Assembly (NCBI RefSeq): GCF_004797125.1
Contig: NZ_CP038810.1
Coordinates: forward strand, 1,674,001-1,738,000
Length of the DNA: 64,000 bases
Reading direction: 5' to 3'
Origin: Flavobacterium sangjuense
GTDB taxonomy: Bacteria > Bacteroidota > Bacteroidia > Flavobacteriales > Flavobacteriaceae
This document shows positions 1-64,000 of this stretch, piece by piece. The notes under the pieces were generated by a model. It was not told the origin of the DNA and ran no database searches. It worked only from the letters and a program-made list of their open reading frames with translations. Positions within the stretch are counted from its first letter, which is position 1; every line of letters starts with the position of its first letter. The position numbers and the translations under genes were made by a program.

Positions 1-1676
1 GCCCAACAGCTGTTCAACGAATGGTGGCGCAGGTTTTGGGAATCCCAATGCACAAGGTAGAAATCGATACGGTTCGACTTGGCGGTGGTTTTGGAGGAAA
101 AGAAGATCAGGCAACTCCTTGGGCAGTAATGGTAGCTTTGGCTTGCCAGATGCTGCACAAACCCGTAAAAATGTCGATGCATCGTATGGATGACATGCGC
201 ATGACAGGAAAACGTCATCCGTATTCAGCTGATTTTAAAATTGGTTTGGATAAAGATTTAAAAATCATTGCCTACGAAGTAACGCATTATCAAAACGCAG
301 GAGCTGCAGCCGATTTATCACCAGCGGTTATGGAACGAACCTTATTCCATTCGACCAATGCGTATTTTGTTCCGAACGTGATTGCGAAAGCATACAGCTG
401 TAAAACCAATCTGCCTCCAAACACTGCGTTCCGTGGATTTGGAGGACCGCAAGGAAAATTTGTTATCGAAGCTGCGATTGTTAAAGCAGCTGAATCTTTG
501 GGCGTAAGCCCGGCAATGATTCAAAAAGCAAATCTGGTTAAAGACGGCGATGAGCTATCGTATGGACAAATTCTGCAACAGGTAGAAGCGAGCAATACCT
601 GGGAAACCTGCATGAAAAGCTACGATTACGAGTCACAAAAAAATAGAGTAGAAGCTTTCAATAAAACTAACGCCCGATTCAAAAAAGGATTGGCGATTCA
701 ACCGATTTGCTTTGGGATTTCGTTTACCAATACGATGATGAACCACGCTCGTGCTTTGGTACACATCTATCACGATGGAAGTGTTGTAGTAAGTACCGGT
801 GGCGTTGAAATGGGGCAGGGTTTGAATACCAAAATGCTACAAATCGTTGTAGAGACTTTAGGCATTAAAGCTGATAAAGTCAGATTGGAATCAACTAATA
901 CGTTGCGTGTTGCCAATACGTCACCAACAGCAGCAAGTGCAGGAGCCGACCTAAACGGAAAAGCTTTGTTAATGGCTTGCAACGCTTTGTTGGAACGATT
1001 AAAAGCGGTTGCCCAAAAAGAATACACTGACCAAATCATTGAAATCAAAGACGAAATGGTGTATGCGAATGAAACCAAAACCGAAATGAGTTGGAAAGAC
1101 TTAATTTTAAAAGCATTTACACAAAGAGTTGCGCTTTCTGAAAATGCACATTACGCCACACCAACCATTCATTACGATAAAACCAAAGAAAAAGGACATC
1201 CGTTTGCATACCACGTTTACGGAACTTCGATTCACGAGGTTACGGTTGATTGCCTAAAAGGAACGTATGAATTTGACAGTATCAATATCGTTCACGACTT
1301 TGGGAAAAGTATGAATAAGGACATCGACAATGGTCAGATTGAAGGCGGTTTGGTACAGGGAATTGGTTGGATGACGTTGGAAGAAATTATATATAACGAC
1401 CAAGGTCGATTGGTTTCGAATGCGTTATCGACATACAAAGTGCCAGATATTTATTCGGTGCCAAAGCAAATCAATATTCAACATTTGGAAACAGAAGGTC
1501 ATGAACTCGCTATCAAAAAATCAAAAGCAGTAGGTGAGCCACCATTGATGTATGGAATTGGTGCTTATTTCGCGATAAGAAGTGCAGTAAAAGCTTTTAA
1601 TCCAAATGCTGATTTGGCTGTCAACGCGCCCTATACTCCGGAAAAAGTGCTAATGGACTTATATAGAAAATCATAA
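1..1676 (+). CDS. xdhB: Xanthine dehydrogenase, molybdopterin-binding subunit (5' truncated by window edge)
   Basis: Oxidises hypoxanthine and xanthine to urate using a molybdopterin cofactor in the cytoplasm. The reading frame is open from base 3 (codons reading PTAVQRMVAQVLG), so the gene starts before the window; about 558 residues of a usual ~760 are seen. Visible family motifs are GGGFGGKE near the start, FRGFGGPQG (molybdopterin contact), GVEMGQG, and KAVGEPP with the catalytic glutamate near the C-terminus. The iron-sulfur/FAD subunit is presumably upstream outside the window. The location opposite a urate/allantoin operon and near xdhC and cofactor-synthesis genes supports xanthine as substrate over other members of the aldehyde oxidase family. 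The internal ATG at 21 is not a start. Confidence 0.93.
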   Translation, partial: PTAVQRMVAQVLGIPMHKVEIDTVRLGGGFGGKEDQATPWAVMVALACQMLHKPVKMSMHRMDDMRMTGKRHPYSADFKIGLDKDLKIIAYEVTHYQNAGAAADLSPAVMERTLFHSTNAYFVPNVIAKAYSCKTNLPPNTAFRGFGGPQGKFVIEAAIVKAAESLGVSPAMIQKANLVKDGDELSYGQILQQVEASNTWETCMKSYDYESQKNRVEAFNKTNARFKKGLAIQPICFGISFTNTMMNHARALVHIYHDGSVVVSTGGVEMGQGLNTKMLQIVVETLGIKADKVRLESTNTLRVANTSPTAASAGADLNGKALLMACNALLERLKAVAQKEYTDQIIEIKDEMVYANETKTEMSWKDLILKAFTQRVALSENAHYATPTIHYDKTKEKGHPFAYHVYGTSIHEVTVDCLKGTYEFDSINIVHDFGKSMNKDIDNGQIEGGLVQGIGWMTLEEIIYNDQGRLVSNALSTYKVPDIYSVPKQINIQHLETEGHELAIKKSKAVGEPPLMYGIGAYFAIRSAVKAFNPNADLAVNAPYTPEKVLMDLYRKS

Positions 1677-1686
1677 ATATATAGCT

Positions 1687-2250
1687 ATGGGAACTAAAAA
1701 GCAATTGTCAGCAGAGCAATCTTCAGCACTTCTCAATCTATTGAAAGAGCGTTTTGAGAAAAACAAGAATCGTCACAAAGACCTTGAATGGTCAAATGTG
1801 CAGGCAAAGTTAGAAGCGAATCCTGAAAAACTTTGGTCACTCAACGAAATGGAAAGAACCGGCGGTGAACCCGATGTTGTTGGTTATGATGCGAAGACTG
1901 ACGAATATATTTTCTATGATTGCTCTGCCGAAAGTCCAAAAGAACGCAGAAGCATTTGTTACGACCAACAGGCATTGGATTCGAGAAAAGAATTTAAACC
2001 AAAAGACAGCGCTATGAATATGGCAGCTCAAATGGGTGTTGAAATCTTAACTGAAGAACAATATAGAGAACTACAGCAATTAGGAAACTTTGATTTGAAA
2101 AGCTCTAGTTGGGTAAAAACACCTGATGCTATCAGAAAATTGGGTGGTGCAGTTTATTGTGACCGTCGTTATGACACAGTTTTTCTATACCATAACGGAG
2201 CAGAATCGTATTATGCTGTGAGAGGATTTCGTGCTGTGTTAAGGGTTTGA
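1687..2250 (+). CDS. DUF4256 family protein
   Basis: A 187-residue soluble protein matching the DUF4256 family by its overall pattern: a charged N-terminal helix, then RTGGEPDVVGYD, YIFYDCSAESPKERRS, the YDQQAL segment and a C-terminal GGAVYCDRRYDTVFLYHNGAESYYAVRGFR. No signal peptide or membrane segment is present. It begins 10 bases after the xanthine dehydrogenase stop and may be cotranscribed, but nothing in the sequence ties it to purine metabolism. The molecular function of the family is unknown to me; no catalytic residues can be assigned. Confidence 0.8.
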   Translation: MGTKKQLSAEQSSALLNLLKERFEKNKNRHKDLEWSNVQAKLEANPEKLWSLNEMERTGGEPDVVGYDAKTDEYIFYDCSAESPKERRSICYDQQALDSRKEFKPKDSAMNMAAQMGVEILTEEQYRELQQLGNFDLKSSSWVKTPDAIRKLGGAVYCDRRYDTVFLYHNGAESYYAVRGFRAVLRV

Positions 2251-2298
2251 TAGACAAAAAAGGTTGTTAAAAATTCTAATCAATAAAACGGTAATGAC

Positions 2299-2496
2299 AT
2301 GAATATATTGGATGAATGGTGGAAACGGCTTCTTATTAGTTTCGCTTTAGGAGGAATAATTTCAAAAGTTCTGGGTCAGTTAACAATTAGGAAAGTTGAA
2401 ATTAGTGCGCTTCTCATTGCAGTCATTTTTTATATAGTGTTGACCCGAATGTATAACAGAAGTCAAAAGGGAACGGAAAACGAATCCGAAAAATAA
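2299..2496 (+). CDS. Small membrane protein, unknown function
   Basis: A 65-residue protein with two likely membrane segments (about residues 9-27 and 35-51) followed by a charged, polar tail. No recognisable family. It lies 48 bases after the DUF4256 gene and directly before a bidirectional terminator, so it is probably the last gene of the plus-strand transcript. Coding status is supported mainly by its position, hydrophobic pattern and the clean stop just before the hairpin. Confidence 0.55.
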   Translation: MNILDEWWKRLLISFALGGIISKVLGQLTIRKVEISALLIAVIFYIVLTRMYNRSQKGTENESEK

Positions 2497-2530
2497 AAAA
2501 ACCGCATCAATTACTGATGCGGTTTTTTTA
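2495..2530. terminator. Bidirectional intrinsic terminator
   Basis: Stem ACCGCATCA / TGATGCGGT with a short loop (about ATTAC), A-run on the left and T-run on the right. It separates the small membrane protein gene (+) from the convergent DUF6986 gene (-) and can serve both. Confidence 0.9.
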
Positions 2531-2542
2531 TTTAGAAGCTGA

Positions 2543-3877
2543 TTACTTTCCAGCTCTGTTTTCTAATATCTTTTTAAACGAACGACCTCTTATTTCATCT
2601 AAAGTCAAGCCTGTTGCCAGAACTTCTTCTTCAGTAATCGCACCGCTGTTCAACGCTCGAAGGAAATAATTTAGTAATCCTTGTCCGGTTGCAGCATCGT
2701 CAAATACATCTCCGATTAGTGTTGCTCGTGCTGCTTTTTCCACAAAGGTTTTCAAACGATCAACGGCATCGTCATAGCTTTCCAAAAAGAACGCATACAC
2801 CGCCGCATAACGCATTGGGAATTGGGCAGGATTTAAATCCCAACCTTGATAATATCCATTCCACAACGAGTGACGAATGTGGTCGTATCCTTTTTTCCAT
2901 GCTCTGTGAACCACTTCCATGTTTTCTTTTTCCTGTGCCGGAGTCAAGTCACCACGGTGCGGACCAATAGGCATCGTATTCGTAGCACCATCACTCAACC
3001 AGATTCCGGTGTGAGCCAAAGCTACTTTGGTTACATGGTGCGCAAAATCGCAAACTGGATGATCCATTTCCTGATATTTCGCCGTGATGCTGCAGCTTGC
3101 GGTATAATCGTAAGTTCCGAAATGCATCGCGATACATCTTCCTTGTGCCGCTTTTATAAAACGGTATAACGGATTTGTTCCGGCAATATCCATAATGGCT
3201 TGGGTAGTTTCTACCATCATTTCCATTTTTAATACGCCTTTGGCTAAGCCTAATTCTTCTTCTAAAATTGTCATGAAGTTTGCCAGCGTTTCAGGTTGTT
3301 CAGGAATAGTAACTTTTGGTAACATCACCACAAAGTTGTCAGGCAGTTTTCCACCAGTTTCTTTTACCAAAGTGGTCACAAAAATATCCAGCGTTCGCAA
3401 ACCTCTTTCCTTCATTTCTTCGGTAAACGGTTTGACACGAATACCAATAAAAGGTGAAAGCGTTTTGGCTGCCATTCCTTTGGCAACTTCTTTTGCTGTA
3501 GATTCAGCGGTTGCATCTTCTTCTTCATTACTACGATTTCCGTAACCATCTTCGAAGTCAATACGGAAATCTTCAATAGCCTCTGATTTTAATTTGGCCA
3601 CGACCTTATCATAAATGCGTTTACTGAAATCATTTCCGCCAGTCAAACCAAAAGCTTTTCCAAAAACTTCGTGGTTTGGTGCATAGGTTTCTAATATTTC
3701 TAAAGCACGGTGTCCCAATGCAATCGGCGCATCCGATTTGAATAAGTTTGCTCCGCCATACAAAGTGTGTACCGGTTGGCGGTCGCTTCGGTCGCCCGGA
3801 TATATTTCGTTGAAAGTTGTATTGGCTTTGCTTAAACTGTTGAACAATTGTTCTTTTTTATTACTCGGAATCGTCAT
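2543..3877 (-). CDS. DUF6986 family protein (aldolase/citrate-lyase-like fold), in urate operon
   Basis: A 444-residue cytoplasmic protein of the DUF6986 group, which belongs to the broad PEP/pyruvate TIM-barrel (HpcH/CitE/malate-synthase-like) superfamily. Features consistent with that fold are the acidic FRIDFEDGYGNRS segment near residue 105, LGLAKGVLKMEMMVETTQAI near 215 (charged strand with the metal-ligand-type glutamate), and GRCIAMHFGTYDYTAS near 250. It is the last gene of the minus-strand allantoin operon, 89 bases after uraD-hiuH. The reaction is not established; carbon-carbon chemistry on glyoxylate or a related product of ureidoglycolate is an inference from location and fold only. 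Confidence 0.75.
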   Translation of the reverse strand: MTIPSNKKEQLFNSLSKANTTFNEIYPGDRSDRQPVHTLYGGANLFKSDAPIALGHRALEILETYAPNHEVFGKAFGLTGGNDFSKRIYDKVVAKLKSEAIEDFRIDFEDGYGNRSNEEEDATAESTAKEVAKGMAAKTLSPFIGIRVKPFTEEMKERGLRTLDIFVTTLVKETGGKLPDNFVVMLPKVTIPEQPETLANFMTILEEELGLAKGVLKMEMMVETTQAIMDIAGTNPLYRFIKAAQGRCIAMHFGTYDYTASCSITAKYQEMDHPVCDFAHHVTKVALAHTGIWLSDGATNTMPIGPHRGDLTPAQEKENMEVVHRAWKKGYDHIRHSLWNGYYQGWDLNPAQFPMRYAAVYAFFLESYDDAVDRLKTFVEKAARATLIGDVFDDAATGQGLLNYFLRALNSGAITEEEVLATGLTLDEIRGRSFKKILENRAGK

Positions 3878-3894
3878 AATAATTATATTTTTTG

Positions 3895-3966
3895 GTCTAT
3901 TCTCTATGTTCTATGTTCTATTTTCTTTTCTTTTCTTTTCTCTTGCTTCTTGCTTCTTTTCTCTTT
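3895..3966. repeat. Pyrimidine/purine-skewed 7-nt phrase array
   Basis: Between uraD-hiuH and the DUF6986 gene the plus strand is almost pure T/C. On the minus strand it parses into 7-nt phrases such as AGAAGCA, AGAAGCA, AGAGAAA and AGAACAT, AGAACAT, AGAGAAT. It is transcribed as part of the operon leader of DUF6986. No complementary arm is seen here. Confidence 0.7.
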
Positions 3967-4809
3967 TTAACTTCCTCGGTAAGTACTATATCCAAAAGGA
4001 TTAACCAACAAAGGAACGTGATAATGTGTTTCGTCAAAAGTGCTGAAAATGATTTCTACTTTTGGGTAAAAGGTTTTTTGTCCTGAATAATATTTTCCGG
4101 TATCGAAAACCATTTTATAGGTATCCGGCTTTAGGTTTCTTTCTTGTGCCAATAAATCGGGAATTCTACCGTCACTGTTTGTAATGCCTTGCGCGATGGT
4201 TTGCCAAACGTTATTTCTGAAAGCTTGTAATCTTATCGAAATGTCTTTTCCCGGAATTCCGGTTGAAGTATCTAAAACGTGTGTGGTGATTTGGCTTACT
4301 TTAAGGAAACTGAAATCGCTGTCAGGCAGCATCTTTTTGAAACGGATGATAGAGATTTTCTGCTGTTCGCCCATAGCGATGTGTAGTTCTTCTTCCGCTG
4401 TGTTTTGCAAGCGGTCATTCAGTAAAGCCAACATTTCTGTTGCTGATTTTCCGGTAGCACATACAATGAAGATGAATCCGTTTTTGTTTTCATAATCGGA
4501 ATTGGCTTTCGCCAAAGCTTCAATCGTTTCAGTTGTCGCCACTGCAACGCTGGCTTGTTCTTTACCTGCAAACTTCTCGGTTAAGCTTTTTACATCGCCA
4601 ATTTTCGGATGATGCGTAAACGATTCTCTCCAATCAACTTCACCACATTCGTCATACCAGATTTTGGAAGACAAATCCACCAATTGTTTTTCAGAAACAA
4701 AAGGGAAGTGCTTCATCATCGCATCAGCCCATTTATTGGAACCACAACAAGCGAATAATTCCTTTTTTGCAGTTTCTTCGGGCAACTTATTAAATGCTAA
4801 TAAATTCAT
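3967..4809 (-). CDS. uraD-hiuH: Fusion: OHCU decarboxylase + 5-hydroxyisourate hydrolase
   Basis: Catalyses both steps after urate oxidation: hydrolysis of 5-hydroxyisourate and decarboxylation of OHCU to S-allantoin. Residues 1-165 are the UraD domain with the catalytic-histidine motif THHPKIGD (His67). Residues 170-280 are the transthyretin-like HIU hydrolase with TTHVLDTSTGIPG at its start and the diagnostic C-terminal YRGS tetrapeptide. The order of domains is opposite to the order of reactions. It sits 7 bases after puuD, consistent with translation from one transcript. Length is what two full domains would give, so neither half is truncated. Confidence 0.94.
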   Translation of the reverse strand: MNLLAFNKLPEETAKKELFACCGSNKWADAMMKHFPFVSEKQLVDLSSKIWYDECGEVDWRESFTHHPKIGDVKSLTEKFAGKEQASVAVATTETIEALAKANSDYENKNGFIFIVCATGKSATEMLALLNDRLQNTAEEELHIAMGEQQKISIIRFKKMLPDSDFSFLKVSQITTHVLDTSTGIPGKDISIRLQAFRNNVWQTIAQGITNSDGRIPDLLAQERNLKPDTYKMVFDTGKYYSGQKTFYPKVEIIFSTFDETHYHVPLLVNPFGYSTYRGS

Positions 4810-4816
4810 ATTGTCA

Positions 4817-6235
4817 TTATTTTAGGCTCGCGCCTTGTTCAATCCAACAGCGAATCGTGTTTCGTTCTTCTTCGGTGATGTTGGTTTTATTATTCTGAGG
4901 CATCGTTTTGGTCACAACCACACGCTGCATAATCAAATCTCTTTTGGTATAAATATCCTGCGGTGTGTCATATTTCACGCCATTTGGAGCTGTTGTATAA
5001 ACATCGTCCGTTGGAGCAGAAGAGTGGCATTGGGTACAACGCTTTTGGATAATTTCATTTACTTCTGTAAAGCTAACTTCTTTTTTGCATTCATACGGAT
5101 TTGTACTTGGTGCCGAAATAAAACAGGCAGCTAATAAAATTACCACAGAAACCGGAAGTATCCAAACGTTGAGATGCTTTTGTTCTTTTAGATTTAGATA
5201 GTGTTTTACACCAGCTGCTCCAAGGGAAATTATCGCCAGCATCAACCAAGGATATTCATACCCAAAGGTAGACGGAAAGTGATTGCTCACCATCACAAAC
5301 AAAACAGGAAGTGTAAAATAATTGTTGTGTAGTGAACGCGCTAATGCTTTTTTACCCAGACTTGGATCTAAAGGAATTCCTAAATTGGCACAACGCACCA
5401 TTTCTTTTTGTCCCGGAATAATCACAAAGAACACATTGGCCACCATAAGACTTCCAATCATCGCTCCAAAATGGATGTAAGCGGCACGCGCACTAAATAC
5501 GTGACAATAGAACCAGGCAAACGCAATCAGAAAAGCAAAACCAACCAATGCAAACGCCAATTGATTTTTGATTAATGATGATTTGCACATTTTGTCATAA
5601 ATCAGCCAGCCAACTATAAACGAACCAACTCCAATTAATATTCCTTCTGTTGCCGTGATATCTAATACATTCTTATCTATCAGGAAAGCTGAAGCATTGA
5701 AATAATAAACCACAAACAACAAACAAAACCCGGACAACCAAGTAAAATAAGCTTCGTATTTGAACCAGTGCAAGTGTTTCGGAATCGTCTTTGGTGCAAC
5801 TTTATATTTCTCCAAATAATAAAATCCGCCGCCGTGAACAGCCCAAAGGTTTCCGGCCAATTCATCACGGACATCTTCAGTACGGTTTAAAGCATTTTCA
5901 AGGAATACAAAATAAAACGAAGCGCCAATCCAGGCAATTCCGAAGGTAATGTGCAGCAAACGGATGACAATATTCAGCCATTCCATCATATGCGCTTCCA
6001 ATGGCGTTCCCTCAACAACAATATACGTATTGAAAAGGATAGCAACAATCATCAACAATATTCCGGCGTAGATGTAATTCTGGCTCGTATTCCGGATATC
6101 TTCGTCGCCTTCAGGATTTTTTTGAGATTTTCCTTTTAGGAAGCTGGGCATTTTGTATGACATATAACCCAGCGTAATTAACACGCTGAATTCAATCACA
6201 TACAAAACGATTATTATAAATGTTCCTACTGACAC
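4817..6235 (-). CDS. puuD: Membrane urate hydroxylase with C-terminal cytochrome c domain
   Basis: Oxidises urate to 5-hydroxyisourate and passes electrons to the respiratory chain. The 472-residue protein has about eight or nine membrane segments in residues 1-375 (family of DUF989/PuuD), with HGGGFYYLEKYK and HWFKYEAYFTWLSG conserved segments, followed by a cytochrome c domain with CTQCH at about 400-404 and a likely axial Met at about 445 (KTMPQN). It replaces soluble uricase, which is absent here. It follows allantoicase by 3 bases in the operon. The cytochrome tail is expected on the outer face of the cytoplasmic membrane. Confidence 0.93.
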   Translation of the reverse strand: MSVGTFIIIVLYVIEFSVLITLGYMSYKMPSFLKGKSQKNPEGDEDIRNTSQNYIYAGILLMIVAILFNTYIVVEGTPLEAHMMEWLNIVIRLLHITFGIAWIGASFYFVFLENALNRTEDVRDELAGNLWAVHGGGFYYLEKYKVAPKTIPKHLHWFKYEAYFTWLSGFCLLFVVYYFNASAFLIDKNVLDITATEGILIGVGSFIVGWLIYDKMCKSSLIKNQLAFALVGFAFLIAFAWFYCHVFSARAAYIHFGAMIGSLMVANVFFVIIPGQKEMVRCANLGIPLDPSLGKKALARSLHNNYFTLPVLFVMVSNHFPSTFGYEYPWLMLAIISLGAAGVKHYLNLKEQKHLNVWILPVSVVILLAACFISAPSTNPYECKKEVSFTEVNEIIQKRCTQCHSSAPTDDVYTTAPNGVKYDTPQDIYTKRDLIMQRVVVTKTMPQNNKTNITEEERNTIRCWIEQGASLK

Positions 6236-6238
6236 TAG

Positions 6239-7258
6239 TTAACTGATTTTACCAAACAATCTTAAACGACTGATTCCACCATCAGGGAAGATGTTCAATC
6301 GAACGTGAGTGATGGCGTTATGACTACTAATTTCTTTTACAAATTCGTGTTCGTTGTCGGCACTTAATTTTTGCTGAGGTAACAAAGTCTGCCAATTGCC
6401 AGCATTAATAACAGCATCGTCATTATCGCTTACGCAGCATTCAATCGAGCAACTATCAGGATAATTTCCTTTGAAATGGCAAGTGTCAACAACGATTTTG
6501 TCAACTGTTCCTTTGTGAGCCAGTTTCAGAATAACCCAGTCACGATTGTTTGGCGTACGGTTTCTTTTGGTTTCCCAACCGTCGCCCATATTCGCACCAC
6601 GATTTGGCATAATCAAATTACTCATCGCGCTAAAGAACATATCATTGCAGGCAATCGCTTGTCCGCCGTTAATCGCGGCAGCCAAATCTATAGTATCATT
6701 AGCAGAAACAGCGTCCCAGTTTTTGAAAACTTCGCCATAAACTCTGAAACGCGCAACGCCGCCATCAGGATAAATATGCAGACGCAAATGGGTAAAGATT
6801 TCATCGCTTTCGCATTCGTAGAAATTCTGTGAACCCGCATCCAAATGTGATTGAGGCAGAATCTCTTTCCATGCTAAATGTTCCCAATCCGTAATTCCTT
6901 CAGCATTTGGCAAATTAATGGCTTCAACTGAAGCATGTGGCGGATGATTCCCCAAAAAGAAATTGGTGTCGATATCAAAACCCTTAATCTTTCCCGAAGT
7001 TGCCAATTGGATAATCGCCCAATCGTGTCCCGGAGTCCTTTTTCTGCGGCTTTCCCAACCGTCCATCCATTTTCCTCTGTCAGTGTATTTGTCGTGTATG
7101 AATATGCCACGTGTTGGCAGAATTAGGTTTTCTTTTTCGGCAAAGAAATCATCGGTAGCATATAAAACCTTTCCGCCTAAACGTTCTGCGGCTAAGTCGG
7201 TAAGTGCTGTAAATGCTGGTGATTCTTTTATAATCTCGGTTACTTTTGCAAAAGCCAT
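6239..7258 (-). CDS. alc: Allantoicase
   Basis: Hydrolyses allantoate to ureidoglycolate and urea. The 339-residue protein shows the two internal repeats of the family: NLILPTRGIFIHDKYTDRG with GWESRRKRTPGHDW in the first half and NLIMPNRGANMGDGWETKRN with RTPNNRDWVILKL in the second, each followed by a VDT/IDT-NxFxGN strand. Start chosen at 7258, which lies inside the last codons of allantoinase (19-base overlap), indicating translational coupling. No urease or ureidoglycolate lyase is visible in the window. Confidence 0.95.
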   Translation of the reverse strand: MAFAKVTEIIKESPAFTALTDLAAERLGGKVLYATDDFFAEKENLILPTRGIFIHDKYTDRGKWMDGWESRRKRTPGHDWAIIQLATSGKIKGFDIDTNFFLGNHPPHASVEAINLPNAEGITDWEHLAWKEILPQSHLDAGSQNFYECESDEIFTHLRLHIYPDGGVARFRVYGEVFKNWDAVSANDTIDLAAAINGGQAIACNDMFFSAMSNLIMPNRGANMGDGWETKRNRTPNNRDWVILKLAHKGTVDKIVVDTCHFKGNYPDSCSIECCVSDNDDAVINAGNWQTLLPQQKLSADNEHEFVKEISSHNAITHVRLNIFPDGGISRLRLFGKIS

Positions 7259-8565
7259 TGTCCTTTATTTTTGTTTTGTATTGATTTATTGTGATAAACA
7301 GTTGTGCCATTTACTATAGTTTCAAGCACTTGACCGTTTAAGTTTTGCGCAATATATGGACTTATTTTATATCTGAAAAAAATGTCCTCCGCTTTTACTA
7401 AATCGATTGCGTCAGGATTCCAGATTACAAAGTCGGCGTCGTTATCAATTTGGATTGTTCCTTTGGTTGAAGCCTTAATAAAAGCAGCTGGTTTTGAAGT
7501 CACTAACGGAATAAATTGATCCAATGACATTGTATTTTTAAGTGCCGTCCATGAAGCAGTCAACAAGAATTGAATGCCTGCAATTCCGCCCCAGGCTTTT
7601 TTCAGATTGCCGCTTTCCATTTCCTTAATGTTTGGCGGAGCAGGCGAGTGGTCGGTTGTAATGAAGTCCAAAACTCCTGAAGCAAAAGCGCTTTTCAATT
7701 GTTCATTATTTGCCTTTTCCCGAATTGGCGGTGCGCATTTGTAAATGCAGTTTCCGTCAGGAATATCTTCCGCATTAAAGAAAATATATTGTGTACAGGT
7801 TTCGGCTGTAATCGGTAAGCCTTCTTTTTTTGCAGCTTCAATTTTAGATAACGCTTCCGCAGATGCGACATGAACGATATGAACGGGACAATTGTGTTTG
7901 CGGCACATTCTAATCATCAAATCGATGGCGTCATTCTCCCATTTCTTTGGACGACTCGCTAAATAATGTTGGTAGCTTGTTGGATTATTTTCGAAATCAC
8001 ATTCAACTTCGGTATCATATAATTCGCAGTGCGCTAATAAAGGAATATTATATTTTGCAATGATTGGCATTGCTTCGTCTAAATCTTTTTCGGTTACATT
8101 CGGAAATTCATCAATACCGGAATGTGTCAGAAAGCATTTTACGCCTACAACTCCGGCACCAATAAGTGATTCTAAATGTGGAGCATTTCCGGGAATCAAT
8201 CCGGCATAAAAACCAACATTGACATTCATTTTGCCTTTTGAGGCTTCCAGTTTTTGGTTAAAAGCATCAAGTGTTGTCGTAACCGGACTCGCATTCAAAG
8301 GCATATCAATAATAGTCGTAGAACCTCCGGCAGCTGCAGCCTGAGTAGCGGTTTCAAAACCTTCCCATTCGGTTCTTCCGGGTTCGTTGATATGAACATG
8401 AACATCAATAACGCCTGGCATTATAACCGCATTGCCATAATCTTCAGCATCATCCAATTTTTTGAAATCAATGGAAATGATTTTTTCGTTGGTAAAACTT
8501 ATGGTTGCTGGTTGTAGTTTATTTTCAACCCAAACTCGGTTGCTGTATATTTTTCTTTCGTGCAC
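7240..8565 (-). CDS. allB: Allantoinase
   Basis: Opens the hydantoin ring of allantoin to give allantoate; a metal-dependent amidohydrolase. Metal ligands are visible: DVHVH (His56, His58), the carboxylated lysine in GVKCFLTHSG (Lys143), AHCE, HIVHVAS and the aspartate in TTDHSPAP. The full-length 441-residue protein is the first gene of the minus-strand urate operon. The start at 8565 lies about 30 bases after a -7 box read on the minus strand (8595-8602). Confidence 0.95.
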   Translation of the reverse strand: MHERKIYSNRVWVENKLQPATISFTNEKIISIDFKKLDDAEDYGNAVIMPGVIDVHVHINEPGRTEWEGFETATQAAAAGGSTTIIDMPLNASPVTTTLDAFNQKLEASKGKMNVNVGFYAGLIPGNAPHLESLIGAGVVGVKCFLTHSGIDEFPNVTEKDLDEAMPIIAKYNIPLLAHCELYDTEVECDFENNPTSYQHYLASRPKKWENDAIDLMIRMCRKHNCPVHIVHVASAEALSKIEAAKKEGLPITAETCTQYIFFNAEDIPDGNCIYKCAPPIREKANNEQLKSAFASGVLDFITTDHSPAPPNIKEMESGNLKKAWGGIAGIQFLLTASWTALKNTMSLDQFIPLVTSKPAAFIKASTKGTIQIDNDADFVIWNPDAIDLVKAEDIFFRYKISPYIAQNLNGQVLETIVNGTTVYHNKSIQNKNKGQWLLQK

Positions 8566-8594
8566 GATTTTTTATTTTGGATTTACCAGAAAGG

Positions 8595-8602
8595 CAAACA
8601 TA
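8595..8602 (-). promoter_or_regulatory. allB: Putative -7 box of the allantoinase operon
   Basis: Minus-strand TATGTTTG matches the Bacteroidetes TAnnTTTG element and lies 30 bases upstream of the allantoinase start codon. No TTG is found at the ideal spacing, so this may be an activator-dependent promoter. Confidence 0.5.
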
Positions 8603-8767
8603 CAAACTTAAGGATAAAAAGTTAATTTTTGAAATCAGAAATAATTATGGATTCCATCCTATGTAAGTTCTGACTTAAAGTTTAAAATGAGTTGTAAGAA
8701 AGCAGTCTGTATCAGATATTAAAAGCGTAGTTTAGCCGACGGATAATTTAATTTTCAAAAAGACTTT

Positions 8768-9193
8768 ATGAATAAAAATGGACCAATAATAGTTATTGAA
8801 GACGACATGGATGATCAGGAACTGATGGCGGAAGTATTTGAGGAATTAGGTTATAAAAATGAAATACTCTTTTTTGGAGATGGTGAACTAGCGCTCGATC
8901 ATTTAGTAAACAATCATGTAGAACCTTTTATTGTGTTTTCGGACATCAATATGCCCAAGTTAAACGGAATGGAACTTAGGGAAAAAATCCATAACAATGA
9001 AGATTTAAATCTTAAATGCACTCCGTATTTATTTTTCTCTACAAGTAATGAACAGCAACATATAATTGATGCATATTCAAAATCAGTTCAGGGTTTTTTT
9101 GTCAAGCCTCGTACTTATGATGATTTAAGAAAAACATTAAAAACGATAGTTGAATATTGGAAAACATGTGTCTCTCCAAATTATGTTAAATAA
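8768..9193 (+). CDS. Single-domain response regulator (CheY/Rcp1-like)
   Basis: A 141-residue stand-alone receiver domain. Acidic pocket EDDMDD at 11-16, phospho-acceptor aspartate in VFSDINMPKLNG at about 60, Ser/Thr in FFSTSN and the conserved lysine in FFVKPRT. No output domain. It resembles the Rcp1-type receivers that pair with bacteriophytochrome or hybrid kinases, but no kinase is adjacent; it stands alone between the divergent urate operon and xdhC, with its own noncoding upstream region. The partner kinase cannot be determined from the window. Confidence 0.85.
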   Translation: MNKNGPIIVIEDDMDDQELMAEVFEELGYKNEILFFGDGELALDHLVNNHVEPFIVFSDINMPKLNGMELREKIHNNEDLNLKCTPYLFFSTSNEQQHIIDAYSKSVQGFFVKPRTYDDLRKTLKTIVEYWKTCVSPNYVK

Positions 9194-9247
9194 TATTTCT
9201 ATAACTTCGTTTTTTCAAACATAGTAGTCGTTTCATAAACCGAAACA

Positions 9248-10156
9248 ATGATTTTAGATTTTTATAGAAGCGTTTCCCAAAGTCTTCAATCCGAAAAGCG
9301 ATTGGTACTGATGGTTGTGATTGCCAATGAAGGCAGCAGTCCGGGACGAAAAGGTTTTAAGATGTCAGTTACTAAACACGGAATGTTCGGAACGATTGGC
9401 GGCGGAATCATGGAACATAAGTTGGTGGAATATGCACAATCGCTTTTGGACAAACCAACTTTTCAACCATTTATAAAACACCAAATCCACGATAAATCGG
9501 CACCCAAAGACCAATCGGGAATGATATGTTCGGGGCAGCAGACGATTGCTTTTTATGATATTAAAGCTGATTTTCTTCCGTTGGTGAATCAAATTATAAC
9601 GGAAGAAAATTTCGAGATTACATACAACAATTTCGGAATTAATGTCACTTCCGAAAACCCGGAATGGTCGTTTACCGAAACCAATTCGCTACCACAAAAA
9701 GTCTATATCATTGGAGGCGGACATGTAGGTTTGGCGTTGAGCGAAGTGCTTTCACGTATGGATTTTGAGATTCATATTCTTGATCATCGCGAGAATTTGA
9801 ATACGATGATGCAGAATAACTTCGTGCATTCAAGACAAACCGTCGAATTTGAACAAATTCAAAATTATATTCCAGAAGGAAATGATGTTTATGTAGTGAT
9901 TATGTCGTTTGGTTACCGAACAGATGATATTATCATTCGCAGGTTAATCGACAAAAAATTCAAATACATTGGACTGCTTGGAAGCAAGGAAAAAATAGCA
10001 ACACTGTTTTCAAAAATGGTTGAAGATGGTTTTGATAAAGATAATATTGCCAAAGTCTATGCGCCAATTGGCATTGATATCAAAAGCGAAACAACTCAGG
10101 AAATCGCGATTAGTGTTGCCGCACAGTTAATCAGAGTTAAAAACCAAAACAGATGA
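9248..10156 (+). CDS. xdhC: Xanthine dehydrogenase accessory protein XdhC
   Basis: Binds molybdenum cofactor, helps its sulfuration and inserts it into xanthine dehydrogenase. The N-terminal half carries NEGSSPGRKGFKM and GTIGGGIMEHKLVE, and MICSGQQ with a conserved cysteine; the C-terminal half is a Rossmann domain starting at YIIGGGHVGLALSEVLSRM with DHREN. 302 residues is normal. It overlaps moeA by 4 bases (ATGA), so it heads the cofactor operon that serves the nearby xanthine dehydrogenase. Confidence 0.93.
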   Translation: MILDFYRSVSQSLQSEKRLVLMVVIANEGSSPGRKGFKMSVTKHGMFGTIGGGIMEHKLVEYAQSLLDKPTFQPFIKHQIHDKSAPKDQSGMICSGQQTIAFYDIKADFLPLVNQIITEENFEITYNNFGINVTSENPEWSFTETNSLPQKVYIIGGGHVGLALSEVLSRMDFEIHILDHRENLNTMMQNNFVHSRQTVEFEQIQNYIPEGNDVYVVIMSFGYRTDDIIIRRLIDKKFKYIGLLGSKEKIATLFSKMVEDGFDKDNIAKVYAPIGIDIKSETTQEIAISVAAQLIRVKNQNR

Positions 10157-11322
10157 TTTCTACTTCCGAAGCCTTTTCGATTCTTGAAAATCTGAATTAT
10201 TCCAAAAGAGTAGTAGAGCTTTCGCTATTGGAAGCACGTAATCATGTTTTAGCTGAAACGGTTTATTCGCCAATCAATATGCCGCCGTTTAGACAGGCAA
10301 CGATGGATGGTTTCGCGATTGCGTTGCACGATTCGTTACAGTATGAAATTGTTGGTGAAGTCAAAGCAGGTGATTTCTTTACAAATGAATTAAAGCCCGG
10401 TCAAGCCGTAAAAATATTCACTGGTGCCGCTGTTCCCAATTCGGCTCAGGCTGTAATCCAGATTGAGAAAGTTAGCGTTACGAATTCTGATTTGTTTCTT
10501 CAAGAAAATATAAAACCGGAAACCAATATCCGTCAACTCGGCGCACAGATTACTAAAGACGCAGTTGCTTTGGAAGAAGGCACGTTTTTAAACCCGGCAG
10601 CAATCGGGTTTTTAACGGGATTGGGGATTACCAAAGTCAAAGTATTTCAAAAGCCTTCTGTTGGAATTGTTGTAACCGGAAATGAGCTGATTTCAGCAGG
10701 TGAAAATTTGCCAAACGGAAAAGTGTACGAAAGCAACACAATAATGCTGCAAACGGCTTTATTTGATGCAAATTTTAATACTGTTTCGCTTTACAAAGTC
10801 AACGATGATTTTGAAAACACGAAAAGCACACTAAAAAAAGCAATCAATGAGAATGATGTTGTCTTGGTTTCGGGTGGAATTTCTGTTGGTGATTATGATT
10901 TCGTAGGCAAAGCTTTAGAAAGTTTAGAAGTCGAAACGTTGTTTTATAAAGTCAATCAAAAACCAGGAAAACCTTTGTTGGTTGGGAAACAAAACGATAA
11001 ACTTATCTTTGCCTTACCCGGAAATCCGGCAGCGAGTTTGACTTGCTTTTATGTGTATGTGTTGCCAACACTGCAAAGACGTTCGGGAATAAAACACACT
11101 TATGGTTCACAACTGAAGAAGAGTTTAGCTCATGATTTTACCGTTGATAATCCGCGTAGTCAGTTTTTGAAAGCCTTTATTGTTGATGATGAAGTTACGA
11201 TTTTATCACATCAGGATTCGGGAATGTTGAATTCGTTTGCTCTTGCGAACGCTTTGGTTTATGTTCCAAATGGGAATTATCAATTGTCAAAAGGCGATAA
11301 AGTTTCGGTTTATCTTATCTAA
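10153..11322 (+). CDS. moeA: Molybdopterin molybdenumtransferase MoeA
   Basis: Ligates molybdate to adenylylated molybdopterin. Motifs seen: PPFRQATMDGFAI, IFTGAAVPNSAQAVIQIE, VGIVVTGNEL, VSGGISVGDYDF, and KPGKPLLVG with LPGNPAASLTCF at the catalytic domain. 389 residues, full length. Start overlaps the xdhC stop by 4 bases. Found in one run with moaD, moaE, moaC-mog and moaA. Confidence 0.95.
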   Translation: MISTSEAFSILENLNYSKRVVELSLLEARNHVLAETVYSPINMPPFRQATMDGFAIALHDSLQYEIVGEVKAGDFFTNELKPGQAVKIFTGAAVPNSAQAVIQIEKVSVTNSDLFLQENIKPETNIRQLGAQITKDAVALEEGTFLNPAAIGFLTGLGITKVKVFQKPSVGIVVTGNELISAGENLPNGKVYESNTIMLQTALFDANFNTVSLYKVNDDFENTKSTLKKAINENDVVLVSGGISVGDYDFVGKALESLEVETLFYKVNQKPGKPLLVGKQNDKLIFALPGNPAASLTCFYVYVLPTLQRRSGIKHTYGSQLKKSLAHDFTVDNPRSQFLKAFIVDDEVTILSHQDSGMLNSFALANALVYVPNGNYQLSKGDKVSVYLI

Positions 11323-11367
11323 AATCATAATTGTCTTTATATTTACGGTTCGTTAATTTTTACAACT

Positions 11368-12114
11368 ATGCTTGCTGGCGAACTCATTCAATCTCCGTTA
11401 TTACTCATTTTATTGCTGCTTGTAGCATTTTTATATGCCAGCGTCGGTCATGGTGGAGCAAGTGGCTATTTGGCTTTGATGAGTTTGTTTGCGTTTCCGG
11501 TTACGTATATGAAACCAACCGCTTTGGTGTTGAATATATTGGTTTCGGCTATTTCTTTTTATTTTTATTATCGTGAAAAGAAGTTTGAAAGGAAATTGTT
11601 TTATCCTTTTGCCATAACCTCAATTCCATTCTCTTTTTTAGGTGGAAGCCTTACGATTGAAACGCACATCTATAAAATCATTTTAGCCACGGTTTTATTA
11701 TTTGCCGTAGGAAGATTAGTTGGTATATTAGGAAAACAAAAAGGAGAATTAAAACCAATAAACATTCCTTTAGCCTTATTCATTGGAGCCGTAATCGGAT
11801 TTTTATCAGGATTGATAGGCATTGGTGGCGGTATCATCTTGAGTCCGGTGATTTTGCTTTTGGGTTGGGCAGATATCAAAAAAAGCGCAGCAGTTTCGGC
11901 TTTGTTTATTTTGGTGAATTCTGTTTCCGGGCTTTTCGGATTTGTGTCCAAAGGTGGAATCCTGCCAATTTCTTCGCTATCTTTGATAGCCGTAGTTTTG
12001 GTTGGTGGAATTCTCGGAGGTTACTTCGGAAGCAAAAAAATGAACGTTCAAATGTTGCGAAATGTTTTGGCTTTGGTTTTACTGATTGCTATCTTTAAAT
12101 TGTACACAACCTAA
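11368..12114 (+). CDS. Sulfite exporter TauE/SafE family membrane protein
   Basis: A 248-residue integral membrane protein with about eight segments and the two family repeats, FLYASVGHGGASGYLALMSL in the first half and GFLSGLIGIGGGIILSPVIL in the second. The TauE/SafE family exports sulfur-containing anions or organic acids. It sits inside the molybdenum-cofactor operon and its stop overlaps the moaD start by one base, so a role linked to this pathway (for example sulfur oxyanion handling, or oxyanion transport) is suggested by position only. The ATG at 11368 is chosen because it leaves a short 45-base gap after moeA. Confidence 0.85.
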   Translation: MLAGELIQSPLLLILLLLVAFLYASVGHGGASGYLALMSLFAFPVTYMKPTALVLNILVSAISFYFYYREKKFERKLFYPFAITSIPFSFLGGSLTIETHIYKIILATVLLFAVGRLVGILGKQKGELKPINIPLALFIGAVIGFLSGLIGIGGGIILSPVILLLGWADIKKSAAVSALFILVNSVSGLFGFVSKGGILPISSLSLIAVVLVGGILGGYFGSKKMNVQMLRNVLALVLLIAIFKLYTT

Positions 12115-12356
12115 TGGAAATTACAGTCAAATATTTCGGAATTTTAGCAGATATTACCAAAAAAAAGGAAGAGTCATTTTTTATCGATGATGAGTCAAAT
12201 ACGTTAAAATTGCTACAATCAAAAATTGAAATAAAATATCCTAAAATACTGGTTATTAATTATTCAATAGCTGTAAATAAAAAATTCTTACAAAATGATA
12301 TTTCGTTAAAAAACAACGATATAATTGCTTTTTTGCCGCAGTTTGCCGGAGGTTAA
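12114..12356 (+). CDS. moaD: Molybdopterin synthase sulfur-carrier subunit MoaD
   Basis: Small ubiquitin-like carrier whose C-terminal glycine is thiocarboxylated and donates sulfur to molybdopterin. 80 residues, starts MEITVKYFGILADIT and ends with the required FAGG. Adenylation and sulfuration are provided by the next gene, a MoeB-rhodanese fusion 12 bases downstream, and the catalytic subunit MoaE follows. Confidence 0.93.
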   Translation: MEITVKYFGILADITKKKEESFFIDDESNTLKLLQSKIEIKYPKILVINYSIAVNKKFLQNDISLKNNDIIAFLPQFAGG

Positions 12357-12368
12357 AATTTAAACAAA

Positions 12369-13397
12369 ATGAAACGATACGAAAGACAAATTGTCATGCC
12401 TGAAATTGGAATTTCAGGGCAAAAAAAACTAGCCGAAGCCAGAGTTTTAATTATTGGCGTTGGTGGTTTGGGTTGTCCTGTTTTGCAAAATCTTGCTGGT
12501 GCCGGAGTTGGAACTATCGGTCTTGTTGATGGTGATGTTGTAGATGAAACCAATTTGCATCGGCAGTTTCTATATTCGTTGAATGATTGCGGTAGAAATA
12601 AAGTCGAAGTTGCTGCTGAAGTTACTTTAAAACAAAACCCGGAAGTAAGCATAATTCGGTATTCAGAATATTTCGCCAAGCAAAATTGCCTTGAAATTGT
12701 TTCTGATTACCAAATCATTATCGATTGTACAGACAATATTCCGACACGCTATCTGATAAACGATGTAGCAGTGGCAAAAGGAATTCCGATGGTTTATGCT
12801 TCGATTCATAAATTCGAAGGGCAGCTTTCGGTTTTCAATTATAAAAACGGACCAACTTACCGTTGTTTATTTCCGGAAGATGATCGGTTAGAAGTCATTC
12901 CAAATTGTAACGATTCGGGAGTTTTGGGAGTTTTACCTAATGTTTTAGGAACGCTGCAGGCGAATGAAGTATTGAAAATTATCCTGGAAATCGGAGAAGT
13001 TTTGAGTGGTGAATTATTATTGTATAATAGTTTAGATAATAGTTTTCAAACTATTAAAATTCAAAAAGATACAAATTTAATAAACGAAAATAATTTTATA
13101 AATAAAAGCATCTCGATAACCGATTTTTTCACCAATGATGATTCGCTGATAATTGATATCAGGGAAGAATATGAAGAACCAAAATTGGATTTGGAAACTA
13201 TCAAAAACGTACCTTTGTCACAGTTAGATAACTTCCTGAAAGACGTTGATTCAAACCAAAAAATAATTCTGGTTTGTCAACACGGAAACAGAAGTGAACT
13301 AGCTGTTGAATATCTTATAAAAAAAGGATTTATCAATGTTTTTCATTTGCAAAACGGAATAGAATCTTTAGAGAGAATAAATAATGACAACAGATAA
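12369..13397 (+). CDS. moeB: MoaD-activating adenylyltransferase with C-terminal rhodanese domain (MoeB/ThiF type)
   Basis: Adenylates the MoaD C-terminus and can deliver sulfur to it. Residues 1-235 form the ThiF/E1-like domain: GVGGLGCPVLQNLAGAGVG nucleotide loop, DGDVVDETNLHRQFLY, DCTDNIPTRYLIND, and the IPNCNDSGVLG segment. Residues about 245-342 form a rhodanese domain with IDIREEYE and the active-site loop VCQHGNRSELA. Compared with E. coli MoeB, the first zinc cysteine pair is reduced to YRC (Thr in place of the first Cys) and the C-terminal CPxC pair is absent. It overlaps moaE by 14 bases. Confidence 0.9.
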   Translation: MKRYERQIVMPEIGISGQKKLAEARVLIIGVGGLGCPVLQNLAGAGVGTIGLVDGDVVDETNLHRQFLYSLNDCGRNKVEVAAEVTLKQNPEVSIIRYSEYFAKQNCLEIVSDYQIIIDCTDNIPTRYLINDVAVAKGIPMVYASIHKFEGQLSVFNYKNGPTYRCLFPEDDRLEVIPNCNDSGVLGVLPNVLGTLQANEVLKIILEIGEVLSGELLLYNSLDNSFQTIKIQKDTNLINENNFINKSISITDFFTNDDSLIIDIREEYEEPKLDLETIKNVPLSQLDNFLKDVDSNQKIILVCQHGNRSELAVEYLIKKGFINVFHLQNGIESLERINNDNR

Positions 13398-13830
13398 ACC
13401 TAAAAAAACAACATTCATTCAGGGAGCAATTTCCTCACAGTTCATTGGAAATTCCGTTGCGAAGCACCAAAGTAAAACCACTATTGGCGCGCACAATATT
13501 TTCCTTGGTCAGGTTCGTGCCGATGAAATTGATGGCAAAACTGTTGTGGCAATTGATTATTCGGCTTATGAAGAAATGGCGGAGCAAAGTTTTTACGAGA
13601 TACGCGAAGCGGCTTTCGCCAAATATCAATTAACTTGTATGCATATTTATCACAGCTTAGGAGTTGTAAAAACGGGCGAAATTTGTTTGTTTGTCTTTGT
13701 TTCTGCGCCACGAAGAAAAGTAGTTTTTGAAGCGTTAGAATTTTTGGTAGAAGAAATAAAACAAAAAGTTCCGGTATTTGGTAAGGAAATCTTTGAAGAC
13801 GAAAGCTATACCTGGAAAAAAAACACATAA
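13384..13830 (+). CDS. moaE: Molybdopterin synthase catalytic subunit MoaE
   Basis: Transfers sulfur from thiocarboxylated MoaD to precursor Z. 148 residues; FLGQVRADEIDGKTVVAIDY, the YEEMAEQSFYEIR helix, MHIYHSLGVVKTGEICLFVFV, APRRKVVFEALE and the catalytic-lysine region VPVFGKEIFEDESYTWKKN. Located between moeB and moaC-mog with 14-base and near-zero spacing, so it is part of the same transcript. Confidence 0.94.
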   Translation: MTTDKPKKTTFIQGAISSQFIGNSVAKHQSKTTIGAHNIFLGQVRADEIDGKTVVAIDYSAYEEMAEQSFYEIREAAFAKYQLTCMHIYHSLGVVKTGEICLFVFVSAPRRKVVFEALEFLVEEIKQKVPVFGKEIFEDESYTWKKNT

Positions 13831-13831
13831 A

Positions 13832-14746
13832 ATGGTTGATATCACACATAAAATCACAACGTTAAGAACTGCGACGGCACAAGCCATTGTAACCGTTGGC
13901 TCGGCGGAAACGATTCAGGCAATTTTGGACAAAAAAGTTCCAAAAGGCGATGTGTTGGAAGTGTCGAGAACTGCTGGTTTATTTGCGGTTAAAAACACCT
14001 CAAGCGCAATTCCGGACTGTCATCCAATACCAATTGAGTATACCGGAATACATTTCGAGTGTTTGAAAGAAAGCATCAAAATTGAAGTTACGGTAAAGAC
14101 GATTTACAAAACCGGTGTTGAGGTTGAAGCCATGCATGGCGCGTCAATTGTAGCGTTGACGATGTATGATATGTTGAAGCCAATTGATAAAAACGTTGAA
14201 ATTTCAACTGTAAAATTACTCCACAAAAAAGGCGGAAAATCAGATTATGATGTAAAGCAAAGCCCAAGCTTAAATGTGGCTGTTTTAGTTTGTTCTGATA
14301 GTGTTTCGGCCGGAAAGAAGAAAGACAGCGCAGGTAAAATCATTACAGAAAAGCTTGAAAAAATAGGGTTGACGATTGCTAACTATGACATCATTCCCGA
14401 CGAAATAAAAGAAATTCAAAATAATGTAAACCAGCTTTGCAATAAGAAAACGGATTTGATTATTCTGGCTGGCGGAACCGGTTTGTCTAAAAGAGATATC
14501 ACTCCGGAAGCCATTATTCCTTTGATTGACAGAAGAATTCCGGGAATTGAAGAAGCTATTCGCTCGTACGGACAAGAACGCACTCCGTTTGCGATGTTGT
14601 CCAGAAGTGTTGTTGGGTTTAAAGGACAGACTTTGCTTATGGCTTTACCTGGTTCAACCAATGGCGCGGCAGAATCAATAGATGCAGTTTTTCCGTCTGT
14701 ATTGCATTTGTTTCAATTGTTGAATGGTTTTGATCATGGAAAATAA
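13832..14746 (+). CDS. moaC-mogA: Fusion: cyclic pyranopterin monophosphate synthase MoaC + MogA/MoaB-type adenylyltransferase
   Basis: Two cofactor steps in one 304-residue protein. Residues 1-150 are MoaC: MVDITHKITTLRTATAQAIV, the PDCHPIPIEYTGIHFE active-site segment, and VEVEAMHGASIVALTMYDMLK. Residues about 153-304 are a MogA/MoaB domain: VAVLVCSDSVSAGKKKDSAGK, ILAGGTGLSKRDITPEAI, and LPGSTNGAAESIDAVFP. The frame is open 54 bases further upstream, but the ATG at 13832, two bases after the moaE stop codon ends, matches the conserved MoaC N-terminus. The fusion supplies both the MoaC and Mog activities otherwise missing from the operon. Confidence 0.93.
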   Translation: MVDITHKITTLRTATAQAIVTVGSAETIQAILDKKVPKGDVLEVSRTAGLFAVKNTSSAIPDCHPIPIEYTGIHFECLKESIKIEVTVKTIYKTGVEVEAMHGASIVALTMYDMLKPIDKNVEISTVKLLHKKGGKSDYDVKQSPSLNVAVLVCSDSVSAGKKKDSAGKIITEKLEKIGLTIANYDIIPDEIKEIQNNVNQLCNKKTDLIILAGGTGLSKRDITPEAIIPLIDRRIPGIEEAIRSYGQERTPFAMLSRSVVGFKGQTLLMALPGSTNGAAESIDAVFPSVLHLFQLLNGFDHGK

Positions 14747-15740
14747 TAGTCTTTTGCAGGATACATTCGGACGCAAACACGATTATTTGCGCATTTCGAT
14801 TACGGAACACTGTAATTTGAGATGTACGTATTGCATGCCTGAAGACGGAATCTCGCTTACGCCAAAGTCGCATTTGATGACGGCTGATGAAATTGTTTCC
14901 ATTGCGCAAACCTTTGTCAATCTTGGTGTGACTAAAATCAGATTGACTGGTGGTGAACCTTTGGTTCGGAAAGATGCTAGAGATGTTATTTTGAGATTGG
15001 GGAAATTAGGTGTGAATTTATCCATTACGACTAACGGAATTCTTGTTTCCAACTTTATTGAAACGTTCAAAGAAGCCGGAATTAAAACCGTAAACATTAG
15101 CATTGACAGTTTGGTAAAAGACAAGTTTAACCAAATTACCAGACGTGAATATTTTGATATTGTTCAGAAAAACATTGATTTATTGCTGAGGGAAAAATTT
15201 AATGTTAAACTTAACGTAGTTTTGATTAAGTCATTTAATGACAATGAAATACTTGATTTTATTGCTGTGACAAAAAGCAAAAATGTTCAGGTTCGTTTTA
15301 TAGAATTCATGCCGTTCAGTGGTAACCAATGGGATAAGTCGAAGTTGGTTTCGTATGCCGAAATTTTGGAAACCATACAATCGAAATATACCATTTCCGA
15401 AATCGAACGTTTGCAAGATTCGCCAAATGATACTGCCAAAAACTTCAAAATTAATTCGCATCTGGGAAGCTTCGCTATCATCAGTTCGGTTACGAATCCG
15501 TTTTGCAGCACCTGCAACCGCATTCGTTTAACGGCTGACGGAAAGCTAAAAAACTGCTTGTTTTCAAATTCTGAAACATCACTGCTCGAAGTTCTTCGTG
15601 CCGGTGAATCTATCATTCCATTAATTGAACAAAACCTGCTTTCTAAAAAAGCGGTTCGAGCCGGAATGGACGACGACTTGAAATTCCAGAATCCTGAACT
15701 ATTTTCTCAAAATAGAAGCATGATTGCCATTGGCGGATAA
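14736..15740 (+). CDS. moaA: GTP 3',8-cyclase MoaA
   Basis: Radical SAM enzyme that starts molybdopterin synthesis from GTP. N-terminal cluster CNLRCTYC (Cys26, Cys30, Cys33), LTGGEPLVRKD, and the second cluster FCSTCNRIRLTADGKLKNC near 255-275. The protein ends in MIAIGG, the conserved C-terminal Gly-Gly that reaches the active site. The ATG at 14736 (MENNSLLQDTFGRKHDYLRIS) is preferred to the one at 14724; it overlaps the moaC-mogA stop by 11 bases. Last gene of the cofactor run. Confidence 0.94.
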   Translation: MENNSLLQDTFGRKHDYLRISITEHCNLRCTYCMPEDGISLTPKSHLMTADEIVSIAQTFVNLGVTKIRLTGGEPLVRKDARDVILRLGKLGVNLSITTNGILVSNFIETFKEAGIKTVNISIDSLVKDKFNQITRREYFDIVQKNIDLLLREKFNVKLNVVLIKSFNDNEILDFIAVTKSKNVQVRFIEFMPFSGNQWDKSKLVSYAEILETIQSKYTISEIERLQDSPNDTAKNFKINSHLGSFAIISSVTNPFCSTCNRIRLTADGKLKNCLFSNSETSLLEVLRAGESIIPLIEQNLLSKKAVRAGMDDDLKFQNPELFSQNRSMIAIGG

Positions 15741-15823
15741 ATTATTTTCAGTGACTATCGGAAAGATTACATCAAGCAAAGAAGATGGACTTGATGCTTG
15801 CATAAATTTTCAAAAAGCTTTGT

Positions 15824-15871
15824 GTCTTAGTGACTTTGCGAGATTTAACTGGCTCGCAAAGTCACTAAGAC
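15824..15871. repeat. 19-bp perfect inverted repeat
   Basis: Left arm GTCTTAGTGACTTTGCGAG (15824-15842) and its exact reverse complement at 15853-15871 around a 10-base loop. It lies about 80 bases after the moaA stop and lacks a T-run, so it is more like a dispersed palindromic element than a terminator. Confidence 0.85.
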
Positions 15872-15958
15872 GCAATGAAAATTCACTAACATGTCAGAAA
15901 GAAACTTTGGTATAAAGTTTCCGATTGTCATTTAATTTTCTTTTCGATTCAAACACCA

Positions 15959-15986
15959 AATTCATAATTCGTAATTCATAGTTAGT
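15959..15986. repeat. 7-nt phrase array (AATTNNN type)
   Basis: Reads as AATTCAT, AATTCGT, AATTCAT, AGTTAGT in register. The same phrase type recurs, on the opposite strand, at 55312-55345. Confidence 0.6.
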
Positions 15987-16094
15987 TCAGAACCTTGTTA
16001 ATAAGTTTGCTTCAACTCATTTTATAACAAGTAATTTCCTTTCTAATTTTAGTTTACCAACCAATCGTGATTTTCACGACTTAAAACTAAACTT

Positions 16095-16802
16095 ATGAAA
16101 AAATTATTTGCAGAATTTTTTGGTACTTACTGGCTTGTCTTTGGCGGCTGTGGAAGTGCGTTGTTTGCAGCAGGAATCCCTAATTTAGGAATCGGATTTG
16201 CCGGTGTTGCTTTAGCATTTGGATTAACCGTTTTGACAATGGCTTATGCTGTTGGTCATATTTCTGGTGGACATTTCAATCCAGCGGTTTCTTTCGGACT
16301 TTGGGCAGGAGGAAGATTTTCAGCAAAAGAATTGTTGCCATACATTGTTTCGCAATGTGCCGGAGCGATTGCAGCTGCAGGAACACTTTTCTTTATCTGG
16401 TCCGGAAAAACAGGTAACGTTATCGACAATACCAAAGCCGGTGCTTTTGCCTCCAACGGTTTTGATGCTTTTTCTCCCGATGGTTATTCGATGATTTCCT
16501 GCTTTGCAGCCGAATTCGTTTTAACAGCATTCTTTTTGCTTATAATTTTGGGAGCAACCGATAAATTCGCCAACGGAAAATTTGCAGGCGTTGCTATTGG
16601 TTTGGGCTTAACATTAATTCACTTGGTGAGTATTCCAATTACAAATACATCCGTAAATCCTGCTCGTTCTTTATCACAGGCTATTTTTACTGGTGGTGAA
16701 CCATTAAATCAGGTTTGGTTGTTTTGGGCAGCACCAATTGCCGGAGCAATAGTTGGTGGTTTCATCTATAAAATGTTATTACAGAAATCAGATACTGAAT
16801 AA
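16095..16802 (+). CDS. aqpZ: Aquaporin Z-type water channel
   Basis: Inner-membrane water channel. 235 residues with six membrane segments and both pore motifs: HFNPAVSFG (NPA at 62-64) and [10 protein letters not shown] (NPA at 188-190, followed by the selectivity-filter arginine). [12 protein letters not shown] and the histidine-bearing fifth helix resemble AqpZ rather than glycerol facilitators. Single-gene transcript bounded by a long spacer and a strong terminator at 16829-16872. Confidence 0.93.
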
Positions 16803-16828
16803 ATAAATTTACCTAACCAATGTCTTTA

Positions 16829-16872
16829 AGAGAAAAAGAGCGAAATCAATCCTCTTTTTCTCTTTATTTTTG
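16829..16872 (+). terminator. Intrinsic terminator after aqpZ
   Basis: Perfect 12-bp stem AGAGAAAAAGAG (16829-16840) / CTCTTTTTCTCT (16852-16863), 11-base loop, U-rich tail. Its presence shows that the alkB coding region cannot start at the upstream in-frame ATG at 16820. Confidence 0.8.
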
Positions 16873-16876
16873 TGTT

Positions 16877-17479
16877 ATGAATTCACTTTTCTCCAAAGAG
16901 CCATTGCATTTTTCCTTGCCGGATGCCGACATTGACTATTATCCTAATTTCTTTGAAAGCCATCGCGCTAATGAGTTTTTCGAGAAACTAAAAAACGAAA
17001 TTCCGTGGCAGCAGGATAACATCACTGTTTTTGGAAAAACACATCCACAACCCAGATTGACGGCACTTTTTGGCAACGAAGGAAAACCATACGGTTATTC
17101 AAATATTGTAATGCAGCCACATCATTGGAATCCGTTATTGATGTTTATTAAAAATGAAATTGAGGAAATCTGCCAGGAAAACTTTACCACAGTTTTGCTC
17201 AACTATTATCGCGACGGAAAAGACAGCAACGGCTGGCATGCCGATAATGAAAAAGAATTAGGACGAAATCCAGTTATTGCTTCGGTGAGTTTTGGTGCCG
17301 AAAGGTATTTCCATTTGCAGCATAATACGATTAAAGAACAAAAGCTGAAAATCAATCTGGAACACGGAAGTTTGCTTATTATGAAAGGTTCGACACAGCA
17401 TTTCTGGAAACATCAAATTCCGAAAACAGCTGCGGCAATTGGTCCAAGAATAAATCTGACTTTCCGAATTATCAAATAA
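16877..17479 (+). CDS. alkB: AlkB-like 2-oxoglutarate/Fe(II) dioxygenase
   Basis: Likely oxidative dealkylation of damaged nucleic acid bases. 200 residues; iron-binding HxD in GWHADNEKELG, the distal His in STQHFWKHQIPK, and the 2-oxoglutarate arginine segment RINLTFRII at the C-terminus; NYYRDGKDSNGWH is typical of ALKBH2/3-like bacterial AlkB. The start at 16877 (MNSLFSKEPLHFSLP) is chosen because the upstream extension runs through the aquaporin terminator. A TATTTTTG sequence lies at 16865-16872, only four bases before this ATG, so it may be coincidental with the terminator tail. Confidence 0.88.
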   Translation: MNSLFSKEPLHFSLPDADIDYYPNFFESHRANEFFEKLKNEIPWQQDNITVFGKTHPQPRLTALFGNEGKPYGYSNIVMQPHHWNPLLMFIKNEIEEICQENFTTVLLNYYRDGKDSNGWHADNEKELGRNPVIASVSFGAERYFHLQHNTIKEQKLKINLEHGSLLIMKGSTQHFWKHQIPKTAAAIGPRINLTFRIIK

Positions 17480-17489
17480 GTAGTTTTGT

Positions 17490-17497
17490 TATATTTG
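17490..17497 (+). promoter_or_regulatory. Putative -7 box of the sterol-desaturase-family gene
   Basis: TATATTTG matches TAnnTTTG, 15 bases before the ATG at 17513. It lies downstream of a possible TTG start (17486), arguing for 17513 as the start. Confidence 0.45.
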
Positions 17498-17512
17498 ATA
17501 AAAAAACTAATC

Positions 17513-18337
17513 ATGGACGAGATTATAAATTATTTTTCTACGATTCCGTCTTCGCACAGAGCGCTGATTTTAGCCGGTGGAATTGCTTTCTTTTGGCTGA
17601 TAGAAACGGCTGTTCCCTTTTTTAAATTCAGTTATGACAAATGGCAGCACGCCGGAATCAATATCTTTTTTACAGTTACCACCATAATCGTTAATTTCTG
17701 TTTGGCCATTATTTTATTAAAAGCGGCTGATTGGGCAACCGAAAATCATTTTGGATTTCTAAACTGGTTACCCGAATTCAATATTTGGATTTATACGATA
17801 ATTGGTTTGCTACTTTTGGATTTAATCGGAGCTTATTTAATTCATCTGATAGAGCATAAAGTCAAATTTTTGTGGCGGTTTCATTTGATACATCATACTG
17901 ATACCTGGATTGACACGACTTCGGCCAACAGGCATCATCCGGGCGAAAGTGTGTTGCGGTTTATTTTTACGACGCTCGGTGTTTTGATTGTCGGTTGCCC
18001 AATGTGGATGGTTTTTTTATACCAAACTTTATCCGTTGTGGCGACACAATTTAATCATGCTAATATCACTTTACCCAAAAAACTCGATAGGATTCTAAGC
18101 TATTTTATTGTTTCTCCCGATATGCACAAAGTCCATCATCATTACGTTTTGCCTTATACCGATAGTAATTACGGCAATATTTTCTCGGTTTGGGACCGAT
18201 TGTTCGGCACTTTTAAAACACTTGACAGAGAGAAATTAGTTTACGGCGTTGATACACACATGAAACCCGAAGAAAATAACAAACTTTCAAATTTGTTGAT
18301 GATACCTTTTCAAAAAAGGCGTTCACCGAATTCTTAA
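17513..18337 (+). CDS. Sterol desaturase / fatty acid hydroxylase family protein
   Basis: Membrane di-iron oxygenase family. 274 residues with four or so membrane segments and the histidine clusters HLIEHKVKFLWRFHLIHH, NRHHPGES and HKVHHHYVLPYTDSNYGN with WDRLFGTF after it. Bacterial members hydroxylate or desaturate lipids; the substrate here cannot be read from sequence. Start at ATG 17513 (MDEIINYFSTIPSSHR) rather than TTG 17486 because of the promoter box between them. Confidence 0.87.
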   Translation: MDEIINYFSTIPSSHRALILAGGIAFFWLIETAVPFFKFSYDKWQHAGINIFFTVTTIIVNFCLAIILLKAADWATENHFGFLNWLPEFNIWIYTIIGLLLLDLIGAYLIHLIEHKVKFLWRFHLIHHTDTWIDTTSANRHHPGESVLRFIFTTLGVLIVGCPMWMVFLYQTLSVVATQFNHANITLPKKLDRILSYFIVSPDMHKVHHHYVLPYTDSNYGNIFSVWDRLFGTFKTLDREKLVYGVDTHMKPEENNKLSNLLMIPFQKRRSPNS

Positions 18338-18444
18338 GATTAAAAAAAAATAATATTGATGTTTGCAAACTAATTATTTTTTTTACTAATATTGAATTAC
18401 GAATTAACCACTAACATTCTTAGTATTTAAATGCTTTTACAGAA

Positions 18445-18717
18445 ATGAAAAAAAGTAGACTAGTTGAACTTGACAACGAAGAATTAGAACGAGTTGTCAG
18501 CATGGCTCAGGAGGAAAGAAAGCCTTTTGAAGTAATTAAAGAAGAATTTGGGCTTACTGAAAATGAAGTTACCGAATTAATGCGCAAACGCTTACCAAAA
18601 GACAAATTTGAACTTTGGAAAAAGAAAGCAGCCGGAAGTAAGCCAAAACCAAAGCCAATCATTGATGACTTTGATGATTTAGACAGCAAATACTACATCA
18701 AAAATAAATTTGACTAA
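18445..18717 (+). CDS. DUF2805/TIGR03643 family small protein
   Basis: A 90-residue charged protein. The N-terminal 60 residues (LDNEELERVVSMAQEERKPF, IKEEFGLTENEV, MRKRLP) look like a small helix-turn-helix-type bundle found in the TIGR03643/DUF2805 family; the tail is Lys/Pro-rich then acidic (KPKPKPIIDDFDDLD). Function unknown. It is followed at once by an intrinsic terminator and forms a single-gene unit. Confidence 0.82.
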   Translation: MKKSRLVELDNEELERVVSMAQEERKPFEVIKEEFGLTENEVTELMRKRLPKDKFELWKKKAAGSKPKPKPIIDDFDDLDSKYYIKNKFD

Positions 18718-18720
18718 TAA

Positions 18721-18749
18721 AAAAACTCTTGTTCAACAAGAGTTTTTTT
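18721..18749. terminator. Intrinsic terminator, near-perfect palindrome
   Basis: AAAAACTCTTGTT / AACAAGAGTTTTT around a single C, with T-run; three bases after the DUF2805 gene stop. Confidence 0.9.
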
Positions 18750-18852
18750 ATTTAATACTGCTAATGATTTAGTTAATCATATCTAAAAAAGTAAAAAGAG
18801 GTGTAACTAATAATTACATTTGGGGACATATTTGAAAAATAAATTTTTAGTA

Positions 18853-20766
18853 ATGAAGAAACTAATTGTAAGTGCCCTTTTTGCTTTAGCTGTTTTCGGT
18901 TATACTGCAAATGCACAAATGAAATCGGTGGCAAAAAAATTACCAGCCAAGGAACAGTCAAAAACGATTGTAAATTTAAATCAGGTGATTGCCGTTATTG
19001 ATTTAAACAAAATAAAAGACGATAAGGTTGGTGTGACCATAACACCTCCAAAGTTCAATTCAAGGGAAATTATTTTCCACATTCCAAAGACAGTTCCGGG
19101 AACTTATTCTACAGATAATTACGGAAAACTAATTGATGATTTCAAAGCATTTGATAAAAGCGGAAAAGAATTAGCAACGACTAAAACCGATGATAATTCA
19201 TGGAAAATTTCCAATGCCAAATCGTTAGCAAAAGTGACTTATTATGTAAATGACACTTACGATTCTGAAGTAGGGAAAGGCTTTATGAAGGAAGATATAT
19301 TTTCGCCTTCCGGAACAAATATTTTAGAAGGTAAAAACTTCGTGGTAAACAATCATGGTTTTGTGGGTTATTTTGAAGACAAAAAACAACTAACCGAGAT
19401 TCCATATAAACTTACTATTCTACATCCAAAGGATCTTAAAGGTGCTACTTCTTTAATAGACTCTGATAAAAGCGATACTGTAGATACCTTTATGGCAAGC
19501 CGTTATTTTGATTTGACAGATAATCCAATTATGTATTCTAAATCAGATTATGAAACGTTCATGGTTGACGGAATGGAGATTGTTTTCAGTGTTTATTCTC
19601 CAAATGGCGTGCATTCTGCAAAGGAATTATTGCCTGATTTAGAGAGAACAATGCGTGCTCAAAAAGCATTTTTAGGCTCTATAAATAACAACAAAAGATA
19701 TACTGTTTTATTGTACTTATCGGATGATGAAAAAAATGATGCTAAAGGTTACGGAGCATTGGAACACCATACTTCAACAACTGTAGTTTTCCCTGAAAGT
19801 ATGGATAAAGAAAGCTTGGAGGAGCAATTAAAAGATGTAGTGTCGCATGAGTTTTTCCACACCGTAACGCCGCTGGCTATTCATTCTAAAGAGATTGAAT
19901 ATTTTGATTACAGCAACCCAAAGATGTCAAAACATTTATGGATGTACGAAGGCGTAACCGAATATTTTGCTAATTTATTTCAGGTAAATCAAGGGCTGAT
20001 TACTGCAGACGAGTTTTACGAAAGAATGGTTGAAAAAATGAGTCATGCTAAGAGAATGAACGATACGATGCCGTTTACTGAAATGAGTGCCAATGTTTTG
20101 GTTGCACCCTATAAAGATCAGTACTTAAATGTATACGAAAAAGGCGCTTTAATTGGGATGTGCATTGATATTATCATTCGTGAAAAAAGCGATGGTAAAA
20201 AAGGAATTTTAAACCTAATGAAAGATTTGTCAAATATGTATGGCGTAAAAAAATCTTTTGATGATGAAGAACTTTTTGGTGTAATAACCAAACTGACCTA
20301 TCCTGAAGTAGGCGAGTTTTTAAATACCTATGTTGCCGGACCAACACCAATTCCGTATGACGACTATTTTGCTAAAGTGGGCGTTCACAAAGCTAAAGTA
20401 CAGGTACAGGCAAATCCATTTTTGAAAGATCAAAAAATCCCATTCATCACGGTAAATCCTGCTACAAAAGAAATTATGGTAGTTCCTGGTGGAAAGTTGA
20501 ATAGTTTTATGAATACTTTGGGCTTAAAAGGCGGTGATACTATTATGGCATTTAATGACAAACCGTATAATCTTGACAATATTTACGACCTGATAATGAT
20601 AAGCCAAGGCTGGAAAACAGATGATGATATCAGTGTTAAAATTAAAAGAGATGGTGTTGAGCAAACCATAAAAGGAAAGGTAAAATTAGATTTTGATGAA
20701 GTCGAAGGATATACATTCACAGACGAATCAAAAAAGGGATTAAATAAATATTGGTTAAAAGGATAA
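18853..20766 (+). CDS. M61 family metallopeptidase (glycyl aminopeptidase-like) with PDZ domain
   Basis: Exported zinc peptidase. Signal peptide in residues 1-22 (MKKLIVSALFALAVFGYTANAQ), which fixes the start at 18853 rather than 18820. Residues about 30-200 are the beta-sandwich N-terminal domain, followed by the catalytic domain with VSHEFFHTVTPL (HExxH, first His at 332) and the downstream glutamate in MYEGVTEYFANL. A PDZ-like segment (NTLGLKGGDTIMAFNDKPY) is near residue 560. 637 residues is normal. Acts in the periplasm or at the cell surface. Confidence 0.9.
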   Translation: MKKLIVSALFALAVFGYTANAQMKSVAKKLPAKEQSKTIVNLNQVIAVIDLNKIKDDKVGVTITPPKFNSREIIFHIPKTVPGTYSTDNYGKLIDDFKAFDKSGKELATTKTDDNSWKISNAKSLAKVTYYVNDTYDSEVGKGFMKEDIFSPSGTNILEGKNFVVNNHGFVGYFEDKKQLTEIPYKLTILHPKDLKGATSLIDSDKSDTVDTFMASRYFDLTDNPIMYSKSDYETFMVDGMEIVFSVYSPNGVHSAKELLPDLERTMRAQKAFLGSINNNKRYTVLLYLSDDEKNDAKGYGALEHHTSTTVVFPESMDKESLEEQLKDVVSHEFFHTVTPLAIHSKEIEYFDYSNPKMSKHLWMYEGVTEYFANLFQVNQGLITADEFYERMVEKMSHAKRMNDTMPFTEMSANVLVAPYKDQYLNVYEKGALIGMCIDIIIREKSDGKKGILNLMKDLSNMYGVKKSFDDEELFGVITKLTYPEVGEFLNTYVAGPTPIPYDDYFAKVGVHKAKVQVQANPFLKDQKIPFITVNPATKEIMVVPGGKLNSFMNTLGLKGGDTIMAFNDKPYNLDNIYDLIMISQGWKTDDDISVKIKRDGVEQTIKGKVKLDFDEVEGYTFTDESKKGLNKYWLKG

Positions 20767-20773
20767 ATTTCCT

Positions 20774-20821
20774 CGTCACTTCGAGTTTTCAAAAGCTTTG
20801 ATTTTGAAAGTATCGAGAAGC
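20774..20821. repeat. Imperfect palindromic intergenic element (GTCACTTCGAG type)
   Basis: CGTCACTTCGAG ... TATCGAGAAGC with an inner exact stem TTTCAAAA / TTTTGAAA. It resembles dispersed palindromic repeats seen between genes in many Flavobacteria. Lies just after the M61 gene, before a separate terminator. Confidence 0.6.
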
Positions 20822-20828
20822 AACTTCA

Positions 20829-20865
20829 AATCCTCAATTTGTTCATCAGATTGAGGATTTTTTTG
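20829..20865 (+). terminator. Intrinsic terminator after M61 peptidase gene
   Basis: Stem AATCCTCAAT (20829-20838) / ATTGAGGATT (20850-20859), 11-base loop, followed by a T-run to 20864. Confidence 0.85.
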
Positions 20866-20902
20866 TATTATTGCCACCCTTAACGAAGTTAAAAATTAAA
20901 AC

Positions 20903-21619
20903 ATGCGTAAATCAATTCTTGCCCTATTTTCAATCTTACTTTTAATCGGTTGTTCCGAAAAAGAATCATCCAAAAACTTTGTGTTAACCGGAAATATCAA
21001 AGGATTAAAAAATGGCACCTTATACATTCAAAGAGTAAAAGACACAACGCTTGTTGCCATTGATACTATAAAAATTAGTGGTGACTCTCATTTCACCAGC
21101 GAATTTGATTTGCAATCGCCTGAAATGCTGTATTTGTTTTTGGATCGTGGCGTAACCAATTCGTTAGACAATAACATTCCGTTCTTTGCCGAGAAAGGAA
21201 AGATGAATATCGAAACGTCATTAGATTTCTTTACGGCCGATGTTAAAATCACAGGTTCTAAAAATCAGGAACTTTATGATGAATACAACAAAGTGGTTTC
21301 GAGATTTGTCGATCAGGATTTAGACTTGATTGAAAAAAAATACAACGCGATAATAGCCAAAAAGACAGAAGAAGTCAATAAAATAGAAGAACAACAAAAG
21401 GCAGTCTTAAAAAGAAAATACCTCTATACTACCAATTTTGCTGTAAACCACGGCGATTATGAAGTGGCGCCTTATGTGGCTTTGGCTGAGATTTACGACA
21501 TCAATTTAAAGTTTATGGATACCATCCAAAAATCGATGACGCCTAAGGTTTCTAAATCACTATATGGTAAAAAACTAAACGATTTTATTGCTGCCAGAAA
21601 AAAGGAAGAGAATAAATAA
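20903..21619 (+). CDS. DUF4369 domain lipoprotein
   Basis: A 238-residue lipoprotein: signal ending in the lipobox LIGC (Cys17), then a beta-rich DUF4369 domain (FVLTGNIKGLKNGTLYIQRV, VAIDTIKISGDSHFTSEFDL) to about residue 120 and a helical C-terminal half. In related proteins this domain precedes a thioredoxin fold; here no thioredoxin domain or CxxC is present, so this is the short version. Expected at the periplasmic face of a membrane. Specific function unknown. Confidence 0.82.
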   Translation: MRKSILALFSILLLIGCSEKESSKNFVLTGNIKGLKNGTLYIQRVKDTTLVAIDTIKISGDSHFTSEFDLQSPEMLYLFLDRGVTNSLDNNIPFFAEKGKMNIETSLDFFTADVKITGSKNQELYDEYNKVVSRFVDQDLDLIEKKYNAIIAKKTEEVNKIEEQQKAVLKRKYLYTTNFAVNHGDYEVAPYVALAEIYDINLKFMDTIQKSMTPKVSKSLYGKKLNDFIAARKKEENK

Positions 21620-21645
21620 GTTTCCGGCAGCAATTTTTCTTTTAG

Positions 21646-22143
21646 TTAGCGTTGCGATAATGTTGCAAATAATTCATCCAGGCTATTCAATGTCATTGTA
21701 AATCCTTCTTTGAAGCCCATTTCAATCATTTTCTCCATGCGTTCAAGCGATTCATTATAAATACTGATACTGACTTTTGTCTTTCCGTTTTGTTCGCTAA
21801 AATTCAAATCCCATTCCGAACCCGGTAATTGTGGATTTTCTTCTGCATCTGCAAAAGCATTCAACATTTTGAAATTGGTTTTAGGACTAATAGAAGTATA
21901 TTTCTGAATAGACCACATCTCTAATCCATCAGGACTTACCATCGCGTAAAATCTACGGCCACCAACTTCAAAATTCATAATTTTTGTTTTAGATGCCCAA
22001 GGTTTTGGTGCCCACCATTGGTCAAGAATTTCCTGTGTGGTAAAAGCATCCCAAACCAACGAAAGGTCGGCAGCAAATTCTCTGTCAATAAATACCGTTT
22101 TTGTTGCTTTGTCAACGGTAAAATCAAATAGCAAATTGTTCAT
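21646..22143 (-). CDS. SRPBCC / AHSA1-type domain protein
   Basis: A 165-residue START-like hydrophobic-pocket protein: [52 protein letters not shown] and the C-terminal amphipathic helix with [20 protein letters not shown]. It overlaps the ArsR-type regulator gene by 4 bases and is read from the same transcript; this regulator plus AHSA1 pairing is common in Bacteroidetes. Ligand unknown. Confidence 0.88.
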
Positions 22144-22460
22144 TTTTTCTGTTGTTTAATAGTTGATAATACTTTGTCGAGTTGATTGAATCGGGTTTCC
22201 CAAATTTCCCTGAATTGGGCTAACCATTTGTCAATCTCTTTCATCTTTTCAATTTCAAGTGAGTAGAAAATTTCCCTGCCTTGTTGTTCCTGTTTTACAA
22301 TTTCGCATTCTGTGAGTATGCGAAGGTGTTTGGAAACCGCTTGTCGCGTGGTATTGAAATTTTCAGCAATGGCGTTCGGTGTCATTGCCTGCAATGCAAT
22401 TAAGGTGATAATGCCACGTCTTGTTGGGTCGGATATCGCCTGAAAAATATCTCTTCTCAT
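22140..22460 (-). CDS. ArsR-family winged-helix regulator
   Basis: A 106-residue regulator with [19 protein letters not shown], the recognition helix in [15 protein letters not shown] and a wing [10 protein letters not shown]. No CxC or metal-binding cysteines typical of ArsR/SmtB sensors are present, so a non-metal signal is likely. First gene of a two-gene unit with the AHSA1-type protein; it probably regulates that unit. Confidence 0.9.
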
Positions 22461-22587
22461 AATGTTTCGTTTTTATATATGAAACCAATCAGTTGCAAAT
22501 ATATGCGCAACTATTCGGTTTCGCAAATTTTTGACGTTAAATTTTTTAAAATGTTGAAAAGTTCCTTAGGATTATGGGACTGAACAG

Positions 22588-23001
22588 TTATTTTTCTATT
22601 TGGTCAATCCAGTTGTTTATGGCTTTTAGTAGCTGGGTTTCTTTTTGATTTACGTCTTCTACAGAAGCAAGTTCGACAATCTTTCTGCCATCGGGATAAT
22701 CTTTTCCGCCTAAGCCAATAGCAGCATCAATGGTATTTCCGGTTGGGAAAACGATTAGGATTTTTCCGCGATGCAAATTGATAACTGCCAAATCACGTTT
22801 GTATTCTTTGGGATTAAATGCTTTCATTTCGCCACTGTAGTAAAAGCTTGGCGAATTCCATTTGATATGTTCCGCAATTTCGGGATTGGCATTTAGAAAA
22901 ATATCCCGTAGTTTTTGAACAACATCCCGACTTGGGACTTCAATCCCATTTATATGTTCGGTAACGGTTTGCGATTTTCTGTCTGACATTTTGGTTTTCA
23001 A
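22588..23001 (-). CDS. DUF1801 domain protein
   Basis: A 137-residue soluble protein with the DUF1801 (YdhG-like) pattern: VQKLRDIFLNANPEIAEHIKWNSPSFYYSGEMKAFNPKE, LAVINLHRGKILIVFPTG and a C-terminal KAINNWIDQIEK. Function unknown. MSDRK at residue 5 is an alternative start. It lies 7 bases beyond the multi-TM gene on the same strand. Confidence 0.82.
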   Translation of the reverse strand: MKTKMSDRKSQTVTEHINGIEVPSRDVVQKLRDIFLNANPEIAEHIKWNSPSFYYSGEMKAFNPKEYKRDLAVINLHRGKILIVFPTGNTIDAAIGLGGKDYPDGRKIVELASVEDVNQKETQLLKAINNWIDQIEK

Positions 23002-23008
23002 TAGTTTG

Positions 23009-23998
23009 TTACAAACCGCTGTTAGCTGTAGTTTTTCTTTTCAGTAATTGTAGAATCATTGGAAAAGTTAAGAACACAAGCCATATCATTGTGTGCCTTG
23101 GTAATATTTGATATTTATAATTTAACAAATAAATTGTTCCAGAGTAAAAAATACAAAATAACGAATGACTAATTAATACTTGCTGATCTGAATACCTATC
23201 GATGTGATCTTCCTTATTTTCTTTGAGGTCATTTTTATAATTTCCATTTCTGCTCGGAAGAAATGCAGCTAGGAGCATATAATTTTGCATTATATAAACT
23301 GCAGAGACGCCTAAAAGGAAATATTGAAGTCCAATATAAAGTCCTTGTGATAAATATGCTGTTGTTTCAATATCTTGGTTACTAAAAACTCTAACTATAT
23401 TGTCAGTTGCAAAAGCAAACATTACGATAGAACTCCATATACTCAACGCTAATCTATTGGTTTTGGTCAGTTGAATATTTGTAAAGGCATTCACAATTGA
23501 GAATGCCGAAAAAACAAATACAATGCTCAAGACTATTAATGCAAAAATATTATGATAATTTGTAAATCCATAATCAATACACCAATATATTAATGATATA
23601 GACAGGAGCAGAGTTAAGCCTTCGCTCAATTTAGCAGTTACTTGGTCTTTGCTATATATGGCAAAAGCTATGGTGAAAAAGAAAATAAAAGTATATGGCC
23701 AACTTTCAATATGATTTTCAAAAATATAATCATGTTCTCTTTTACCAGGAAGAAAGTTAAGTAGGCTAAAAAAGTAAGCTCCTAAGAAAATCGATATTAC
23801 ATTCTTCAAACTATTTATAACCCTGTAGCTTTCAAAAAGTAATCCTGCAAATAAAGCAAGTAAGCTAACTGAGAAAAGTTTTCTGTCACATATAGAAGCT
23901 CTGTAGCCTATATATATTGTAAATGCTAAACTAAAAACGCCTACAATAATTATAATTGTTGTCAAGTCAAAACCGGCTGATTTCTTTTTATTTGTCAA
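23009..23998 (-). CDS. Multi-pass membrane protein, unknown
   Basis: 329 residues with about nine or ten hydrophobic segments evenly spread and few charged residues except short loops (for example RNGNYKNDLKENKEDHIDRYSDQQ near 275). No motif recognised. AT content is higher and codon choice plainer than in the neighbouring metabolic genes, and the gene lies in a stretch with long noncoding spacers, which fits an accessory gene. Possibly cotranscribed with the DUF1801 gene. Confidence 0.7.
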   Translation of the reverse strand: MTNKKKSAGFDLTTIIIIVGVFSLAFTIYIGYRASICDRKLFSVSLLALFAGLLFESYRVINSLKNVISIFLGAYFFSLLNFLPGKREHDYIFENHIESWPYTFIFFFTIAFAIYSKDQVTAKLSEGLTLLLSISLIYWCIDYGFTNYHNIFALIVLSIVFVFSAFSIVNAFTNIQLTKTNRLALSIWSSIVMFAFATDNIVRVFSNQDIETTAYLSQGLYIGLQYFLLGVSAVYIMQNYMLLAAFLPSRNGNYKNDLKENKEDHIDRYSDQQVLISHSLFCIFYSGTIYLLNYKYQILPRHTMIWLVFLTFPMILQLLKRKTTANSGL

Positions 23999-24431
23999 TA
24001 GTACTTTTGTGTTTTAAAATTTCAGTTAACGTTAGGCCGCTTCACGATGTTGACGGAAAAGCGGAATGAGTTCTCTCTGCCAAGATAGAACTTTCTTCGT
24101 GAAAACAAAATTTCAACTTACCGAAAACTCGGCAATATCTTGAAACGGCGGTTGGTGGCAGTTGCTGCTTATTTGGTTCCTTTAGGTTTCCAAAGCATTG
24201 TGCAGCCGAGATAAATTCGCTGACCCTTTTGTTGCGTTTTCCACTTTAATTAACCCAATATTTATTCGCTTATCGTTTCGGGGCGGCGATAACCAGAAGT
24301 CTTGAGGTTAACCTTGTTCGAATAACTCAACTTCCATCTTGCACAAATGTGTCTGCAAAGAGTGGGGCTCAAGCTATTGCTGGCCCCATCTATTTGAAGT
24401 GTTTAAAAATTAATAAATAATGTTTAAATTT
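23999..24431. other. 433-base noncoding spacer, relatively GC-rich
   Basis: No credible ORF on either strand. Base composition is richer in G+C than the flanking genes, and it contains GGTTGGTGGCAGTT at 24150-24163, whose near-inverted copy occurs at 24914-24927 on the far side of the monooxygenase-family gene. Could be a decayed gene or an insertion boundary. Confidence 0.5.
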
Positions 24432-24725
24432 TTATTTTATCGCTAATAAATCTACCATTTCTAGTACTGGGTCTTTAGCAAGTAGTGCAGAAGCATTCGC
24501 CATTAATGCCTTTGCGATTTCCCCATTTAAGTGAGCCGTTCTTCCATCTGTCGTTTCAAACGTATCGAATATACCAAAAGTTGAAGGTCCAATTTGTAAA
24601 GCATACCATCGTATTGTTCCAGGCTCGTCTTGGGCTAGCGGTAAAGCTGACTTCAAGAATTCCATTACTTCGCTTTCTTTACCTGGCTTTGCTTCTAACC
24701 TAGCTAATATTGCAAACTTTTCCAT
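24432..24725 (-). CDS. Antibiotic biosynthesis monooxygenase (ABM/YgiN-like) family protein
   Basis: A 97-residue dimeric ferredoxin-like-fold protein: FAILARLEAKPGKESEVMEF, QDEPGTIRWYALQIGPSTFG, FDTFETTDGRTAHLNGEIAKAL. Family members include quinol monooxygenases and many of unknown role. It stands alone between two ~400-base noncoding spacers. Confidence 0.88.
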   Translation of the reverse strand: MEKFAILARLEAKPGKESEVMEFLKSALPLAQDEPGTIRWYALQIGPSTFGIFDTFETTDGRTAHLNGEIAKALMANASALLAKDPVLEMVDLLAIK

Positions 24726-25124
24726 GATTTTAAATTTAAATGTTATTAAGAGGTAAAAATCAACCTCTTACCAAAGGTAACCTTTAAATATGTACTACAC
24801 ATATAAAACGCAGTAAATGAAGTTTACATTGACTATTTTTAAAACAAAGTAGTTATGACGACATGAAAAGAATGGTTGAAGTCGGATACAATATTGGTCT
24901 ACACGTTCACGGAAATTGCCACCAACTTATATATAACCGCAACAAACCACACTAGGTTTCTATTTAACTAGCTCGTTGCCATTTTATAACGTATTATCTC
25001 TCAAATATAATTCTTTTTTACAAAAGTTAACTAGTTAGCACAAAACATATAAACAACAGTTTTACGTTTTTACATTCCAAAACTTTATCTTTACCCACAT
25101 AAGTTTGTACTTTAAAATCCCATA
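24726..25124. other. 399-base noncoding spacer
   Basis: No credible ORF longer than about 30 codons. Contains the inverted-repeat partner AATTGCCACCAACT (24914-24927) and, near its end, a -7 box for the radical SAM gene. Confidence 0.6.
25100..25107 (+). promoter_or_regulatory. Putative -7 box of the radical SAM gene
   Basis: TAAGTTTG (TAnnTTTG), 17 bases before the ATG at 25125. Confidence 0.5.
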
Positions 25125-27311
25125 ATGAAAGACCTTCTTTTAATCACGCCACCGTTTACACAGCTCAACACGCCTTATCCGGCAACGGCCTATTTAAAAG
25201 GTTTTTTAAACACCAAAAGCATTACTGCTTTTCAAATGGATTTGGGCATCGAAGTGATTTTAGAACTCTTTTCAAAAGAAGGATTAACAGCATTATTTGC
25301 ACATTCAACAATCAACAACCAAGATCCAAACTTAGCGCGAATCTATTCCTTACGCCAGGACTACATCAACACTATCGATTCAGTCATTGCTTTTCTACAA
25401 GGAAAAAATCAAACGCTGGCGCGACAAATCTGTGCCGGAAATTTTCTTCCCGAAGCTTCGCGTTTTGAGCAGTTAGACGATATGGAATGGGCATTTGGCT
25501 CGATGGGAATGCAGGACAAAGCCAAACATTTGGCCACGCTTTATCTCGAAGATTTATCCGATTTTATAAAAGAAGCGGTTGATGAAAACTTTGGCTTTAG
25601 CCGTTATGCCGAGCGATTGGGCAGAAGCGCCAATTCGTTTGACGAAATGTACAGTCATCTGCAAAACGAACTAACCTATATAGATACAATTTCATTGCAA
25701 ATTTTGGAAGAAAGACTCAAGCAAGTCCAGCCCAAATTGGTATTGATTTCGGTTCCGTTTCCGGGAAATTTATACAGTGCTTTTCGTTGCGCGCAATTCA
25801 TAAAAAAACTATTTCCAGAAATTAAAACAGCCATGGGCGGTGGTTTTCCAAATACGGAACTCCGCGATTTAAAAGACAAACGCGTTTTTGAATTCTTTGA
25901 TTTTATTACGCTTGACGATGGAGAATTACCTGTAGAATTGCTTCACCACAATGTTTGTCACGCTGAGCCTGTCGAAGCGCTTTATAAAAGAACATTTCTC
26001 CTCGAAAACAACGAAGTAATCTATAAAAACAATTCAACCCAACCCGATTATAAACAAAGCGAAGTTGGTACGCCGGATTATTCGGATTTGCTTTTAGACG
26101 ACTATATTTCGGTTATCGAAATCGCCAATCCGATGCACAGTTTGTGGAGCGATGGCCGTTGGAACAAACTGACGATGGCGCATGGCTGCTATTGGGGAAA
26201 ATGTACGTTTTGTGATATTTCTTTGGATTATATAAAACTCTACGAACCGATAGCCGCCAAAACATTGGTCGACCGAATGGAGGAAATCATTGCCCAAACG
26301 GGAGAAACCGGTTTCCATTTTGTTGATGAAGCAGCGCCGCCGGTATTGATGCGCGAAGTGGCATTGGAAATACTTCGCCGGAAATTAACCGTTTCCTGGT
26401 GGACGAATATTCGTTTTGAGAAAAGCTTTACTGCCGATTTGTGTCTGTTGTTCAAAGCTTCGGGCTGCATTGCTGTTTCGGGCGGATTGGAAGTTGCTTC
26501 AGACAGATTATTGGAACTAATCCAAAAAGGAGTAACGGTAGAACAAGTGGCGCAAGTCACCCGCAATTTCACCGAAGCCGGAATCATGGTGCATGCCTAT
26601 CTGATGTATGGTTATCCAACACAAACCGTTCAGGAAACTGTTGATAGTTTGGAAATGGTGCGCCAAATGTTTGAGCTGGGAATTCTGCAGTCGGGTTTTT
26701 GGCATCAGTTTGCCATGACAGCGCACAGTCCGGTTGGAATGTTTCCTGAGGAATTTGGAGTAATTCCCGAAATGAATGAAATTAGTTTTGCCAACAATGA
26801 TATACAGTTTAAAGACAAAACCGGAATCAATCACGATAAATTTAGCTTTGGACTAAAGAAATCCTTGTTCAATTTTATGCACGGAATTTGTTTTGATTAC
26901 GAACTTCAGGATTGGTTTGATTTCAAAATTCCGCATACAAGCATTCCGTCTGATTATATTGTTTCCTGTTTGGAAAGAGATGATCATTTTGCAACAAAAC
27001 CTTCAGCAAAAATCATTTGGATAGGAGGAACCCCACTAACGGAGATTTTTACAAAATCCAAAAAAGGCAACTCTTGGGAAATGATGAAATTGACTTTTCA
27101 CGATAAAAGAGAAACGGTTGAAATATCTTTAGAAAAGGACAAAGCGGATTGGTTTATACATACCCTGAAATCGCTTACTATTTCAAATCAGAAAACTACC
27201 ACTTTTTCGCAACTCAAAACCAATTTTGAAAATCAGTTTGAAGATTTTGAATTATTTTGGTATTCAAAACCCTTGAATACACTGAGAGAATTTGGTTTGC
27301 TGGTAATTTAA
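25125..27311 (+). CDS. B12-binding-domain-type radical SAM protein
   Basis: A 728-residue radical SAM enzyme with an N-terminal cobalamin-binding-like region (LLLITPPFTQLNTPYPATAYLKGFL; VLISVPFPGNLYSAFRCAQF, MGGGFPNTEL). The cluster motif is GCYWGKCTFCD with Cys355, Cys360 and Cys363, that is CX4CX2C rather than the usual CX3CX2C. Downstream FHFVDEAAPP, CIAVSGGLEVASDRLLEL and MVHAYLMYGYPTQT are standard barrel elements. Residues 278-286 (CHAEPVEAL) are encoded by an intergenic-type repeat. Stand-alone gene; substrate unknown. Confidence 0.87.
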   Translation: MKDLLLITPPFTQLNTPYPATAYLKGFLNTKSITAFQMDLGIEVILELFSKEGLTALFAHSTINNQDPNLARIYSLRQDYINTIDSVIAFLQGKNQTLARQICAGNFLPEASRFEQLDDMEWAFGSMGMQDKAKHLATLYLEDLSDFIKEAVDENFGFSRYAERLGRSANSFDEMYSHLQNELTYIDTISLQILEERLKQVQPKLVLISVPFPGNLYSAFRCAQFIKKLFPEIKTAMGGGFPNTELRDLKDKRVFEFFDFITLDDGELPVELLHHNVCHAEPVEALYKRTFLLENNEVIYKNNSTQPDYKQSEVGTPDYSDLLLDDYISVIEIANPMHSLWSDGRWNKLTMAHGCYWGKCTFCDISLDYIKLYEPIAAKTLVDRMEEIIAQTGETGFHFVDEAAPPVLMREVALEILRRKLTVSWWTNIRFEKSFTADLCLLFKASGCIAVSGGLEVASDRLLELIQKGVTVEQVAQVTRNFTEAGIMVHAYLMYGYPTQTVQETVDSLEMVRQMFELGILQSGFWHQFAMTAHSPVGMFPEEFGVIPEMNEISFANNDIQFKDKTGINHDKFSFGLKKSLFNFMHGICFDYELQDWFDFKIPHTSIPSDYIVSCLERDDHFATKPSAKIIWIGGTPLTEIFTKSKKGNSWEMMKLTFHDKRETVEISLEKDKADWFIHTLKSLTISNQKTTTFSQLKTNFENQFEDFELFWYSKPLNTLREFGLLVI
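25956..25980 (+). repeat. Dispersed palindromic repeat inside a coding sequence
   Basis: TGTCACGCTGAGCCTGTCGA followed by AGCGC matches a short repeat normally met between genes in many bacteria; here it is read in frame as CHAEPVEAL within the radical SAM protein. Confidence 0.75.
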
Positions 27312-27426
27312 TCTTTTTCACAAATTCTTGATAACTTGTTAATTGTTTTTGTTCTACCAACAATTATCTCTATCTTTTAACGCCTATTTTTAGAAGCTAA
27401 ACAAAAGTTAATTTGCTGAAATAATT

Positions 27427-29535
27427 ATGAAGGTCAAAAAGACATTTCCAAAAATACTTTGGTTAATATTTTCCTCAAGTATATTTTTTATACTACTATA
27501 TTTTGCCTTATTCTATTACACTAAAAAGGCCGAAAAACAAGTTTATACCACTACTATTGAACAGTTCAACAACGAGGTTACGAAGTTGCTTGAAGTTAAC
27601 TCCAAACCCATACTTGTTGCGATTAAGAATGATACCAACTGGGATGAATTTATAAACTTTATTACGACAAAAGATACCAATTGGTATAACGAAACCATTG
27701 GTACTGAGTTAGAAATTTATGAAGCGGATTATTTGGGCGTTTATGATGCCGACATGAATTTTATCATAAGAACGCCAACGCCTAAAATAAAAACCATTGA
27801 CTTTATTCCGAAGAAGGAAATGGAATTGCTAAAAAAAGTTGGGATAAATAAATTCTACCTCAAAATTCCCGAAGGAATTGCAGAAGTTACCGGCGCAGCC
27901 ATTCATGCATCAAACGATCCGACAAAAAAGAAGACACCAACATCAGGATTCTTTTTTGTCGTTCGGTTAATGGATAAAAAATACATTAAGAATCTGGAAG
28001 AATTGACAAGTTCTTCCATAATATTTACTGACAAGAATGTTGCTTTGCCAATTGAAAATCATAAAATTTCTGCTTTGTATACCTTAAGAGATTCAAATAA
28101 TCAATTTGTTGGGAAGCTTTTATTTAAAAGAAATTTTGAGGTGTATTTTGAAAATGCCCTTACTATATTATTTGTCATTATCGTGGCATTTGTTATAAAT
28201 CTTATCGTTAATTTAATCTATACCCGAAAGCTGGTTTATTATCCACTCGATTTGGTTCGAAGAGCGTTAGAATCGGGAAACAGAAGAGCGATTAAAGAAT
28301 TGAAGAATACGACTGGTGAGTTTAGTTATATTGGAAATTTATTCGAAGAAAACAGCAATCAAAAAATTGAGCTAATCAAAGCAAAGATAAAAGCTGAAGA
28401 AAGCGACCGGTTGAAATCATCCTTTTTGGCCAATTTATCGCATGAGATACGAACTCCGATGAACGCGATAAATGGTTTTACCGAATTGCTTCTTAACACT
28501 GAAATTAGCGAAGCTGAAAAGCTGGAATATTTGAATGTCATTGAAAAGAGTGGAAGGAATTTGGTTGGTATTATTGACGATTTGATTGAAATGTCAAAAA
28601 TTGATTCGAATCAGCTTACGCCGAATTTAACTGTAGTCAATCTGGAATCCTGCATTAATGAACTTTATGAAACCGTTAAAGTTACGATTAAGAATAAAGA
28701 CATTGATTTTAAGTTAATCCAGCCCAAAACGCCTGCGAAGTTCAATATTATAACTGATGATATTAAACTGAAACAGGTTATCATTAATTTGCTGACCAAT
28801 GCGCTTAAGTTTACGGAAAGAGGTTCGGTTACTTTTGGTTTTGAAATTGATGAAGAAAATGAACTAATCAATTTCACTGTAAAAGACACCGGATTAGGAA
28901 TTGATGAAGATAATCACAAAAATATCTTTGACCGATTCAAGCGTGTGGATAGCGACATTTCGATTAAAGTTGGTGGTTTAGGATTGGGATTAGCTATTTC
29001 AAAAGCCTACATCGATTTACTTGGAGGAACAATTACGTTAGATTCAAAAGTGGGCGAAGGTTCGACATTTTATTTTTCAATTCCGTTGAAATATTCAATA
29101 GTCGAGCATATCACGGTAAAACAAATCAATGATGTTGAAATTCAAAAATCAGAAGGAGAAACCATTTTGATAGCCGAAGATGACAACATCAATTTCTTGT
29201 TGTTTCAGAAGATGATGCAGAACAAGAATTACAAAATCATAAGAGCGATAAATGGTCAGGAAGCGGTTGATATCTGTCTCAATAATCCAAATATCGATTT
29301 GGTTTTGATGGATATTAAAATGCCAATCATGACGGGTTTTGAAGCGATGGAACAAATCAGACCGATACGTCCAAATCTACCAATAATAGCGCAAACAGCG
29401 TATTCGTCTTCAGAGGATAAGATAAAAATTGAAGAAGCAGGATTTAATGGTTACCTGACAAAACCATTGAGCAGGGAGAATTTATTTGAAATGATAAATA
29501 AGTATTTAGACAAAGAAAACTATGATGAAATATAA
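27427..29535 (+). CDS. Hybrid sensor histidine kinase (CHASE4-like sensor, HisKA, HATPase, receiver)
   Basis: 702 residues. A membrane segment at 12-31, an extracytoplasmic domain (about 35-235, with NDTNWDEFINFI and YLGVYDADMNFI, CHASE4-like), a second membrane segment near 240-260, then HisKA with phospho-accepting His339 in NLSHEIRTPMNAINGF, ATPase boxes LLTNALKFTERGSV, DTGLGIDEDN and GGLGLGLAISK, and a C-terminal receiver with Asp629 in VLMDIKMPIMTGF and the lysine in YLTKPLS. No separate DNA-binding output. It overlaps the following porin-like gene by 14 bases. Confidence 0.92.
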   Translation: MKVKKTFPKILWLIFSSSIFFILLYFALFYYTKKAEKQVYTTTIEQFNNEVTKLLEVNSKPILVAIKNDTNWDEFINFITTKDTNWYNETIGTELEIYEADYLGVYDADMNFIIRTPTPKIKTIDFIPKKEMELLKKVGINKFYLKIPEGIAEVTGAAIHASNDPTKKKTPTSGFFFVVRLMDKKYIKNLEELTSSSIIFTDKNVALPIENHKISALYTLRDSNNQFVGKLLFKRNFEVYFENALTILFVIIVAFVINLIVNLIYTRKLVYYPLDLVRRALESGNRRAIKELKNTTGEFSYIGNLFEENSNQKIELIKAKIKAEESDRLKSSFLANLSHEIRTPMNAINGFTELLLNTEISEAEKLEYLNVIEKSGRNLVGIIDDLIEMSKIDSNQLTPNLTVVNLESCINELYETVKVTIKNKDIDFKLIQPKTPAKFNIITDDIKLKQVIINLLTNALKFTERGSVTFGFEIDEENELINFTVKDTGLGIDEDNHKNIFDRFKRVDSDISIKVGGLGLGLAISKAYIDLLGGTITLDSKVGEGSTFYFSIPLKYSIVEHITVKQINDVEIQKSEGETILIAEDDNINFLLFQKMMQNKNYKIIRAINGQEAVDICLNNPNIDLVLMDIKMPIMTGFEAMEQIRPIRPNLPIIAQTAYSSSEDKIKIEEAGFNGYLTKPLSRENLFEMINKYLDKENYDEI

Positions 29536-30397
29536 GCTGCTGATTCTTCATCTTATCGTTACTTCTGCTTCAGTATTTGCGCAGGAAACACAGCCTGCAA
29601 CAGATACACTGAGTGTTGAGAAAGAGAAAAAATTATCATTAACTCTTGATGTTGTCAGCCGTTATCTTTGGCGCGGACAATGTTGGGGCGGTGACTATGT
29701 TGCGGTTCAACCGACAATAGAATATGCTGTTACGCCAAAATTAACTTTGGGTTTTTGGGCAACAACCAATTTCAAAAGTGATTATTTTTATCCTGATGGC
29801 GTGACATCTTATAAAGGTTATCAGGAAATTGATTTTTATGTGACCTATCAGCTTAATGACTTTTTACAGTTGCAGGTTTGGGATTATTATTGGCCATCGG
29901 TAGAAAAAGTGGAAGGCATTAATAACGGCTTCTTCAACTATGGAAAAGATGGCGTAAAAACCGTTGACGCGATGTTGTATTTTGATTTTTCAGAAGGATA
30001 CAAATACCCGTTTAATGCCACGATAAGTACACTTATTGCCGGAAATGATTTCCGTTATGACAACAATGGTGAAAATCCAAAGCAGAACTTTACAACCTAT
30101 CTTGAATTGGGTTATACCTTTACGCTGTTTGAAAAATCAACTTATAAAGCCATACAGGGAATAACACTTGATCCTGTTATTGGGGCGGTTTTGAATAACA
30201 AAGCAGCTTATTACAGTTATGCCGATTATGACAAGGTTTCGCTTTGTAATTTGGGAATAAAAGCTACCAAAGAAATTGATTTAGGAAAAGGAATCACAAT
30301 GCCATTGTCTTTGAATTATGTTCACAATGGCGCAACGCAAAACACGGAAGCCTTTGGTAAAAATTTTGTTGTAGCCGGAATCAGTTTTAGCTATTAA
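29522..30397 (+). CDS. TorF-like putative outer membrane porin
   Basis: 291 residues; signal peptide ending near SVFAQ, then beta-rich sequence with LTLDVVSRYLWRGQ, typical of the TorF family of putative porins, alternating aromatic strands, and a C-terminal GISFSY ending in Tyr as expected for barrel insertion. Translationally coupled to the hybrid kinase upstream (14-base overlap), so the kinase may respond to what this pore handles. It ends in a 4-base tail-to-tail overlap with rimO. Confidence 0.78.
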   Translation: MMKYKLLILHLIVTSASVFAQETQPATDTLSVEKEKKLSLTLDVVSRYLWRGQCWGGDYVAVQPTIEYAVTPKLTLGFWATTNFKSDYFYPDGVTSYKGYQEIDFYVTYQLNDFLQLQVWDYYWPSVEKVEGINNGFFNYGKDGVKTVDAMLYFDFSEGYKYPFNATISTLIAGNDFRYDNNGENPKQNFTTYLELGYTFTLFEKSTYKAIQGITLDPVIGAVLNNKAAYYSYADYDKVSLCNLGIKATKEIDLGKGITMPLSLNYVHNGATQNTEAFGKNFVVAGISFSY

Positions 30398-31695
30398 GCC
30401 GGTTCGCCATAAAGGTCGAATTCGGTAGCATCAATAATCTTTACATTGACAAAATCGCCCGTTTTTACGTAGAATTTTGAAGCGTCAATCAGCACTTCAT
30501 TATCTACATCCGGACTGTCAAATTCAGTTCTTCCGATGAAATATTGGCCTTCTTTTCTATCGATAATGCATTTGAAAGTTTGTCCTACTTTTTCCTGATT
30601 TAAATCCCAGGAAATTTGCGATTGTAAATCCATTATTTCTGCAGCACGCGCTTGTTTTACTTCTTCGGGAACATCGTCTTCCAATAAATAAGCATGGGTG
30701 TTTTCTTCGTGAGAATAGGTAAAACAACCTAATCTTTCAAACTTCATTTCCTGAACCCAGTCACGCATGATTTCAAAATCTTCCTGCGTTTCTCCAGGAT
30801 AACCAACAATCAAAGTTGTTCTAATTGTCATTCCCGGAACTGCTGCACGGAAATCTTTTAATAATTTGGTTGTTTTTTCTTTAGTCGTTCCGCGACGCAT
30901 CGATTTCAAGATATTATCTGAAATATGTTGTAACGGAATATCGATATAATTACAGATTTTTGGTTCGCGTTTCATCAAATCCAAAACATCCATTGGGAAA
31001 CCTGTTGGAAAAGCGTAATGCAAACGAATCCATTCGATGCCTTCTACTTTTACTAAGTTTTCTAACAACTCGGCAAGGTTTCTTTTTTTGTATAAATCCA
31101 AACCGTAATATGTCAAATCCTGAGCGATAAGAATCAATTCTTTTACGCCATTTTTAGCTAAACCTTCGGCTTCTTTTACCAACTTCTCGATAGATTGCGA
31201 AACGTGTTTTCCACGCATAATCGGAATCGCGCAAAAGCTGCATGGTCTGTCGCAACCTTCGGCAATTTTGAGGTAAGCGTAGTTTTTTGGAGTCGTAGTC
31301 AAACGTTCACCCAATAACTCGTGTTTATAATCGGCGCCAAGTGCTTTTAACAAGAGCGGTAAATCGGTTGTTCCAAAATATTGGTCAACATTTGGAATTT
31401 CTTTTTCTAAGTCGGGACGATATCTTTCAGACAAACATCCGGTAACGAAAACCTTGTCTACGATGCCATTTTCTTTTTTATCAACGTACTCCAGGATAGT
31501 ATTAACCGATTCTTCTTTGGCATTATTGATAAAGCCGCAAGTATTGATTACTACAATATTTCCCTCCTGCTCGTGCACCACATCTTTGCCGCTTGCTTTC
31601 AGTTGGCCCATCAAAACCTCACTGTCGTAAGTGTTTTTGGAACATCCAAGTGTAATAACGTTGATTTTGTTTTTCTTTAATGACTTAGTTCTCAT
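30394..31695 (-). CDS. rimO: Ribosomal protein uS12 methylthiotransferase RimO
   Basis: Methylthiolates the conserved aspartate of ribosomal protein S12. 433 residues: N-terminal UPF0004 domain with cysteines in TLGCSKNTYDSE, NTCGFI and VTGCLSERY; radical SAM cluster GCDRPCSFCAIP; C-terminal TRAM domain from about 370. RimO rather than MiaB by GCSKN and overall pattern. Ends overlapping the TorF-like gene by 4 bases. Confidence 0.95.
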   Translation of the reverse strand: MRTKSLKKNKINVITLGCSKNTYDSEVLMGQLKASGKDVVHEQEGNIVVINTCGFINNAKEESVNTILEYVDKKENGIVDKVFVTGCLSERYRPDLEKEIPNVDQYFGTTDLPLLLKALGADYKHELLGERLTTTPKNYAYLKIAEGCDRPCSFCAIPIMRGKHVSQSIEKLVKEAEGLAKNGVKELILIAQDLTYYGLDLYKKRNLAELLENLVKVEGIEWIRLHYAFPTGFPMDVLDLMKREPKICNYIDIPLQHISDNILKSMRRGTTKEKTTKLLKDFRAAVPGMTIRTTLIVGYPGETQEDFEIMRDWVQEMKFERLGCFTYSHEENTHAYLLEDDVPEEVKQARAAEIMDLQSQISWDLNQEKVGQTFKCIIDRKEGQYFIGRTEFDSPDVDNEVLIDASKFYVKTGDFVNVKIIDATEFDLYGEPA

Positions 31696-31761
31696 AGACT
31701 TAATTCCGTTTATTTAGAAGGCGTGCAAAATTACGCTTTTTATTTCTAATTAAATTGTTAA

Positions 31762-31793
31762 AATAAAAAACCACCTCGAAAGAAGTGGTTTAT
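31762..31793 (-). terminator. Intrinsic terminator of the OmpP1/FadL-like gene
   Basis: On the minus strand, AAACCAC / GTGGTTT stem followed by a run of Ts, 20-50 bases beyond the stop at 31813. Confidence 0.6.
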
Positions 31794-31812
31794 TGATTTC
31801 ATTTTATCAAAA

Positions 31813-33363
31813 TTAGAAGTTAATAGAGTAACTAATAACGATGTTGTTATTGTATCTACTTATTCTTGCCGGGTCATTCATACCGGAAGAAACTAATGAC
31901 TGATTCATATTTCTGTGTTCATAAGAATAAGCTAAGTCTATTTTGTTTTCACCAAAACTATAACCTACACCAGCTGAGTAACCGGTTAAATCTCCAAAAG
32001 GTTGATCTACTTTATAAGGACTTTGGTCAAAATGATAACCGCCTCGCAAAGAGAATTGTTTGATTTTGTATTCGCCACCAACTCTGACTTCAACAGCATT
32101 ATCTAAATTATTTTTCAGGAATTGATTTAGGCCAACATATGGGTATTCATTTTTTGGTTTGAATCGGGTAGTGCTATAATCTTTTGTAGAAACATCTACA
32201 CTCAATATTCCTTTTTTACCAAAAAGATAAGCCATGCTTCCAGTCCATTTTGAAGGAGTTTGTATTTTGTAAGGTGCATAAACATTGATAATATCAGGAT
32301 CAGCGACATAGGTACTTGAAACAGAGTTAGTGCTGTAATCAGATTCAACATATTGTGCTAACTCATCTGTTAATCGGTACCACGTTGGAGATTCATAAGC
32401 CAAACCTACTCGGAATTGCGGAACTATTTTAACTATTGCACCAAGATTAAATGAAAAACCTGCGCCATAGGTGTGAAGCTGGTTATCAAAACGGATATAA
32501 GACACTCCGTTGGCAGCCAGGCCGTCATTTTGCTCAATTAGAGATGTTGTTTTCACATAATCTGTAAAATGAGCATTAATATTCAGCCCTAAAAACAAAA
32601 CATCTTTGTATTGAGTAGCAAAGTTTCCAATGATCTTGCCGTTGTATCCTGTTGAAGTGTAATAATTTTGTTGCGAATAATTAGCGGCTGGCACATTACT
32701 GCTGTAGGTGTTAGGTGAATTAGAATCAAATAAATAAGTTGAATATCCTAAAAATGCCTGTTGAGCCTGAAAACCGTTTACATTAGGATAGCTCGAATCA
32801 GGTAATGTTCCTAAATAATCATATAACTCATAAAAAGTCTCATCGGGTTGTATTGTCAATAGCTCTAAAGGAATTCCACCATTGGCATTTGCCTGATTTG
32901 TGAAATAATTCCCAATAGAATTGTAAGGGTTAATTCCGGCAGAAAAAATACTGTTGTTAAAGTTGTTTGCGTTTTCATAATTGAAAGCTATAGCAATTTT
33001 TTTCCAATTGGATTTACCACTAGAGTCATTAAATACAAAAACAACTCCTGCCTGATTTAAATCCAAAGAACCGTCATTGTCTTTTGTTCTTGTGCCATAA
33101 TATAGTGAACTGTTTTTGGCGTTATAAATACTTCCGGTTACAGTAGCGAAGTTATTGTTAAAAAAAAGTGACCCTGCCGGATTTTGATTGAGTGCAGATA
33201 AGTCGCCTCCAACTGCTCCAAAAGCACCGCCCATTCCTCTATATCTTGCAGAACCTGTTAAGTTTTCAACTGCATAACGAAGAGCATCTTCTGGCGTTGT
33301 TTCTTGGGCTCTTAATGCTGAAAAAGTTAATACGGCAATGATGATAGTAATATTTTTTTTCAT
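31813..33363 (-). CDS. OmpP1/FadL-family outer membrane transport protein
   Basis: 516 residues; signal peptide (MKKNITIIIAVLTFSALRAQ), then ENLTGSARYRGMGGAFGAVGGDLSALNQNPAG, the N-terminal signature of FadL/OmpP1 barrels in Bacteroidetes, followed by alternating beta strands and a C-terminal NNIVISYSINF ending in Phe. Family members import hydrophobic compounds across the outer membrane; the substrate is not readable. Preceded by a lipoprotein gene on the same strand, separated by a terminator. Confidence 0.85.
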   Translation of the reverse strand: MKKNITIIIAVLTFSALRAQETTPEDALRYAVENLTGSARYRGMGGAFGAVGGDLSALNQNPAGSLFFNNNFATVTGSIYNAKNSSLYYGTRTKDNDGSLDLNQAGVVFVFNDSSGKSNWKKIAIAFNYENANNFNNSIFSAGINPYNSIGNYFTNQANANGGIPLELLTIQPDETFYELYDYLGTLPDSSYPNVNGFQAQQAFLGYSTYLFDSNSPNTYSSNVPAANYSQQNYYTSTGYNGKIIGNFATQYKDVLFLGLNINAHFTDYVKTTSLIEQNDGLAANGVSYIRFDNQLHTYGAGFSFNLGAIVKIVPQFRVGLAYESPTWYRLTDELAQYVESDYSTNSVSSTYVADPDIINVYAPYKIQTPSKWTGSMAYLFGKKGILSVDVSTKDYSTTRFKPKNEYPYVGLNQFLKNNLDNAVEVRVGGEYKIKQFSLRGGYHFDQSPYKVDQPFGDLTGYSAGVGYSFGENKIDLAYSYEHRNMNQSLVSSGMNDPARISRYNNNIVISYSINF

Positions 33364-33382
33364 AGTAATTTATTTTTTAGTC

Positions 33383-33425
33383 AAAAAAATATCTATGCAA
33401 TTTGTTCAATAACATAGATATTTTT
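33383..33425. terminator. Intrinsic terminator (bidirectional) after the aromatic-rich lipoprotein gene
   Basis: 12-bp stem AAAATATCTATG (33386-33397) / CATAGATATTTT (33413-33424); flanked by A- and T-runs. It lies in the 77-base gap between two minus-strand genes. Confidence 0.8.
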
Positions 33426-33440
33426 CACTTTTAAATCTTT

Positions 33441-34382
33441 TTATCTTCTTCCACCACCAGATGAGGATCTTCCTCCACCGCTACCTCCTCCATAACTTCC
33501 ACCACCATATGATGAAGATGAACGTGTATTTGAACTTGGAGTGTAGGAGCGCACCGAAGATTCGTTACTGCTACTTCTTGTTGGTTGTGTATAAGAGTTA
33601 GTTCTTGTTTGATTATAACTATTGTTTCTAACAGGTTGTTCTGCTGAAGAAGTTCGTGTGTTATTATAATTGTAATTGGTATTTCTTGTTCCGGATGCTG
33701 TATATGAACTGTTTCTTCCGTTATTATAATTATAACTTCTGGTGCCACCATTTCTAACACCATTTCTGTTTCCATTTGAAGAATAGGTATAAGCAGAGCC
33801 TCTTCGACCTCCGTTATAATAATAGTTGTTATGATAATTATTTCCATACCAATTATTACAATAAGCTCCATAATAGCCACCATACCAATTACCCCAACCT
33901 ATATTCCAGCCAATGCCCCAACTTGGCCCATACCAACTGTTCCAACCCCAGCCCCAACTTGGTCCATACCAGTTATTCCAGCCCCAGTAATTTCCGTACC
34001 AGTAGTTATTCCAATAACCATAACCCCAATTGCTGTCATAAACATTTACGGTTACGCTTTGTGGATTATTTCCCCAACTTGAATTATTTGAATTGTAATT
34101 TTCTGTTTTTTTAATAGAATCGTTATATACAGTGCTGTAATTATCAACATCAGTAAATGCCTGAGAATCTTTATTTAAGTCGCTAAAGTATTCTTGATAT
34201 TTGTCACTTTGAGAATTGTCTTTATTTGAAACTTCTCTTTTGTTTTGCGAGTTTCCGTAAACTCCATCATTATCATAGTAAGAACTATTTTGATAAGAGC
34301 CACATGAGGAAACTACAACTGCGATTAATCCAAATAGTGAATAAATGGATAATCTTTTACCGGAAAAATAATAAGTTTTCAT
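33441..34382 (-). CDS. Low-complexity Trp/Tyr/Asn/Gly-rich lipoprotein
   Basis: 313 residues. A long signal with lipobox SSCG near residue 27; an Asn/Ser/Asp-rich spacer to about 115; a segment of about 75 residues dominated by W, Y, N and G with repeated units such as NNWYGPSWGWGWNSWYGP; then a Ser/Thr/Arg/Asn-rich part with repeats of the form RN-SYNQTRTNSY; and a Gly/Ser/Arg tail (GGGSYGGGSGGGR). Probably surface or periplasmic and largely disordered. No enzymatic domain. Its promoter appears to overlap that of proS on the other strand. Confidence 0.75.
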   Translation of the reverse strand: MKTYYFSGKRLSIYSLFGLIAVVVSSCGSYQNSSYYDNDGVYGNSQNKREVSNKDNSQSDKYQEYFSDLNKDSQAFTDVDNYSTVYNDSIKKTENYNSNNSSWGNNPQSVTVNVYDSNWGYGYWNNYWYGNYWGWNNWYGPSWGWGWNSWYGPSWGIGWNIGWGNWYGGYYGAYCNNWYGNNYHNNYYYNGGRRGSAYTYSSNGNRNGVRNGGTRSYNYNNGRNSSYTASGTRNTNYNYNNTRTSSAEQPVRNNSYNQTRTNSYTQPTRSSSNESSVRSYTPSSNTRSSSSYGGGSYGGGSGGGRSSSGGGRR

Positions 34383-34401
34383 ATCTATAGCATTTTTATT
34401 G

Positions 34402-34429
34402 TTGGACTATACAAAAATAGTTAGTTTTG
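34402..34429 (+). promoter_or_regulatory. proS: Putative proS promoter
   Basis: TTG (34402-34404), 17-base spacer, TAGTTTTG (34422-34429); 53 bases before the proS start. The spacer contains the divergent lipoprotein -7 box. Confidence 0.5.
34412..34419 (-). promoter_or_regulatory. Putative -7 box of the lipoprotein gene
   Basis: Minus-strand TATTTTTG, 30 bases before the start at 34382. Confidence 0.5.
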
Positions 34430-34482
34430 CCGAACTATTTAGTTAAAATTAGTTAAACAATTTTTATGCCAAAGTATTCAAT

Positions 34483-35961
34483 ATGAGCAAGGACTTAACA
34501 AAAAGAGCAGAAGATTATTCAAAGTGGTATAACGAACTAGTTGTCAAGGCAGATTTGGCCGAAAACTCTGGTGTTCGCGGTTGTATGGTTATCAAACCAT
34601 ATGGCTATGCTATTTGGGAAAAAATGCAGGCTGAATTAGACAGAATGTTTAAAGAAACAGGACATAGTAATGCTTATTTTCCTCTTTTTGTGCCCAAAAG
34701 TATGTTTGAAGCTGAAGAAAAGAATGCAGAAGGATTTGCTAAAGAATGTGCTATTGTTACTCATTACAGATTAAAAAACGATCCTGATAAACCGGGAAAA
34801 TTAATGGTTGACCCAAATGCTAAATTGGAAGAAGAGCTTATTGTTCGCCCAACTAGTGAGGCAATTATTTGGTCAACATATAAAAACTGGGTGCAATCCT
34901 ATAGAGATTTACCATTATTGATTAATCAATGGGCCAATGTGGTTCGTTGGGAAATGAGAACCAGATTGTTTCTTAGAACTGCTGAGTTTTTGTGGCAGGA
35001 AGGTCACACCGCACATGCTACTAAGGTAGAAGCTATTGAAGAATCTGAAAAAATGATGCATGTTTATGCAGATTTCGTTGAGAACTTTATGGCTATTCCG
35101 GTAATCAAAGGGTTGAAAACTGAAACTGAACGTTTTGCCGGTGCAGAAGAAACCTATTGCATCGAAGCTTTAATGCAGGATGGAAAAGCATTGCAGGCAG
35201 GAACCTCACATTTTCTTGGACAAAATTTCGCCAAAGCTTTTGATGTTAAATTTGCTAATCAGGAAGGAAGACAAGAGCATGTTTGGGGAACATCATGGGG
35301 TGTTTCAACTCGTTTGATGGGCGCATTAGTAATGACGCATTCTGATGACAATGGTTTGGTTTTGCCACCGAATTTGGCTCCAATTCAAGTGGTAATTGTT
35401 CCGATTTTTAAAACAGATGAAGAGTTTGAAGCTATTTCAGCAGTTGCTAATGATTTAGTTGCTCAATTCAAAAAATTAAGAATCTCCGTTAAGTTTGATA
35501 ACAGAACTACTCAAAAACCTGGATTCAAATTTGCCGAATGGGAACTAAAAGGTGTTCCTGTCCGAATAGCTGTTGGACCAAAAGATTTAGAAAATGGAAC
35601 TTTTGAAATCGCAAGAAGAGATACATTATCTAAAGAAGTCAAGCCAAAAGAAGGAATAGTAACTTATATTTCAGATTTACTGGAACAAATACAAAGTGAT
35701 TTATTTAATCGTGCTTTGGAATATAGAAATACGCATGTGACAGAAGTAAATACTTTTGAAGAATTCAAAGATGTTTTAGAAAATAAAACAGGCTTTATCG
35801 CTGCGCATTGGGATGGAACTCCGGAAACGGAGGAAAAAATTAAGGATTTGACTAAGGCAACCATCCGTTGTATACCATTAAATAGAGTAGAAGAAGAAGG
35901 AAAATGTATTTTTTCCGGAGCTAAATCTACTGGTAGAGTGCTGTTTGCAAAGGCTTATTAA
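34483..35961 (+). CDS. proS: Prolyl-tRNA synthetase (archaeal/eukaryal-type, short form)
   Basis: Charges tRNA-Pro. 492 residues without the bacterial editing insertion. Class II motifs: [17 protein letters not shown] and [56 protein letters not shown], and [21 protein letters not shown]. Anticodon-binding domain from about 300 and a C-terminal zinc-type domain ending in AKAY. Followed by tRNA-Glu on the same strand with its own promoter. Confidence 0.96.
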
Positions 35962-35990
35962 AAAAATATAGAAAAAAATTATCTAGTCTC

Positions 35991-36020
35991 TTGCGAAAAT
36001 AAAAAATAGTTGTATTTTTG
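35991..36020 (+). promoter_or_regulatory. Consensus Bacteroidetes promoter for tRNA-Glu
   Basis: TTG at 35991-35993, exactly 19 bases, then TATTTTTG at 36013-36020; transcription would begin about 13 bases before the mature tRNA end. Best promoter match in the window. Confidence 0.8.
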
Positions 36021-36039
36021 CATCCGCATTGAGAAAGAT

Positions 36040-36111
36040 GGCCCGTTCGTCTATCGGTTAGGACGCCAGGTTTTCATCCTGGTAAGAGGGGTTCGATTCC
36101 CCTACGGGCTA
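36040..36111 (+). tRNA. tRNA-Glu (anticodon UUC)
   Basis: Cloverleaf can be drawn: acceptor GGCCCGT / ACGGGCT (first pair G-U), D arm, anticodon stem CCAGG / CCTGG with loop TTTTCAT (anticodon TTC at 36073-36075), T arm with GGTTCGATTCC. The full CCA is not encoded. Confidence 0.97.
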
Positions 36112-36265
36112 CAAATTAGTTGTAAATTAGTTTTATAAAACAAAAGTTCAGTGTCTCGAAATTTTGTTTTATTAGTTAAAACCAAAGTGATTATTTTAAT
36201 TGTGGGAGGTTTTTCTTTTTTAACTAGTATTTTATTAATTACAATTAAATTTAAATTACAAGAAA

Positions 36266-36517
36266 ATGGCAAATCACAAGTCAGCTTTAAAAAGAATTAG
36301 AAGTAACGAAAAGAAAAGAGTATTAAACAGATACCAACACAAAACTACTCGTAATGCTATTAAAGCATTAAGATTAGCTACAGATAAAAAAGATGCTTCT
36401 GCAAAATTATCTGCTGTTGTTTCTATGATAGACAAATTAGCTAAGAAAAATATCATTCATGATAACAAAGCAGCTAACTTGAAATCTAAGTTAACTAAAC
36501 ACGTTTCAAAACTATAA
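36266..36517 (+). CDS. rpsT: Small ribosomal subunit protein bS20
   Basis: Primary 16S rRNA-binding protein. 83 residues, MANHKSALKRIRSNEKKRVLNRYQHKTTRNAIKAL pattern, highly basic and helical, ends KHVSKL. The 150-base leader between tRNA-Glu and rpsT contains no ORF. A strong terminator follows. Confidence 0.97.
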   Translation: MANHKSALKRIRSNEKKRVLNRYQHKTTRNAIKALRLATDKKDASAKLSAVVSMIDKLAKKNIIHDNKAANLKSKLTKHVSKL

Positions 36518-36535
36518 TTGAAACTACTTTATACG

Positions 36536-36570
36536 AAAAAAAAGTCCCGATTTATTCGGGACTTTTTTAT
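36536..36570. terminator. Bidirectional intrinsic terminator between rpsT and the response-regulator gene
   Basis: AAAGTCCCGA (36541-36550) / TCGGGACTTT (36556-36565) with A-run before and T-run after. The same stem is used at 63909-63936. Confidence 0.92.
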
Positions 36571-36981
36571 TTATGGAAATTGAGTTTTTAAATTTTCTAA
36601 CATCTCTTTTGTTATGGGTTTTGATAAAAAGCCTATAACAGGGTAAGTCTTAGACCTATTGATGTCATAAGGGTCAATAGAAGATGAAAGAACTATAAAT
36701 CGGGTTGAAGTAAATACATTATCATAACGCTTACGCATATACGTTTCCAAAAACTCCCAGCCGTCCATTACGGGCATGTTTAAATCTAAAAGCACCAACT
36801 TTGGGTACACGATGGAATCGTTGACTTTTCTTTCTTCAAATAACGCATCGAAGTAATCAATTGCTTCTACACCATTTTTAGCCGTAATTATTTCTTTGGC
36901 AAATTCAACCCTCTCAACCACTTTTCTGCAAAGCATGAGCGTAATTGGGTCATCATCTACACAGAGTATTTTATCTAACAT
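36571..36981 (-). CDS. Single-domain response regulator
   Basis: 136-residue receiver: CVDDDP pocket, phospho-acceptor Asp in LVLLDLNMPVMDGWEF, VLSSS switch residue and FLSKPIT lysine. No output domain. It begins 7 bases after the PAS-domain kinase on the same strand and is its probable partner, so the pair likely works through protein contacts rather than DNA binding. Confidence 0.92.
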   Translation of the reverse strand: MLDKILCVDDDPITLMLCRKVVERVEFAKEIITAKNGVEAIDYFDALFEERKVNDSIVYPKLVLLDLNMPVMDGWEFLETYMRKRYDNVFTSTRFIVLSSSIDPYDINRSKTYPVIGFLSKPITKEMLENLKTQFP

Positions 36982-36988
36982 AAATTAC

Positions 36989-38734
36989 TTAATTATACTT
37001 AAAAACAATTGTAAAAGTAGTTCCTTTTCCAACAGTACTGGCGACAGAAATTGTTCCTCCCATACTTTCTACTTGTGATTTAACTAAATACAGCCCTAAT
37101 CCTTTACTGTCGGGATAATTGTGGAATCGTTGGTATAGACCAAAAATCTTATCCATGTTCTTTTCTAAATCTATTCCTATTCCGTTGTCTTTGAATGTTA
37201 TAACTAAGTTATCGTCTACGACTTTTGTTCCAATGTTAACTCTTAATTGTCTACTCGGATCGCGATACTTTATAGCATTCGTTAGTAAATTTAGAAAAAT
37301 ACTTTCTAAATACGACTTGTTTATATCTAAAATAGTGACATCTTCTAAATCAATTTTCAAAATAGGTTTGTTGACACTAATCAGGAAACTCAATTGGTTA
37401 AAGACGTTTTCGAAAACATCCTTAATCAAAACTTTTTCTTTTTGTATTGAAGGATTGTCTTTGATGATAATTACCTTAACTAAATCATTTATCGTTTCAT
37501 TTAACAAATGTGTTGATTTTGAAAACCCGGTAATTATTTCTTTTAATTCAGGATCTTCAATCGTGATGTCTTCAATAAGATTCAGCAATCCGGTTAAATT
37601 GGATAAAGGCGCTCTCAAATTGTGCGAAGTGATATAGGAGAACTGTTTTAAATCCTTATTATTTTGTGTCAGTTCTCTAATAAGCTGTTCTCTTTCTTTT
37701 TCCTTTTCTTTCTCTTCGGTTACATCTCTTTGAATTGAAATCCAGTGCGAATGTTCACCTTCTTTATCCGTTACAGGAATCATCGAGAAGTTAACCCAAA
37801 ATTCTTCACCATTCTTTTTGTAACTTATCGTTTCAATAAAACATTCTTTATATTCCTGAATGGCTGTTTTGAGTTTGTCAAATTCTAAAATATCTGATTT
37901 TCTTCCAAAGAACATTTCAGGCGATTTTCCAATAACTTCTTCAGCCGGATAACCTGTCATATCCGTAAAAGCAGAGTTGACGAATATAATATTTGGAATG
38001 GCACTTTTTGAAGTGTCAATATCCGTAATCATGACGGCATCTTTGGTTTGTGTAATTACCGTTTCGAGTAGTCGAAGTCGTTGTTCCTCTTCTTTTTGTT
38101 TGGTGACATCCTGAATCGCTCCAATCATTCTGACCGGTTTTCCACTGGCATCTTTAACCAAAAATCCTCTGTCAAAAACATATTTATAACTGCCATCAGC
38201 ACATTGAAAGCGGTATTCATCCTGCCATTTCTCTGTTTTTTGTTCCAGAAACGAATAGAGTTTAACCGACATTTTTAAACTGTCTTCAGGGTGAATCCGG
38301 TCAAACCACCATTTCGACGTTGAACCTATATCTTCTTTTTTGTATCCAAAAACACCTTGAATTCCTTTATTCCAAATAAAACTGTCGTCTTCCATTTTCC
38401 AATCCCAAATGGTGTCACTTGTCGCTTTGGCTACAATGTCATATCGCTCGTTTGATTCTTTGATTTCAATATTCGTAAGTTGTAGTTTTTCAAAAACTGA
38501 TTTATTCCTCATTTCATTCTGATACAAAATGAATTTTAAAACTAAGCCGGAACAAACAATGTAGAGTAAATCTTTGGTGTAACTGTATTTAAGTAGTGAT
38601 TCGTCAGCCGATTCATGAAAATAAATGACAAATAATTTATGGCCAATTATCGCCATAAACATTAATATAAGGACATAAATTAATGTAATTTTATTTGAAT
38701 TATTTTTCATTACTCCAAATATATAGAATTTCAA
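36989..38734 (-). CDS. PAS-domain sensor histidine kinase
   Basis: 581 residues: two N-terminal membrane segments (about 17-35 and 45-62), PAS/PAC with IWDWKMEDDSFIWNKG and EYRFQCADGSYKYV, a second PAS with VNSAFTDMTGYPAEEVIGKSPE, a short coiled coil, HisKA with His in ITSHNLRAPLSNLTGLL, and HATPase with LLTNAIKYRD, FKDNGIGIDLE and KGLGLYLVKSQVESMGG. MKNNSNKIT at residue 9 (38710) is an equally good start. Upstream of, and in operon with, the single-domain receiver. Confidence 0.92.
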   Translation of the reverse strand: MKFYIFGVMKNNSNKITLIYVLILMFMAIIGHKLFVIYFHESADESLLKYSYTKDLLYIVCSGLVLKFILYQNEMRNKSVFEKLQLTNIEIKESNERYDIVAKATSDTIWDWKMEDDSFIWNKGIQGVFGYKKEDIGSTSKWWFDRIHPEDSLKMSVKLYSFLEQKTEKWQDEYRFQCADGSYKYVFDRGFLVKDASGKPVRMIGAIQDVTKQKEEEQRLRLLETVITQTKDAVMITDIDTSKSAIPNIIFVNSAFTDMTGYPAEEVIGKSPEMFFGRKSDILEFDKLKTAIQEYKECFIETISYKKNGEEFWVNFSMIPVTDKEGEHSHWISIQRDVTEEKEKEKEREQLIRELTQNNKDLKQFSYITSHNLRAPLSNLTGLLNLIEDITIEDPELKEIITGFSKSTHLLNETINDLVKVIIIKDNPSIQKEKVLIKDVFENVFNQLSFLISVNKPILKIDLEDVTILDINKSYLESIFLNLLTNAIKYRDPSRQLRVNIGTKVVDDNLVITFKDNGIGIDLEKNMDKIFGLYQRFHNYPDSKGLGLYLVKSQVESMGGTISVASTVGKGTTFTIVFKYN

Positions 38735-38845
38735 ATAAGTTTTAAAATTTAACCAAAAACTTATTAATGTTTTTATAAACTCAACTTCCGCTTTTATTAA
38801 AAAGTAAACTAATTGGTTATTGGTTTTTTATCTAAAAATAAAGTG

Positions 38846-38853
38846 TACCTTTG
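38846..38853 (+). promoter_or_regulatory. typA: Putative -7 box of typA
   Basis: TACCTTTG, 20 bases before the chosen start codon; it lies downstream of the alternative ATG at 38813, supporting the shorter protein. Confidence 0.55.
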
Positions 38854-38872
38854 CACCTTCAAAAAAACACAG

Positions 38873-40669
38873 ATGGAATCTATTAGAAACATTGCTATTA
38901 TTGCTCACGTTGACCACGGTAAAACTACGTTGGTTGACAAAATTATGTATCACTGTCAGTTATTTCGTGAAAACGAAAACACAGGTGATTTAATTCTTGA
39001 CAATAATGATTTGGAGCGTGAAAGAGGAATTACAATTACTTCTAAAAACGTTTCAGTTGTATATAAAGGAACAAAAATCAACATTATTGATACTCCGGGT
39101 CACGCCGATTTTGGTGGAGAAGTAGAACGTGTATTAAACATGGCTGATGGAGTTTGTCTATTGGTAGATGCTTTTGAAGGTCCAATGCCTCAAACGCGTT
39201 TCGTGTTACAAAAAGCTATCGACTTAGGATTAAAACCATGTGTGGTAATCAATAAAGTTGATAAAGAAAACTGTACTCCGGAAGAAGTGCACGAAAAAGT
39301 TTTCGATTTGATGTTTGAATTAGGTGCTGAAGAATGGCAGTTGGATTTTCCAACCGTTTATGGTTCGGCTAAAAACAACTGGATGTCTGATGATTTCAGA
39401 AATATGACAACAAACATTGAACCTTTGTTGGATATGGTTGTTGAACATGTGCCAGCTCCAAAAGTTTCTGAAGGAACACCTCAAATGTTAATCACATCTT
39501 TAGACTTCTCTTCATTCACCGGTCGTATCGCGATTGGTCGTTTGGAAAGAGGCGAATTAAAAGAAGGAATGCCAATTTCTTTGGTAAAAAGAGATGGTAA
39601 AGTTATAAAATCAAGAATCAAGGAATTGCACACTTTTGAAGGTCTTGGACGTAAAAAAGTAGAAAGCGTAATTGCCGGAGATATCTGTGCCATCGTTGGA
39701 ATCGAAGGTTTTGAAATTGGTGATACTATCGCTGACTTCGAAAATCCGGAAGCATTGCAGACTATTGCAATCGACGAGCCAACAATGAGCATGTTGTTTA
39801 CAATTAATGACTCGCCATTCTTTGGTAAAGAAGGGAAATTTGTGACATCACGTCACATCAGAGATCGTTTGACCAAAGAGCTAGAGAAAAACCTTGCGAT
39901 GAAATTAGGTGAAACAGATTCAGCTGATAAATTCATGGTTTTTGGACGTGGAGTTCTTCACTTGTCAGTTCTTATTGAAACAATGAGAAGAGAAGGTTAC
40001 GAATTGCAGATTGGACAACCACAAGTTATCATCAAGGAAATTGATGGTAAAAAATGTGAGCCAATCGAAGAATTAACTATCGACTTACCGGAGCATTTAT
40101 CAGGTAGAGCGGTTGAATTCGTTACTATCCGTAAAGGAGAAATGCTTTCTATGGAAGCAAAAGGCGAGCGTATGATTATTAAATTCAACATTCCATCTCG
40201 TGGAATTATTGGTTTAAGAAATCAATTGCTTACGGCTACTGCAGGTGAAGCAATCATGGCGCACCGTTACATCGGTTACGAACCATACAAAGGAGAAATT
40301 CCCGGACGTAACAATGGTTCATTAATCTCTATGGAAAACGGAAAAGCAATTCCTTATTCAATCGATAAATTGCAGGATCGTGGTAAATTCTTCGTTAATC
40401 CAAACGACGAAATCTACGAAGGTCAGGTTATCGGAGAAAATTCTCGTAGCGATGATATGAGTATTAACGTGACTAAGGCTAAGAAACAATCTAACGTTCG
40501 TTCATCAGGTAATGATGAGAAAGCCAGAATTATTCCACCAATCATTTTCTCTTTAGAAGAAGCGTTGGAGTACATTCAAAAAGATGAATATGTAGAGGTT
40601 ACGCCAAAATCTATTCGTTTGAGAAAAATCTATCTAACAGAAAACGATAGAAAACGTAATAAAATATAA
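38873..40669 (+). CDS. typA: Ribosome-associated translational GTPase TypA/BipA
   Basis: 598 residues. GTPase motifs IIAHVDHGKTTLVDKIM, the RGITI switch, DTPGHADFGGEV and VINKVDKENC, then EF-Tu-like domain 2, EF-G-like domains III/V and the TypA-specific C-terminal domain (SRGIIGLRNQLLTATAGEAI, ENSRSDDMSINVTKAKKQSN). Starts at 38873 (MESIRNIAIIAHVDHG). Single-gene transcript ended by a terminator at 40690. Confidence 0.96.
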   Translation: MESIRNIAIIAHVDHGKTTLVDKIMYHCQLFRENENTGDLILDNNDLERERGITITSKNVSVVYKGTKINIIDTPGHADFGGEVERVLNMADGVCLLVDAFEGPMPQTRFVLQKAIDLGLKPCVVINKVDKENCTPEEVHEKVFDLMFELGAEEWQLDFPTVYGSAKNNWMSDDFRNMTTNIEPLLDMVVEHVPAPKVSEGTPQMLITSLDFSSFTGRIAIGRLERGELKEGMPISLVKRDGKVIKSRIKELHTFEGLGRKKVESVIAGDICAIVGIEGFEIGDTIADFENPEALQTIAIDEPTMSMLFTINDSPFFGKEGKFVTSRHIRDRLTKELEKNLAMKLGETDSADKFMVFGRGVLHLSVLIETMRREGYELQIGQPQVIIKEIDGKKCEPIEELTIDLPEHLSGRAVEFVTIRKGEMLSMEAKGERMIIKFNIPSRGIIGLRNQLLTATAGEAIMAHRYIGYEPYKGEIPGRNNGSLISMENGKAIPYSIDKLQDRGKFFVNPNDEIYEGQVIGENSRSDDMSINVTKAKKQSNVRSSGNDEKARIIPPIIFSLEEALEYIQKDEYVEVTPKSIRLRKIYLTENDRKRNKI

Positions 40670-40687
40670 TTTGTATTCACAATAAAA

Positions 40688-40720
40688 AGAAACCCTTTCA
40701 GTAATGAGAGGGTTTTTTAT
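40688..40720 (+). terminator. typA: Intrinsic terminator after typA
   Basis: AAACCCTTTC / GAGAGGGTTT with one G-T pair, followed by six Ts. Confidence 0.85.
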
Positions 40721-40748
40721 TGGAAGCTAATCCGGCTGTCCGCTATAT

Positions 40749-40810
40749 CTGTCATTGCGAGGTACGAAGCAATCTTTAATGGGATTGCCGCGGTTCTCTC
40801 GCAATGACAG
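40749..40810. repeat. Palindromic intergenic repeat (CATTGCGAG type)
   Basis: Outer arms CTGTCATTGCGAG (40749-40761) and CTCGCAATGACAG (40798-40810), exact complements; inner arms GCAATC / GATTGC. A widespread dispersed palindrome type. Located between convergent typA and the esterase gene. Confidence 0.85.
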
Positions 40811-40835
40811 GATGCCGCTTCCATCCGGGCTAGGG

Positions 40836-41747
40836 TTATTTCTTCAACAGGAATTCCAGCGGAATATGCAATCGTTTTTGCCAAGCTTCTTCCGAATGAT
40901 TTTCTCCGGGAAAGAATTTAGTAATCCAGTTCTCTGAAGTAAATCCTTTTTCATTCATAATGATATCGACTTTTTGTTGTAACGGCGGATACATGGCATC
41001 TAAAGTCTGGTCGCCATAATCAAAGTAAATCCGATTCGTTTTAGGATTCGGAAGTTTCTTTCTCAAATAAGCATAAAAAGCATCAGGAATCGGATTGTTT
41101 TCAGAAGCAAAAACGCCGGGCCAATGCGTCGATATACAAGCGGCAGCACCAAAAACTTCAGGATATTCACAAATCGCATACATCGAAATCAATCCGCCCA
41201 TACTCGAACCCGCAATAAAAGTATTGTCTTTATCGGTCAGTGTTGAAAAATTGTGATCAATAAAAGGTTTCAATTCCGTCACTAAAAATTTCAAATACAA
41301 ATCGGAGTAAGGTTTAAAAACCGCTGTTGTTCTGCCGGCTTTTTGCAATTGAGCCGTAATCGTATCTTTTTGCGTTTTCGTTAAATTTTCATATGGTTTC
41401 TGCGGAAAGTATTCTGGGTGTCTTTTTTCGGATATGTTCCAAATCCCAACCACGATAAATTTTTTGACTTTGCCTTCCGAATTCAATTTTCCGGCAGTTT
41501 CATCCACTTCCCAAGCTTGCTTGTTCCAGGTTGTGGATGCATCATACAATGCTTGCCCATCATGCATATAAAGCACAGCATATTTTTTGTTGGGAGAATA
41601 GCCATCAGGAAGCCAGACATCTACATTCCGGGCATCTACATATTGTGATTTGAAATTTGGGAAACGTTCAATTTTTCCGGAGGTAACTTTTATTTCCTGA
41701 GCCGTTGAAACCATTCCAATAAATATAAAAAACGCGACTACTTTCAT
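40836..41747 (-). CDS. Secreted esterase (esterase D / enterochelin-esterase-like fold)
   Basis: 303 residues; signal peptide MKVVAFFIFIGMVSTAQ, then an alpha/beta hydrolase of the putative esterase family: RNVDVWLPDGYSPNKKYAVLYMHDGQALYD, nucleophile serine in AGSSMGGLISMYA, and a C-terminal His in FPGENHSEEAW. Such proteins hydrolyse acyl or siderophore esters; substrate unknown. Its start is 7 bases after the stop of the T9SS protein upstream on the same strand, suggesting cotranscription. Confidence 0.87.
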   Translation of the reverse strand: MKVVAFFIFIGMVSTAQEIKVTSGKIERFPNFKSQYVDARNVDVWLPDGYSPNKKYAVLYMHDGQALYDASTTWNKQAWEVDETAGKLNSEGKVKKFIVVGIWNISEKRHPEYFPQKPYENLTKTQKDTITAQLQKAGRTTAVFKPYSDLYLKFLVTELKPFIDHNFSTLTDKDNTFIAGSSMGGLISMYAICEYPEVFGAAACISTHWPGVFASENNPIPDAFYAYLRKKLPNPKTNRIYFDYGDQTLDAMYPPLQQKVDIIMNEKGFTSENWITKFFPGENHSEEAWQKRLHIPLEFLLKK

Positions 41748-41754
41748 AATTGTA

Positions 41755-43773
41755 TTATCTTTTTAAAGTAAAATGTCCTCTGGCGCTTCGGCCGTCTTCT
41801 AATTGAATATTATACCAATAATCATCAGCGGGCATTGTTTTTTCATTAAATTTTCCATCCCAACCCAAACCATTTGTACTAATTTGTTTTAATAATTTTC
41901 CGAAACGGTCATAAATATAAATTACAGCACCTGCATTATGGGACAAAGGATTGATATCTTTTATATTCCAATAATCATTAAAACCATCACCATTTGGGGT
42001 AAAATAGTTTGGTATCTGTATCAGATAAAATTGCTGCTCCACAGTTCCACAACCGTTTTTGTCACGAACATAAGCAGTATAAACCAAACCGCTTAAATTA
42101 TTGAAGACAGGGCTATTCTGAAAATTAATCCCATCAATAGAATATTCATAGCTTCCAGTGCCAGATGCAATAATTTCAACAGAATTATTTTCATTGAAAT
42201 CATGTACGATAATGTTATCAATAGTGGCGACTTCTGAACCGATAACAGTAAAGGTTTTTATTTTAGTACAATTAGCTGCATTTTCAATATTAACCCTGTA
42301 AGTTCCTGGCGCAGTAACCTGAATGGATTGTGTTTCATCGCCTGCGATGGTGTCCCACGTATAATGAAAGAAACCACCATCAGCTGTTAACGTTATGGGA
42401 TCATTATTGCAAATACCAACAGTTACATCTGAGATAGTTTCGGGAAAAATATGCATGTTTAAAGTAACAGGAAAAGCGGGATAACAATTGCTGTTTTCTA
42501 TTTTTGCGTATATGATTTGTTGAAATGCAGTAGTATTCCGAAATGAATCAAGTAGAGGAGTTGCACTGGTTGGACTATTATAAAAACGAACCTGATACCC
42601 CGCTGGCAGATTCGAAAATAATGTCGGAACGAGGTAGCTTAAGAAATCAATAGTAGAAATTCCGTCCTGTAGCGCATCTACATCACAAAAAGTATACGTA
42701 TCCTTATCAATTATAAGTTGTGGTGCAAAATCCAAATCGATATCTGCCACAGTTGTGCAGGTTGGGGAATAAGTTGTAGTAAGGGAATAGGTTCCGTTTT
42801 GGGCACTCGTATAGGGTGGATTAAAATTCAATGTCGCGGCATTTTGTCCCGGAATTGGATTCGTGTTGAAATTCCATTGGTAACTCAAAGCACCTGGTGC
42901 TGTTCCGTTTAAAGTCAAACTTTCATTTGGACACACTGGATTATTATTGGCAAAAGTTCTGTCCGATCCCAAATCTACTCCAAAAGAAAAACTGCTTCCT
43001 TTTAAGAAAATTGCCGAATCGTATCTGTAATTTCCTTCATCAGCAATGACTAGCTTTATATGATATTGATGACCGGAAAGCACAGCTGATTGTGCTGTCA
43101 GGACTACGGTTTGACCATTGAAATTTGTTGGATATTCGGTTGGGTTAAAAGCATCAAAATACTGTTCGTTTTGTGCAGAACACGCACCCGGAATATCCGG
43201 ATGCACACTTGTTACCTTAACGGGAATGGTTGTACTGGGAATTAAAGCCAGATTTTGATAGGTTGGACTTCCGACTTCCTTTAGTAAAAAAGCAAACCCA
43301 TCAGAATAGATGCAGGTTGCAGTTCCATGATATTCTTCTGAGGCAAAAATATAATCAAAACTAATCTGATTTCCCAAAGGGATAAAATCGAATTCCAAAA
43401 CAGTTGCGTTTAATGAATTGCTAATGCTTAAGGCTGCATTCAAATCAGCGTCACCGGTCCAACCCATTCCACCTCCATCATCAGATATAAAAGTATTTGG
43501 ACCTTGTGCATCGATAATTTTTCCGGTACTAAGAATTACTCCTTCAGCAAAGGGAAAAGTTGAACCGTTAGCATTAAAGTATCCCCAGCTGTTTTCGCCT
43601 GTAGCAAAATTACCACCTGATACCGAAACATTGGTAACAGATGCACAACCCGAGTTTATCAGGACGTTCTCTATTAGCTGAAGCGGAGTATAGGTTTCAT
43701 CTGTAGCAATGTATTGAGCAGAAGCTACACCATACATTAATAAAAGTAAGAGATGAAATTTTTTAAAAAACAT
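41755..43773 (-). CDS. Choice-of-anchor L / type IX secretion (type B sorting) surface protein
   Basis: 672 residues: signal peptide to about 19; choice-of-anchor L region (GGNFATGENSWGYFNANGST, FISDDGGGMGWTGDADLNAAL, FDYIFASEEYHG) to about 265; Ig-like/PKD-type repeats with conserved cysteines; and a C-terminal domain of about 85 residues, YFTPNGDGFNDYWNIK ... IYDRFGKLLKQIST ... MPADDYWYNIQLEDGR ... GHFTLKR, the gliding-motility-associated sorting signal. Exported by the type IX system and attached to the cell surface. Same strand and 29 bases after the larger paralogue. Confidence 0.92.
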   Translation of the reverse strand: MFFKKFHLLLLLMYGVASAQYIATDETYTPLQLIENVLINSGCASVTNVSVSGGNFATGENSWGYFNANGSTFPFAEGVILSTGKIIDAQGPNTFISDDGGGMGWTGDADLNAALSISNSLNATVLEFDFIPLGNQISFDYIFASEEYHGTATCIYSDGFAFLLKEVGSPTYQNLALIPSTTIPVKVTSVHPDIPGACSAQNEQYFDAFNPTEYPTNFNGQTVVLTAQSAVLSGHQYHIKLVIADEGNYRYDSAIFLKGSSFSFGVDLGSDRTFANNNPVCPNESLTLNGTAPGALSYQWNFNTNPIPGQNAATLNFNPPYTSAQNGTYSLTTTYSPTCTTVADIDLDFAPQLIIDKDTYTFCDVDALQDGISTIDFLSYLVPTLFSNLPAGYQVRFYNSPTSATPLLDSFRNTTAFQQIIYAKIENSNCYPAFPVTLNMHIFPETISDVTVGICNNDPITLTADGGFFHYTWDTIAGDETQSIQVTAPGTYRVNIENAANCTKIKTFTVIGSEVATIDNIIVHDFNENNSVEIIASGTGSYEYSIDGINFQNSPVFNNLSGLVYTAYVRDKNGCGTVEQQFYLIQIPNYFTPNGDGFNDYWNIKDINPLSHNAGAVIYIYDRFGKLLKQISTNGLGWDGKFNEKTMPADDYWYNIQLEDGRSARGHFTLKR

Positions 43774-43802
43774 TGTGGGTTTTATAGGTAGGCAAAGTTA
43801 CA

Positions 43803-46800
43803 CTATCTTTTTAAAGTAAAATGCCCTTTGGCACTTCGTCCATCTTCAAATTTGATATTATACCAATAATCATCCGCAGGCATTGGGTGCCCGTTGAATG
43901 TTCCGTCCCAACCTGCACCTGTTGTACCAATTTGTTTTAATAATTTTCCGAAACGGTCAAAGATGTAAATTGTTGAGCGATAATTAAATTGGGCACTAAC
44001 ACCTTTTACATTCCAATAGTCGTTATAACCATCACCGTTTGGTGTGAAATAATGTGGAATTCCTAGTACAGCAACGGTAACCGGACCAACCGAACCACAG
44101 CCGTTTTTATCACGGACATAAATTTCGTGAAGTCCCATAGGAACATTTTCAAAGAAATTGCTGTCGCGATAGGGTCCGTTGACATCATCAATAGCAAATT
44201 CATACTGACCTAAACCTGTTACGTTAACGGTGATTGTATTAATCTCAGCCAAATCGACCACATCAATAGACTGAATGGTGGCTATCTCGGAACCGGTAAC
44301 CGTAATTACTCTGGTTTTGGTGCAACCATAAATATTGGTAACATCAACACTATAGGTTCCGGGTGTCGTTACTAAAAAAGTTGGACCTGTAGCACCATTC
44401 GCTACATTATTGGTGTACCATACAAACGAATAATCTGAAGTTGGCGTACCATCGAGAATTCCGGCATCAATCAAAGCTTGTGTTGCAGGCAAACAGATGA
44501 TAATGTCTTCCTCTAAATCGATTTTCGGAGTTGGATAAACAACAAAAGGTATTGTTAGCTGAGCCGTACATGTTGTATTGATCTGATTTTCAACAACGAC
44601 TCTAACATTTTGAGTTCCTGTTGTAAATGGATTTGGCAACGGACTTGGAAGTGGATTATTGTTTTCGTCAAAATAATAAACATTTACCCCAGTTTGGCTT
44701 CCAAGAATGGTTGATTGAAATGTTGAAGTGTCAAAATCGTGCAATCCATTTTGGTCAACAGGATTAATTTCTTCATCACATATTGAAGTCAGACTAGAAG
44801 AAACGGCAAATGCTTCAGGCAAATCATCCACAATGAACTCCAGCGTTTCATCATCAAAACAAGGTTGTCCTCCAGTTTGTGTGTTGTTGTTTTCTACTCT
44901 TATAGTAATAATTTCCGAACCGTTTACGTAGAATGGATTTGGTAAAGGTGTTGTAAGTTGGGTACCGTTGGCTCTGAAATACTTAACGTTTACACCGGTT
45001 TGCCCATTCAAAACAGCAGCTTGAATTGCCGAAGTATCAAAACCATAAATTCCATCCTGATTGTCATCACAATGACGAAGAAGATTCAGAGCATTTATAG
45101 GATTAGCTGTTGGCAAAGCTTCTACAACAACATCGAATGTTTTAAATCCATAACAGGAATTGTCTAAAGTACTTTCAACACGAACCCAAATTGTTTGTGT
45201 ATTTGGGTAACCGATGTTTCGATAAGTTGTAGTATTCGTTATTTCCAATGAATTCCCTAAAGCATCGGTTTCGGCAAGGAAATCGGCTTCGTTTTTATAA
45301 TATTTTATACTGTAATTAGTACTTGGTCCCGGCAGAAACCCAAGTAAACTATTGGTTATGCTGGTGAAATTATATGGTCCGGAGATTCCGTCTCGGTCAT
45401 CATTAACGGCATCCAAATAGTCATCACATAAATATTGATTTGGAATGACATAGCTTGGCGGAATTTGGGTTACCGACACCATCAAATCAATTCGGGCTAC
45501 TCTATAACAACCGTTGCTGTTTTCAACTCGGGCATAAACACTTGCATTTCCGGAAGTGAAAGCAATAGGATTAGCAATTAAAAACGCACTGTTTTCAGTA
45601 TTTGCGGCGGCAAGAGTTGTATAATAGGTGAAGGTTTCAATCAAATAATTGGCCGAAATGACATCGTTTTTTTGCGTCAGATTGAAAGTTGAAATTCCGT
45701 CAGTATCATCATCACATTGTTTTAAAGAGATTGGAGTTGTGATAACTGGCAACGGATAAGTTGTTAGTACAGCTGCCGATGAATATAATCCACAAGCATT
45801 TCCATTTTTGATTAAATACACACGATACTGATAACCAACCATTGATGGCGTTACATTCGAAACCGTTAATGCAGTTGTAGCAGCACCGGAATAAGTAGCA
45901 TTGTTAAAAATCAGCGACCAGGTTGCTCCACTATCAGTTGAAACTTGCCATTGATAAGTAGTGACAGTATTTGTACTGATAGTAAAAGTTACACTTCCTA
46001 GCTCACACGCTGAAGCACTTTGTGGTTGTGTGTTGATTACTATTGGCGCAGCAGTTGTATAATCCGCATTTGGATTTCCATATCCGATTCCGCTTGTTAC
46101 TAATCCGTTGTTGGGATTAACTGTTGGAGGCGTTGTTCCGCCCAATAATCCATCGAGATTGCTATCTAAATAACCTGCTTCGATTACGTCATTACATAAA
46201 TCATTATCACTATCTAATTCAATGGCATTGTAAATTCCATCAGCATCAGTGTCGGCAAGTACATAAATAGGTTTAATAATCCCACTATCAGCAGCAGTTT
46301 CCAATGTATTGAATAATCCGTTGGTACCAAAATTACTGCCGTCAATTGTACCATTGCTATCCGCATCAGTCATATTGAAGCCGGCTTCATCTAAATCGTG
46401 AATTCCGTCATTGTCTGAATCTAAATCTAAGTAATTCAGAACTCCATCAGCATCTGTGTCAGTAGCAACGATTCCGTTACCAAAAGCATCATCAATTCCG
46501 TCTCCATTAACATCAACATGCGAAAGTGTTGTACTGCTTTGTGCCTGAGCTTCGTATAAATCGGCAATGGAATCATTATCGCTATCCAAATCGTTTTGAT
46601 CTGCAACGCCATCAGCGTCTGAATCTTTTGGAATGCAGGTTGCAATTAAACGTAGTGCAACTCTGCTTGTGCTTGTGTCTGAAAGATTGATGTTGGTTAT
46701 GATAATCGAATTTATCAAATTTCCTCTGATGGAAAAAGTCCCGGTTCCGGCGGCTAATGAAACGCTGCTATTCAATCGGAATCGGATTTCAAAAGAAGAA

Positions 46801-48926
46801 TATTCAGTGATGCCGCTTTCATAAATCCCATCATAATTAGTGTCAATCAAAAGTTCATTGTTTGGATTTAAAACAGTCAATGTTTTATTTACGGGACAAG
46901 TTATTCTGATTTCTGTTGAAGAGGTAAATAAATCGGTAGCATTGGCGACGGTAGCATATTCTATCGCTAAACTTATTGGCGTGGTGAAATTTGAAACGGT
47001 ATAACTTACTGTGTTTTCTTTTCCTTGTGCAGCTTCTGTTACAAAATTTCCAATAGCGTCACCAACAATAGGAGTTGCAGATGGTGTTGCTGTTCCTGAA
47101 AAAGCAATTGCTCCGGTATAAGGATTATTGTAACTTGCTCCTACAGCAATTGTTCCTGCAGTCGTATTGGTCAGATTGAAATTTTGATCACCAAATGATT
47201 CCGTGCAATTTGTAATTCCGTCGTTGTCATTGTCAAGGTCAATATTATCATTTACGGCATCATTATCACTATCGTTTGGGCAAGAACTCACGGGAATATT
47301 GTCTGAGTCTTTTGGAGTGGTGCAGCCGGCAATAGTTGCTGAAACATAATAATATCCAGGACCAAGACCTGTCGGAGCATTCAAAGGTTGGTACGTATTA
47401 TTCGTAGCACCTGGAATTAGACTTCCATTAAAATACCATTGAAATACGTCAAAAGGGCTAAGTGAATTTACACTTAGAACTGAGTTTGGAATACAACCCA
47501 ATTGCGTTACATCAACTTCGTTAAAGGATATTTCGGGTTTGAAAGTAAAACCGGAATAATATCCGCCAAAGGTTGCAGCTTGTTCAGAACCATAAGCAGC
47601 TAAATACAATTCGCCGGTTGAGTATACAGAAACATTACCCGTTAAACCAGTCAGTACATAGGTTTCATAATTTGCATTTCCGGTTACGGTTAAAGGTCCG
47701 TCTACATTTACTCCAATTCCCGCTAAACCTGCCAAAGTATAGTTTGTACCATTAATAATAAAATTGAGAGTAGCACCAGTAGTTGTAACTAAGGTTACTC
47801 TTCCTGTAAACTGACGGGTACCAACAAAATCAATAAATGGAATATTGTCAATTACCCTTGGAGTTTGGCAACTTAATGGTGGTACAAAAAACAGCTCCTG
47901 ATTTCTTTGATCTACAGCACTACCATCACCAACACTTTGATAGGCAAAGATTTTATGGGTTGAACTAACATATAAGTTTCCATTGGCAGTATAATCAGCT
48001 CCGGTTAATGCCAAATATTCACCGGCAAGGATATTATAAACAGGTGCAGAGCCGTTTAATGTTATCTGAGTGTCTTCATCAGCTACCAAAAGGATTTTTT
48101 CTACAGCGTCAATTCCGGTGCTTTTTATAAAAATATAATCATTTGTAATCAATCGTTCTGCAGGAACTATTTGATCAAAACCTAAATCAAGATTTCCTGT
48201 GGCATTGGTTCCACCAAAAGAACCGCAGTTTACTGCAATTGGCTTATCTGCTAATACCAAAGAACCAATTAATCCATTCCTATTGGCATCATTTGGTCCT
48301 TGAACCGCCATGACATAACTTTCGCCTCTGTTTAAAACGATGCTATAAGGGTTGCTGCCTGTTCCACTATTAATTAATTGCACTCCGGTTCTAATGCCAC
48401 TAAAATTGACAGTTGTGTTATTCTCAGTTGCTAAAACAGTAACAAAAGTATAATGGATTTCAGAATAACCCGGTACTAAATTATTTTCAAAGGCTCCAAT
48501 TCGGAAGCGAAGTCCCAGTGAAGCCAAACCTTTTGATACTAATTCTCCAGCTTGATTGCCGCTTACGTCAGTAAGTCTGGCTGAGACATAGACTAAATCA
48601 TCAGCTTCAACAATATATCCTTTATTGTTTAAAACGGAACTTACTAAACTTGTATCAACACTTAGTTGAGTACCACTACCAAAACCAACACTATATACAT
48701 AAGGAACATTTCTGGAAACAGTTCCTGTGATTACATTACCTCCAATTTCTATAATCCTGAAATTGACCGGATTTACGTTTGGTGTTGAGATGTATAAAAA
48801 TTGTTCATCAGGAGTTACATTTGCTGAACAGGAAAGAGCTGGGATATAATGGGTTTTACTAAATTGTGAAAAACAATTTAACGAAAAAAGTAAAACAAAA
48901 AGTAAATAGTAGGACTTCATTTTCAT
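43803..48926 (-). CDS. Giant IgGFc-binding-domain / type IX secretion surface adhesin-like protein
   Basis: 1707 residues. Signal peptide to about 20; an IgGFc-binding-type N-terminal region (residues about 40-400; LATENNTTVNF, ESYVMAVQGPNDANRNGLIG, NQELFFVPPLSC); Asp-rich calcium-type repeats of thrombospondin-3 style between about 555 and 960 (DSDADGVADQNDLDSDND); an Ig-like segment; several ~90-residue repeats with CDDNQDGIYGFDTS-like starts; and the type B C-terminal sorting domain almost identical to that of the next gene. A probable surface adhesin. The first gene of a unit with the anchor-L protein and the esterase. Confidence 0.92.
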   Translation of the reverse strand: MKMKSYYLLFVLLFSLNCFSQFSKTHYIPALSCSANVTPDEQFLYISTPNVNPVNFRIIEIGGNVITGTVSRNVPYVYSVGFGSGTQLSVDTSLVSSVLNNKGYIVEADDLVYVSARLTDVSGNQAGELVSKGLASLGLRFRIGAFENNLVPGYSEIHYTFVTVLATENNTTVNFSGIRTGVQLINSGTGSNPYSIVLNRGESYVMAVQGPNDANRNGLIGSLVLADKPIAVNCGSFGGTNATGNLDLGFDQIVPAERLITNDYIFIKSTGIDAVEKILLVADEDTQITLNGSAPVYNILAGEYLALTGADYTANGNLYVSSTHKIFAYQSVGDGSAVDQRNQELFFVPPLSCQTPRVIDNIPFIDFVGTRQFTGRVTLVTTTGATLNFIINGTNYTLAGLAGIGVNVDGPLTVTGNANYETYVLTGLTGNVSVYSTGELYLAAYGSEQAATFGGYYSGFTFKPEISFNEVDVTQLGCIPNSVLSVNSLSPFDVFQWYFNGSLIPGATNNTYQPLNAPTGLGPGYYYVSATIAGCTTPKDSDNIPVSSCPNDSDNDAVNDNIDLDNDNDGITNCTESFGDQNFNLTNTTAGTIAVGASYNNPYTGAIAFSGTATPSATPIVGDAIGNFVTEAAQGKENTVSYTVSNFTTPISLAIEYATVANATDLFTSSTEIRITCPVNKTLTVLNPNNELLIDTNYDGIYESGITEYSSFEIRFRLNSSVSLAAGTGTFSIRGNLINSIIITNINLSDTSTSRVALRLIATCIPKDSDADGVADQNDLDSDNDSIADLYEAQAQSSTTLSHVDVNGDGIDDAFGNGIVATDTDADGVLNYLDLDSDNDGIHDLDEAGFNMTDADSNGTIDGSNFGTNGLFNTLETAADSGIIKPIYVLADTDADGIYNAIELDSDNDLCNDVIEAGYLDSNLDGLLGGTTPPTVNPNNGLVTSGIGYGNPNADYTTAAPIVINTQPQSASACELGSVTFTISTNTVTTYQWQVSTDSGATWSLIFNNATYSGAATTALTVSNVTPSMVGYQYRVYLIKNGNACGLYSSAAVLTTYPLPVITTPISLKQCDDDTDGISTFNLTQKNDVISANYLIETFTYYTTLAAANTENSAFLIANPIAFTSGNASVYARVENSNGCYRVARIDLMVSVTQIPPSYVIPNQYLCDDYLDAVNDDRDGISGPYNFTSITNSLLGFLPGPSTNYSIKYYKNEADFLAETDALGNSLEITNTTTYRNIGYPNTQTIWVRVESTLDNSCYGFKTFDVVVEALPTANPINALNLLRHCDDNQDGIYGFDTSAIQAAVLNGQTGVNVKYFRANGTQLTTPLPNPFYVNGSEIITIRVENNNTQTGGQPCFDDETLEFIVDDLPEAFAVSSSLTSICDEEINPVDQNGLHDFDTSTFQSTILGSQTGVNVYYFDENNNPLPSPLPNPFTTGTQNVRVVVENQINTTCTAQLTIPFVVYPTPKIDLEEDIIICLPATQALIDAGILDGTPTSDYSFVWYTNNVANGATGPTFLVTTPGTYSVDVTNIYGCTKTRVITVTGSEIATIQSIDVVDLAEINTITVNVTGLGQYEFAIDDVNGPYRDSNFFENVPMGLHEIYVRDKNGCGSVGPVTVAVLGIPHYFTPNGDGYNDYWNVKGVSAQFNYRSTIYIFDRFGKLLKQIGTTGAGWDGTFNGHPMPADDYWYNIKFEDGRSAKGHFTLKR

Positions 48927-48945
48927 TCGCTAAAATTAGCAAATA

Positions 48946-48990
48946 AATAAGAAAACATAAAGAGAACTTGGTCTATTTATGTTTTCTTTA
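48946..48990 (-). terminator. Intrinsic terminator of the ABC transporter operon
   Basis: Perfect 13-bp stem AAGAAAACATAAA (48949-48961) / TTTATGTTTTCTT (48976-48988), 14-base loop, T-rich tail on the minus strand. Lies between the permease stop and the adhesin start. Confidence 0.75.
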
Positions 48991-49010
48991 AGAATTGATT
49001 GATGATTGAA

Positions 49011-49850
49011 TTATAAATCTCTCTTCTTGATGATTTTATAGGATAAGAAAATGAATAAAGCTGTCCAAAGCAAAACAACTAAAACCGTTGAAAAATGAAC
49101 GCTGTAATCTTTTGTATTGTTCACCCCGATTTGTTCGCCAATTGTTTTGACAGCGCTTAACCTACTTCCTGGTTCAACAATTAAATTGGACATTGCTTCA
49201 AGAGGCATGTAGCTATAAAATTTATCGAGGTTAGGAGTGACACCATTATAAAAATTATATTTAATTATGGCATGTGATATATTTTCACCTAAAAACCAGA
49301 CGAATAAAAAACCTATTGCAAAAGCAGAACGCTTTATTAAAACTCCGAGAAATAAACAAAATGAGAAGAATCCAACCAGTTTGACAAAGTATCCAAGTAA
49401 ATATTCCAAGTCTGAAAATACGATTCCTAATTCGTTGAAAGAAGAAAAACTATACCCTAAAATCAATGACATTACAAAGACAAAAAGGGTAGAAACAAAA
49501 GCAAATAAAACAACTGTCAAAAATTTGGATAACACAAACTCCTGTTTGCTCATTCCATCAATAAGGTTTTGTTTTAAGGTTCCATAACTGTATTCATTTG
49601 CCATCATTGACACAATAACTACAGCCAGAAATATTTTCAACAATGCCGCCACATAAGTGTTAAAATGCCAAATAAAAGGGAAATTAAAAATGCCCTGATC
49701 TGCCAATCGGATATGTATTGGACCTATGTCAAATTTAATGGAAGCAATCAGGGATAAGCAAGTCAATAATATAAAATAGGTTAACGTCAATATCCTACTG
49801 GCGCGGTTTTTCCAGATTTTTTGTAATTCTATGGCGAGTAATCTTTTCAT
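49011..49850 (-). CDS. ABC-2-type transporter permease
   Basis: 279 residues with six membrane segments (MKRLLAIELQKIWKNRASRILTLTYF start; EYSYGTLKQNLIDGMSKQEFVLSKFL conserved cytoplasmic loop typical of ABC-2 permeases). Partner of the ATPase encoded one base upstream. Substrate unknown; likely an exporter. Confidence 0.9.
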   Translation of the reverse strand: MKRLLAIELQKIWKNRASRILTLTYFILLTCLSLIASIKFDIGPIHIRLADQGIFNFPFIWHFNTYVAALLKIFLAVVIVSMMANEYSYGTLKQNLIDGMSKQEFVLSKFLTVVLFAFVSTLFVFVMSLILGYSFSSFNELGIVFSDLEYLLGYFVKLVGFFSFCLFLGVLIKRSAFAIGFLFVWFLGENISHAIIKYNFYNGVTPNLDKFYSYMPLEAMSNLIVEPGSRLSAVKTIGEQIGVNNTKDYSVHFSTVLVVLLWTALFIFLSYKIIKKRDL

Positions 49851-49851
49851 A

Positions 49852-50748
49852 TTAGTTTTTTGTTAATTCAAGAAATTGTTCTTCAAGACTCACTTTTTTA
49901 AACACCAAATGATTGAGATAAATTCCTTTTTCTGCCAAATAGCGATTCAAAAGTGAAGCATCAAATTGGGTTTTAAAATGTACAATAACTTTTCCCTCTG
50001 CTTCCGAAATTTTTTCAACTTCAGGATGATTTTTTAGTGTTTCTATGAGAATGGAATTATTATCAGCCTGCAATTCAAAAAAGCCAGCCTGATTAGTCAT
50101 GCCATCAACAGTACCACTATATAGAATTTTACCAAAGCGCAAAACCAAAACATGACTGCACACTTTTTCGACTTCGTCCAATAAATGAGAAGCCAATAAA
50201 ATTGTAGTCCCTTGTGAAGCAATCAAACGAATAATATCGCGAATTTGATGGATTCCCTGTGGGTCTAAACCATTAGTTGGTTCATCGAGAATTAAAATTT
50301 CAGGGTCATTTAAAAGGGCAGAGGCAATAGCTAATCGTTGTTTCATTCCTAAAGAAAAGGTTTTGAACTTGCTGTCTTTTCTATCAATCAGCCCAACAAC
50401 TTCAAGCTTTTCATTTACTTTGGAATAATCAATGTTTTTTATTTTACAAACCAATTCCAGATTTTCTTTGGCTGTCATGTAAGGATAAAAATTCGGACGC
50501 TCAATAATGGCTCCCACTTTTTTTAGTGCTTCATGTGTTTGCATAGTTCCGTCAAACCAGCTGTAATCACCGGAAGTTTTGTTGACAACATTTAATACAA
50601 TACCCAAAGTTGTAGATTTCCCGGAACCATTTGGTCCAAGAATTCCATAGACATTGCCTTTATGTATTTCGAGAGAAACGTTATTTACGGCGTGAATTTT
50701 ACCGTAACGTTTGTGAAGGTTTTTGATAGAAAGTATGGTAGATTCCAA
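49852..50748 (-). CDS. ABC transporter ATP-binding protein
   Basis: 298 residues: Walker A GPNGSGKST, signature FSLGMKQRL, Walker B EILILDEPTNGLDPQG and the switch His in LLASHLLDEVEKV. The C-terminal ~80 residues form the accessory domain of the CcmA/DrrA-like exporters. Gene spacing to the permease is a single base, so they form a two-gene exporter. Confidence 0.94.
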   Translation of the reverse strand: MESTILSIKNLHKRYGKIHAVNNVSLEIHKGNVYGILGPNGSGKSTTLGIVLNVVNKTSGDYSWFDGTMQTHEALKKVGAIIERPNFYPYMTAKENLELVCKIKNIDYSKVNEKLEVVGLIDRKDSKFKTFSLGMKQRLAIASALLNDPEILILDEPTNGLDPQGIHQIRDIIRLIASQGTTILLASHLLDEVEKVCSHVLVLRFGKILYSGTVDGMTNQAGFFELQADNNSILIETLKNHPEVEKISEAEGKVIVHFKTQFDASLLNRYLAEKGIYLNHLVFKKVSLEEQFLELTKN

Positions 50749-50799
50749 CGACTAGTTTTTTAAGGTTTTGAATAGGACGATAAAAACCTTATTTTGTTA

Positions 50800-51060
50800 C
50801 TAGTCTTTTCGAAAGTAGAATTTGGACAGAAATTGTTTCTTTAAATTCAGATAAAAAAGCGTCTCATTGATGTCTTTAAGTTTTGATGTCAATGTAATTT
50901 TTTCACCTCTCATATCGTTTGTTACCTGCATTTTACAAGTTTTGCATTCAAACTCACTAAAATGGTTGTTTACTTTTTTAGTTTCAACAAAGCGATGTCC
51001 AAGTAAGGAACAGCGATAATTTTTTTTCACCATTCCATCTGTTGTGTAATTTGTTTCCAT
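50800..51060 (-). CDS. Small protein with zinc-ribbon-like cysteines, unknown
   Basis: 86 residues from METNYTTDGMVKKNYRC. CSLLGHRF and FECKTCKMQ give three or four cysteine/histidine ligands spaced like a zinc ribbon (C...H, CxxC). An upstream in-frame ATG at 51117 would add 19 residues overlapping an inverted repeat and is less likely. No known family. Confidence 0.6.
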   Translation of the reverse strand: METNYTTDGMVKKNYRCSLLGHRFVETKKVNNHFSEFECKTCKMQVTNDMRGEKITLTSKLKDINETLFYLNLKKQFLSKFYFRKD

Positions 51061-51111
51061 GAAATTAGAGTTTAGGTTTGGTGAAATAAACGTACTAAGA
51101 TATTGACGAAA

Positions 51112-51147
51112 TGCCAAAATTAATCGATGAAATACATCATTTTGGCA
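51112..51147. repeat. Inverted repeat upstream of the zinc-ribbon-like gene
   Basis: TGCCAAAAT (51112-51120) and ATTTTGGCA (51139-51147), with inner GATG / CATC. Either an operator/leader of the 51060 gene or a weak terminator of the barrel-protein gene ending at 51197. Confidence 0.5.
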
Positions 51148-51196
51148 GTTTGGAATTAATATACTTACAAATTATTAACGCAAAACACACATTGTC

Positions 51197-53035
51197 TTAA
51201 TTATAAGGGACTATTGTTGGTTCACCAATTTGGAAATCCGGCAAGGACAAATCATTGTTTTTAAAAGTGTTAGTTTTGAAAAGATTGGATCCCTGATAAG
51301 GTATAGAAGGATAAAAAGAGAATGAAATTTGAAAACTATTAAAAACTAAATAATCATTATTTATTAAAGCACCCAAACTGAAAATAGAGTAAACTTTATC
51401 ATTAAAAAACCTGTTGGTATCATCACCAAGCAATCCCAAAGTCATGTTAAAAAAAGGGCTGAAATGGAAACCATGCCAATTGCCAGGAAGATATGTTTGT
51501 GTCTGAAAAGAGGCGAAGAGTTTTTTGGTTCCGTTAAGCAAAGGATTGTCAAAACCAGAAATTCCATTCTCATTAGAAATCGTAACACGATCTTTTATAA
51601 TTGAAGCTCTATGATTTCCAAGTACTAATGTTGGTTTAATAAATTGCCTTATTTTCCAACTTCCAAGAGAAAGTAAATTCGTAAAATAATTGGCTTCAAT
51701 TCGCAACGTTGTTTCTTCGCTATGACCATTTTTGTTAAAACTTCCCCATTCAATATTTGTTCCCAAATAACCAAAATTGAAATAATGACCATAGGCAAAT
51801 CTTCCGCTAAAATAGGCTCTCTGGTTATTATTTTTATCCTGAAATCCTCCAGTTATAGCATAAACCTGACCATAAGGGACGTCTTCAATTATGCCAAAAT
51901 TGAATAAGTATTTTTCTTCCGCAAACTTTTGTGTGTTGAGACCAATGGTAGCTAAATATAATTTTTCGGAAGCAAAAAACTTTGATGGATCATATTGTAG
52001 TGTTGGTTTCTTAGAGTAAGCTACATTTTTATATCCAAAAGTGGTAACAAGATTTGTAGTTCTGAAATCTTCACTTTTTCCTCCAAAGATTTTGAATGAA
52101 TGACCAAACCAATACTGTTGTGTTTGCAATTTGAAAGTTTGATTCGCAAAAGTACCTGTAGCATCAGGAAGCGAATCAACATAAAACCTATTTTCATAAT
52201 AGGCACCACCTGCCAATCTTGTCAATGGCGAGAAAAATTGTCTTTCAATTCTGGCGCTTCGGGTTACGTTATCATACAAATCATTCTCGTAAGCAAAGGT
52301 CGTTTTTATATAAGTGTTTTTGATGTTGTTTATGGTATAGCGGGCTTCATAAGCTTTTTTCCCGTCATCAAATCTTCGTGAAAAGTTATTTTCAATCTCA
52401 TGACCTAAACCAACAAAGTTTCTCTCGGTTAAATCAAAATTACCTTTTGAACTCGAAACCGCGCCTGTTGGAATCAAGCTCCACGAATCTAAGACGCGTA
52501 CAGAAATATCAACAGAATCTTTGCTATTCGGGATTTCAATAGGTTTAATAATTACGCTTCTAACGTAGCGTTGCTTTCTGATTAAACGCTCTGATTCTTT
52601 GGCTACAAGAGAATCTAAAGGTTCGTTTTTTTTGAAAAGTAATAAATTTCGAATCGTCCAATTTTTGGTTTTCATGTGCAAAGCATTTCCGAATTTCTCA
52701 AAACCTTTTTCGGGTTGGTCTTTGTAATTATCAACAGCATAACCAAATGGGTCTAAAGTTTCAATCCTAATATCTCTGATGATTTTGCCTTCGCTTCTGT
52801 CAAATGACTTTTTGATAAAAAACCTCTTTCGGGAGTTTTTTTTAGCAGCAGCAGAACTTCTTTTGGATTTGAATAACAAACGATAAACAAACTTATTGAG
52901 TTTATTTTTTTTGGAAAGTTTTTCGATGTTTTTATAAACTGTAACCGAATCGTTGCCGCTGTTTTTTTCCTGCGCCTGAGAAATTTGGCAGGTAAATAAT
53001 AAAAATAAAAAAAAGGAGAGATACTTAAATTTCAT
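51197..53035 (-). CDS. POTRA-containing outer membrane beta-barrel protein (BamA/TamA-like)
   Basis: 612 residues; signal peptide (to about 21, ISQAQ), a basic segment (KSKRSSAAAKKNSRKRFF), at least one POTRA-like domain (GKIIRDIRIETLDPFGY ... RLIRKQRYVRSVIIKPIE ... KDSVDISVRVLDSWSLIP), then a barrel of about 400 residues with alternating aromatic strands. Domain order matches Omp85-type proteins; the length is shorter than BamA (one POTRA unit), as in TamA- or patatin-less variants of Bacteroidetes. Probably helps outer-membrane assembly or secretion; exact role unknown. Confidence 0.75.
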   Translation of the reverse strand: MKFKYLSFFLFLLFTCQISQAQEKNSGNDSVTVYKNIEKLSKKNKLNKFVYRLLFKSKRSSAAAKKNSRKRFFIKKSFDRSEGKIIRDIRIETLDPFGYAVDNYKDQPEKGFEKFGNALHMKTKNWTIRNLLLFKKNEPLDSLVAKESERLIRKQRYVRSVIIKPIEIPNSKDSVDISVRVLDSWSLIPTGAVSSSKGNFDLTERNFVGLGHEIENNFSRRFDDGKKAYEARYTINNIKNTYIKTTFAYENDLYDNVTRSARIERQFFSPLTRLAGGAYYENRFYVDSLPDATGTFANQTFKLQTQQYWFGHSFKIFGGKSEDFRTTNLVTTFGYKNVAYSKKPTLQYDPSKFFASEKLYLATIGLNTQKFAEEKYLFNFGIIEDVPYGQVYAITGGFQDKNNNQRAYFSGRFAYGHYFNFGYLGTNIEWGSFNKNGHSEETTLRIEANYFTNLLSLGSWKIRQFIKPTLVLGNHRASIIKDRVTISNENGISGFDNPLLNGTKKLFASFQTQTYLPGNWHGFHFSPFFNMTLGLLGDDTNRFFNDKVYSIFSLGALINNDYLVFNSFQISFSFYPSIPYQGSNLFKTNTFKNNDLSLPDFQIGEPTIVPYN

Positions 53036-53129
53036 AGCATGTATTCGGAATGAACAAATATAATAGCTTTTACCAATCTTAATTTATATAATTAACAGTT
53101 TTATTTATATCTGATAAGCATTAAAAAAT

Positions 53130-53160
53130 CCCCAACTGCTTTTAACAATTGAGGATTATA
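53130..53160 (-). terminator. Intrinsic terminator of the nucleoid-associated-protein gene
   Basis: Minus-strand AATCCTCAATTG / CAGTTGGGGATT with two G-T pairs, followed by a T-run; about 25-50 bases after the stop at 53181. Confidence 0.75.
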
Positions 53161-53180
53161 TTTTATACGATTGTAAATCT

Positions 53181-54239
53181 TTAGGACTTTTGCTCTTTAT
53201 TGAAATACACTAAGTAGTAATACATTTGTTTTTCTTCATCCCAACCTTTTTCTACAAATTTCTCGGCACTTTCAGGATTGATAAAGTCGAGTTTTATTTG
53301 GATATTGGTGTCCAGATTAATTACGTTTTTAATAGATCTTCGGGCATCAGAAACCGCATTATTTGCAATTGGAAACGAAGTAACATCTTCAATACTATAT
53401 TTCTCACCTTTATCAACTTTATAGTTTTTGAATTCCGGGATTAAGTCGGGATTATCCAAAACCTCATTCAGGAAATTGCTTTCTTCAAATTGATCGTTTT
53501 TGGCAAAATAATTCACCGAACGATTCATAAACATTACTTCTTCTTTTTTGTCTTCGGCAGGAAAAACAACATCTTTAGCAAATCCCTGGCAGAATTTCAA
53601 ATACTTTTTGGTAATGAAATTTTCATCCTGAAACGCATCAACAGAAAGAAAATGCTCCAACCAATAGCGTGTGTCATAACGATTGCTGTCGACACTTAAA
53701 ATCTTGTAGCCTTCTTCTTTTTTATAATTGAAAATCAGGCAGCCTTTGTCTAGTTTATTCAGATTGATGCCTTGTTGCAAAATCATTTCAAGCGATTTTC
53801 CTTTTTCTTCAAACTGCATAAAATCAGACATGATTTCACTTTTGAAAACACCAATAGCATCAACAACATTGTTATCGATACTTAAGTTGGTTAAATAGGT
53901 CACATAAACTTCTCCGTTCTTAATGTGCGGGTGATTTGATTGCTCAAAAAGATGGTTCGTAATCTTCTTTGAAACTTCGTGAATTTCACTTGGGTTTGTG
54001 AAAATTTCCGTTGCCAAGTTGAACATATCGTTGTATTCCAAATCAACTTCGTGGGCAAACTGAAAATAGTTCTCTTCTTTTTCGCGAAAGGATTTGAAGA
54101 AATATTCCTTTAGTAACGGAACAATTTCGTCATTTAAATTATAAGGCTGCTCCGAGAGAAATACCGATTCATTTCTGTTTTTGTTTCCAACTCGGTGTAT
54201 TGATAAACTCTCAATATGAGTGTTAAATAGGTTGATCAT
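53181..54239 (-). CDS. Nucleoid-associated protein (NdpA/YejK family)
   Basis: 352 residues of the NA37/NdpA family: MINLFNTHIESLSIHRVGNK start, LLKEYFFKSFREKEENYFQF, VTYLTNLSIDNNVVDAIGVFKSE and the C-terminal IQIKLDFINPESAEKFVEKGWD. The family binds nucleoid DNA; biochemical detail in Bacteroidetes is limited. Next gene upstream on the same strand is the S23-type gene inside its repeat bracket. Confidence 0.87.
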   Translation of the reverse strand: MINLFNTHIESLSIHRVGNKNRNESVFLSEQPYNLNDEIVPLLKEYFFKSFREKEENYFQFAHEVDLEYNDMFNLATEIFTNPSEIHEVSKKITNHLFEQSNHPHIKNGEVYVTYLTNLSIDNNVVDAIGVFKSEIMSDFMQFEEKGKSLEMILQQGINLNKLDKGCLIFNYKKEEGYKILSVDSNRYDTRYWLEHFLSVDAFQDENFITKKYLKFCQGFAKDVVFPAEDKKEEVMFMNRSVNYFAKNDQFEESNFLNEVLDNPDLIPEFKNYKVDKGEKYSIEDVTSFPIANNAVSDARRSIKNVINLDTNIQIKLDFINPESAEKFVEKGWDEEKQMYYYLVYFNKEQKS

Positions 54240-54248
54240 TTTGGTTTA

Positions 54249-54278
54249 AAGGTTCTAAGTTGCTAAGGTTCTGAGGTT
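54249..54278. repeat. 8-nt phrase array, left bracket of the S23-type gene
   Basis: Reads AAGGTTCT, AAGTTGCT, AAGGTTCT, GAGGTT. Reverse-complement partner at 54696-54725 with only two mismatches in 30. Confidence 0.85.
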
Positions 54279-54285
54279 CTAAGTT

Positions 54286-54645
54286 TTAATCTCTTTCTTT
54301 AATTTTTTTGATAAAAGAAACCAACATTCTTTCTAACTCTCTGGTGTCTTCGTATATTTTATTAAATTCTAATTCTGTTAAGTATTCTATATTTTTCCCG
54401 ATTTCTAATTGTGTTTGCAATTCAAACAATGAAGCAATGGATACGTTCAGAAATCTTAGGTATTCTTTGTTGCTGTCTCTTCCAAAACCTTCGGCGATGT
54501 TACTTGGAATCGATATTGAGCTTCGTCTTATTTGTGATGTTAATGTAAAAATTTCTTCTTTTGGAAAATTTTTAGTTGCAATGTAAATGTTTGTTGTTAA
54601 TGTCATGGACTTTTGCCATATCTGAAGATTTCTAAAATTGCTCAT
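54286..54645 (-). CDS. Four-helix bundle protein (S23 / 23S rRNA intervening-sequence type)
   Basis: 119 residues of the S23 family: MSNFRNLQIWQKSMTLTTNIY, TLTSQIRRSSISIPSNIAEGFGRDSNKEYLRFLNVSIASLFELQTQL and a final helix LERMLVSFIKKIKE. Homologues form pentameric barrels and include the Avd accessory factor of diversity-generating retroelements; the family name comes from ORFs in 23S rRNA intervening sequences. Here the gene is chromosomal, not in rRNA, and is tightly enclosed by two inverted 8-nt phrase arrays. Confidence 0.93.
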   Translation of the reverse strand: MSNFRNLQIWQKSMTLTTNIYIATKNFPKEEIFTLTSQIRRSSISIPSNIAEGFGRDSNKEYLRFLNVSIASLFELQTQLEIGKNIEYLTELEFNKIYEDTRELERMLVSFIKKIKERD

Positions 54646-54695
54646 TTTTATAGTTTTTAAATTTATTAAAGATAATAAAAATCTTATAAATTTAA

Positions 54696-54725
54696 AACCT
54701 TAGTACCTTAGCAACTTAGAACCTT
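54696..54725. repeat. 8-nt phrase array, right bracket of the S23-type gene
   Basis: On the minus strand reads AAGGTTCT, AAGTTGCT, AAGGTACT, AAGGTT; inverted copy of 54249-54278. Confidence 0.85.
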
Positions 54726-54738
54726 AGCTCCTTAACAG

Positions 54739-55275
54739 CTAATTCCAATTCTCTTCAAATCCGTAATCTTCAAAACTGTCATCACCACCAAAAGCATCCA
54801 AATCATCATCATCTAAATCATCTTCAAATTCAGAATAGAAATCTTCACTTTCCGCTTCGAACTCTTTTTCAGGCGCAATGGCAGGCAATTCACCATGAGA
54901 AAACAACAAACTCGGATAGGTTTCTCCGGCTTCAGCTTCTTCAACGGCAGCAAGTTCAACTAAGAATGTCCACATATTGATAAAATCATACACGTAGATA
55001 ATTTTCGTTTGGTCTTCACCAAGCAACAGATTTAAGGTGTAATCGCTCATTGTTTTTTGCTCGCCGGGAATATCACCTGTATCAAACATCGGAATCTCTT
55101 CTTCCTGATTCCAGGTGTCATCACAAGTATAAAACGAAGCCACTTCTAATCCGTCAAAACCAAAAGCATTAACGATGGCGTTGTGTAAATCTTCTAAAGT
55201 ATCTTCTTCCTGAATGGCAATATCTCTGAAAACATCTTCTTCTGCATCAAGAATAGCTCTGAATTTATAAATCAT
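54739..55275 (-). CDS. Plasmid pRiA4b ORF-3-like domain protein
   Basis: 178 residues: N-terminal beta-alpha domain (MIYKFRAILDAEEDVFRDIAIQEEDTLEDLHNAIVNAFGFDGLEVASFYTCDDTW) of the pRiA4b/IS1096-passenger type and a very acidic tail (DDLDDDDLDAFGGDDSFEDYG). Seen widely in Bacteroidetes chromosomes; function unknown. Starts after the S23 bracket. Confidence 0.8.
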   Translation of the reverse strand: MIYKFRAILDAEEDVFRDIAIQEEDTLEDLHNAIVNAFGFDGLEVASFYTCDDTWNQEEEIPMFDTGDIPGEQKTMSDYTLNLLLGEDQTKIIYVYDFINMWTFLVELAAVEEAEAGETYPSLLFSHGELPAIAPEKEFEAESEDFYSEFEDDLDDDDLDAFGGDDSFEDYGFEENWN

Positions 55276-55311
55276 AATCGTAATTTTTATAAGCGAGCAA
55301 AGATAAATTAT

Positions 55312-55345
55312 AATTCATCAATTACGAATTGCTAATTGCTAATTG
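55312..55345. repeat. 7-nt phrase array (AATTNNN type)
   Basis: On the minus strand reads AATTAGC, AATTAGC, AATTCGT, AATTGAT, G, AATT. Same phrase type as 15959-15986. Confidence 0.65.
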
Positions 55346-55561
55346 TTGAAAAGATTTTGCATCCTGAAAAACATCGACGAAAAGCATCAGATTTTGATTT
55401 TTTGTATGTCTATCGAGTTTTGCGGTAGTTTACCGATTAAGTTAGATTTAGAATTGGCGAACAACTAATTTAGCTTCAGTTAATTAGAGAAACAACAAGA
55501 AAACTACTGAGTAGTATTCTTTTAAAGATAAATATCCTGTCAGATAATTAATAATTCAAAC

Positions 55562-55598
55562 GAAAAAATCCTGTTCTAATCGAACAGGTTTTTTTTTG
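55562..55598 (+). terminator. Orphan terminator-like hairpin upstream of the TonB receptor
   Basis: Stem CCTGTTC / GAACAGG, 5-base loop, A-run before and ten Ts after (55589-55597). No plus-strand gene precedes it for more than 10 kb of minus-strand genes, so it may end an unannotated small RNA or read-through. Confidence 0.7.
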
Positions 55599-55627
55599 CA
55601 GTTCATCCCCAAAAAATAACAATTCGG
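55598..55627 (+). promoter_or_regulatory. Predicted LytTR binding site, TonB receptor promoter
   Basis: Half-sites GCAGTTCAT (55598-55606) and ACAATTCGG (55619-55627) as direct repeats with a 12-base spacer, the arrangement of LytTR regulator sites. A -7-like CAACTTTG lies at 55661-55668. Closely matches 57901-57930. Confidence 0.6.
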
Positions 55628-55688
55628 TAAACTTATATTGTATAGTTTTAGTCCTTGATACAACTTTGCTGCATCAAAATTAAAACAC

Positions 55689-57830
55689 ATGAAATCTCTT
55701 TGCACTCTAACATTTCTACTAATTGCTTTTATCAGCAACGCACAACAAACCATTTCGGGAACTGTAGTCGATGAAAAAAACAAGCCGGTTGTTGGTGCTA
55801 ATGTTTTTATAGATGGTACTTATGATGGAGCTTCGACAGACGACAAAGGGAATTTTAATTTTAAAACCACAGCAGTTGGAAATCAACTTTTGGTGGTTAG
55901 TTTTTTGTCGTATGAAACTATTAAAGTTCCGATAGAAGTTGAAAAATTCCAGAACCAAACGGTTAAACTTAAAGAAAGTGTCAATACGCTTGATGCCGTT
56001 GTAATAACTGCCGGAACGTTTAGCGCCGGAGAAAAAAGCAGGGTTTCGGTTTTGAAACCTTTGGATATAGTAACCACTGCCGGTTCCGCAGGAGATATTA
56101 TTGCAGCTTTGCAGACTTTGCCTGGGACACAAAACGTTGGCGAAGATGGCCGATTGTTTGTTCGTGGTGGCGAAGCTGATGAAACACAAACTTTCGTTGA
56201 CGGAATTCGGGTAGCTCAGCCTTATGGTGCGACGACCAATAATTTGCCAACACGCGGGCGATTTTCTCCGTTTTTGTTTAGCGGAATTTCATTTTCTACT
56301 GGTGGTTATTCGGCTGAATATGGAGAAGCATTATCTAGTGTTTTGTTATTGAATACACAAGATGAAGCTGATCAAAATAAAACGGAAATTTCGCTTATGA
56401 CTGTTGGTTTGGGATTAGGCAATACACAAAAATGGAAAAAAAGTTCGTTGAGTGTGAATACGGCTTATATAGATTTAGCGCCATATCAAGTAGCTATTCC
56501 GCAGGATGTTGATTGGAACAAACCTTTTCAATCGCTGTCAGGTGAAACCGTGTATCGTTATAATTTCAATAATGGAATATTCAAAGCGTATGCTGCTTTT
56601 GACGCTTCCCGTTTCGATTTAAATCAGGAAGATATCAATCAGCCGGAGAAAGTGAGAGTCAATTTGAGAAACAATAATTTTTACTTCAATAGTTCCTATA
56701 AAGGGAATTTTGGTGGGAACTGGCAAATTTTTACAGGATTAAGTTATGGTTATGGCCAGAATAAAATTGGCATTGATGCCAATGATGTAAACAACGCGGA
56801 ACACGCTTCACATCTGAAATTAAAATTCACTAAAAAACTTTCAGACAAAGTAAAGTTGAATTTCGGAACCGATTATTTTATCACCAAGTTTGACGAGGAT
56901 TATAATACGACTTTCAAAAGCGGTTATGATTCTAATATAGCGGCTGCTTTTACGGAAGCGGATATTTTCTTCTCTAAAAAGTTTGCAGCAAAAGTTGGGG
57001 TAAGAGCTTCGACCAATGATTATATAGATGAAAACAGCATTTCACCAAGAGCATCTTTGGCGTATAAAGTTTCAAAAAACAGTCAGTTTGCTTTTGCCTA
57101 CGGAAATTTTGAACAAACGCCACGACAAGAGTATCTGAAATATTCAGGTGATTTCAAAACAGAGAAAGCCGCACATTATATTTTGAACTATCAATATGCA
57201 AAAGCAAGCCGAACGCTTCGCACCGAAGTCTATTTCAAACAGTACAACGATTTGATAAAATACGATACTGAAAACGTGCAATTCGATTCCCAATTTTCAA
57301 ATAACGGAGAAGGTTATGCCAAAGGATTGGATGTTTTTTGGAGAGATGGTAATAGCATAAAACATGTTGAATACTGGATATCCTATTCTTATATCGATAC
57401 CAAAAGAGATTATAAAAATTATACTGCCGAAGTAACGCCAAGTTTTGTTTCAACACACAGTTTGTCATTGGTCACTAAATATTGGATTAATGATTTGAAA
57501 TCGCAATTAGGTTTTACGCATCAGTTTAGTTCAGGAAGACCATATAATAATCCGAATGAAACTGCTTTTATGAATGGAAAAACAAAATCGTATAACAGTT
57601 TAAGTTTCAGTTGGGCTTACTTATTATCGCAACAAAAGATATTGTATTTCTCGGTTTCGAATATTTTAGGAACACAAAACATCTTTGGTTACAACTATGC
57701 TGATACGGTAAACGGAAATGGGATTTATGACAGAAAAGCAGTAACACCAACTGCCGATAGATTTTTCTTCGTAGGTTTCTTTTGGACGATTAGTGATAAT
57801 AAGAAAGATAATCAACTTAAAAATCTTTAA
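55689..57830 (+). CDS. TonB-dependent outer membrane receptor with carboxypeptidase-like domain
   Basis: 713 residues: signal peptide (to about 18, FISNAQ), a CarboxypepD_reg-like domain (TISGTVVDEKNKPVVGANVF ... GNFNFKTTAV) to about 105, a plug domain (VVITAGTFSAGEKSRVSVLKP ... LPGTQNVGEDGRLFVRGGEADETQTFVDG), and a barrel ending at GYNYADTV ... FFVGFFWTISDN. Somewhat shorter than SusC-like proteins and without a SusD partner, so a metal, vitamin or peptide ligand is as likely as glycan. Shares a predicted LytTR site with the downstream signalling operon. Confidence 0.9.
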   Translation: MKSLCTLTFLLIAFISNAQQTISGTVVDEKNKPVVGANVFIDGTYDGASTDDKGNFNFKTTAVGNQLLVVSFLSYETIKVPIEVEKFQNQTVKLKESVNTLDAVVITAGTFSAGEKSRVSVLKPLDIVTTAGSAGDIIAALQTLPGTQNVGEDGRLFVRGGEADETQTFVDGIRVAQPYGATTNNLPTRGRFSPFLFSGISFSTGGYSAEYGEALSSVLLLNTQDEADQNKTEISLMTVGLGLGNTQKWKKSSLSVNTAYIDLAPYQVAIPQDVDWNKPFQSLSGETVYRYNFNNGIFKAYAAFDASRFDLNQEDINQPEKVRVNLRNNNFYFNSSYKGNFGGNWQIFTGLSYGYGQNKIGIDANDVNNAEHASHLKLKFTKKLSDKVKLNFGTDYFITKFDEDYNTTFKSGYDSNIAAAFTEADIFFSKKFAAKVGVRASTNDYIDENSISPRASLAYKVSKNSQFAFAYGNFEQTPRQEYLKYSGDFKTEKAAHYILNYQYAKASRTLRTEVYFKQYNDLIKYDTENVQFDSQFSNNGEGYAKGLDVFWRDGNSIKHVEYWISYSYIDTKRDYKNYTAEVTPSFVSTHSLSLVTKYWINDLKSQLGFTHQFSSGRPYNNPNETAFMNGKTKSYNSLSFSWAYLLSQQKILYFSVSNILGTQNIFGYNYADTVNGNGIYDRKAVTPTADRFFFVGFFWTISDNKKDNQLKNL

Positions 57831-57899
57831 AGGATAAGGGACTAGGGAAAAGGGATTAGAAAGACTTATCTCTTATTACTTATCCCTAATCCCTAAATC
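57831..57899. repeat. 7-nt phrase array, both orientations (AGGGANN type)
   Basis: Left half reads AGGATA, AGGGACT, AGGGAAA, AGGGATT; right half, complemented, reads AGGGATT, AGGGATA, AGTAATA, AGAGATA. It starts at the base after the TonB receptor stop and ends directly before the LytTR-type site. Confidence 0.7.
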
Positions 57900-57900
57900 A

Positions 57901-57930
57901 ACAGTTCATCCATCAAAAATGACAGTTCGG
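57901..57930 (+). promoter_or_regulatory. Predicted LytTR binding site, signalling operon promoter
   Basis: Direct repeats ACAGTTCAT (57901-57909) and ACAGTTCGG (57922-57930), 12-base spacer; both fit the LytTR half-site pattern closely. -7 box TACTTTTG at 57964-57971, the same offset as in the TonB receptor promoter. Confidence 0.65.
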
Positions 57931-57963
57931 TAACTATAAATTTTTAAGTGACCAAAACCAATA

Positions 57964-57971
57964 TACTTTTG
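57964..57971 (+). promoter_or_regulatory. -7 box of the signalling operon
   Basis: TACTTTTG matches TAnnTTTG; no TTG at the expected upstream spacing, as expected for an activator-dependent promoter. Confidence 0.55.
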
Positions 57972-58021
57972 AACCATAAATTAAAAGAGTTTTAATCATC
58001 ATAAATCTAAACAGCAAAATC

Positions 58022-58642
58022 ATGAAAACAATTTTTACATCAATCGCAATTTTTATCTGTTCGCTATTATCAGCACAAACTCAGTATGAGCAAGGAATGG
58101 GAAAAGCAATGCAACTTTGGGGAGCAGGAAATGACACTGAAGCGGTTGCCACTTTTGAACGCATCGCATCCGTAGAAAAAACAAATTGGTTGCCAAATTA
58201 CTACATAGGTTTCATCTGCACTATCGATGTTTTTCAGGCCAAAGACAAAACAAAAATTCCGGCACTTTTAACCAAAGCACAAGATGCTATTGACAACGCA
58301 ACAGTTATTAGTCCGAACAATCCCGAAATTATGGTAGTTCAGGCAATGCTTTACACTGCGATACTGATTCAGGATCCAATGACAAACGGACAGAAGTATG
58401 GTGGGTTGGCAATGGAACAATACGACAAAGCATTAGCAATTGACCCAAAAAACCCTAGAGCGGTGTTCTCAAAAGCCGAGTTTGAAATTGGTGGAGCCAA
58501 ATATTGGAAAACGGATACCAAGCCAATGTGTGAGGCAATCGCTAAATCAATTGAACTTTTTGCTAACTTTAAACCTGAAACGCCTTTTCATCCAAATTGG
58601 GGTGCAGACAGAGCACAACAAGCATTGATAAGTTGTAAATAA
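58022..58642 (+). CDS. Exported TPR-like repeat protein
   Basis: 206 residues; signal peptide [19 protein letters not shown], then helical repeats of TPR character ([53 protein letters not shown]) with a C-terminal [16 protein letters not shown]. Periplasmic. First gene of the operon that ends with the LytTR regulator; a sensor-accessory or cargo role is an inference from that position. Confidence 0.8.
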
Positions 58643-58667
58643 ACCTAAACTTTTAAATAATATAACC

Positions 58668-58841
58668 ATGGAAAATCAACAAAAAGACACTAACAAAATC
58701 GCAGGAGCTATATTCGTAGGATGTATGTTTATCGGAATTGCAGTAGGAATGCTAATGCATAAAACGGGAGTTGGAACGCTAATCGGAATAGGCGTTGGAT
58801 TTTTAGCTTCTGCGATGTACAGGTCAGAAAAGAATAAATAA
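58668..58841 (+). CDS. 57-residue glycine-rich membrane protein
   Basis: [18 protein letters not shown] start, two closely spaced hydrophobic Gly-rich segments (about 11-30 and 34-50; [14 protein letters not shown]), charged tail RSEKNK. GxxxG patterns suggest helix packing. It lies between the TPR protein (25-base gap) and the LytS kinase (21-base gap) on the same strand, which supports it as a real gene. Confidence 0.75.
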
Positions 58842-58862
58842 AATTTTTTTAAAATTTCAGAA

Positions 58863-60194
58863 ATGAAGCAATTAGTAAAAGAAATTCCAAGAGCAATTAT
58901 TCTATCAATAGTCATTTTTTTTGTACTGTTATTGATAAGGCTTATTACAGGAAATACGATTCGGTTTGACTATGGATTCTTGGTGTATTTTGGTTACACT
59001 ATGCTATACGGACTTTCGTTATATTTTGCTAATGCTGCAATTTTCATCTATTTAGACAAAGTTTTTAAAGCCAATCGGTTTACGCCCAAAAGGATATTAA
59101 TTGGATTCTTAGCTTCTTTTCTGATTTCGATTTTGGTTATTTTTTTACTGCGAATTTTTGAAGATGTACTAGTCGAAGGAATTTCATTCAGCGCATTCTT
59201 AAGTAAGGAACAGTTGTCCAATTATCTTGTAGCCATCATTTTGACTTTCATCGTTACTTTGGCTTTCCACGCATTTTATTTTTATAAAGCATACGCTGAA
59301 AGCAAAGTTAAAGAACAAAAGATTATCGCCGGAACAGCTTCGGCGCAATTTGAAAGTTTAAAAAACCAAATCGATCCGCATTTCCTGTTCAATAGTTTGA
59401 ATGTGTTGAGTTCGTTGATAGAAGAAAACCCGGATAATGCACAAAAGTTCACTACTTCCTTATCTAAAATCTATCGCTATGTTTTAGAGCAGAAAGACAA
59501 AGAACTGGTTTCGGTTTCAGAGGAATTGGCTTTCGCCAAAACGTATATGAATCTTTTAAAAATGCGTTTTGAAAATAGTATCACTTATGAATTGCCTGAA
59601 GGTTTTGACAATCCGGAAGCCAAAGTTGTACCGCTTTCGTTACAACTTTTATTAGAAAATACGATTAAGCACAATGTGGTTAGTGAACAAAAACCATTGC
59701 ATATTAAAATTTATATCGAAAATAATTATCTCATCGTTGAGAACAATCTTCAAAAGAAAGAAGTGCTGCAGGATAGAAGAGGCGTTGGCTTGCAAAACAT
59801 CGTCAACCGTTACGGACTGATTTCGGAACGTAAAATGCTGATTGAGGAAAGCCCTGATTTTTTTAAAGTAAAAATTCCAATATTAACAAAACAGATTGCT
59901 TTTATGGAAACACAAAATATATACAACGAAAACATGGCTTTTATGCGGGCCAAAGATCGCGTAGAAAAACTCAAAGGATTTTATGGCAATTTGATTTCAT
60001 ATTGCTGTGTGATTCCGGTACTGGTATTTATAAACCTAAAAACAGGAGGATTTCAATGGTTTTGGTTTCCAATGTTTGGATGGGGAATGGGAGTAACGTT
60101 CCATGCATTCGAAACTTTCGGCTACGGAAAATCCTGGGAAGAAAAGAAAATTCGGGAAATTTTAAACAAAGACAAACAAACTAAATATGAATAA
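58863..60194 (+). CDS. LytS-type sensor histidine kinase with C-terminal 2TM domain
   Basis: 443 residues: four membrane segments (about 10-28, 38-62, 78-98, 121-142), then a His_kinase (LytS-type) domain with NQIDPHFLFNSLN (His173) and SRIYRYVLEQKDKE-like region, ATPase part LQLLLENTIKHNVV and DRRGVGLQNIVNRYG, and from about 352 a 2TM domain (RVEKLKGFYGNLISY ... FHAFETFGYGKSWEEKKI). Fusion of the kinase to a 2TM domain is unusual and the following three genes are stand-alone 2TM proteins. Probable partner of the LytTR regulator downstream. Confidence 0.9.
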   Translation: MKQLVKEIPRAIILSIVIFFVLLLIRLITGNTIRFDYGFLVYFGYTMLYGLSLYFANAAIFIYLDKVFKANRFTPKRILIGFLASFLISILVIFLLRIFEDVLVEGISFSAFLSKEQLSNYLVAIILTFIVTLAFHAFYFYKAYAESKVKEQKIIAGTASAQFESLKNQIDPHFLFNSLNVLSSLIEENPDNAQKFTTSLSKIYRYVLEQKDKELVSVSEELAFAKTYMNLLKMRFENSITYELPEGFDNPEAKVVPLSLQLLLENTIKHNVVSEQKPLHIKIYIENNYLIVENNLQKKEVLQDRRGVGLQNIVNRYGLISERKMLIEESPDFFKVKIPILTKQIAFMETQNIYNENMAFMRAKDRVEKLKGFYGNLISYCCVIPVLVFINLKTGGFQWFWFPMFGWGMGVTFHAFETFGYGKSWEEKKIREILNKDKQTKYE

Positions 60195-60196
60195 AA

Positions 60197-60275
60197 AAGG
60201 TGCTAAGGCACTGAGTGGCTAAGGTTCTAAGTAAAAAAACATCAGAGTCTCAGAGCCTCAGAACCTCAAAACCTC
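60197..60275. repeat. 8-nt phrase array, both orientations (RAGGNNCT type)
   Basis: Left half reads AAGGTGCT, AAGGCACT, GAGTGGCT, AAGGTTCT; right half, complemented, reads GAGGTTTT, GAGGTTCT, GAGGCTCT, GAGACTCT. Can fold as a hairpin. Located within the operon between the kinase and first 2TM gene. Confidence 0.75.
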
Positions 60276-60284
60276 AAAAAAAAT

Positions 60285-60584
60285 ATGGAACAATTTAATC
60301 AAGAATTCGAAAGATACCAACGTGCTCAAAAGCAGGTTGAAGAAATCAAAGGTTTTTACGGACATTTACTTTCTTATGTATTAGTGATGCTCTTTCTTAT
60401 GTTCATCAACTTAAGATATTCACCACAATATTTGTGGTTCTTTTGGCCAATGTTAGGTTGGGGAATAGGACTGTTATTTCACGGACTAAAAGCGTTTAAC
60501 TACACGCCATTCCTGGGAAAAGAGTGGGAACAAAGAAAAATAAAAGAATTTATGGATCAGGAAAAACAAAACAAATATGAATAA
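60285..60584 (+). CDS. 2TM domain protein (copy 1)
   Basis: 99 residues, one 2TM domain: VEEIKGFYGHLLSYVLVMLFLMFINLR and a second helix LWFFWPMLGWGIGLLFHGLKAF, then the charged tail GKEWEQRKIKEFMDQEKQNK. Most similar in tail to copy 2. Small inner-membrane protein of unknown function; overlaps copy 2 by 8 bases (ATGAATAA). Confidence 0.85.
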   Translation: MEQFNQEFERYQRAQKQVEEIKGFYGHLLSYVLVMLFLMFINLRYSPQYLWFFWPMLGWGIGLLFHGLKAFNYTPFLGKEWEQRKIKEFMDQEKQNKYE

Positions 60585-60897
60585 TTATAGCCTAAGTCCG
60601 GACGAAATAAAATACCAGCAGGCATTAAAACGTGTCAAAAGGATAAAAGGATTTTATACACATGCTGTAGTTTATGTAGTAATTAATATTGTAATCATCT
60701 TTTCAAAAATTAATTTTACAGGCAATGGTACCTGGAATTTTGAATTGAGAAATTTATCCACAGCATTTTTTTGGGGAATCGGATTACTCGCACACGGAAT
60801 GTCAGTCTTCATGCCAACATTGCTAATGGGCAAAGACTGGGAAGAAAGAAAAATAAAAGAGTTTATGGATCAGGAAAAACAAAATAAATATGAATAA
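60577..60897 (+). CDS. 2TM domain protein (copy 2)
   Basis: 106 residues: MNNYSLSPDEIKYQQALKRVKRIKGFYTHAVVY, second helix with FFWGIGLLAHGMSVF, tail MGKDWEERKIKEFMDQEKQNKYE. First ~28 codons are nearly identical at DNA level to copy 3, indicating a recent duplication or conversion. Overlaps both neighbours by 8 bases, so the three genes are translationally coupled. Confidence 0.87.
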   Translation: MNNYSLSPDEIKYQQALKRVKRIKGFYTHAVVYVVINIVIIFSKINFTGNGTWNFELRNLSTAFFWGIGLLAHGMSVFMPTLLMGKDWEERKIKEFMDQEKQNKYE

Positions 60898-61201
60898 TTA
60901 TAACCTAAGTCCGGACGAAATAAAATACCAGCAGGCATTAAAGCGTGTCAAAAGAATCAAAGGATTTTACTCGCATTTGGTGGTATATGTTGTAATCAAT
61001 GTGATGTTGCTTATTGTGAATTATAAAAATTCAAGTGAAGGCTGGAGATGGGAAATGTTTGTTACTCCTTTATTTTGGGGAATCGGTGTACTGGCGCACG
61101 CACTTTCCGTTTTTCTGCCAACCATACTCATGGGTAAAGACTGGGAAGAAAGAAAGATTAAGGAACTAATGGAAAAGGAAAGACAAAATAAGTGGGAGTA
61201 G
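60890..61201 (+). CDS. 2TM domain protein (copy 3)
   Basis: 103 residues: MNNYNLSPDEIKYQQALKRVKRIKGFYSHLVVY, second helix FWGIGVLAHALSVF, tail MGKDWEERKIKELMEKERQNKWE. Tandem paralogue of copy 2. Followed by a phrase array and then the LytTR regulator. Confidence 0.87.
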   Translation: MNNYNLSPDEIKYQQALKRVKRIKGFYSHLVVYVVINVMLLIVNYKNSSEGWRWEMFVTPLFWGIGVLAHALSVFLPTILMGKDWEERKIKELMEKERQNKWE

Positions 61202-61290
61202 AAAGGTGCTATGGCACTAAATAGCTAAGGTTCTAAGTAAAAAAAACCTCAGTACCTTAGAGCCTCAGAACCTCAGAACCTCAGAACCTC
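61202..61290. repeat. 8-nt phrase array, both orientations (RAGGNNCT type)
   Basis: Left half AAGGTGCT, ATGGCACT, AAATAGCT, AAGGTTCT; right half complemented reads GAGGTTCT three times, then GAGGCTCT, AAGGTACT. Immediately after the stop of 2TM copy 3 and 8 bases before the LytTR regulator start. Confidence 0.75.
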
Positions 61291-61297
61291 AAAAAAT

Positions 61298-62053
61298 ATG
61301 AACATCATCATCATCGAAGACGAAAAACCCGCAGCACGTTTACTACAGCGTAAAGTGGAGAAATTAGGTTTGCAGGTAAATCAAATGCTGCATTCTGTGG
61401 AAGAATCCATTCATTGGTTTAATTCGAATCCGCATCCCGATTTGATTTTCCTTGACATACAATTATCCGATGGTTTGTCGTTCGAAATCTTTGAAACCAT
61501 TGATATCAAAAGTGCAGTGATTTTCACGACGGCTTATGACGAATATGCGCTGCGTGCTTTCAAACTGAATAGCATTGATTATTTGCTTAAGCCAATTGAC
61601 GAAGACGATTTAGAAACCGCTGTCAACAAATTCAAAGCGCGAAATATCAGTGCGCCCAATTTGTCGCTCGACTTTGAAATGATAAAGAAAATGCTGGTAA
61701 ACCCAATGGACAGAAACTACAAAAAACGTTTCACTATCAAAATGGGACAGCAGTTAAAGATGATTAACATTGAAGAAGTAGAATGTTTCTATAGCGAAAA
61801 CAAAGGAACCTACCTACACACTTTTGACAACCGTGATTATCTTCTAGACAACACTTTGGAACAACTCGAAACCGAACTTGACCCAAAGGATTTCTACCGT
61901 GTTTCCCGCAAATTCATCATCCCGATGAAAGGAATAAAAGAAATCCAGATTTACAGCAACTCAAGATTAAAAGTCATTCTTCCCACTTATAAAGACGATG
62001 AGGTTATTGTAGCACGCGAACGGGTGAATGATTTTAAGGAATGGTTGGGTTAA
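61298..62053 (+). CDS. LytTR-family response regulator
   Basis: 251 residues: receiver with EDEKPAARLL pocket, phospho-acceptor Asp53 in LIFLDIQLSDG, FTTAYDEYALRAF and the lysine in YLLKPID; C-terminal LytTR DNA-binding domain from about 145 (KRFTIKMGQQLKMINIEEVECFYSE ... FYRVSRKFIIPMKGIKEI). Partner of the LytS kinase in this operon. Direct-repeat sites of LytTR type lie upstream of its own operon and of the TonB receptor, so it probably autoregulates and controls that receptor. Confidence 0.93.
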   Translation: MNIIIIEDEKPAARLLQRKVEKLGLQVNQMLHSVEESIHWFNSNPHPDLIFLDIQLSDGLSFEIFETIDIKSAVIFTTAYDEYALRAFKLNSIDYLLKPIDEDDLETAVNKFKARNISAPNLSLDFEMIKKMLVNPMDRNYKKRFTIKMGQQLKMINIEEVECFYSENKGTYLHTFDNRDYLLDNTLEQLETELDPKDFYRVSRKFIIPMKGIKEIQIYSNSRLKVILPTYKDDEVIVARERVNDFKEWLG

Positions 62054-62057
62054 TTGT

Positions 62058-62609
62058 TTACTCTCGTATCGGCTCATAATAAAATACTGTTGCACCTGAG
62101 CTTAGTGATTTTGTCTTAATGAGTTTCAACATAATTTTGTCCGTGATTTGGTCAAAAAGGAATAGCCCTTTCCCTTCAATGATAGGGTGAATACAAATTT
62201 GTAATTCGTCAACAAGATTGCTGTTTAAAAGTTGAATAATCAAGCTCCTACTTCCAACAAGTATGTCCTTATCTGCTTGTTGTTTGAGCTCCATGACTTC
62301 TTCTTCAAGAGGTCTTTTTACAAGTTCTGCACTTTTCCAGCCAGTGTCTTTTAGTGTGTTGGAAAAAATAAGTTTTTGAATTTTGTCTATTGAAATTGCA
62401 AAGTCGTCCATTGATTTTTTACCTGAAGGATTTTGCAATAGTGTTTGCCAAAATTGCATGAGTTGGTAGGTTGTTCGTCCATACAGAATTACTCCTGCAT
62501 TATCTACTAGGTCAGAATAATGTTGATGCAGTTCTTCGTCTGCAATTCCTGTCGTATGGTCGCAAACACCGTCAAGTGTCATATTGAATGCTGCAATTAC
62601 TTTTTTCAT
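62058..62609 (-). CDS. Dihydrofolate reductase / RibD C-terminal family protein
   Basis: 183 residues of the RibD_C (DHFR-like fold) family: KVIAAFNMTLDGVCDHTTG, VILYGRTTYQLMQFWQ, the SADKDILVGSRSLIIQLL-like nucleotide segment and LVDELQICIHPIIEGKGLFLFD. NADPH-binding reductase of unknown substrate; not the housekeeping folA. It opposes the LytTR regulator tail to tail with a 4-base gap and is flanked upstream by about 200 bases of noncoding DNA. Confidence 0.88.
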   Translation of the reverse strand: MKKVIAAFNMTLDGVCDHTTGIADEELHQHYSDLVDNAGVILYGRTTYQLMQFWQTLLQNPSGKKSMDDFAISIDKIQKLIFSNTLKDTGWKSAELVKRPLEEEVMELKQQADKDILVGSRSLIIQLLNSNLVDELQICIHPIIEGKGLFLFDQITDKIMLKLIKTKSLSSGATVFYYEPIRE

Positions 62610-62810
62610 ATTTATTTTTTACTGTCTGTTTGTGGGTTGTCCTACAATGACCGCTAACTCATAAATAAACACATGTCCATTTATAATAGTAAAAATAACA
62701 AAAAATAGTACAGAAATAGTTTCTTAAACTCAAACGGTATGGTAAAATTTTGTTAAGTAGTTTCCAACCTTGACGCTAAGTTAGTAAATTCGTCAGGCTT
62801 AACTTTTTCA

Positions 62811-63296
62811 ATGAAACAACTTTTACTTATATCCTTTTTCTTGACCATTGTTCAAACATCGATAGCGCAGGAACTTGCGGTATATGATAGGTTTGCCAAT
62901 TTTGAAAAAGCCATTATCAAAAATGATGATAAGATATATGTGATTAATTTTTGGGCAACCTGGTGCGCGCCCTGCATCAAAGAGTTACCGTATTTTGAAA
63001 AACTGCATCAGCAAAATAAAAACGTAATAGTAATTCTCGCCAGTCTTGATAGCAAAAAAGATATAGAAAAGAAACTTATTCCGTTTGTCAAAAGAAGAAA
63101 AATAACCGCTCAGGTTGTTTCTCTAAATGATAAAGATTACAACAGCTGGCTCCCAAAAATAGACCAGGATTGGTCAGGTTCTATTCCGGCAACATTCATT
63201 TTCAGCGGAAATCAAAAGCTGTTTGCCGAAAGAGAATTTGATAATTTCAACGAACTTAACGACTATGTCAACACATTTATTAATCAAAAAAAATAA
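62811..63296 (+). CDS. TlpA-like exported thioredoxin-fold protein
   Basis: 161 residues; signal peptide (MKQLLLISFFLTIVQTSIAQ), thioredoxin fold with the active-site FWATWCAPCIKELP and a C-terminal half including IPATFIFSG with the cis-proline. Acts as a disulfide reductase or electron donor in the periplasm. Followed 7 bases later by a second thioredoxin-fold gene; together they may maintain one periplasmic partner. Confidence 0.9.
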   Translation: MKQLLLISFFLTIVQTSIAQELAVYDRFANFEKAIIKNDDKIYVINFWATWCAPCIKELPYFEKLHQQNKNVIVILASLDSKKDIEKKLIPFVKRRKITAQVVSLNDKDYNSWLPKIDQDWSGSIPATFIFSGNQKLFAEREFDNFNELNDYVNTFINQKK

Positions 63297-63302
63297 TTTA
63301 TT

Positions 63303-63908
63303 ATGAGAGCTATTCCATTAGTTTTTGCATTTGTTTCTTCCTTTCTAATAGGAGAGAGTATGGTTTCTGAAGGGTATCAACCCGGAGATAAAGCCACTGA
63401 TTTCAAACTAAAATCAGTTGACGGAAAAACCTATAGTATGTCCGATTACAAAGACGCTAAAGGTTTTATAGTAGTGTTTACGTGCAATACATGTCCGTTT
63501 GCGATTAAATATGACGACCGTGTTAATGCTTTGGCCAAAAAATACAAATCCAAAGGCTATGTGCTCTTAGCCATAAATCCGAATGATCCCGATGTGCAAC
63601 CGAAAGATGCTTATAATTTGATGCAGGCGAAAGCCAAAGACAAAGGATTTGTTTTTCCGTATTTGGTTGATGAAGGGCAAAAGATTTATCCGCAATATGG
63701 CGCAACGAAAACACCACATGCCTTTTTACTCGATAAAAATTTAGTGGTTAAATACATCGGAGCGATTGATGATAATTCGGATGATGCTTCAGCAGTAAAA
63801 GAGAAATATCTTGAAAATGCTATCGCAGCATTGGAAAGTGGAAATGATCCATCTCCGGCAACGACAAAAGCCATTGGCTGTTCGATAAAAACAAACAAGA
63901 AAGTATAA
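63303..63908 (+). CDS. Redoxin/AhpC-TSA-like thioredoxin-fold protein
   Basis: 201 residues; hydrophobic N-terminus (MRAIPLVFAFVSSFLIG, likely signal), PGDKATDFKLKSVDGKTYSM, the CNTCPFAIKYDDR active-site loop with CxxC, GATKTPHAFLLDK and a further cysteine in IGCSIK near the end. Belongs to the thioredoxin/peroxiredoxin-like group that often follows TlpA-like genes. In operon with the gene upstream; ended by a terminator. Confidence 0.88.
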   Translation: MRAIPLVFAFVSSFLIGESMVSEGYQPGDKATDFKLKSVDGKTYSMSDYKDAKGFIVVFTCNTCPFAIKYDDRVNALAKKYKSKGYVLLAINPNDPDVQPKDAYNLMQAKAKDKGFVFPYLVDEGQKIYPQYGATKTPHAFLLDKNLVVKYIGAIDDNSDDASAVKEKYLENAIAALESGNDPSPATTKAIGCSIKTNKKV

Positions 63909-63939
63909 AAAAGTCCCGATTTAATCGGGACTTTTTTTG
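63907..63939. terminator. Bidirectional intrinsic terminator
   Basis: AAAAGTCCCGATT / AATCGGGACTTTT with short loop and T-run; serves the redoxin pair (+) and perhaps the gene ending at 63971 (-). Same stem as at 36541. Confidence 0.9.
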
Positions 63940-63970
63940 TTAACCTTGCTAACCTATCTAAAGCAACCGT

Positions 63971-64000
63971 TTATTTAATCAGTATTTTTTTAGCGATGAT
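63971..64000 (-). CDS. 3' end of a minus-strand gene, possibly a type IX secreted protein (truncated)
   Basis: The last nine codons read IIAKKILIK then TAA at 63973-63971. This ending resembles the C-terminus of type A type IX sorting domains (KKxLIK-type). Too short for a firm call; it also lies at the expected distance from the terminator for a convergent gene. Confidence 0.45.
   Translation of the reverse strand: MIAKKILIK

Follow-up and report, generated by a model that had tools for sequence, protein, structure and literature searches.

S23 proteins (IVPs), for which we know of no established function, are encoded within intervening sequences (IVSs) of the 23S rRNA of Coxiella, Leptospira and other bacteria, and cyanobacterial STRRs are intergenic tandem 7-mers. 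In Coxiella the IVS is 428 nt long, has a 28-bp terminal stem that is cut by RNase III, and carries tandem heptamers (GACAGAT) of variable copy number upstream of an S23 ORF described as undergoing reductive evolution (PMC4990558, in the part of the text available). Intergenic heptamer arrays have been documented in Xanthomonas and Nostoc, where two Xanthomonas genomes contain 70 and 75 convergent heptamer pairs, most of them located between genes that run the same way (PMC4692102), and TAACTGA repeats in Beggiatoaceae, Cyanobacteria and Bacteroidetes (PMC4679880). As far as these two papers are accessible, neither connects its arrays with S23 and the term 'S23' is absent from both texts. Here we report that S23 genes lying between bacterial genes are very often enclosed by inverted, locus-specific arrays of 7-8-nt words, which suggests that the bracketed S23 gene is an unrecognised kind of small genetic element. 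In the literature searched, in part the top of long hit lists and with few subscription papers, no paper tied S23 to word arrays, the Coxiella remark apart, and a widespread element centred on S23 and enclosed by inverted arrays of locus-specific words appears to be undescribed. S23 genes are very common, and heptamer arrays are common and of unexplained origin, so that a link between them offers each a partner that can be put to the test.

The element was studied in a window of Flavobacterium sangjuense DNA (contig NZ_CP038810.1, positions 1,674,001 to 1,738,000), by which we mean the whole 64,000-nt stretch analysed. Its S23 gene (54286..54645, minus strand; 119 aa) matched PF05635 with 136.4 bits (curated cut-off 33.8) and TIGR02436 with 133.9 bits (curated cut-off 24) in profile searches, confirming the S23-type four-helix-bundle gene recognised in a first-pass annotation of the sequence. 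The PDB sequence matches are 2gsc and 2rld, the former an S23 structure named XCC0516, from which name an X. campestris origin was read. Downstream lies a gene for an NA37 nucleoid-associated protein (53181..54239, minus strand; PF04245) and upstream a PRiA4_ORF3-like gene (54739..55275, minus strand; PF07929), both named from Pfam; the three genes run in the same direction, and the word arrays and S23 together occupy the whole gap between the two hosts. The arm 3' of S23 (54249..54285, plus strand) consists of the words AAGGTTCT AAGTTGCT AAGGTTCT GAGGTTCT AAG, abuts the S23 stop codon and lies 9 nt ahead of the NA37 start codon. The 5' arm (54689..54733, minus strand), a paired part (54689-54725) plus one extra word, is 43 bases upstream of the S23 ATG, from which it is separated by an A+T-rich leader (54646..54688, minus strand), and its outer end is 5 nt past the stop codon of the upstream gene. 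The inverted flanks (54249-54285, plus strand; 54725-54689, minus strand) match over 37 bp with 4 mismatches, the first 30 bp having the 2 mismatches already counted in the first-pass annotation. Its 8-nt phrases, too, proved to be truly enriched: the pattern RAGNNNCTRAGNNNCTRAG, with at most 1 mismatch, has 18 matches in the window against 0.22 expected from shuffles, and 17 of the 18 fall at three places (54249-54733, 60197-60275 and 61219-61290). The genome has two PF05635 matches in total, and the second (at 1920603) is bracketed as well, by a word that differs from that of the window. The S23 element in the window had no match in Rfam, and its protein had none in PADLOC or, by tblastn, in phage records; in Flavobacterium columnare a four-helix-bundle gene is listed inside a supposed phage region (PMC5524665, available text).

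The S23-encoding 23S rRNA IVSs of Coxiella, Leptospira and others resemble this element, as far as the accessible descriptions go, in the protein family and in having the ORF within complementary ends, and the comparison made at first reading is apt, given the 28-bp terminal stem and the GACAGAT heptamers upstream of the ORF (PMC4990558). The element nevertheless lies between two protein genes and not in rRNA, its arms are arrays of 7-8-nt words that vary by locus, gene-less forms of it exist, and S23 at the NA37 site is under purifying selection. It is best read as a probable intercistronic relative of the S23-bearing rRNA IVSs. The rRNA insertions of CPR bacteria were also compared (PMC11270868, in part).

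Two gene-less arrays, which the first reading had placed at 60197 and 61202, are indeed gene-less, and each is an inverted pair of the same word as at the S23 site. One (60197..60275) lies in the gap that follows a histidine-kinase gene (stop 60194) and precedes a 2TM gene (start 60285); the other (61203..61293) has a 2TM gene before it (stop 61201) and a LytTR response-regulator gene after it (start 61298). Besides the S23 site we picked 15 gene-less clusters of the window word, 2 in the window and 13 elsewhere in the 3.13-Mb genome: 10 are convergent pairs, none is divergent and 5 are single arms, and 8 have called genes no more than 25 nt away on both flanks, the rest on a single flank. The stretch at 58863-62053 is itself a row of consecutive genes, namely a C-terminal-2TM histidine kinase, three tandem 2TM-domain genes and the LytTR response regulator, with gene-less word arrays in two of its junctions.

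S23 (PF05635) matches were found in 232 of 296 sampled genomes of the phylum (Bacteroidota) and in 60 of 61 genomes of the genus. From these genus and phylum genomes, plus plasmids, a first set of loci was drawn in which 144 S23 hits gave 127 distinct genes, 125 of them with full 250-nt flanks; the controls were other genes of the same stretches, 386 after exclusion of 107 of 493 as S23 neighbours. The second set was the best 80 of the listed loci in named genomes (83 ORFs in 79 of the 80, 77 with full flanks) from Bacteroidota, Chloroflexota, Planctomycetota, Acidobacteria, Cyanobacteria, Proteobacteria, an archaeal MAG and others; it partly overlaps the first, the arms of L266 being those of L019 and a few other rows possibly coming from the same species. 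As S23 rows were taken best-scoring first, the samples lean towards canonical members. At an inverted flank match score of at least 14 in both sets, brackets were found around 73 of 125 S23 genes and 7 of 386 controls in set 1 (Fisher P about 1e-45), and around 32 of 77 and 4 of 147 in set 2 (P about 2e-13). S23 genes are therefore bracketed far more often than other genes, an enrichment that the first-pass annotation had put forward as a check. When set 1 arms were swapped between loci, 12/625 combinations reached the same score. About half of the S23 genes pass the bracket test and the other half fail it (52/125 below threshold in set 1, 45/77 in set 2), many of the latter having short brackets by eye that were left out of the counts. 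Of the four S23 genes examined on cyanobacterial plasmids, the two from Nostoc have strong heptamer arms, scoring 22 and 30, and the other two fall below threshold. Among the 20 S23 loci scanned, of about 200, none had a match in Rfam.

Across the 73 bracketed loci of set 1, up-arm periodicity was strongest at 7 (26 loci), 8 (23) or 14 (15), with another value in 9, and shuffled up-arms gave no peak at such periods. Among the dinucleotides of the up-arms AG shows the strongest enrichment (1.57 fold in set 1), and AG words are directed inward on both strands, with the same trend in set 2. The G-rich arm comes first in 62 loci against 9, with 2 ties, in set 1 and in 26 against 5 in set 2. An arm polarity directed by S23 was nonetheless rejected, since a palindrome is identical on both strands and these counts mean only that AG words point inward. 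Each locus has its own word: in one genome (G036) six of its nine S23 genes were inspected, and their words are visibly different. Here, then, arrays bracket S23 and the word varies by locus, unlike the intergenic tandem 7-mers that they otherwise resemble, to judge from the accessible texts on Xanthomonas, Nostoc and TAACTGA arrays. Mean arm-to-arm identity is 0.88 at the best register, a choice which favours that value, against 0.65 when slid by one word, and the arms' own register beats the slid version by at least 0.15 in 50 of 72 loci with a score of at least 16. At one locus (L138, G010:C1:1731453-1741737) S23 is flanked by long GTGAATA/GTGAGTG arrays in direct and inverted order.

The element is placed tightly. 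In set 1 the upstream stop codon and the up-arm are a median of 2 nt apart (measured at 68 of the 73 positive loci), the down-arm and the next start codon a median of 7 nt (measured at 60 of the 73), and the leader between arm and S23 ATG has a median of 36 nt. The neighbours of S23 run in the same direction at 119 of 138 loci, against 426 of 619 control triples (P = 2e-5), and within such pairs S23 follows them in 112 of 119 cases, against 370 of 426 control genes (P = 0.03 jointly; neither set reaches significance by itself, P = 0.16 and 0.11). The co-directionality of S23 with both neighbours (53/64 versus 242/402 control triples in set 1, 59/74 versus 128/217 in set 2) is thus mostly due to S23 sitting in same-direction gene pairs. 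We rejected the view that 112/119, set against 50:50, is decisive, the control genes being only slightly lower. Further host gaps are presumably groES-groEL, fadB-fadA and a nuoD gap, which we take to be such from the protein ends; on a Nostoc plasmid, S23 lies within an annotated ribonucleotide reductase pair, in the opposite direction.

At the NA37 site, compared in 60 genomes of the genus including our own, 20 have a near-full-length S23 (one of them, L107, without the first 17 profile positions), 3 a fragment and 37 no S23 match, so that S23 or a remnant is present in 23/60 and the gene is not a fixture of the locus in all relatives, a case that the first-pass annotation had named as refuting. 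The NA37 tree requires at least 9 changes in S23 presence when fragments are counted and 10 when only the intact class is, 6 of these 10 being forced by well-supported branches. In the S23 tree, 22 of 22 rows from the site form one clade among 202 rows (one change versus the 180 others), and five of six named sites have S23 rows forming one clade each relative to the other named sites. From the single clade and the pattern of presence and absence it follows that S23 at the NA37 site is one old insertion, inherited vertically and repeatedly lost; losses can explain the 37 S23-less sites, S23 there being one clade. In 14 of these 37 the gap holds a palindrome of other sequence (score at least 12), and others are plain short gaps. 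The orthologues at the site have a median dN/dS of about 0.14 (46 pairs with dS between 0.1 and 1.2, out of 171 possible), indicating purifying selection. Their arms match their own partner better than the arms of other species (19 orthologues, permutation P = 5e-5), as they do at two other sites (P = 0.006, 7 orthologues; P = 0.009, 5 orthologues), but without significance at the groEL (P = 0.28) and pyrF-like (P = 0.87) sites, each with 4 orthologues. Both arms are therefore rewritten together between orthologues while S23 stays conserved. Inverted repeats with free sequence and a kept mutual match open the question of RNA pairing versus DNA copying to direct experiment.

Arrays were also compared with S23 presence across genomes. 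Of the 248 spacers sampled from four genomes with S23, 15 held tandem arrays at lags 7 and 8, and of the 421 sampled from six genomes without PF05635 none did, at a lower threshold set on the second run (10/248 and 0/421 at the stricter threshold of the first). The sample comprises only 10 phylogenetically uneven genomes, one of the six S23-free ones being of the same genus; PF05635 absence was rechecked in all six. The window, where 6 of 31 spacers are positive, was excluded; one of the 15 positive spacers adjoins an S23-like ORF. At other lags, with the same threshold, there was 1 array in the S23-bearing and 3 in the S23-free samples. Among the 296 genomes, any of three exact words occurred in 75/232 S23-bearing and 5/64 S23-free genomes (P = 5e-5), S23-free here meaning absence from the list of PF05635-matched genomes. 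Two of the three single-word tests were not significant (P = 0.08 and 0.23); the third word had been picked up in a mirror-control column, and the word counts include the S23 brackets themselves. The clearest exception is G227 of the phylum sample, which has no PF05635 match yet shows clear runs of two heptamer words. The link between S23 and arrays across genomes is thus suggestive and not strict, on counts uncorrected for descent. A search for bAvd (PF22296), as a possible substitute in S23-free genomes with words, gave no matches in 11 genomes, a result that carries no weight since the profile matched no control either.

Our first choice of explanation, held tentatively and at rather less than even confidence, is a small intercistronic element made of S23 and two inverted locus-specific word arrays, which would work like an rRNA IVS but in mRNA. 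Sitting as a rule from one gene's stop codon to the next start in a same-direction pair, it would be read through; its arms would fold in the transcript with the S23 cistron in the loop, bringing the upstream stop and the downstream start together, so that the insertion might do little harm. Such tolerance may be the reason for the pairing, S23 would be expressed together with the host operon, and the folded element might be excised by RNase III. The inverted-flank enrichment in both sets, the tight stop/start placement of the arms, the same-direction neighbours with S23 following them and the own-partner matching at the NA37 site all point this way, as do predicted folds with paired arms (z = -5.1 for the window; 67/73 loci, partly by construction as loci were picked for inverted flanks) and the occurrence of the same protein family within rRNA between complementary ends cut by RNase III (PMC4990558, available part). 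However, a stem selected as RNA should give more G-U than A-C mismatches, and this excess is absent: in set 1 the counts are 56 versus 85 at an inverted-repeat score of at least 14 (P = 0.018), opposite to expectation, and 74 versus 94 (at least 12), 46 versus 65 (at least 16) and 21 versus 31 (at least 20), not significant, and in set 2 they are 28 versus 29. This counts against selection on an RNA stem, which as a sole cause is unsupported by the counts, and is the outcome expected of DNA-level copying. S23 is, moreover, hardly more co-oriented than ordinary genes of same-direction runs, which led us to lower our estimate for the mRNA reading slightly and to raise that for a DNA-level role slightly. 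The 36-nt median leader leaves room for a promoter of S23's own, 5/15 gene-less array sites of the genome are single-armed, pairing alone leaves the tandem-word form of the arms unexplained, own-partner matching failed to reach significance at two sites (groEL and pyrF-like), and many S23 genes are sub-threshold. Possible, if doubtful, is that S23 acts at the DNA level as a trans-acting partner of the arrays, a transposase-free analogue of RAYTs and their REPINs: the pentamer would bind or stabilise folded or slipped arrays, which host enzymes would extend, copy and rewrite, so that the two arms remain similar and arrays without a gene can spread or persist. This would accord with the spacer arrays (15/248 versus 0/421), the three-word survey (75/232 versus 5/64), the missing G-U excess, arms that differ in both halves between orthologues while S23 is conserved, and arms that match at one register (0.88 versus 0.65). 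It is weakened by the 10 uneven genomes and second-run threshold, by five S23-free genomes with words (G227 in runs), by two non-significant single-word tests, by a third word from the mirror-control column and counts that include S23 brackets, and by the many arrays in a genome with only 2 PF05635 matches; we also know of no enzymatic site in S23. As to the self-maintaining element that the first-pass annotation envisaged, upkeep by S23 acting on the arrays would fit the genome comparison, but words occur in some PF05635-free genomes as well. REPINs/RAYTs are alike in being short inverted intergenic elements with a low-copy gene suspected as trans-acting partner, and unlike in their tyrosine transposase, which is lacking here, and in having one conserved palindrome instead of words (PMC3116915, in part).

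An idea that goes further, and that we consider unlikely, is that S23 proteins write or maintain 7-8-nt words that are re-copied as inverted pairs in intercistronic gaps, the word being site-specific; if so, S23 would be the missing partner of the cyanobacterial, Xanthomonas and Bacteroidota heptamer arrays and the rRNA IVS one special case of such an element. Word writing by a reverse transcriptase, Avd- or telomerase-like, is unsupported in our genome, which has no RVT_1 match (three control genomes were positive), in contrast to DGRs; the window protein does weakly match the model of the related DGR family Avd (32 bits, cut-off 80), with which we compared it (PMC10053308, in part). It is improbable that the arrays merely reflect replication slippage or template switching at quasi-palindromes in short gaps, with S23 a passenger surviving there. 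Seven-nt repeats are reported to be unusually frequent in bacterial spacers, with polymerase slippage put forward (PMC4692102, accessible text), and the arms look like homogenised copies with no RNA bias; such slippage does not, however, predict that S23 rather than other genes is enclosed (controls 7/386), nor that arrays are missing from the sampled S23-free spacers. We give little credence to the words being binding sites of an S23 pentamer, one subunit per word, that autoregulates S23 and the host operon: the 7-8-nt spacing is regular and Xanthomonas S23 is a homopentamer (PMC4990558, available part), but words vary among the loci of a single genome, and also among orthologues whose S23 proteins are similar, making recognition of a fixed sequence unlikely. 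Least probable of all is a classical mobile element whose mobility gene would be S23 and whose terminal inverted repeats would be the arrays. The patchy occurrence at the NA37 site (S23 or remnant in 23/60) and the gene-less forms would suit it, and of the mobile element first proposed there remain gene-less arrays of similar architecture and placement, although no movement was seen. The transposon-like ends implied by that proposal did not survive comparison: unlike those of a transposon/MITE pair, the brackets are locus-specific, no terminal repeat is common to the family and words differ between copies in one genome. S23 forms one clade each at five of six named sites, neither transposase nor reverse transcriptase lies in the element, the genome has no RVT_1 match, and the REPs that surround its only Y1 transposase match are unrelated.

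That match (L375, G000:C1 around 2342127) is RAYT-like, and the many copies of ATCCCGTTAGGGAT / GGGTAG around it form a REP-like set with no relation to the 8-nt arrays; a RAYT transposase as array maker was rejected, the REPs of this genome differing from the arrays. Two genomes with Y1_Tnp matches and no PF05635 (G147 and G098) had no array in their sampled spacers. Among S23-less NA37 gaps, seven (L097, L098, L111, L187, L188, L192 and L198) share a different hairpin, about CCAAGAT ... ATCTTGG, which upstream of NA37 is possibly a terminator or attenuator, and in two others (L104 and L108) palindromes of CCCTCTCC / GGAGAGGG stand in place of S23. Elsewhere in the window, two further gaps hold tandem arrays of other words (55276-55688, AATTGCT; 57831-58021, CCCTAAT), and a Flavo-1 RNA (RF01705, 58.6 bits) lies at 40725-40835 on the minus strand.
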